Positions 1 through 64,000 of a stretch of 64,000 nt of DNA are shown here, piece by piece. Where the stretch lies: contig NC_088102.1 in NCBI RefSeq assembly GCF_036370855.1, positions 69,015,601-69,079,600 on the forward strand, written 5' to 3'. The position numbers were made by a program, and so were the translations under genes. The notes beneath the pieces were generated by a model. That model did not search any database, had not been told where the DNA came from, and was given only the letters and a program-made list of their open reading frames with translations. The stretch is from Dromaius novaehollandiae (Eukaryota > Chordata > Aves > Casuariiformes > Dromaiidae). Each line of letters begins with the position of its first letter. The first letter of the stretch is position 1.

Positions 1-46
1 CCGGCAGACCCGGGCGCCGAGCCCCATGGGGTGCTCCCCTCCGCAG

Positions 47-2061
47 CTGGAGGTCGACTTCCGAGACCTGTCGCTGGAAAACGGCCCCCCGGGCAGGTGC
101 TGGGACGGGAAAGCGGGGGACGGGGGGCGTTTCGGCCCCCCACCGCCCGCCGCCGGCGTCAGCGTGAAAGCGGAGCTGGCCGAGGCCCCGCTGGACGCGC
201 TGCAGTGGGTGATGCAGCAGTGCGACCTCGGCCACCCGCCGCCGGCCTGGGACGAAGCGCCAGGTAAGCCGAGGTGCCCCGCGTGCCACCGCGGGGGCTG
301 GCGGCCCCCCCCGCCGCCTCCCACCGCCCCTCTGCCCGCAGGAGAAGGCCTCTACGTGGAGGAGACGCTCGGCCCCGCCGAGGGCACCGGCCCCCCGGCG
401 CTCCCGCCCTGGGCCGCCCCGGCGCCCGCCGACCCGCTGGAGGTGCAAAGCATCGCGGGTGAGCGCGGCGCCAGGACGCTCGCACCCGCGGCCCCTCGTC
501 CAGCCGGCCCCAACGCCGCTCATCTGCCCTCCACAGGGGACGCGCTGCAGGTGAGGCCCCCGGGCCTGGACGCCGTCCTCGCCGAGCTGCCGCCGGACGA
601 CGTGCTGCTCTACGGCCCGGCCGGGAGCCCCTGGGAGGTGCCGGCGGCTCCCCGGGACGCGGGGCTGGTGCCGCCGGCTGCTCCCTGCCCGGCGGCTCCG
701 GAGGCCGTGCTGCTGCAGGGGAACGCAGGTCGGTGCCCCGCGGCCGCCCCCTCCCAGCCGCTTTTGAGGTCTGAAAGGGGTTTTGGGTCCTTCTCCGCTC
801 CGGCGGGCCGCGCACCCTCGCCTGGTTGTCGCGGGGTTGCTGGGTTCACCGCGCCGGTGGTGGGACGCCGGCTCGGGGGGCACGGTGCTGGCCAAGGGGA
901 CAGGCAGCGAGCAAGACCCCCGGGAGCGGGGCTGGAGCCACGCGGGGGTCCAAAGCGCGGGCAAAGCCTTCCTCACCCCCGCTGCAGGCGGCATCCCTCC
1001 CAACCTGGACGTCAGCATCTTCTACCGCGGGAAGCTCTTCCACCGCGAGGAGGTGGGCAGCAGCCGGTGCCTGCTGGCCTACCAGACCGCCGACCCCGCC
1101 GTGGCCCTGGACCTCCCCTGGCTGGTGCAGTTCCCCAGCCCCGCCGGCCTGGCCGACCAGAAGCAGCGGCGCTTCACCGAGGAGCTGCTGCAAAACACCG
1201 GGCTGCTGCTGGAGCAGCGCGACAACAAGATCTACGCCCAGCGCCTCAAGAAGTGCAAGGTCTTCTGGGCCCTGTCCAGGCAGCTGGACGTCGGCAACCT
1301 CTCGCCCAAAGTGCTCTGCCGCAACCAAGAGACGGAGATCTTCGACTTCACCGAGTTCTGCACGGGTAAGGGGGCCCGGCGCGGGGCACCGAGGTCCTGG
1401 TGGGAGCGGGTGGCCACCAGCCTCCAGGGGAGGACGGGATGGCGGGGACCAGCCTCCAGGGGAGGACGGGATGGGGGGACCAGCCTCCAAGGGAGGACGG
1501 GATGGCGGGGACCAGCCTCCAAGGGAGGACGGGATGGCGGGGAAGGGCAGGCCGGGCCGCAGCGGTCAATCCGGGTCCCTCTTTCCACGGGCTGGGGCGC
1601 ACGCGAGAAGGTGCTCCATCCAACGCCTCCCAGCCCCTCCGTGCCCCCTCGACGCCCCCGCCTCGCTCGCTAAAACCCCTCTCGCAGAGCTGAGGGACTT
1701 CCGAGACTACCGCCGCGAGCGCTCGCCCGACTTCACCATCTTCCTCTGCTTCGGGCAGTGCTTCTCCAAGGCCAAGCCCAAGGAGTCCAAGCTCATCCTG
1801 GTGAAGGTGAGGAAGCCCCCGCCCGCCTAAGCAAAGCCTCCGGGGCGCGGGGAGCCGCTGGCGGGCCAGGGCGCGCGGCGGCCGCCCCAAACGCTGCGCC
1901 TTGCGCTTCCGCAGCTGGTGCCCAAGTTCTGCGAGTACTGGTACGAGCAGGTGCTGCGGGAAGGCGCCTCCTCCCTCCGCAGCCGCAGCCTCAGCCTGCA
2001 GCTCTCCGACTCCTTCAGCCTCTTCGAGCTCATCGAGCAGTACAACATGCAGCTGGACTGA
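47..2061 (+). CDS. IRF7: Interferon regulatory factor 7, C-terminal part (5' end outside window)
   Basis: Transcription factor that induces type I interferon genes after serine phosphorylation downstream of TLR and cytosolic nucleic-acid sensors. Exons in consistent phase: 47-263, 342-458, 537-728, 988-1365, 1688-1806 and 1915-2061 (TGA at 2059-2061), giving 389 residues. The first starts after a CCCCTCCGCAG acceptor, so the apparent ATG at 26 is intronic. The DNA-binding domain must lie left of the window. Exons 988-1806 encode the IRF association domain (begins IPPNLDVSIFYRGKLFHREE; includes DFTIFLCFGQCFSKAKPKES). The tail GASSLRSRSLSLQLSDS followed by LFELIEQYNMQLD is the phospho-acceptor region; its SLSLxLS pattern resembles IRF7 rather than the LHIS of IRF3. 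Introns are tiny (78, 78, 259, 322 and 108 bp) and GC-rich. It converges with the neighbouring minus-strand ROCO gene. Birds have a single IRF3/IRF7-type gene, so older annotations may call it IRF3. Confidence 0.93.
1416..1542. repeat. 32-bp minisatellite, 4 copies, in an IRF7 intron
   Basis: Four tandem copies of a unit beginning ACCAGCCTCC and containing GGAGGACGGGATGG start at 1416, 1448, 1479 and 1511. Copy lengths are 32, 31, 32 and 32 bp. Copies 1-2 differ from copies 3-4 at one G/A position, suggesting stepwise duplication. The array lies in the 322-bp intron between the association-domain exons. Confidence 0.95.
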
Positions 2062-2600
2062 GGCCCCGCGCGTCGGCGGCAGCGTCGCAGCGAGACCCAG
2101 GCGATCTCGGGGAGCCCCGAGCGGCCCGCGCCCGCCTACGCTACCCCCGGGGCGGCTCTCGACCCCAGCGAGGCAGGGCCGGGGCTCCAGGAGCAGCCCG
2201 CCTGGGCCGGGGGCCGCTCAAAAACCTGGCCGCGTGGGCAGCCGGTCCCGGAAGCGACCCGTCCTCCCTCCGAGGGTGAGCAGTCGCCGTTGCTGCCAGC
2301 CCTCCGACCGAAGGCAGCCACGGCGGGGCCAGGGACGGGCACCGGTGCCCGGGAAGCAGGTCTTCCGCGAGCCGGGGCTGACGGTGCCCCGTGGGGCTAC
2401 GACGGGCGGCAAAGTCCTGGCCTCGGTGACGGGAGCGGGGCTCGGCCTGTGCCGGGCTGTCAGCTGTTCATATGCATTTTTGCATAGAACGTAGCCATTT
2501 ACAGAGTTATTTTCTTAGGTTTCATGCATTTAAATATATATATATATAAATATAAAAATATAAATATACATGTATATATGAAAAACCCAGATCCTGTCTA
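2062..2600 (+). other. IRF7 3' UTR and likely transcript end
   Basis: Non-coding sequence after the IRF7 stop. GC-rich for about 400 bases, then abruptly AT-rich from about 2460. No canonical AATAAA is present. The variant AATATA occurs in the AT tract near 2534-2575, which is the likeliest 3' end. The interval to the poly(A) signal of the opposing gene (2902) is only about 300 bases. Confidence 0.5.
2528..2578. repeat. TA-rich low-complexity tract
   Basis: An imperfect (TA)n/(ATAAA)n tract at the distal end of the IRF7 3' UTR. Confidence 0.85.
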
Positions 2601-2901
2601 CTGGTACATATCCCTTCCCGACACTGACCTTGAGCCTCTCTAAAGCAGCCTGAGTTTTTCCTTTGTGAGGATGAGCACATACCCACCACCCCTCGCCTGG
2701 GCACCCGCCCCCACCACCCACCCGAGACCTCCAGCCCCTCCGAAGACACTGGGAACACTGGGGCAGGACAGAGCAAGGCTAGTGCTGGGAGAGGAGCCCT
2801 CTGCTCCCGCTCTTGCTGGTACCCAGGCCACAACAGGCACATTCTCCCCCCTCCTTCCCCTGACACCTGAGTAAAGTGACTTTCCATGCATTGTTGAGAT
2901 A

Positions 2902-2907
2902 TTTATT
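2902..2907 (-). terminator. Poly(A) signal AATAAA of the ROCO gene
   Basis: TTTATT on the plus strand, so AATAAA on the minus strand, about 90 bases past the stop codon of the MFHAS1-like gene (stop 2998-2996). Context GCAATAAATAT. The 3' UTR would therefore be about 110-120 bases. Confidence 0.75.
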
Positions 2908-2995
2908 GCAAACGGAACTTGTAGACCAGGAAGCAAAGCACGTTGAGGACGGCTAAAACAATTCTTCTTCCACAAGTGCCTCCTCGTTGGCCCCG

Positions 2996-5900
2996 TTACT
3001 CACTTGAGATGTTCTGAAAAAGGAAGACGGTAACTAGGCTTCAAAGCACCCCAGGGAGCGCAGGGCCAGCTGATCACCGGGAAGCGTGGCGGGGGCTGTT
3101 CCTCCAGCGAGACCCTCAGAGCTAGAGCCCAGTCCAAACCGGGGACCCTAGCTAGGACCAGTCCAACGGGGGCCGAGCCAGCGCGTGCCGGGGGCTGGAA
3201 GCGGCTGCTCCCGCTCAGTTTGGGACGGGGGGGAAGAGGACGCGCGCGCCACGAGCCCAGCCGTCGTCGTCGGCACCGGGCCGGGAGCAGAACCCCCCCG
3301 GGGCGCGCGGGCGGGAGAGGCGGGGGCCGCGCCCCGGGGATGCACCTCACCTGCCGGTTCACGCGGACGTCGCTGGGCCCGAAGGTCGTGGTGCCGTAGC
3401 TGGTGACGTAGTAGCACACGGGGGGCTGCGCCGGGGGAGCCGCCGGCTGCTCGGGCACTGCGCCAGGAGAAAGGGGAGCGGTGTCGGCTGTCCAGCAGCC
3501 TCGCTCCGCTAAACCCAGCAGTTATTTACCCCCTCGCAAGGCCAGGAAAGCTCACTGCTGACAGGCTCTTTGATCCCACAGAGGGAGAGGAAAACCGCTC
3601 TGGAAGAACTCGGAGTAATTGCTTCAAGAAAGGGACCCGAGACCAGCCTCCCACCCCACGCTGCCCTCAGAGTCAGGGATAAGAGGTGCCCGTGCCTCTC
3701 TGTGCCTCCCAGCCCGCCTCCCCGTTTAATCCCCTACTCCTGGTCCGGTCCAGGCCCTCGGCGGATCTGCCCTTCCCACACGCAGGACGCAGGAGTGACT
3801 TTCCGCCCACCGCCCCTAGCTGCCCTGCGGCCCGAACCCACCAACGCTGCCCTCACCTCTGGGCAAGAGCAGTTCTGCTCGGAAGCGATGACCACACGTT
3901 CCACAGGTTTTAACCTCTTCCTTCGTCCTGCGAGGGAAAGAGCCCACAGAAGGGGAATGAGCAGGAGCTGCCCTCAACACCCGCCTTAGATGCTGCCAAA
4001 ATCCCTGAAAAGGCTCCCTCTTTCCATGCTGGCCCTTCTGGACACGGTTCCTTAAGTCAGCCGGCAGGAGGGCTGCCGAGCCACCCACGTGTCCCTGTGC
4101 CCCGGGCAGGGAAGCGCGCTCAGCTTGCTCTGGGAAACTGGGGGATCGGGCACTGCCCAGTCCCCGTTCAGGCAGGGGGTCAGCGAGGACATCACGTGCC
4201 TTATGCCCGAGCACCCAAGTTCCAGCTTTTTTCACCTTTTTTTCCCTTGCTCGGGTATCCTGTACCATGAAATGCGGTGAACCGTTACCACAAGGGACAG
4301 ACTGGTGCATCCAGGAGGACAACACGGGGCCTGGCAAGTATTGCAACTAATCTCACATGGCTTTTAAAAGCCCTTCGGTCCCACCGGCCCTGCAGCAACA
4401 GCCACCGGGCGCCAGCCCTCTGCTCCGAGGGCCACCGCCCGTACGCACACAATGTTTCTGCCATCCATGTCCGGCCACACAAGCTCCGCGGGACACCCGG
4501 CAGTTCGGCAAGGCGTCTTCACGCAGACGTGCAGCCCCGGCCACTCCTCTGAAAGCTTCTGGCCGATGAAGAGGATGGCGACGAGGAAGTCCCAGGCAAA
4601 CCGGAATTCTGTGGGACGGGAGGAGAAAGCTGCGGTGACTCACGCCCGCCCCAGCTGCCTGGCGGGCGGGACGGCGGCGGCCGGGGGGTGACGCAAGGCC
4701 TCGGACCGCGCCAAGAGCGATTGCAGCAGCTGGGTCTCTCACGCTCCCCGGGGCCCTGGAAACGTGGACGGGGAGAGAGTTCCTCAACTCGTACGGTCCT
4801 ATGGCTCGGAGCTGGAGACACGGACCAAGAGCACACTCTGCCAGGACCCTTAGGGACCGGAGAGAGGCTGACCTACTTGCTTCGTGAGAAATAAAGATTT
4901 GTCTTTCCACTTCCATCTGATGCCTCGAGCGCGGAACCACGAACAAGTTTCGGGGAGAAAGGGGAAGGTTCGGCTGAGCTGCTGACGCTTCAGAGGACCC
5001 TGGCCAGACTAGGGCACGCTGCAGAGCCTTCTGCGAAACTTCACCCCGAGGAGCGGAGGTGGGGTGGGCTAAGGGGAGACGTGTCCTTGGGAGCCACGAA
5101 GCAACGCAGCGCGCGTACGCAGGAGGCAGCTAGGGCGCAAGGCGAGGACCCGGATTCTTACCCCTCCTTTCTGCTGGCTTCCTGCACCGGAGCTCCAGGT
5201 AGCTGTAGGCTCTCTGGTTGTTCTCTTTGATCAGCAAGGGTTTGCCATTGCATATGAGCAGGCAGGTCACCTTGGCCACCCAGTGCGTGGAGTAGAAGGA
5301 GCAGGCTTTCACCAGGAACCTGCAAGGAGATTGCCCGCGGATTTAACCGCCCTCCTCCCTCCCCCGTTATCTCCAACATTAAGTGTGGCACTGGGTGGAA
5401 TTCAAAATATGAAACCAATTTCAGCTGAAACAAATGTCGAAGCTGAAGGAGGACCCTCTCCTACCGACTGCTCAAGCAGCAGGAGCTAGGGCTAAACGCC
5501 AGGCCCACAATCAGCCGTTACAGCAAATTCACTAGCTTCCTAAGGCTAGTGCTAGAGCAGGAGTCAGGCCACCTCATTCCCAATACCTTCTTCCATCCTC
5601 TCCAAAAAACAGCAGTCAAAAGCCTCTTTCTTAAGCCAAGAGCTGCTTCCGGATTTGGCCAGTCAGACGAATTTTGAACGCAAGCCAAGAGAAGAAGCCC
5701 ACAGAGGCAGGAGACTTTCCAGAAGTGCAACTAGTCACAGCACCAGTAGAAACTTGGCCCTCCTCAATTCTCTGCTGTGGTGGGCCTGAGAGACCTCTCC
5801 CAGCTGCGCTGATAGGCTAACCCTGTGGTCAAATCCCTGCCAAAAAACCCACCTCAGGTGAAAGGTGAAACAAAAGAGCGTTATCTTTGTTCGTGTGCAG

Positions 5901-8900
5901 GCAGTGAATATCGAAAGGATTTGTCCAGGGCTCCACAAGACCATGGCAGAGCTGAAAAGCCACCTCTGGTCTCGAGTCCCAGCCCAGTGCCTGAACTGAT
6001 ATGTTCCCTCAACAGCTGTGGGTCTGTCGACAGTCAGACCAGCTCTGTGTCAAGCAACCCCCAAACGGACCAGCCGGTGAACAGCCCACAACCTCAGCAC
6101 AAGCTAGAAACTATTGCTTACCTCTGAAAGAAGCCCTCAGGTATTTCAGGTGAGAAATAGGCCCGGATGTGGAGGTCTTCAGGGTGATCTCCTCCCCACA
6201 CCTCAGAAACCTCTTCGGTCTGGTTCAGGTAGGTTGGGAACAAGTACCAGGACTCCCCATGGCCTTGTGTTGCCTCCCATGGCTTCCCAGGCACAAACTC
6301 ACCGGCCTCTGGGTTGAGAGCTTCAGCCTTCCTCACTTCCAGGCAGATCTCAAAGTGCTCCAGGAGGCTGAAGAGCTTCCCTCTCCTTCCGTGGGGCTTG
6401 TGTCCCATTATTTCCTCAAAGATGTCCTGCATCCCTTCCGAATAGAGCTGGTACTTGACCAAAGCCCGCACTGCCCGGTGGCACAGCATCGCCTTCGACT
6501 TGAAGGTCCACACCCAGTTGGACCTGTCCCTGATGGTGGAGTGCTCCCCTATGAGCGTGTCCACAGAGATGCTCTCAAGCTGCTGGACCAGGCGGTACCT
6601 CACGAGGAGCTGGGTGGGAAGGAAGGGAGAGAAGGGGCTGCGATGAGAGGAGCACAGCAAAACTGCAGGCGCTGTCTACGACCTGGGCCACACGGAGAAG
6701 ACCCACACTCACCTTGAACATGCTTATGAGGAAGGTAGGCTGGAGAAAGACCGTGTTCTCCAGATGCTTGATTTCCTCATACCATATGATAAGCCCGATG
6801 CGGTGGAGGTACCGCAAGATATCCTGGAGAAGTTCTCTGCCCAGGTTGGCCAGATGCTCTCGATGGGAGAGTTTGCTGAGGAGGTACTGGAGGTCCATCA
6901 TGCCTGGAGGCAGGCACAGGATTTCAAACCATATCTCCTAAGCCAGCAGTCAAAGGCAGACACTTTACAGAGCCAACAAACGCAAGCAATACCGCATGTC
7001 AAACAGACCATGCCGTCCCTAGGGTAGCAGCTGGGACCAGAACGCTGCTCAGTGGCTGCGCCCCAAAACGCTTTGCCCACCCTCAGCCGTCCCACTGTAG
7101 CAAGGCAGCTGACGGCTTGCTAGAACCTCAGCAGAGCTCCCGAAAAACGAGGCTAACACTTTTTTCAGTGTTTCAAAGTGTAGGCTTGTTTCTAGCTAGA
7201 AGATCTTTGACTGCAAGTTAAATGTCAGATTGTCACTAGTCATGCGGAGAACATACGGAGACAGGCAGCTATATGTGGAACTGAATACTTGGGCTTTTCC
7301 CCTGGAAGGAAAGAGCTTGCTTTGCCCCCTCTGATCCTGCAGCAGCCAAGGGAGCCAGAGAGAACAGCAAGTTTTGGTGGTGTTCATACCGCCTGCTTTA
7401 GGTATGTAAGTGCAGAGGCAAGGCTGCCTGTGAAGCCACGGGAGAGACGGAGGAGGGGCTAGACCTGGTCAGGGGCACTAAATAAGGTTAGCAGGACACT
7501 GGTTTGAAAACCAAACAGAAGCATTGCTTTTCACAACGCGCACTGGAGCTGTGGAGCTCCCTCCTGCAGGACATTGGGGATTTTAAAAGCTTGTACAGGG
7601 CCGAGGGGGGAAAGAGCAAGAGTTAATGAAAAGAAATGTACGGACAACTGAGTGCATCAGGGCACACCAAGCCGCAGATCGCCAGATGCTGGCAGAGCCT
7701 TCAGGTGAACGAACGCTTGTCCTTTCTTTATGCTTCTCCCTAGACGTCTGCCTTTGGGGCAGATGCTCAATAACACCGCTCAGACAGGACGGGTCCTCTG
7801 AGTCCGTGTAAAAGCAATCGTAGCGGCTCGCCCCCAGGTACCACCTCGCCTAGGAGCTCTGAGCCAGTCCTGAGCTCAGCCTTTCTCAGCTGGCTCCGGA
7901 CAGACTTTGCTCGCAACTTGGGGCGCAAATAGCACAACCAGAAGCAGGTAAGGGGACTACTCCAGCAATAACGCTGCAGATTCGCGTTACTGCCCCTCCA
8001 GGCAAGAGGGGCCAGCGGGTACCGAGACCAGACAGCCTCTCTCACCGGCGGGCCAGCAAGGCCCCTGCAGGGAGGTGCGGGGGACGAGGAAGGCGCCGCC
8101 TTCTCACCGTGATCTGCCATCTCCTCGCTCTGCGCCACATCCACAATCGCGGCTTCCACTTGCCTGTAGACGGGGGGCAGCACCCGGACAACCTCGGGAA
8201 AGAGCTCCTCGTTTCTCACGTGCTCCAGAATAACGGCTTCGAGCTTTTTGATATCACGGTGATCGGTGCAGTTGACAGGAACGCAGTCTAAAACCTGGAA
8301 CAGAGGAAGCACGTGCCTACCAAAAGCGAGTCCGGCAGAGGCCTCCACGGTGGTCGGGGCGCTGGAGGGAAGGTGAGGTAAGGAGGCTTTTTTGCTTTAA
8401 CCTGCGAGGTGAAGGGGGGGACTAGCAGCAGCCGCCTGGTACTTGAGAGGTTACTGCGAAGGTGGAGCAAGGCTCTTTACGGAAGTGCATGGCAGGACGA
8501 CGAGAGCCAAAGATCATACGTAAAACAGCAGATACCTAACTCGACAAGGAAACCTTTTTCCCCGTGGGGTGAGCCACGCACTGGAACAGGTTGCACAGCG
8601 AGGCTGTGCCGTCTGCATCCTCGGACGTTTTCGGGACCTGGCCAGGCAAAGCTCCGAGCTTGCTGGTCTGAGTTCACCACCGACCCACCTCAGAGCAGGA
8701 GGTCGGCCCGACACCTCCTAACGTCCCGTCCCGCCGGGGCTGCTCTGTGGTTCCACAATAACCGACTGGCAGGAAGCAGGGATGGGGAGCTGCCCACGCA
8801 CGGAGACATGTCCAGCTGGACGCTGTATCCCCGTCACGGGAAGGGCACCTCCCCGTGTCTCTAGCTCTCTAGCACAGTCCACAGAAAGGCAGCTACCTGC

Positions 8901-11900
8901 ACCCTGTGGCTTGCAAGAGCCTTTTTGCAAGTCTTGTTGCAAATGTCTTGTTAATATTTCTCTCCTTCGAAGAGCCAAAGGAGATATTCCGTCACACAAC
9001 AAGGAGTTAATCTGCGTTACTCCCTGCTACAGGACTTCAGGATGCTCAATGCCTCAGGAAACCAAAAAAGGAACACTGCAGATTTGTGAAAGAAAACCAA
9101 ACCAAAACAAAAAAACACCCAAGCAATCAAAGAAAGCATACCTCTCCCGAGGCGTTTGCTACAAGCCACAGCCAGAGCGAGCCCGGCACAAGAAGTGACG
9201 GAGAACCACCGGGAGTGACTGCCCTGCTGTTTGCGTGCCCAGCTGTGGGCAGTTGCCACTTCCACCTCAGCCACACAAGCAGCTGCAGGCAACAGCCCGA
9301 CTCATCGGCAACGGGCGACTGTCGCTGTTAACACGCCAGGCTGTGAGCCACAACAGCCTGGGCACGGGCACCGTTCTGCTGCCACAGCAGTGGGGTCGGC
9401 AGCTGCTGCTAGAGGTGAAAGCAGGCAGCGAGGAACCACCGTGGCTTCAGCCACCCTGCTAAACCCACCTAAGAAGGCAAACCCAAACCCCGAGAGCTTG
9501 CCCAGCTCCCTTACGGCTGCAGCAAATCTCTGCTGACCTCAGCCCTACCGTTAACGTGCAGTTCTCCATCTCCTTCAGCTTCTCCCACTGGTCCACGTAA
9601 AATTCGGACTCCTCGCTGCCTTCCAGGTTGTTGATGAAGTGAGAGAGGTTGTTCTTCCTCTCCTCCAGCATGGCCGCAATCCTGGACATGATGTCGCACC
9701 TCTTCTCCTCCACTTCCCCCTCCTGGCAACAGTCGATGTGGGTCCCCACAGGGAGCACCACCGAGTTTGGCACGCGCATGAACAGGTTGTTGATCCAGAA
9801 ACCCACAAGGTCCTTGAAGGCATCATCAGTAGTTTGGTACCTGCGGAGGGAGCCGGAAAAAAGAAAATCCCACGCAATTCACAGCCACCGCTCTGAGTCT
9901 TCAGCCAGCTCCCACCAGCGCAGGCCTAATGCGATGCCCTGCGTTGTCCCAGGGATTGACTAGAGAAAAGCCCAGATCATCTCTAAATGTTGCCATGGGC
10001 CATATGCAAGCCCAGGGCTACCAGTTTCCTCTCCCTAAGCTAAGCTGGCTAAAGCTGGGGGCTGTAGCAGAGTGGCTCTGCTGTGGAGGAGAGCATCCCT
10101 CTGCATCAAAAAGCCCAAGCCTGATGCTCCTTCTGCTTTCAGGGCTCACTAGAAGAGAAGCGAGGGCTTGTAGAGGTACTTTCAATGCAGAAAGCAGAGG
10201 TGGAGACCATTTAGACTGGGGTAAGTTCTCACATAAAAAGTCAATACTTCCCTAACCTCTCAAAACAGAGGGCTTAGGCAAGGTGCTGACAGATCTAGTG
10301 GTTTAATAAAAAGTGTGATCTCCAGGAAGGGGAAGCGGGGGAGTTAGTTACTCCGGTGGAGAAAAGAACAGACGTCTAGGTCTCATGGACTGAACCAGAG
10401 CAGAGGGAAGAGTCCCCAACCCAGACTTGTTTTTCTCCTCCCGCCCACTATGAATTCAGACCTGCACAGCACTTACATATGGAGATTGATGACAAGAATG
10501 ACGAGTGCCTGCGGGGTGATGAACACATGGTGAGTCATGTAATACTCCAGCTGGCCAGCAAAGTCCCAGAAGAGAAAAGTGAAGTCCTCGATCCGGAACT
10601 CGCTGATCTCGATGCCAACTGTTCGCTCTTCCTTGGGCACCAGTTTGGTTTGCCCCTGCTTCAGGCTTTTGCAAATGGTGGATTTTCCTGCCAGCGAAGC
10701 CCCCAGGAACATGGTCTTGACCCTCTTGTCCTCCTGCCCCGAACAGTCTTGCAGCTGCGTGAAGTAATTCAGGATCTGCTGGATGCCACCGGCACACACC
10801 TCACTGGGAGGCTCCTTGAGCGGGTTCCCGTTGGCCTTGAACATTTTCAGGGACTGCCCCTGAAACAGCTCCCTGGGGAGCTGGCGAAGAGCATTGTTCT
10901 GCACGTGGAGCTCTTGCAAGCTCGTCAGCTGCAGGACAGGCTGGGGGAAGGCTCGAAAGAGGTTGTTGGACAGGTTGAGATACTGGAGGCTGCCTTGACA
11001 CGCTGCCAGGTCCCTGGGGAGGGCACAGAGGCGGTTGTTGTTCAGCCGCAAGTGTTTGAGCCTGGAGAGATGGGAGAAAACCCCCTCCGGAATGACCCGG
11101 ATTTGGTTCTGATTCAGCTCAAGCTTCTCTAAATAGACCAGGCTCTGGATTTCGTCCGGAAAGTCCACAATCTCATTCTTGGACAGTATCAACTTCTTCA
11201 GGTTGCAAAGCTTAGAAATGCCGGCGATGTGTTTGAGCTTGTTCCTGTCGAGGTCCAGGCTCTCCAGCACGGGGTTGCTCAGGACTGCTGAAGGCAGCAC
11301 CCGCAGCCTCTGCGTAGAGAGCGTCACTTCGCGCAAACCCTCCGCCTGCTCCTGACCTGGACACGTGGGACAGGAAAGGCAGTTGAGGACCAGGTACCGC
11401 ACACTCGGCCGTCGGCCTGCTTTCTTGCCTGCTGGGAGGGAGACTTGCACCCTTACGATGGCAGACCGCTGGTTCCTTTGAGCTTGTCACAGCTTTCAGA
11501 TCATTTTGCCCAGTGAGAGAAAAGCAGAGGCCAAACAGAGGAGCTGTTTGAACAGCACGGCCACAGCTTGGGGCTCAACCTGCTGCTTGAACAACTCCTG
11601 TGCGCTCTCAGGAGAGCAGGACAAGCAGAGGCACGAGGGGCTTGGCTGGGACTGAGGACACTGGGAGCAGCAGGGGAAACAGTGCCCATCAGATTTTGAC
11701 CAGTAACCCAGGAGCCACGTTATCGGCTTTTTTCTCATTAAAACACCACGGGAGCTCCAGCAGCAGACGCGTCTCATCTGAAGACAGCAGTTTTCCGCTC
11801 CCAGCACGGGGCTGGCAGGGCAGAGCTGTTCCCAGTAACTGGCCGAGCCAGCCCCCACGCTGCCACCCACTCCGGGGCCCAGACCGCAGCACGCAAGACG

Positions 11901-12472
11901 GGGCTGTTGACTTCGGGCACTTCCCTCTCTCACATCCTCGCCCTCTAGACGCACGCTACAGGTCTCCGAGGAGCTGCTGCCGGCCAGGAGGTCAGCAAGT
12001 ACATCGGGAGGTCACCAGGGTCCCATACGGGGACAAAGTGGGAAAGGAGAATTGCACGTGGCCGGTGAAGCCAGGCCAGCCCCAAAGGGATGGTATTTAG
12101 AGCAGAGAGGTTCGCATATGCGAAGGCGGGGGCGGGGGAGAATGACACTAAATCGAAATAAAGTTGAGCTTGCTTCCCTCTCCTTCCTTCCCCTCGTTTC
12201 ACTTCCTTGCCAAGTGACACCAAATGTGGTATCTCCTTGCGCAAGGCTCCACGCTCAGGAGCGACTCATCAGCTTTCAGCACTGCCATGTAAACCTGGAA
12301 CGGGCACCGAGCCTCCCAGGACAGAAAGATTGTACCCTCTCCTAAACACACCGCTCTCCTCTCGCTCCTTCAAAAAGAGGAGCCAAAGGGCTCCCAGGCA
12401 GCTCTGAAGTGGGGCCCCACATGCAGCAGGAAGAGCCGGGGGCAGCTACTCACAGGCTCGGGGCTGGGCCAT
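2996..12472 (-). CDS. LRR-ROC-COR (ROCO) GTPase protein, MFHAS1-like
   Basis: Eleven coding exons, phase-consistent, 856 residues: 12454-12472, 10477-11356, 9549-9840, 8108-8294, 6713-6903, 6122-6609, 5162-5319, 4449-4608, 3857-3927, 3351-3457, 2996-3013. The start ATG (12472) has a good context (GAGCCATGG). Residues about 8-205 are leucine-rich repeats (LxxLxLxxNxLxxxP type). Residues about 215-385 are a ROC small-GTPase domain with P-loop GASLAGKST, G3 DFAGQ and G4-like VGTHID. Residues about 440-650 resemble a COR domain (LLQDILRYLHRIGLIIWYEE). The last about 120 residues hold Cys pairs (CVKTPC, GC, TCGTCGH), possibly a zinc ribbon, and end YVTSYGTTTFGPSDV then NISSE. ROCO proteins of the MFHAS1 type modulate TLR signalling. 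True MFHAS1 has most of its coding sequence in one large exon, so this multi-exon gene is a paralogue or relative; I give no symbol. The exon 4449-4608 donor (GTGCGT) was chosen because it alone keeps phase. Confidence 0.88.
12197..12206 (-). promoter_or_regulatory. Second EICE, in intron 1 of the ROCO gene
   Basis: The identical decamer GGAAGTGAAA on the minus strand, about 250 bases downstream of the first coding exon. Seen directly; factor binding is inferred from the motif. Confidence 0.5.
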
Positions 12473-12484
12473 GGCTCTGCAGCG

Positions 12485-12514
12485 CAGCACCAAATCCTCC
12501 AGCACCAGATCCTC
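12485..12514. repeat. 15-bp direct repeat in the 5' leader of the ROCO gene
   Basis: Two adjacent near-identical 15-mers (AGCACCAAATCCTCC and AGCACCAGATCCTCC on the plus strand) just upstream of the start codon. Confidence 0.7.
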
Positions 12515-12534
12515 CAGTTCGCTCAGCCTCCTCC

Positions 12535-12544
12535 TTTCACTTCC
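12535..12544 (-). promoter_or_regulatory. Ets-IRF composite element (EICE) upstream of ROCO start codon
   Basis: Minus-strand GGAAGTGAAA is a perfect match to the PU.1/SPI-B plus IRF4/IRF8 consensus GGAANNGAAA. It lies 63 bases upstream of the ATG, in the promoter or 5' leader. A second copy in the same orientation lies in intron 1. Confidence 0.55.
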
Positions 12545-12599
12545 TCCTCTCGCTCCCCGCCTCCCGAGGCCTGCCTGGCAACCCCACCCTCTCCTTCTC

Positions 12600-12616
12600 C
12601 ATCCATCCATCCATCC
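12600..12616. repeat. (CCAT)n microsatellite
   Basis: About four tandem CCAT units just upstream of the ROCO promoter region. Confidence 0.85.
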
Positions 12617-12619
12617 CTC

Positions 12620-15600
12620 AGGGCAGCTCCCCAACCACCCAAGCACCTCTGGCCAGAAATCAAAATCTAACTCACTACATAAGCGCTGAGACAGACGGAT
12701 CCCAGCCTCTTATTTCCAGCTGCCCGCAACGTGGAGGGCTCAGGAACTGCTCCTCCTCACGCCCTCCGCTATTTGCACTTTCTTCTCCTACACTCGTTTA
12801 GCAGAAGAACAGTTGAAATGCAGAGTAATCTAATCATTTCTGAATCCCTGTTGTGGGCAAAGTAAGGCTCTCCTACCGACGTGCGAACCTCAAGGACTGT
12901 GAATCATTCCTCACGCAGAAATCAGCAGCTAACCGAGATCCTGGCGTGTGACATGCCATCCAAAGCGACGGAGCGCCAAGGGAAAGGGTCATTCCTTGAA
13001 ATGCAAGAACCTTGGCTCAACTTCCCGCCTGGTTAGCGAGGCTCTACACCCAGCAGTCCTAAATATACAAACCACGGCCAGCAGCGTGGCACGCGGCTCG
13101 TAGATGGGATGAACTGGGACAACCCAGCCAAGGGCAGTGCTGACCCCACCTTCACCACCCAGGGTTGGAGCCTACCCAGCTCTACGCCAGCTTTCCTACC
13201 CACACACGCAATAGCACCCGTGAGCCTAGCAAACGCTAAGCACTAAGGGCAGGACACTCCTTTTTCAGAGCTGCCTTCCAAAACCCAGAGAGCTTATTGC
13301 TACAAGGAAAACCTCCTCTTCTAGGGCCATCAGTGATGTCCAGGAGGCAGCGATGGAGGTCACCTATGAGATAAAGACAGTAGCAGAGCAGCTGTAGTGT
13401 CCGCTCTGTACAGAGCCATGCGTGCCTTTGCTAAAGGAGCTTCTGTTTGGTGTTACTGCTGTTCTTGTAGAGGAGGGGAAGGACACTAGCAGGAAGTCAC
13501 TCTACTCAAGTCCTGCATGGGCTGAATAAATAAAATTTTCATTAAACAGGTGGCAGCACCTGATCCAAGAGGGTCACCCAGAGGGGGAAGAAAAAACAAT
13601 GACAAAAAACATCAAACAAACAAACAAAAAGTAGAATATGCAGTACACTACAAAACCTGTTTCATGGACCATGCAGAAGGCAGCATTTTTAGATAACTTC
13701 CCATTACCTCACCTAAGGGCTGGCTTCCTATGTGATAGATTTAATCTTAACAACAGAGAGGAGGAAAGAATGAACCGGAACTCTTGCTCATGCAACTTCA
13801 GGGAAAGCACTTGCACAACGTGCATTTTTCTGCTTCCTCTCTCCTCCAGGCAATGTCAGATGCAAAAGTGACTGAGATTAAACAGTTCTTACAGTTCATG
13901 CCTTTCTGGTTCCTGTTAAAACAGGCTGTCATTCTTACTGCTAAGTCAAAGCTAATACCAAACAGTAATTTAAACTAGTGATTCACTCAGAGGAGCAAAA
14001 AAGACTGAAATGGTGTTCCTGGTTAACAGCGTAATTCCTTCCATTATCTGGTCAAGCTGTGTTTCCAAACTAGCTACTCTTTCTTATTTTGGGTGGCAGA
14101 TCGTTCCAGAATCATTCCCTCTGATAAAGCTGAAGGCTCCTCATTTTCAGCCTAAGCTTACTCACAACCAGATTACGCTTGCTTAATCTTGTGCCAGTAT
14201 TACCATAAAGGTCTCTGAACTTTATTTTGTCAAGAAATCTAATCAGGAGTGTTTATATTTTCAACCCCACACTCATCTGCTAGGTATATACTCTACAAGT
14301 TTAAGATTCAAAACTAAAACTCACTTTTCATTCAGATATTCCTTTGCAGTTTTATGGAGAATAACACGTCTAACAAGAGGCTTTGTTCTAAAATCTCCGA
14401 AGAAAGCCAAAAGTTATCAATCTGTTGTCTTTCCTCTCTGTATGAAAGGGAACCCCTGAGACAGGGAAGATCACCTCCAAAAAGCCCAGGGTTTGTCCCT
14501 CAGCACATCTCTAGGACAGTGAATCACAGGAGCAAGAGAGGCATTTTGCCAGTGCACCCAGCACTGGTGCACAGGCTTGTCTAAAGCCTCCAAACCAGCT
14601 ACCTGGAGCCACAGTCAAAGTTACCATAGGCAAGCAGGGAAGCTCATGCTATAAATCAGAGGTCACTGAAGAGTTAGGAATACCAGCAAGCGATCAGAGG
14701 TCTTGGTATTTGTGAGCTATTCCTAGGCTCACCAGGGAAAAAAAAAAGTTCAAAGGTAGATAATTTTTAAAAAGCAAATTAAGAGACCCCAATTGCTGGC
14801 TTTTTGCAGATGAGTGAACAAGACTATCCTCTTCGAGAATAGTTTCCAAATGCGCTCTAAGAGGTTAGGAAGCACTCGCTTAAGCAGCTTTTTTTACTGT
14901 CTGCTCCAAGGGGCCATGTGTATTTAGTTACCATTGAAGGGAAAGGCAGTTTCTGAGTTGTAACCTATTGTTTCTCTATTCAGTTTTCCTATTAAATGTT
15001 TTTGCTCTTCCTAAACATAGGAATATGGGGAATGATAGTTTTTGCCAGGTGCTGAATGTATTTGTCAGTCACTATTTTTTTAGATGTCCACTTAAAAAAA
15101 GATTGGTCGCTCTGCAGTGCATGTGAACAAGGAGTACTTTTAAAAAAAGCAAGATGAAGTCATTACAAGTGCCTGTCTCCTTCGCTGCTTCAGATGTAAA
15201 CCAGTCCTCCTACAGAGGAGGAGGAAAAATTGCTTATCCAACTCCAATCCTCTTCTAGAAACCCAGTACTCCTCCTGTAAGAGCCAAGCGTGCAAGGACA
15301 GGATAGCCAATGAAAGAGGCAGCTGTAAGACAAACAAATGACACCTGCCGTAGGACTAAAACCATTCAAAATAACTTTATAAATTCTGTCACATTTCTGC
15401 TTTGTACATCAGTTCACTTTATCCCTCAAGCTTGTACTGAAAATTCACGACGTTTGCTTTTTGTTTCTTTTCTCCTGAAAGGCAGACACAAACCAGCCAT
15501 CAGTGCATTATTTACAGAAGTGCAACATAATCTCCCACCCCAAAATTAAACTTTTCACTAACAAGATACTTCCAACAAAGTGTAAATAAACACCACAGCT

Positions 15601-16211
15601 TGAGCAGTGTTTCTGAAGTCAATTTATAAAGGTTAGCTCACTTTTGCAATCCCCAAATGACAGAGCAAGTAAAGCTTCGCTCACCATCGAGCGGGCTAAA
15701 AATACCACATTTCAAGTATCAAATCAGGAGTTTCTAAAGACAATCCATATTTGATAAATAAACACAAGGGGAACAGTATATAGTTCTTGATATACTGTAT
15801 ATGAAAAGTGGTGTCCAGTTTCAAACTTTTAGTGAGACAGGTGCACAGCCCAAAATTGTCATTAAAGTAACCCTGAAAACTGTAGCAATTTGGGAGTCCA
15901 AACATTAATCTCTTCTGAGTTTCCCCTGGAATTACTCTGCTGGTCTGAGGCATCTGATGATTATTTAGTTGTACATCTGTAGGTAATCCAAAAAAAACCA
16001 AAAAAAAGAAAAACCAAAAAACAAAAAAACCCCAAGTTCATTCCCATATGGAAACAATTCAAAAGTAGATTCAGCAAATAAATCCTATTAGCATCTTGCT
16101 TCTCTGCACTTTGTTTTCAATGAGATGCAACTGCAGATCTATCATTCGCTCCGGAATAATGTTCTCAGCCAGAGCAAGTTCAGTCCAAGTTATGCTGGCT
16201 CTGGCTCGTTC
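12620..16211 (-). other. ROCO upstream DNA and PHRF1 3' UTR / intergenic
   Basis: No coding exon recognised on either strand. The right part is the PHRF1 3' UTR beginning after the stop at 16212. The first canonical AATAAA on the minus strand is at 14226-14221, which would give a UTR of about 2 kb. Variant TATAAA hexamers near 15625 and 15375 could give shorter ends. Short (AAAC)-type simple repeats occur at about 13610-13630 and 16000-16030. The two genes are arranged head to tail on the same strand. Confidence 0.5.
14221..14226 (-). terminator. Candidate distal poly(A) signal of PHRF1
   Basis: TTTATT on the plus strand (AATAAA on minus). It is the first canonical hexamer downstream of the PHRF1 stop, about 2 kb away. 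Usage is inferred. Confidence 0.35.
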
Positions 16212-40338
<24,127 letters not shown>

Positions 40339-43287
40339 GGCAGGACATTGGGAACCAGCTCCCTGTAAGAAAGCAGACTTCAGTGAGACCACGTACAACC
40401 TAAATACGCACAGTGCTGTTGGCCCAGTGGAGAGCGACCGGTGCGCCTGAGGAGACACGAGCGGTAGAACGGACATCACTCCACTGCCAAGGCCCCCACC
40501 CAAGTCACTTCTTTATCTGTCAAAGACTAGGGGTCCAGACTGTCCAACTTATTCCCAGCTGGTAATTACAGTGGGCCTTTCTGATTCTTCCTCACTGGCA
40601 ATAGCCTTCTGGCTGAAAAACAGCATTAGCAACAGTACCATGGAAAACCGAAGCAGAACTTAACCAGGATTTAACCACAAGAGTATTGAGCAATCACCTT
40701 TAAGCACTGCTCTTTTTCTCCCCCTTGAAACACTCTTTCTGACTGCAAAGCTTAAGTTAGATTTATGGCGGACTCTGGCTTTGTGCTGCTGAAAAGCAGT
40801 TATTACCAGGAATAGGAGGAAGAAAATCATTGATCTGTTTTCCCAGTGCAAATCAGAGGTGACCCAGAGATGAGTGCACCTCTTGTTCAGTGAGGTTTCA
40901 GATCACTGCTGAGCTAGGTGAAACCAGCCACTTGCTAAACTCAATTTACGTGCAAGATTCAGCTTTACCTTGTGCTCCTGCGTATCAGAAAAATAGGTAA
41001 CCAAATCTCCATATCTAACAGGAATTCCTTGCTTGCCCCTGGAAGTCAGAACAGAAAACCTGCAGACACCAAAACCACCCTGCACAGTACCTATAGAGCG
41101 CGCAGCTGGAAGGCACCAGAAGTGACTATGCCTTTTGACAGAGGCCAAACTCTTGTATACTCTTCGCTTCAGAATCAGAGTTTACATGCTGTACACACCA
41201 GATGACAAAACACATTTCAAATCATCAAAATACTACCTTGCTCAGATCAAAAGAGAGAGGGAGGAAGATGAGGCTTTTTTTTTTTTTTTTAATATACACA
41301 CAGGCCTTTTCACACCTCTGTCACGAAATACAAAAGTCTCAGCTCTCACAACCATCACTCCACAGGAAGGAGGAGACTCGACGTGGTGCATATTAACGCA
41401 GTCAAATGAATCGCTGTGCATCGGCACAGGCTGGCAATAAAACCAACAGTCACCGAGACGTCTCATGATTGAAATGCATAACGACAATCAAACATAGACT
41501 TTAATACACAGTGTTACAAAGGAACAAGGACCACTGTAACCTTCTATAAGCAAGTCACAGGTTAATTTAATTGACACAGAGCCAAATGTCACGTCTTAAT
41601 AAGAAAAAGAAATGGGATTCTTCTACAAATGTGGCAGTAAATTTTCAGTCAGCTGCCTGTTCTCCCACTCTCCTTGCTCCACATCGCATATCTCCATATT
41701 AAAATAACTTCTGGAACAAAACATTATGTTTTATTCAAATGCTCTTGATGCATATCTTTACTTGCTCGCTCCCTTTCTGGGCCACATAGCACAGCTCTAC
41801 GCTTAAGAGCCTTAAAAACGCACTTAAAAATTCACTAAACCAGACTAAACTGTAAATGGACTCTAACGCTCAGGAAAAAAAAAGCTGAAAAGGAAAAAGA
41901 GAGGGGAAAAAAAAAAGCTTTAACACAGCCAGGTTCTTCGTGAAGGTTTCTCCCGACTTCATTGAGAATCTTGCCTAGACAGATGATTAAGCTTTTAGCT
42001 ATACTTGTGACTGTTAACAGGAGTGTTTAAGGACAATTTGTGTAGGCTGGAAACACTCAGATTCACCAAAACCCAGTCATTCTGTGATGTAACTGGAAGG
42101 ATAGGAAGAAACACTCATTTCCATTAGGAGTTTTTCAAGTTTCAGCAGCGCGTGTATGAATTATTCAAACTGAAACTAAATTATATAATACGCTCTCAAA
42201 TGCTAAACTAGTTACAGTAGCAGAAAATTAATTGCAGAGTTACACCTAAGAAAAGTCAGGGCAGAGATTGACCACATCAGTTTGACGGCACGACACTGGT
42301 AGGCATATTTCTGATGCACTTCACAAAAGCTTCTGCAGCACCAACTCGTATTTACATTGTGCTGAAAACCTTTGTTTATATCTGTTCTCCACTTTAAGGC
42401 TGCGAGAATATAGCGGTTTCCTGTTTGACTGTCACTGCCGCACTCACCACAGGTACGGAACCACAGATAAGGCTTCGTTTTGGCTAACATGAGGATCTTC
42501 GTCCCCCTGCTCCTGAATTCTCACTAAAGCGAAGAAGTAAGCGCTACAAGGAGAGTGAATAAAATCACTTTTATGAAATTTTAAAAAGATGAAGTTCTGC
42601 TCAACATACGCCTTTCGTAAAAGATCCCGAAGAAGTCAGATAACTACAACTCCAAATTGCATGCATTTATTCACTTCACTGCTGTGGAATAAAACAACTG
42701 CTTGCACCACAAAAGCCCATTTTCTTCTCTCTGCTACTTCACTAAAAGACATCCTTCAAGCACAGAGACATAAAAATCAGCACTTCTGACTTCACAATCT
42801 GATCTGACATACTTATGCTGCAAAGGCAAACTTGTACTTTGCTCATAGGCAAAAGTCAGAGTTAAAGAGAGTCCGGTATCACAGCAAGCAATCAAGTGCT
42901 CAAGTCCAGAAAAGTCTGCTTCACAAGGAGTTTGGAACAGACGGAGAGAAACCAACCATGATAAACTGAATTTAAGGTTTAAAGCTTCAAACAGTGCAAA
43001 TACAAATCTAATTCCATGAACAAGCTTTTCATAACTGGGCAGCTGCTCTTAAGAAATGAAGAGGGAAATCAAAGTTGACTATACACATTAAAAAAAAGAA
43101 CAAGTTACCATATTAAGAACAATAAGCAGCATGTCCGAGAGTTTTTCTTCTCATGGGAGACATTTCAAACAAACTACCACTATGACTCTGAAACACAGAC
43201 ATTTATGATGTACTTCAGAGAGTTCACCCACTTGTATAAAAAAAACCAGCACTTTCATTACAGCATTTATCACATCAAAATCCTCCT

Positions 43288-43308
43288 CCCCCCCCCCCCC
43301 CCCCCCCC
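43288..43308. repeat. 21-base poly(C) tract
   Basis: Twenty-one consecutive C, poly(G) in the PHRF1 sense RNA. The true length may be misestimated in an assembly. Confidence 0.85.
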
Positions 43309-46300
43309 GAGCTGGAACCAGCAGACACAAAATAGAGAAGAGGGGGGTTTTATTATTATCATGTAAAACAAAACAAAAGTCTGGCCACAGAGGAGACCGT
43401 ATTCATTCCTCTGAGACAAGCCTTAGCTAGGCACCTCCAACATAAAAGCCAGAACTGCTGAAAAGCCACCAGCTGCCCCTGAAGGCCACTCAACTGAAGC
43501 AGCTACAGCTGCTTCTGGTTTTTGGGGTGCCAAGCAGAGGTACACCACACCTGCCCTCACCACCGCAGCCAAACCCCCACTGCTCGCCAGGTCCCTCACG
43601 GGGAAAATCCCACCATGTGCGCTACTCCGCGTAAAGCTCTCATGTCCTCCGATGCCCTCTCTTCTACAACTCATGGCAAAAATTATATTTAAAAGGAATA
43701 ATTTAGGATGCGTCCCCAGCACGAGGCACATGAATACCAGAAGGAAGGTATTGGCTGAAGCTCTCTGGTCTTTGGATTCAGTCACCACTTTTGCTAAAGC
43801 CTGTTTAAACCCCTGGACAGGGGTATCACTTGCACATTCGCAGCCCGTACACTGCAAGAGATACACGAACTGGGGATCATTAGTAGCTCCAACTACTTTA
43901 TCGTTTTGTCCCTAGACACAAGGGCAGGCAGTCGCACCAGACAGAGCAGGAACATGAGAAGAGCGGGCACGCGGGACAGCAGGAAGCTGTTCGGCATTGT
44001 CTTTGCAGCTCCACCAACACGCTGCCTGCCGCCAGCCACCGAACGCCGTCAGAGCCGCCTTCTCTGCTGGCTGCCCGCGCCCGTTACGCCTCACTGTCCT
44101 CATTCCTTCCTTCCTGTGCAGCTTAAGACCTAAGTGAGTAATGCTCAGGTTATTTGCAACATCCTTTCATAAGGCCTTCCCCACCCTGTCTTTACCTCCC
44201 CAAAAGTAAAAGAATCAAATCCAGTATTTAAATCACAGCTTGCACACTTGGGACAGGGTGCTGCTAAAGGAGAGACACCATACTCCCTCCTAAAAATCCC
44301 CAATTTTCAATCTCTTTTACATAACAACCTCGCAACATTTTAGTAAAACATTAATATTAGAGTAATAAATGTGTGGCAGGCACCATGTCACTTGCTGCAC
44401 ATCAGTGCTTTTTCCCCAAACCCTCAGTTCCCTTAACACCCTCGAGGGTCTCCTCAGGGCCAAGGCTGGCTGGTGCCAAGCACTGGGCATCTACCACGGC
44501 AGGGGCTCCACCGCAGGAGAAACACCCTTTACTATTAAGACAGGCTATGTTTTTACTTTGAGTCATGTTTTCAATCATTTGCACTGTACAACCAAGTAAC
44601 AATTACATTCTCCAGCCTGTACTAGCAACCAGGCTTTTTTGTTTGTTTGTTTCCCGAACCCAGAAAATTAAACATTTCCTCCAGAAGAAGTGTTTAGCAA
44701 ACAAGCACTTCACTAAACGTTTGGGTTTTTGAATTGAGATCCTTATGCATTACTACAAATCAGTATTTTAATTTGCTATGAGCACGTTTTAGCTAGAAGC
44801 TGAGGAAAGGTTTCTAAGCAATCAAGCTCTGAAGAAGGCTTCCAGCAGAAGTCACACGGACCAAAAATCTGCAAAACGCCAACTGAGCCCCACCTCAATC
44901 TGACAAGAAGCTGAAGGGGCGGCCTACACCGGCGAGCGACTCTTCCAGCCGTGTGCTCCTTGCTTCTAGCACGGCCCGATTCCTCCACCGCCAACTTCCT
45001 ACGTTAGCCACTAGCTTTTGGAAGCAGAAGAGCCACTAAACCAGGCATTCGTTTTAATCTACTTGGGTAACATTCAGGATTAGGCACAGCAAAGAAAACA
45101 GAAGTCAGCTGGATTTTCCCGACATAAGGTTTTGAATACTAATCTAACTCCATTGGCAATTATGGAGCAGTCACGTTCCAAAGAGCACTTACAACTAAAT
45201 ATAAGTCTACTAAATACTCAACATGCGAGCTTTCAGCCCTCGCTGGCATATCCATTTGTTTTTTCAAATCAACCAAATTATACCGTTCCCTCTGGAAAAC
45301 CAACGCCACGTATCAGAAACCGTTCAGCTTTGGTTCCAATTTCAGATGCTACACTGAAAGAAGAAAGCATACATGAATTGTAAAAAATCATTACTGTACA
45401 TAGTTGAAAAAAATCTGGACATAATACAACTAATATCTGCCAACACCACATTCTGAATGTAAACTAAGAGAAACTACGCAGGCAGTGTATTCAGATTAAC
45501 CAATGGCAGTAGTACTTCTCCCATCCAGAGCTGCACAGTGCCAATCTAACAGGCACAGGGAGCTTTAAAAAAGCCCTCTAAATCTAAATTTAGATTCGAC
45601 TTTCCCCTGTTTAAGTTACAAAATGATTAACTCTTCAATGCCACTATCAGAACTGCCCATGCAGTTACTTAAATATTTTAAGCACCTAAGAAACCAATAG
45701 ATAAGGCACAGAAAATTAATCTCAGAGAGCAAGTGAGGAACCGCATATCTTCCTCCTATTCTGGCGCCACCCTAAACTCCAGGTGCCCAAACCGACCACC
45801 AAGGCTCCCCGGGGAGTTTACACTGCACAACACCCGCAGCAGTTCGCTCTTTGGGGACTTGGCGACACGAACGAAGCAGCGCACAGACTTTGCAAAGACC
45901 TTTTCAAAGCCTGCCACCTCAGCCGGAGGAGGCAGGGACAGCGCGGATGCCTGTGTTACAAGCAGCAGCCAAGCTCTGCGCAATCCCCTGTTCCCTGCCC
46001 CTACTTTGAACCCGCTGGGTCATTTCTCCAGTTTTCCTGTTGCTAATCCAACATCCTCCAGTGCTCTCCATCCTTTCCTTCCTAAACATCCTTCTTCTCT
46101 TGGTACCTGCCCCCCTCACTGGGGAGGTCCCTTTCGCATCAGGTTTTCACGTGACCCTCATCTTTAACTCACCCTTTTCCCATCTGTATTAAAAGAAAAA
46201 GTCTTTTGCACTTATTTTTGTGATTTTTTTTTGCACATGCATAACCGCAAGAAAAGGCATCAAAACCTACTGTGCTACACGACAGAAAATAAGAGGCTGA

Positions 46301-46827
46301 ACACCTCTGTGATGTGTCACCAGCACGCCCACACAGCAAACACCGCAAGAACTAATAACCGCAAACTAACCCTCCACCTCACCGACACCGAGCATCGGAC
46401 ACACCTCCGCGCTTGGGAGACACGCATCACTGAGCGCAGACACCCGGACAGAAAGGTCTTAAGAATGCGTTTTTCAGTCTACAAACACTTTTGCAATGAG
46501 CGATACTAAGTGATTCTGTGAATAAGTTAAGTTGCATAACAAAAGCCTGCACAAAAACCCCATTTGTACAGGGAAGCCGAGGTGTCCGCCGACTTCACCG
46601 TGAGGCAGTAAGTAGTCCATAACTTCTTAAAGCACACTCGTGAGCAGGCTACAAAAAGCAGAGGGGGGAGGAGAACCAAACAAACAAGCCAAAAAGCATT
46701 TCCGTGACCTACTAAGCCGTGTTTACAGCAGCTAAGTCAGCTTGCTGCTGCGCCTCCCCGAACCGCGCCGGGCCCGGCAGCGCCTGGCCTTGCGCCTCGC
46801 CTGCTCTCCCGCCGCCACCTACTTCGG

Positions 46828-46926
46828 GGAAATAAATAAATAAATATATTTTTAAGTTCTCTCTCTCTATATATATAGATACATATACGTATGCAACACA
46901 TATATAAATAAAAATAAATAAATACA
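46828..46926. repeat. AT-rich simple repeat block inside a CpG island
   Basis: (AAAT)n, a (CT)n/(TA)n tract and a second (AAAT)n in about 100 bases, flanked on both sides by GC-rich DNA. Confidence 0.85.
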
Positions 46927-46929
46927 GGC

Positions 46930-47500
46930 AGATACAGAGAGCGGATAGCCACGGCGCGGCGGGAAGCCCCCTCCGCCGGGCTCCGCACAAGCCCGGCCCC
47001 GCCGCAGGCCCCGACCCGGTAACGCGGCTGCGGGCGGGGACGGAGGGCACCGCCGCGGCCCCCCGCGCCGCCCCCGGGACACTCACGCGAGGAGAAGGCC
47101 GCAGCGCCACGGGCCCGCCGCTCACCCAGCCGGGCGCCGCCGCCCCCCCGGGATAACGGGCCGGCCGGCCGGAAGCCCCCTCACCTGGAAGTGACCCGCA
47201 GCGCTTCCGGGTCGCGCGCGCCCGCGCGCTCAGGCGGGGATAGGCCCGCGGGGCTGCACCACCGCGCGCGCGACAGGGGGGGAGGCAGGCGGCGGCGCGA
47301 ACCATCGGGCGGCGGGGGAGGCAGCGCCGCAGGGCGGAACCACTGGGAGGAGGGGGGGCGGCGGGCCGTACCACCGCGGGGCGGCGGGGGGGGCTGGGAG
47401 CCTCGGCGGTGCCCGGGCGCCACAGGCCTGTGGGCGGCAGCGGCTGCTGGAGGCCGCGGTGGCTTTCCTCGCTCACAGGGCTGGCGCTACCTGCTGAGCA
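46930..47500 (-). promoter_or_regulatory. PHRF1: PHRF1 promoter and non-coding exon 1 in a CpG island
   Basis: A CpG-dense block. On the minus strand a strong splice donor (ACTTCCAG/GTGAGG) ends an exon whose lower edge is 47185. Two CCGGAAG Ets cores flank it (near 47169-47175 plus, and 47204-47210 minus: CCCGGAAGCG). No TATA box is apparent. The transcription start is probably within 47.2-47.4 kb; its exact position is not visible. Confidence 0.65.
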
Positions 47501-47850
47501 ACGCAGAAAAGGGGGAAAAAACACACAAACACTTTTTTCAGGTCAAAGGAGGCGCGGAGACAGGCTCGTTCCTTCGCAGCTTACAGGCGCTCGCTTTCCT
47601 CCCCCAGTTTTCCTGCTGGGGAGCCCTGCCCCGATTGCTAATTTAACCCATCGCGCCCGCGCCGCTTATCGGCACGCATCCCGGATACATCCCGTGTCCC
47701 GGCCTCCGCAGGTGCTGCCCACGCCCCGGGGCACGGCCGCCTCCAGCCCCAGCCGCGGTTATCCCCACGAAAACCCTGCGCCAGGCCAGCGGAGCACGGC
47801 TCCCCCCTCCCCGAGACACCAAGGGAAAGCGGAGCCCCGCGCCAGAAAAA

Positions 47851-48104
47851 TACGTGCCCCCGGCTGAGGACACGGCTCCGTATTAAATACTTCTTTAAGG
47901 CAACTGGGATCGCGGCTGATTTTTTTTCCCCCCCTCCTAAGCGCGTAGCTGCTCTCAGCACAAATGTTCCCGCTCGGGCGGGTGACCGCACGCACGTAAA
48001 GCTCTTCCCCACCTCGTGCGTTAGTTCAACGGCTGCTTTCTGCTTGTCCCGAAGGCCGGGGGGGAAGGAGCCGGGCCTCGCTCCCGCTCGCACAGTTACG
48101 TGCG
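47851..48104. promoter_or_regulatory. Hypoxia-response-element cores, distal pair
   Basis: TACGTGCC at 47851-47858 and TACGTGCG at 48097-48104 match the HIF core RCGTG in its strong TACGTG form. They lie between the PHRF1 promoter and the miR-210 promoter. Confidence 0.4.
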
Positions 48105-48539
48105 CTCCAGCCAGCGCAGGGCAGAAACACGTCCCTTTTCCCCCAAAAAAGCACCGAGCGGAGTGACACCCGGGCCGGCGTCGCGGGCGAAGGCGCCGCC
48201 GTTGACGCATCCGCTGGCGCTCGGAGGGCGGGAAAGGGGCCGGGAAGGATGGGGAGAGCCTGGGGACACGGAGGCACCGGGATTTGGGGCAGGTTTTTGG
48301 AAGAAACGCGGTTCCCCAGGGTGAGGTGCGAAGAGGCGCGGTGCCCACAGGGGAGGATTTGGGCAGGATTTGACAGTGTTTTTTTTTTGGGGGGGGTAAA
48401 TCGGGAAAGGGGCCGTTTCCCCAGCAGCCCCACGGCTCTGGGGCAGCCTCCTTTCCCCCACGGGGCCGGTTCCTAACGCGGGGGTGGGGGGGGGGGCTGC
48501 CGCACCGCGAGCCGCGCGAGCGCAACTAAATTAAAACCT

Positions 48540-49242
48540 GTTAAATTTCAAATAGAGAAGCGGCCGGTGACCAACGGCCGCCGCGAGGCACCGCGCGCCC
48601 CCAACGGCCCCGGGCGCCGCCAGCGCCCCCTCCCCCCCACCCCCCCCCGCGCCGCCTACGTGCGCCCCGACACTGCCCTGATGGCACGGCCCCGGCGGAC
48701 CGTACCACCGCCCGCGCGGGGGGGGTCCCGCGGGGAGGGGCGGCCAACGGCCGGCCGCGCGAGGCCAGGCGGGGAGGGAAGCGGGGGGGGTGGGAGGGGG
48801 CCGCGGCGCAGGCTGAGCGGGGAGAGGGGCGGGGTGGGGGGGGCGGGCGGGCGGCGGTTCAACAGGTACAAATGGTTCCTCCCCGCAGCACGGACGTGCA
48901 GAAGCGAACGCGCCGCGCCCGCCGCGGCCGCGGGCGGCGGGGGGGAAGGGGCGGGCGGCGCCGGCCGCGCCACCGCCCGCCCCGCCGCCGCCGCCGCCGC
49001 CGCGGCGGGGCGGGGCCGGCGGAGGTGGGGCGGGGCGGGGCCGGCGCGGCCATTGGGCGGCGCGGCGCGGGGGCGGGGCCGGCGGGCGGGCGGGCGGCGC
49101 GGCCATTGGCGGGCGGCCCGCGGGGGGCGGGGCGGGGGGCCAGGGCGCGCGGCGTGGGCCGGGCCGCGGCAGAGCGAGAAGTTGGCGGCGGCGGCGGCAG
49201 CGGGGGGGGGGGAGCGCGGAGCTGCGCGGCGGCGGAGCGCAG
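48540..49242 (+). promoter_or_regulatory. miR-210 host-gene promoter (CpG island) with HREs, NF-Y and SP1 sites
   Basis: Extremely GC-rich, with many GGGCGG boxes. Two inverted CCAAT boxes (ATTGG at 49052-49056 and 49105-49109) are each followed by GGCGG. HIF cores: TACGTGCG at 48657-48664 and GACGTG at 48893-48898. A strong plus-strand donor (GCGCAG/GTGAGC) at 49242/49243 ends the inferred first exon. Mammalian MIR210HG is likewise divergent from PHRF1 and HIF-induced. The start site itself is inferred to lie at about 49.12-49.2 kb. Confidence 0.6.
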
Positions 49243-49250
49243 GTGAGCGC

Positions 49251-49299
49251 CGGGACGGGACGGGACGGGACGGGACGGGACGGGACGGGACGGGACGGG
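49251..49299. repeat. (CGGGA)n pentanucleotide microsatellite
   Basis: Nine perfect CGGGA units plus a partial one, beginning eight bases after the host-gene splice donor and about 140 bases before the miR-210 hairpin. Confidence 0.95.
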
Positions 49300-49440
49300 G
49301 CAGGGCAGCCCCCGTGCGGCAAGAGGGAGCCCGCCCTGGGGATGGGGCTGCGGGCGGGGGAAGCCGTCGGGGCGCCCCGCCGGCACCGAGCGCCCCCCGC
49401 GACACCGGCCCCCGCTGCCCGGCGCCGCCGTCGCCCTCCA

Positions 49441-49519
49441 GGAGCAGGTGAGCCACTGACTAACGCACATTGTGCTCTCGGCGACCCCACTGTGCGTGTG
49501 ACAGCGGCTAACCTGCTCC
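49441..49519 (+). ncRNA. MIR210: miR-210 precursor hairpin
   Basis: The hypoxia-induced microRNA that targets ISCU, EFNA3 and other mRNAs in vertebrates. The 3p arm (49490-49511) begins CTGTGCGTGTGACAGCGGCT, identical to human miR-210-3p over those 20 bases. The 5p arm (49451-49472) begins AGCCACTGACTAACGCACAT, resembling the fish-type 5p arm rather than the human one. The lower stem is a perfect 9-bp pairing of GGAGCAGGT (49441-49449) with ACCTGCTCC (49511-49519), extended by AGCC/GGCT. The loop is GTGCTCTCGGCGACCCCA. It lies between RASSF7 and PHRF1, exactly as in mammals and in the same relative orientation. Confidence 0.97.
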
Positions 49520-49551
49520 TCGGACACCGCTGTGCGGCCCCCGCCGCCCCG

Positions 49552-49621
49552 CAACGGCCGCCAACGGTCGCGCGCGCCCGCCGCAACGGCCGCCAACGGT
49601 CGCGCGCGTGCGCCTCAACGG
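49552..49621. repeat. 32-bp tandem repeat carrying five CAACGG motifs
   Basis: CAACGG at 49552, 49562, 49584, 49594 and 49616, with spacing 10, 22, 10, 22. This is about 2.2 copies of a 32-bp unit (CAACGGCCGC, then CAACGGTCGCGCGCG). CAACGG fits the MYB consensus YAACNG. It starts 33 bases after the miR-210 stem. Confidence 0.85.
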
Positions 49622-51441
49622 CCCTCGCCTCGACGGACCTCGCCTCGCCTGGCCCGGCCGGGGCCGCCACCGGGCCTGGCCGCCCCATCGGGGCGCGGAG
49701 TCCTGCACGTCGCCGTCGCCGCCGGGCCCGCGGGCGCCGCCGGAGCCGTGAGGGCGGTAAGGGCTGCGCGAAGGAGAGCGCGTTCATTGCCTCCCCCCCC
49801 CAAACCCCTGCTCTTCTCCAAAGTAAATAAACGCTAATGGTCGCTGTACCAAACTAAGAGGCGCTTTATCCCCGCGCTGACGTCCTGATACCCAGTCAGT
49901 GACTAACTGAACTGCCATTGCCAAGGGTGTGTTAATAGGAGAAACCATGCCTGGTATTGCCCGGGATGAGTCACCTTTAAAGAGAGACTCCACGAGCTGT
50001 TGAACCAAAAGCAGAACCCAGCTTCACTTTCCGTTTCTGTTGACGTTTTGCCTCCCTCCTTACCGCTCACCTTTGCTGGCTGCTTCTCTGCTTCTTACAT
50101 CGGGGCTCTCTCTCGGCTCTGGTCCCGGGCGGGCGCCAGCAGAAGCAGATCCGTGCAGGATCGTGCCGTGATGTGACATGGGGGACTGTGACTTCAGACA
50201 AGCAGGAAGGCGAGCGAGCGGAGCAGGGACTCCTCCAGCTGTGCGGGGCAGCTGTCACCAGAAGCGGAGGAAGTGATGAAGCAAACTGCTTCTCGTACAG
50301 CGTACTCGCTTCTGATTTTGTGCCGCTAAAGGAGCTGGGTAGTTGAAAAGCATCTTGTTACAGCGTGGCACAGCTTTACCCCCTGCTTCAGCTAATAGTA
50401 ACCAGCTAGGCTTTGCAACGGCCCTCCAAGGCTTTCTGAAACGGCCTGGGTGTTCTCTGGCTTGCTTGGGCTGCTCAGGCGTTACCGTGGACCGTTGTAC
50501 GGGCTTAATCTCATGAATGAATCAAAGGGCTCTTCTCAGTAAGCAGTCAAGTCAGAGAGGCTGAGCAACACCCTCTACAGATAAACCCTCACAGAAATGT
50601 TTCCCTTGTCCCCCGTGCGCTGCCTGCGCCTGTTTGATGTTTTCCTGTTGGGTCCCAGAGGAACATCTGCTCTCCAGAAAGGAAAATCAATTCCTTCTGT
50701 GCCCTGAGCAGCCTAGGTGAGTCCAGGATGCTCAAACAGACTAGAAAGGGAGGAAAACTGCTGGAACTTGTGAAAGCTGCTTTCACGGTTGCTCAATAGC
50801 TAAGGGGGTCCTGTCTGAGGGATGGAAAACAAGTTGTGAGCCTTCCCAATCCTAGAAGGCTTTCCTCTTCCCTGGCTACACCTCCAGCCTATTTCTGCTG
50901 CTAATCTCCAAGCGGGCAGGAGCTCTGGTGTAGCTGTATGGAAAGCAGGGAGAGGGGGAAACCTGGTGCAGAAATACTAGTACCTGTATATTAGCATGTC
51001 TGTATTAATGCTGTATCTGCAGGTTGAAACTTCAGCCCTACAGTACCATACTACCTTGTTCCACGGGTAACTGCACATAACAAACCTGTACCTGACAATG
51101 AAGGCGCTCTGTTTCTCTTGAAAGAAATAGCACTGCATTTGGTACTGTGCTGCCTGATGGTTAACCCCTGGCAGAAATGTCTCCATAGATGTCCTGGTTG
51201 CTCTGGCAAGATTTGTCCCCGTCCCCATCAGGCAGCAGCACTGTGGTATAAAAACTTCCCGCTGCCTATGGAACCATCCTGTACAGTTCCAGTAAGGCAA
51301 GGCATTGAAATGAAATTTGTTTGTTATTTCTTTCCTGTATCTCTCTCCCGTTAGCAGGGGAAGCATACGGCCGAATTCCTGTTTTAACATTCTTGTGGTA
51401 TGATTCAAGACTAACCTGCTGTGCTGTCAACTGAAATCTTC

Positions 51442-51447
51442 AATAAA
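51442..51447 (+). terminator. Poly(A) signal, likely end of miR-210 host transcript
   Basis: AATAAA in TTCAATAAATACTGC, with a downstream GT-rich element (GCGTTTGGGTGTTC) about 20 bases on. Confidence 0.55.
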
Positions 51448-51465
51448 TACTGCAAAACCAGCGTT

Positions 51466-54400
51466 TGGGTGTTCATTACTGTAACTCAGGGTTCAGCAAA
51501 GAGCTGGGCGGGTCCATAAGGTGTGCTTAAGTTACCCCAAGCGGCTGAAGAGGAAGGCTGTACCCTCCCAGTGACATTTCTGATGTGTATGGCATACAGC
51601 GTCGATGCCATCTCTTATTTTGTCTCTAGAGCCAGTCGAGGGTGGCTTGAAAAGGAGGGGGGACGGTAACCGTGCTACCTGGTCATCTCTCAGGCCGACA
51701 CACCGGTGCTGCTGCTCTGCTGCCCTAGGGCTGGGGAAAAGCCCTTGCTAAATGAGCCTGCTGAACCGTAGCTGCTCTGCAGAGCGCTCCCGAGACACGG
51801 GAGGATACTCCAGGGCTAAGATGCCCCTTCGTTTACGCGTTCAGCTTTTTCAGTAGCTCCTTAACAGATTCTGTAAGCTGATACCTACCACTCGGGTGCT
51901 AAAAGCTCTTGCTGAGAACTGGTGCTGTAAGATTTTGAGGAGGGGCAGAGGGTGCCTGACAGGAGGGGAAGATGCTGGAAGTTAGGCAGGTTCAGCTGAA
52001 AGGATTCTCTGCGCTCTCAAAAAGATTTTGGTCTTTTATTTCAGTGCTTCATCAAGGGAGCGAGCAGCCTTAACTGCACTCGGACACGCGTATCCCGCTC
52101 TGTTTATAACATGGGCCAATTGCAAATCCTGAGCTGTGAGCCTCGCCGAAGGAGAAAGCTAGCCTGTTAGGAACAGGGCTACATAAATTGTTCAAGAGTC
52201 GGAGGAAGTCAGTTAGTTAAATGCAAGCGGGGACTTATATAATACATCTTTAAAAAAAAAAATCTGCTGGCAGGAGGTTCCATTGGGAAAGAAACTTGCT
52301 CATCCATAAACAACAAAATTTCCCGACCTCCTCTAGTGCTTTGTGATTTTTTTTTTTCCAGGGCAAGGTAGAGCGTTGTTGGTCTTCACCATGATGGGGG
52401 AGAGAGACACAGAAAGGAAAAAAATCACCATTATGAGAGCAGACAATGCTTCCCTGCGCGGACACGCAGATGCGCGTGCATGCCGACTCGGATATCGTCT
52501 CTCCCCCGGCTGCGGGGAGCTGCCCTTCTGGGATGCGTGCACCCAGGAGCGATAAAGCAGCGCATCTGTACAGCACTCGGAGACCAACAGGCATTTTCTC
52601 CTCTACTTGTTCACACCTTTTCTTACGTAACTGGTGCTGAAGCGTGTGCTTTAAAAGCTTTAAAAAGCCAAAGCCAGGGGCTGGGAGTAAGCACAAATGC
52701 TTCCAGCACTCTAGATTAAAACAAAGCAAAACAAAACCCACCATCCAAATAAGAAAGAACCGATGCAAACACAACTACCAGGAGGAAGCGTTTCGGGTAT
52801 TTGCAGCTGTGTTACCCTCCCGAAACCATACTGGCCCAGTGTGGTGTTGGTACCCTAAATAACAGCAGCTGAGAGCGCGGGGGGGGGGACGCCTGGCATA
52901 ACGAGCGGACACAACGTGGGGTAGACGGCCAAGAAACCGGGAGTGAGTTTCGTTCACGCATTGTTATTGGAAACAACCCCGGGGAGGCCGGCAGTGCGGG
53001 AAGCGGACAGCTGCCCAAACGGAGCGGCCACGTACCGCGGCCCGGTGGTGAGGGCCGGGAAGCGGGAGGGCCCCAGCAGGTAAAGCTTGCGCCCCAATAA
53101 ACCCTGCGCTTTCCGTGGGGGGAAGCGATCCCGGGAGGTGCAGCGACCTGGGGCAGTGCTGGCTGCCGTCGCGGGGGGAACAGCCCGGCGATGAATTCAC
53201 GCAGCCGCCAGCGCGGGGAAGCGGGACGCCCTCCTGCGCGGGGGGAACCCGAGCCCCGACGCCGCGGGAGCATCCCCGCGCTGGGGCGAGCCGGCGCGCC
53301 CAGGCCACCATATACGCTTGGATCGGTGCCTCGCTCACCACCGCACGGCTAGGACGCCTCGTACGCTGGGGTTTGGGTTTAAGAAAAACTCTGCTGGCTT
53401 TGTTTTAATCTCGTAACAATGAGTAATTTCTTCCTACCGCTCTGTAGTGGCCTAGAAAAGGACAGCATCATCTCCACTGTAGCAAGAAGGCTTCTCCCAG
53501 GGCATAAAATTTTAATTAGGAACAATCGTGCAGCCTTGAAATGGGAATTGCAAGCAGCAAAAGTCAAATCATCAATAAAATATTCAATGGCAGAAATGCA
53601 TTATTGACACGGCCTCGCGAGCAGCTAAAAGCGGAGGGGCAGAGCGCTGCGGCCGGCGAGCCAGCACACGGCGGGTCCCGAGCCCGGGGAGCGGGGCCGC
53701 CCCCGAAGCGCGGCATTAATATAGGTCACGGCAGCTCGGCAGCGCGGCGTGGCCCTGCCGCCGGGTGCGGTGTCCCCGCTAGCCGGCCGTGCCCCGCTGC
53801 GCGCGGTGCCATCGTGGGGCAGGAGGAGAGGCATTAATCAAAGTCATTTATTACCTTATTAAACTCAACTGCCTTTGCAGCTGCCGGACGACGTTTTATA
53901 GAAAACCCCACAAATTAAAAACAAAACAAACCCAGAAAACGCCGCTGGCAGGAGGCGAGGCGTCTGACACGGCGAGCTGGCAGCGCTGTTTTGCCCTTTG
54001 CGCCGGCGCTGGTTTCCCACACACAGCCCCATTGTTAGAGCCGCACAATAGGAAACGTCGCGCTCGCCAGCGCGAGCCCCGCGCGGCCGCCCCGGCGACC
54101 CGGCCGCGGTGCCCGGGGCTGAGCGGGCCCTGCGCTGGTGGGTTGGGGGGGACGCCAGCCCCCGCGCCGACCCGGCCAAGAGACGCTCTGCTTCCCGGCC
54201 CCGCCGGCCGGCGGGGGGTTCCCGCGGGCGCCCGGGACAGGGGATGATCTTGCAGTAGCAGCAAAACGCAGGGTCAGCACGGGGAGCGGAGGCCGGCGGG
54301 ACGCCCCAGCCGCGGGGAAACGCACGGGGACAGCGGGGCCGGGGGCTTTCTGCACTTCACAAGTCGCCACGCACCAGCCCTGGACGCTTCACGCGGGCAC

Positions 54401-56290
54401 CCAATGCCCAGCCTACCTGCGGGGTCCCCTCCTCTGCGACAGCCGCGGCACCAAAGCAAGCGTGTTCACCCCCAAAGGAGAAGGATATGGGCGCTTGCAG
54501 AGCAGCCAGAGCCTCGAACAAGCCCCAGGTGAGGGCAGGAAGGACAACCCCCGCCTCAGGGCTGCAGATTGAGCCCAGCTGCCCCCAGCGAGCCCTCCCC
54601 GTGGCCGTCGGGGCTCCAAGCCAAAGGCCAGCTGAGCGCGGGGGTCTCATCCCACGACTTCTCACATCAGGGCTGCACGCACCAAGTCTCTTCAGCCGCT
54701 CAGGAAAGCTCTGGGGTTGGTTCAGCCTGGGGAAACAGAAAGAGAGACCCAGCAAAACCCCTCGCGTCGCAGATAGCCTCCCAGCACGGTGCCTGAGCGG
54801 CCCCGGCTCACGTGCACCCAGCTAGAGGAGGAAATCTTTATTTTGTTACTGGGAAACTTCCCTTTTCTGCTTTCACCACACCCAGGAGTCCCCTTGCAGC
54901 TCCGCTGAGAGCATCTTCCCTTCCCCTTGTGGACAGGACCATTTCCTGGGAAAATGGGACGTTTTCCCACAGGCAGCAGCTTCCTCCCAACTTAGCAAAG
55001 GAGGTTTCGGAGATGCAACGAGCGGGTCCAACCCCAGGGCATGAAAACCCCGAAACGATGAACATTTTAATTCCTGTTTATTTTGCACAAGGCAAAATTT
55101 AGAAATGTGGCCCCAGAATTAAAGCCCCCCCCTTTTCACCCGCATAGGCAAGTTCTTCCGAATACACGGAGAACTTAGCCCAAAATCTGAACAGCCTGGG
55201 GATGTTTGGGGAGGATTAAGGGATTCCAGTGGTGGCTGAGGCCATGGAGCTGCTCGCTGCCACCCCGGTGTCTCAGGGAGCCGTGAGGCCCCAAGGTTGG
55301 GGGACCCGGCAGCGTCACCGCATGCTGCGGGCAGAAAACGCTGCTGACCTGTCTGCAAGTCAAGATTGCACTCAATTTGGGGGTTTCTGTGTTTTTTAAG
55401 CTGTTTCCAAGATAGACCTGGCTCCTCCTTATAGAAGTGCACGTGGGGGAAACAGTCTTGTTGTTCCCTTTCCGGAGGAAAAATCTGGCCGTTTCCAAGG
55501 CAAGCGGCTTTCCCGAATCTCAGGGTTTTCCCCCCGCCAGCAGCACTGAAACGCTCTTTGCCACCTCCATCGCCCTCCGATTCCCGCGTCGAGGTGGGGG
55601 CCTGGCCCGGCAAACGCGGGCGATAGCTGCGCTGGCTGCAGGGGAGGGACTGCTCCGCGCGGCTGCACGGAGGGGGAGTATTTTTAGCGCGTTTTCCCTA
55701 GGATACGTTTCTATGCAGGCAGCAGCGCCGCACACCCGCGCGGGCCCCGCTGCGTCCCCTTCTCGTCACCCACGTGAATATTTCAGCCGCCCGCAAGCGG
55801 CCACGGCACGTACGATTTCCCCCCCGTACCTGCCTGGAGCTGCAGCCGAGCACCGTCCTCGCCTCGGCCTGTCCTAAAATGCTCCGGGCTGCAGCTCTGC
55901 ATTATTAAAAAGCTGCCAGGTTTCATCCCCGAGACGGCCGCCGCCTCGGCGCGGATGAGCCTCACCTGCTCCGTGCAAAGTGCTTCGCCATCAAAGAAAA
56001 AAAAAAAAAGCGCCACGCACGTAACAGTCGCTTGGTCATAAAATACTTAAAGCTTCAACCTGCCGCGCGGGCAAATGCAAAGAGACAGCTTGGAAACGGT
56101 AAAAAGCCGTCTCGCAGGAGGCACAGGGCCCCGGCGTGCTGGCCCCGCCGGCAGACGGAGGAGCTGGCGGCTGCGGATCTCTCCCCCGACGGGCGAGAGC
56201 ATCCCCAAAACCGCCCGGGCGCGGGGCGACGCGGCCTCGGCGGACACGCGGATCACACCCGGCCCCCCGGCACGCGCACGCCTCGCACGA
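51466..56290. other. Intergenic region between miR-210 host and RASSF7
   Basis: No supported coding exon on either strand; the long frames are GC-driven. At 53415-53610 and 53715-53890 AT-rich, motif-dense sequence (CAATAAAATATTC, ATTAATATAGGTCACG, GCATTAATCAAAGTCATTT) interrupts GC-rich DNA and could be regulatory. Ordinary short homopolymers otherwise. Confidence 0.45.
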
Positions 56291-56304
56291 CCCCGTTTCA
56301 AAGC

Positions 56305-56310
56305 TTTATT
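56305..56310 (-). terminator. Distal poly(A) signal of RASSF7
   Basis: TTTATT on plus, AATAAA on minus (TTCGAATAAAGCTTTG), about 810 bases past the stop codon. Confidence 0.45.
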
Positions 56311-57061
56311 CGAAACCACGGAAAGCGTCTTACAGCCAACACGGCATCCTGGCCACGTTTTTTTTTTTTGCATACGACATACAGGAGACGCGGGAAACGG
56401 AGACGTCGGACTCCGGGACCGCCCGGACAAGCCTGTCCCCTTCCCGGCCCCCCCTTGGCTTTGCCGTTAAAATATGGTACAGCCTGTTGGGACAGATGAA
56501 CGAAACCGTACTGGCCATAAAGGAAAAAAGTCCAGAGGGAAACGCTGCCCAGAGCGTTTCTAGCCCCGCTCTCCCTCCAGCAACGGGCCGCCGGAAAGAG
56601 AGCTCGCGCTGCAGTTCGGATGAAGGAAAAATCCTTAAAAAGTAAGTAGACTTCAGAAAAACACCTCTCCCACGGCGCCGCCCCTTCCTTGGGCCGGAGA
56701 GGCTGGGGAAAAGGCTCCCGGTGCCCTCGCCGAGCGCGGTCGTCTCCCGCGAGGAAGCAGCCGCTCGTCGCCTACCCCGGGCGCTTTCCGTCTCTCTGCC
56801 CCTCCGCTCAGCGAGGGGACGTCGCTCCGGCTCCGCCGTCCCGGCAGCTCCTCGAAACCCGTCAGGGAAGGCGAGGGGGAACGTAGAAAGCGCTTTATAA
56901 AAATAGAAGGGGTCTGTTTTCGTCCACGGGGGAGGAAGGTTGCTCCGGCTGCTTGGTTTTTGTTTTCTTCCGCAGTCTGTAAAAATCCTCTGTCCGGCCA
57001 TCCGCATCCATTCGTGATACAAAGCAGTAAAAAATATATAGATCTGTACGTGGAATACGGT

Positions 57062-57067
57062 TTTATT
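57062..57067 (-). terminator. Proximal poly(A) signal of RASSF7
   Basis: AATAAA on the minus strand, 50 bases beyond the TAG stop. A second AATAAA at 56310-56305 would give a 3' UTR of about 800 bases. Confidence 0.6.
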
Positions 57068-57116
57068 TATAGAGTTACGCTCGCGGGGCAATCGCTGCTC
57101 CGCCGGCCGGGCCCTT

Positions 57117-59716
57117 CTACCTCCAGATGCTCTGCCTGGATGACACGACTGCAAGACACAAAAACAAGCCGCGGTGACCCCGGCGGATGGACGGACGGGC
57201 GGACGGGGGGCCCGCGCGGAGGTACGCACCTTCGGGGCTCAGGCTGGGCACCAGGGGCTCCGTCAGGTGCCTGGGGTTGCCGAGGGGGCCGGCTCGGAGG
57301 GGCGAGTCGGCGCCGGCGGGCGGAAAGCCTGGGGGACAAGGAAACATTTCCCGGCTCAGGGACGGCGGGTCCGGCCGCGACAGGGCCGCCGGCACCACGT
57401 CTTCCCTTCTCCGCGTCCGAGCTCGGCCCGGTCGGGAAAGGGCGGAGGGCGAAGCCGCGCCGTCCCCAAGACGGACCTGCGCTTGGGGGGGCAACACCAC
57501 CATCCCTGGGGCCACGGCAGCTTAGACGCACAGAAGCAAAAATAATAATAAAAATCACAATCTGGAGGCAAGTTTAAGCGTAGGGAAGCCGGGGCGCTCC
57601 CGCGGCCCCCGGCCAACGCGGCCCCCAGCTCCTGGGCTGCCCGGGGCCTCCCCCGGGCGCTGACCTCCGTGTTGCTGCTGGGCCAGCAGCTCGCGGTCGC
57701 CGCGCTCCGGCAGGGCCTCCTCCTCCGGCCGGGCCGGCGGCACCGTCACCGTGGCTCCGGTCTGCTGGATGAACTGCTGCAGGTTACACTGCCGCAGCTC
57801 CTTGTTCAGCTCCTCCAGCTCCTGGTTCTGGGCCTGCAAAACACGAAGCGGGTCAGCGGCCCGGCACGGGGAGGGATGCTCTTCCTCCTCCTCCAGACCC
57901 CGGGGCACCGGGAAACCCCAAAAGCCAGCCAGCACCTCCGGGAGGTACCGTCCAGGGAGGGCCTGGGACCCGCGCGGGTGCTGCTGGTGGCCCTGGATCA
58001 CTTGTGGGCCCCGAAGCACCGCTAACGGGCCCTCCATGCCGGAAGGAGACCTCTTCTTGAGCCCCCTGGGATTGGGGTCTTGGGGCTGCCAAAACGCTGC
58101 GCAAGCAGGGCCAGCTTTCTCCTGGCCGCCCCCAGCCAACCCCTCCCAAGGGCCCGCTCTCCCCGCCGGGAGCTGCTGAACCGGCCCGGCCGTACCTGCA
58201 GGTTCCTCTCTGCTTCCTCCAAGGCCTTCTCCACGCTGGCCAGGTTGCTCTCCAGCTGGGTGCCCTGCTTGACCTTGGCCTCCAGATCCCTCTTCATTTT
58301 GGCAGCCATGTCCTCCAGATCCGCGGGGCTGGGCCCGGGGGCCTCCCTGCCCTTCGCGGCCCTCTCGGCCATCTCCCACTGGATCTCCTTCTGCAGGGCC
58401 TCCGTGCGGGCAGCCAGCTCGTAGATCCTCTGCGTGTAGTCCTCCAGGCTGGCCCGCAGGCTCCTCACCCGCTCCTGCCTCTCGCGCTCGCACTCCTTCT
58501 CCAGCCGCAGCTCGCTCTGCCAGAACTCCTCCTCGCCCAGCTCCGCCTCGTTGCGCCGCACCAGCTGCTCCAAGAAGAAGATCTCGTCCTCCTGGCTGGG
58601 GACCCGGCCGTGCTCCCAGAGCCGCAGGTCCGTCTCCAGGGAGTCCCCGTGGGCCTCCAAGGAGCACAGCCGCTCCTGCTGCCGCAGCACGGTCTGGAAC
58701 AGCTCCTCCTTGGAGGGCGGGACGGTGCCCGCGCTCTCCGTCAAGTCCATCCCCTCCCAGGCGCGTGCCCTCCATCGGCCCTTGGCCACCAGCTCGCCGG
58801 AGCCCACGGGGCCCAAGTTGAAGGTCATGGCTTTCCTCGGCTCCCGGGAGCGGGGCACGTCGGTGCTCGCGGGCCTGGGTTTGACGGGCAGGCTGGCCCG
58901 GACGAACGTCCTCTCGGGAGCCTGGGGAGCGCCGTCGGAGGCGGGCCGCTCGGCCACGCTGGGCCCCGTGCGCCGCAGGACGAACTGCACGTCGTGCGCA
59001 TACTGCCCGCACTTGGCCAGCGACTCCAGGGGACACTCGAGCGGCAGGAGCTGCCTCTCCTTCTCCCGCAGCTTCTGCACCAGGACGTAGCGTCCCGTCT
59101 GACCTGGGGAGGGGACGCGAGCACGTCACCCGCGCAGCGGGGCCACCAGCGCCGAGGGCCGCGGCGCTTCCACCGCGGGCCGAGGCAGAGCCCGCCGCGC
59201 CGGAGGGCAGCTCCGCTCGCCGCCGGGCGCCCAAACACGGGCCCCGAGCCCCGGGGCACAGCGGCACCGGCGCGGTTGAACCCCCTCGCGACCCCGTGGA
59301 GAACCGCTCGCGCCCACCACCCCGGCCGGGGAGGAAACACGCTCCGAGGAGATTCGGAGGTGCAGAAGGGACTTTCTCAGTATTTTTGGAAGGGGTGCGA
59401 GAGGAAGGAGGGGAGCAGAGGGCTCCGATTTCCATGGCCGAGCCCGAAATCCGTTGCCAAGACCCCCCAGCTCCAACCGCGCGTGCCAACGGCAGAAGAG
59501 CACTTCAAGTCTAAGCCACTAGACGGCAGGATCGGCCGCGGCACGGACGAGGCCCCCGGGACGGACGGCGAAGCCGCGGCGGCTGCCGAGCCCCAGCGCG
59601 ACGGCCCGCTCACCTATGGCCCGCGCCAAGGCGATGACCACTTCTTGGCAGGTGGTGTGGTGGGAGACGCCGCAGACGACGCGCTGGATGCCGTCCACCC
59701 ACACCTTCAGCTCCAT
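57117..59716 (-). CDS. RASSF7: Ras association domain-containing protein 7
   Basis: N-terminal RASSF-family protein; in vertebrates it acts at centrosomes and microtubules in mitosis and restrains JNK signalling. Five coding exons in consistent phase, 436 residues: 59614-59716 (ATG at 59716), 58196-59103, 57665-57833, 57230-57328, 57117-57148 (TAG at 57119-57117). The Ras-association domain spans about residues 3-90 ([40 protein letters not shown]). A long charged coiled coil follows (about 165-380), with heptad Leu/Glu/Arg patterns such as [20 protein letters not shown] and [16 protein letters not shown]. The tail is proline/glycine-rich and ends SSRQSIWR. It is slightly longer than human RASSF7 (373 residues), mostly in the linker and tail. 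It converges with the miR-210 host transcript, as in human. Confidence 0.94.
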
Positions 59717-59810
59717 GCCGCGGCCGCCGCGGGGTCAGGCTCTCCGGGACGGCATCGCGCGACGGAGGCCCCGCGGCGACGGGGGAACGCCGCCTCCGGC
59801 CCGGGCTGCC
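59717..59810 (-). other. RASSF7: RASSF7 5' UTR exon segment
   Basis: Non-coding sequence directly upstream of the ATG, starting after a plausible acceptor GTCTCTTGCAG (AG at 59812-59811). The true first exon would lie further right in the GC-rich region. Confidence 0.45.
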
Positions 59811-61651
59811 CTGCAAGAGACGCCGCGCTTTTGGTAGGGTTATCGGAGCTCTGCGACGGCGGCAGCGGCGCCGAGACCGGCCTCGTCCCAACGGTGCTCC
59901 CGACCTTGGTGACCGGCCCGGGAGTCAGAGCCGGCCGCGAGCTGCCCAAAACTTCAGCGCGACCATCAGGCGGAGGAAGCACACGATAACATCTAAAAAT
60001 AAATAAATAAAAGCAAACACAGGTTTTCATCCCCCCCCGAGCATTTGGTTTTCAGGTCCTCGAAGCGCCGAGCCCACGGTCTCTGCGGGCGCGGGGAGGC
60101 CGGGAGAGCGGACGGCGCACAGCGCGTTTCGAAGGCTCCCACCTCCAGCAGCGACGGGTTTTTAACCCAGGTACCAGAAAGGGAGAGAAATCGGGGAAAA
60201 GCAACAGCTCCGCAACGCGGCTCTCCAAGGCGGATCCGGCAGAGCCGCAGCAAAACGAGGTATAAAAGCCCGAAATGCAACCCCCCGCCCCAGGGACCGC
60301 TGCGAAGCAGCCAAACCAAGGGGAACATTCCCATTAGCCGGAGGAAACCCTGCAACGTGCTTTACCGATTTCTGCGTTTACGGGAGGAGGACTGCTCAGC
60401 CGCGGCCCTCCTCGGCGGCTCCCGGGGACGAGCGCCCGCGCGGGAAAATCGCCCGCGTCCCCGGGGCCGGTGGTGAAACTCGGCTCCCTGCAGAACGGGA
60501 GCTGTTTTGGCAGACCACAAAAAGGGAAAAAAGGGCAAAAAAAGGAGGAGAAAAGGAGAAGGCAAGGGGGTTCGTCAGGTGCCCCGTGCGCCGGCTGACA
60601 ACGCCCAGCGAAACCCGCGCTCCTCCCTGCACCCGGCGCGGAGCAAAGTCCACCGCGCGAGGCGAAGCCGCCCCGCGTCCAAACCACCCGGGGGGGGGAC
60701 GACAAGAAAACCAAAAAACCCACGCTTCCTGCACCCGTCCCACTCCCCCATTTCTGCGCTGCGCCCCACGGCCCCGGCGCTCCCGGTTGCAGCGGTTCCT
60801 CCCGGCGCCTAAGGAGAGACGGGCTGTTTTCCCCAGGCGCCGTCCGCGCGCGTGACCTTACGGCTGACATTAGCTGCTCCTCCCGGTCCCCCCCCTGCTT
60901 AAAAGCCACCGGGCAATAAAAGGCGAAGCCTCCGCCTTGCAGCACCTCCCTCGTCGCGGCTCCCCGCCACGCTCCGGCTTTCCCGTCCGCTCCGCGACGG
61001 CCTCGCGCGGGGAGCGGCGATTACTCACGTCGCGGCGAGGAAAAGCCCCGCTATAGGTTTCTTAAATCGTTTTTATCGAAAGCAGATTAACAAAGTGACT
61101 AATTTGCAGTCCTGTCCCATGTGATCGGTCTCAAACGGGTGGTATGCATGATTCATATAGCTTCTTCACCAAATTTCCTAACTGGGAGTTGAAATTTCAG
61201 GGGGAAAAAAAAAACAAACCTCCCAGAACTTGCAGCTTTTTTTTTTTTTTTTTTGCAGCATCTCAGTCTCAGGAGGGAAAAAAACAAGCCCAGAGAGCAT
61301 CCAGACTACATCTGAAGGGAGCTTTGGCCTCCCATAAATCAGGGCCGCTTTTAAAACCTGGAGTTCGGAGCCAACTTAAAATTACCTTGATTAAAAGGAG
61401 AAGGGAAAAAAAACCAAAAACGACAAAAAGAATCGATCGGTCCTGCCCCCCGGAGCGAGGCGGCTCCGTTTCCGAGCCAAACCTCGGCTTCTCCCCCCTC
61501 CAGGCCGTGCCCCGAGGCTCCCGGCGGCCCGGCACCGGCCGGGTTTGGGGCGAGCGCGTGCCCGCCCGGGGGAAGGCAGCCCGCGCGTGGGAAGCGGCCT
61601 GCACGTGCGAGCCCACGCCGCGAGAGACTATTTATTCCAGCACGAGAGATT

Positions 61652-61673
61652 AAAAAAAAAAAAAAAAAAAAAA
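61652..61673. repeat. Poly(A) tract
   Basis: 22 consecutive A in GC-rich DNA. Confidence 0.9.
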
Positions 61674-61702
61674 GGCAAAAACCAGCAGCACGCAGCGAGG
61701 GG

Positions 61703-61709
61703 TGAGTCA
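61703..61709. promoter_or_regulatory. AP-1 site TGAGTCA
   Basis: A perfect TRE palindrome, in a locally symmetric context GGTGAGTCACC. Confidence 0.35.
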
Positions 61710-62946
61710 CCGCCGCGCTCGCCGCGACGCAGCGCCCGAAGCCCCCGGCCCCGCGCCGAGGGGAGGGGAGGGCACCCCACGCGCCCACCGGCCGCCAGGG
61801 CCGGAACGCGCCGCCGCGGCCCGAAATCCCTGTTACGGGAGCAGAGCGGCTTCCCCCCGCCCCACCGCCGGGTCTTCTCCCGCCTCGGAGCCCTCTTTCC
61901 CAGCGGCCCTGCTGGACCCTCCCGGCTGGGTCGGTGCCGGCTGCAGGAGCAGCAGCGGGGGATGCAGCTGCGCGAGGGACTCGGTCCAAGCACCAAGCAC
62001 CGACTTCCCGCCGTGGGAAGTCCCAGGTCGGGCGGAGGGGATCGGCCGCGGCTCTGAGGAGCTGCTTGGCCCCGGGCGGCACCGGGCGCCCACCCAGCTC
62101 CTCCGCCGTCCCCCGGGGCGAATCAGGCAGCTCCGGAGAAGGACGAGCAGAAGGAAAACCGCACCTCATCGCCAGTCCCGGAGAGCGGCCTTGCTGACTC
62201 GCATCGCCAAGGAAACAGCCTGCCCGCGGCCGCGTTGCCCGGCTGCACCCGCCGCGCTCCCCCGGCTGCACCCGCCGCGCTCCCCTGGAGCCTTCCGGGC
62301 CCAAAGCAGCCGGAGCTGCTCGGCCGCGAGCAGACCAGCCCAGCGCTCCGGGGAGGACGTCGCCTCCCGACCAGGCTCGCAGCAGCCAGGAGACGCCCTA
62401 GAGGGTCACGAACGACGATGGCACAGGACCGGCGGCTTTCCGAGACGGCACGGGGCCGCTCCGGGGTCGCCCCCGTCTTCCAGCAGCGCGCGCAAAGGCC
62501 GCCCACCCCTCGGCGGCAATTAAACCCACGCAAGGAGGGTGCGAGCCCCCGGCAGCAACAGGCGCGGGGCTTTAATTCACCAAAGAGCAGCTCACCTGGG
62601 GACGGCCGTAATAGCTCACGTCCTCTGTCGAGCCATCCGTGCTCCCGCTGGTTCCCAGCTCCGCTGCGACCGAGGAAAACTAAATCCCTCAGCACTTGCA
62701 GCACTCGGGAGCCAGAACGCCGCGTGAAAGCAAAAACCACAGGGTGCCCCCCAAAAAATCCCGGGGTCCCAAGCGTATCCCGGACGCTCGAGCCTCGCAG
62801 GAGAGCCACCCGGGGAAGAAACGACTCGGGAAGAGCCCTAAGGAACGGCCCAGCCCCGCGGGGTCCCTGGCCCAGGTGGGCTCTGCCAGCCCGGGGCCGG
62901 GCGACGAGGCGGGACGACCGCCCCGGCGCGGGGATCACGGCGGCGG

Positions 62947-62953
62947 TGACTCA
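62947..62953. promoter_or_regulatory. AP-1 site TGACTCA
   Basis: A perfect TRE palindrome in GGCGGTGACTCACGCG, upstream of RASSF7. Confidence 0.35.
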
Positions 62954-64000
62954 CGCGGCCGGCTGGATTAATGACTAACCGCGGGCGGCCGCCCGCACGG
63001 CCTCCGGAGCCGTGTCGCAACGCCAAGGGCAGCGGGGAAGGGCGACGCGGGGGCAGGTCGCGTACCTCGCCGGGCAGCGCCGGCCGCGATCGCCGCGGGG
63101 GAGGCGGGCGGACTCGCTCCACTTCTTGCCCGCAAGGCGCTCGGCCGCGGCGCCGCAGAAGCGGGGGTCTCGGGGTCCGGCTCCCACCCCGGCGGCCAGG
63201 GTTTGGGGTCTGGTCCGCGCTGGCTCTTCGGCGCAGGTCTCCCGGCAGCGCTCCAGCCGCAGCCCTGCAAAGCCAGGCGTTAGCGGGGCCCTCCGAAAGC
63301 CGGCGCGGCCGCGACGCCAGCCCAGAAAGGCCCGCGCATCCCGGGCGCCGACGTCCCGCGGCGGCGGGGAAGAGGGAGGAAGGCAGGCGCGACGCAGCTG
63401 GCGAACGTCCCCCCGGCGCCGCACGCGGCACGGAGCGCGGCCGCGGTTATCGGGCGGGAGGAACGCGACCGACGCGGAGACGCGGGGCCTGCGGCCGGCA
63501 CGGCGCTCGGAAGAGCCCGGCTACCTGCTTCCTGCTCCGCCACTCCTCCCCGCCCCAGGGCCCGCGCTGGCGGGGCGAAAGCCGCCGACGTCGGCCCAGG
63601 TCGTTTTACGTTTCCGGAGCAAGTCCCGTGTCCCGGGACGTGCCGCGGGCTCCCGAACACGCAGGTGCGCGCCGCCGTGAACGGTTATTTACAACTTTGC
63701 AGGATTAAAGAGGCCTTTAACGAGCGTTTGCTGAGAGCAGAAGCTGCTCCTGCCTTTCCCCCTCTGTCACAAAGACGCAAATAAATAAAACGAGACGCCG
63801 AGAACTAACCAGGGTGCAACCCCTGATAAGACGCTCGCGCGTTTACGGGTCCTGCTGCCGCAGGATCTCGCATGTGATTAATTAGGCAAAGGTGCCCAAG
63901 CCCCAGCCGGAGGTTCGCGGCTCCCTAAGGACCCGAAACGGGAGCCGGGCTTCGGAGAGGCACCGCCGCCAGCCCCGCTCACCCTGCGGCTGCCTCACCC

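Follow-up and report, generated by a model that had tools for sequence, protein, structure and literature searches.

A Probable Functional miR-210 Gene in the Emu, with Both Mature Arms and Candidate Hypoxia-Response Elements

Introduction

miR-210 is a small RNA that animals use in the response to low oxygen, and the locus described here shows that a bird retains this main hypoxia microRNA in full, in a mammal-like neighbourhood and in very G+C-rich sequence. The DNA analysed, referred to below as the window, is a stretch of 64,000 nucleotides from the emu, Dromaius novaehollandiae (contig NC_088102.1, assembly GCF_036370855.1), and all positions are counted from its first letter. In line with a bird, the genome carries three lysozyme pieces on contig C1 with 75–80% identity to a presumed hen lysozyme, and a fourth, on C2, with 49%; a search for COX1 yielded four partial matches with stop codons, on C1, C2 and C10, and no mitochondrial contig. 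A preliminary description, made from the letters, had proposed that the window contains a miR-210 hairpin. In our view the emu gene is real and intact, very probably working, and ordinary in kind. Avian miR-210 is not in itself new, since it has already been published in chicken, sparrow, pigeon and flycatcher; what is added here, mostly by inference, are candidate hypoxia-response elements of the form TACGTGC, seed sites past the ISCU stop codon, and the observation that mammalian changes in the 5p arm fall mostly on unpaired positions that fish and bird share. Two questions are thus made testable: the function of the 5p arm outside mammals, and the existence in birds of a hypoxia-driven promoter common to PHRF1 and miR-210.

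The Hairpin and Its Family Assignment

On the plus strand, 49437–49533 scores 80.7 bits (E 9.3e-19) with the covariance model of the mir-210 family (Rfam RF00679), for which the cut-off is 50, and the match extends over model positions 1–96 of 96. In a search of the 64-kb window this was the sole family to score above its own Rfam cut-off; beyond two mir-210 rows, six weak Rfam matches at 40–60 kb were all below cut-off and were treated as chance.

Within this match, positions 49441–49519 of the plus strand are predicted to fold at −43.0 kcal/mol (z −6.56), a value as low as which was reached by none of 200 dinucleotide shuffles and by none of 2000 stretches of 79 nt taken from the window at matching G+C, the lowest of which stood at −42.6. 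The clean 79-nt hairpin with a 9-bp basal stem that had been claimed is borne out to the nucleotide, with exact coordinates and nine consecutive basal pairs, and folding the wider stretch that had been suggested, 49430–49530, again gives the hairpin with its flanks (z −4.68; 0 of 200 shuffles as low). The predicted structure is single and unbranched, an apical loop at 49473–49489 (plus strand) separates the arms, and the predicted Drosha and Dicer ends leave the 2-nt 3′ overhangs of a canonical miRNA. The setting had been described as one of extreme G+C content, which is correct for the surroundings (75% at 48001–50000) and incorrect for the hairpin itself (62%).

The 19-mer CTGTGCGTGTGACAGCGGC, which forms the core of the 3p arm, occurs a single time in the window at up to three mismatches (0.02 expected). 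Taken together, the shuffles, the GC-matched stretches and the rarity of this core exclude a chance hairpin. The exact 3p 20-mer had no occurrence in viral contigs and prokaryote genomes, as expected. The Microprocessor motif CNNC is expected near +16 to +18, and a copy, a weak motif match, does lie at +16 from the 3p end (49527–49530, plus strand); however, others follow the 3p end at +2, +5, +7, +14, +24 and +27, seven in total within 30 nt, and because CNNC is so frequent here these motifs have little evidential value.

Mature Arms and Their Published Counterparts

The predicted 3p arm, CTGTGCGTGTGACAGCGGCTAA, occupies 49490–49511 of the plus strand and carries the mir-210 seed UGUGCGU, and the predicted 5p arm, AGCCACTGACTAACGCACATTG, occupies 49451–49472 of the same strand with the seed GCCACUG. 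A match to human miR-210-3p over at least 20 bases had been claimed, and it holds against what we take to be the human form: nt 1–20 are equal, and nt 21 is A in emu and G in human. The human hairpin, in the form we assume for it, can also be aligned with that of emu through the loop and flanks.

The likeness to chicken rests on printed mature arms, all 22 nt of the 3p arm agreeing with the gga-miR-210a-3p primer given in PMC11209236 and the 5p arm being letter-identical to novelMiR_332, obtained by small-RNA sequencing of chicken cells (PMC9876980). The latter study, from 2023, filed this exact 5p sequence as a novel miRNA, and the term mir-210 is absent from its main text. The fish-type 5p arm of the preliminary description proves apt, as zebrafish dre-miR-210-5p (MIMAT0003392; PMC3994061) agrees with the emu 5p arm at 22 of 22 nt in a comparison that covers the 5p arm only, and both a flounder primer (PMC8871525) and the miR-210 of miiuy croaker given in the review PMC9941745 are letter-identical to it. 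For the small-RNA check suggested in the preliminary description, these published chicken and fish products served as proxies. gga-miR-210a-5p is reported in chicken by PMC12455797 and PMC7565416, the second of which also uses another chicken name, gga-miR-210b; a second locus that could correspond to this name was not found in the emu genome by family search.

Among other birds, PMC4636775 describes miR-210 in the white-crowned sparrow, along with counterparts from pigeon and flycatcher, and gives the mature sparrow sequence as 100% identical to human, whereas the emu 3p arm departs at nt 21. The same paper reports bird miR-210 as missing from miRBase v17. It had been suggested that miR-210 is easy to miss in birds, and the record points both ways: the gene is not generally missing, as the gga-miR-210 name is established in the chicken literature and the sparrow, pigeon and flycatcher sequences stand beside it, but the miRBase v17 gap and the listing of the chicken 5p arm as novel in 2023 give the suggestion some support. 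In a text search on missing avian genes, none of the three papers found contained the term mir-210.

Control Region and Host Transcript

The hairpin and its inferred promoter lie in a CpG island at 46601–50500 (G+C 0.69, CpG observed/expected 0.97); by the criteria applied, the stretch from 12.2 to 52.7 kb has no other island. Of the seven copies of TACGTGC, an extended form of the HIF element, in the window, four are packed into 0.8 kb inside this island (47851–48663). The four copies, at 47851–47857, 48097–48103 and 48657–48663 on the plus strand and at 47992–47998 on the minus strand, are candidate hypoxia-response elements (HREs), and GACGTGC at 48893–48899 (plus strand) is a weaker candidate. 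None of 1000 shuffles of 47451–49450 reaches four copies (mean 0.04), a comparison to be read with the fact that the motif was picked post hoc; when it is placed among the 32 heptamers NRCGTGN its Poisson probability is 3e-7, and that of the next best is 0.03.

RCGTG, the plain HIF core, is not enriched upstream (10 observed vs 6.8 expected, with as many in 139 of 1000 shuffles); within 1 kb upstream of the hairpin there is only one TACGTGC (31 of 1000 shuffles have as many), and none lies 3′ of the hairpin at 49520–52519 or near the inferred transcript start. By density of the shorter ACGTGC, at 1.54 per kb, the mir-210 island ranks third among the eight islands counted (nine listed). ACGTGC also occurs in the epo element of fish and mammals (PMC4642629), and a review describes the miR-210 HRE as conserved across species (PMC12533067). 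In rat, the decisive HRE that drives the miR-210 promoter lies upstream, at −63 relative to the transcription start (PMC5655194); at the corresponding position the emu locus has just GCGTG, at 49152, and no TACGTGC. A mammalian NF-kB site lies about 200 bp upstream of the stem-loop (PMC10742176); by the pattern GGGRNNYYCC there is none at about −200 in emu, and the matches within 1 kb upstream are just those at −721 and −72, both of them palindromic G/C runs.

From motifs we infer a start site and a first splice donor for a host transcript. Two ATTGG (inverted CCAAT) boxes in GC-rich sequence, at 49052 and 49105 (49052–49109, plus strand), suggest a core promoter, such that a non-coding plus-strand transcript would start in the CpG island at about 49.15–49.2 kb, and CAG|GTGAGC at 49240–49248 (plus strand) is the putative 5′ splice site of its first exon. 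As the hairpin lies about 200 nt 3′ of this probable donor, it would be intronic or early in the transcript, like the mammalian host RNA: human miR-210, at 11p15.5, is found in an intron of the non-coding AK123483, and the human stem-loop is likewise given as intronic in a non-coding RNA in PMC10742176. Directly after the putative donor there is a tandem repeat of CGGGA (49251–49300).

The same donor-like 9-mer, CAGGTGAGC, recurs in the base of the hairpin at 49445–49453 (plus strand), where its function is doubtful. Were it a 5′ splice site, the miRNA would be of a splice-site-overlapping or mirtron-like kind, with splicing set against Drosha at the hairpin base, a competition of the sort described in PMC8465124. 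The 9-mer is one of three in the window, both strands counted, and the Rfam consensus at that place, CAgggcAGC, has no GU. However, an identical 9-mer is available 205 nt upstream, at 49240; the copy in question sits inside the predicted basal stem; and the 5p arm sequenced in chicken begins AGCC, which is the predicted Drosha end, three bases past the GU. We regard such an overlap as improbable, and processing as an ordinary Drosha-dependent hairpin as the reading to be preferred.

Gene Neighbourhood, Strand and Copy Number

On one side of the hairpin lies a RASSF gene at 57555–59734 (minus strand), recognized by its Pfam Ras-association domain, whose nearest solved structure is that of RASSF8 (2cs4, deposited as C12orf2). 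By sequence the paralogue RASSF8 is possible: the main piece of the gene has 40% identity, 169 bits, 52% positives and 23% gaps against a presumed human RASSF7 sequence, and 36% identity, 154 bits, 58% positives and 10% gaps against a presumed human RASSF8 sequence. Because RASSF8 offers more similar residues and fewer gaps, the name RASSF7, which we consider the likelier of the two, leans partly on the adjoining PHRF1.

PHRF1, on the other side at 17663–40362 (minus strand), is identified by Pfam RING families and by likeness to a presumed human sequence, its lower limit having been set by eye against the latter. The RING exon lies within 37969–38274 (minus strand), with Pfam RING families over cut-off, and a large SR-rich exon can be read within 19323–22217 (minus strand). 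This exon, of 965 aa, is 59% identical across 153 aa to a stretch of a presumed human PHRF1 sequence and had no match in Pfam or the PDB, and a regular expression for the PHD finger found no match in the gene. The exon with the start codon (40248–40362, minus strand) has a 3′ splice site before it, which implies a further 5′ exon upstream; judging from the layout of the island, the first exon of PHRF1 is probably in the same CpG island as the miR-210 transcript and head to head with it.

The hairpin, on the plus strand, thus lies between two minus-strand genes and opposite to both. In human and other mammals miR-210 is, we take it, placed between RASSF7 and PHRF1 on the opposite strand, so that the claim of a mammal-like gene order and orientation is upheld on that assumed order. 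Farther out, an IRF-3 family domain at the left end of the window probably belongs to IRF7, and between it and PHRF1 the minus strand at 6121–11486 carries a ROCO-type gene, recognized by leucine-rich repeat and Roc domains that exceed their cut-offs and by a COR-A match that falls short of its own; this gene is presumably not part of the human order.

The strand also bears on the possibility that miRNAs are made from both strands. The minus strand at 49427–49523 scores 49.2 bits against RF00679, just below the cut-off of 50, and has a predicted fold of −54.2 kcal/mol (z −5.63), but any hairpin's reverse complement should itself fold and gain some score, and no antisense miR-210 is named in the passages cited here. 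We consider a product from the minus strand very improbable, and a plus-strand gene the appropriate reading.

A mir-210 family search of the whole genome (1.468 Gb in 271 contigs) found this place, on both its strands, and no other. Scoring covered 53 of the 435,244 initial candidates, so a diverged second copy could escape; within that search, of window and genome alike, no second mir-210 copy was found. It is hardly credible that this sole copy is a decayed or silent remnant without a product since all 22 nt of the 3p arm equal those of chicken, all 22 nt of the 5p arm equal those of both chicken and zebrafish, and the covariance score is far above cut-off across all 96 positions.

We consider it very likely that the locus is the functional miR-210 orthologue in a bird. 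The hairpin, the identity of its arms with RNAs sequenced or annotated in other species, the flanking genes, the single locus in the genome search and the seed sites past the ISCU stop codon are observed, whereas the start site, splicing, HIF control, processing and silencing in emu are proposed. In the mechanism that we envision, the upstream HIF sites would turn the gene on, Drosha would cut the host transcript at 49451 and 49511, and Dicer would then take off the loop. Both 22-nt arms would be able to load Argonaute, the 5p arm in the form shared with fish, and the 3p arm would silence messages such as that of ISCU in low oxygen.

Seed Sites past the ISCU Stop Codon

ISCU is a known target of miR-210 (PMC4880005) and is the only target tested here. 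About 100 nt past the ISCU stop codon in the same genome there are two seed sites for miR-210-3p, an 8mer, ACGCACAA, and, 11 nt on, a 7mer, ACGCACAG (locus L008, reverse complement 1910–1928). In the 9,991 bases searched, these are the only copies of ACGCACA in sense orientation, and the opposite strand has one. At the rate observed in the window, the chance of at least two copies is 6e-5 for a stretch of 200 nt, 4e-4 for one of 500 nt and 0.007 for one of 2200 nt.

The 5p Arm in Birds, Fish and Mammals

The preliminary description had contrasted the fish-like 5p arm with a mammalian form and placed the change on the mammalian lineage. Mouse 5p, AGCCACUGCCCACCGCACACUG, differs from emu 5p at nt 9, 11, 13 and 20, and human 5p, as we take it to be, differs at nt 5 as well. 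The proposal survives in that four changes are common to mouse and human, but the form quoted as mammalian is specifically human, as mouse lacks its seed change, A5 to C. That the 5p arm changed on the way to mammals would be the simplest reading from a comparison of few species, drawn from birds, fish, mouse and human.

In the predicted structure 5 of the 22 positions of emu 5p are unpaired and 17 paired. The human changes, again with the assumed human form, fall on four unpaired positions and one paired (Fisher one-sided 0.003), and those of mouse on three unpaired and one paired (Fisher 0.024). As the unpaired positions are also equal in zebrafish and bird, there is a hint, suggestive only, of selection on the 5p product outside mammals.

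Some published work is consistent with this hint. Targets of the 5p seed have been tested by luciferase according to the fish review PMC9941745, RASL11B is reported as a target of miR-210a-5p in the hen study PMC12455797, and a 5p target analysis in the mouse study PMC4848794 gave no significant results. The one paper found in a literature search for arm switching of miR-210 does not use the term. A bolder reading, which we entertain tentatively and think rather unlikely, is that fish and bird miR-210 is a two-product gene, the 5p arm itself being under selection at paired and unpaired positions alike; mammals would have given up the 5p arm and kept the 3p, and the bird gene would share its CpG island and HIF-site cluster head to head with PHRF1, both being driven by low oxygen.

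The mature duplexes of bird, mouse and human are predicted to be about equally stable, at −23.3, −23.4 and −22.5 kcal/mol, respectively, that of mouse having been computed with the presumed human 3p arm, and in the predicted duplex the mammalian arms pair in a partly shifted register.
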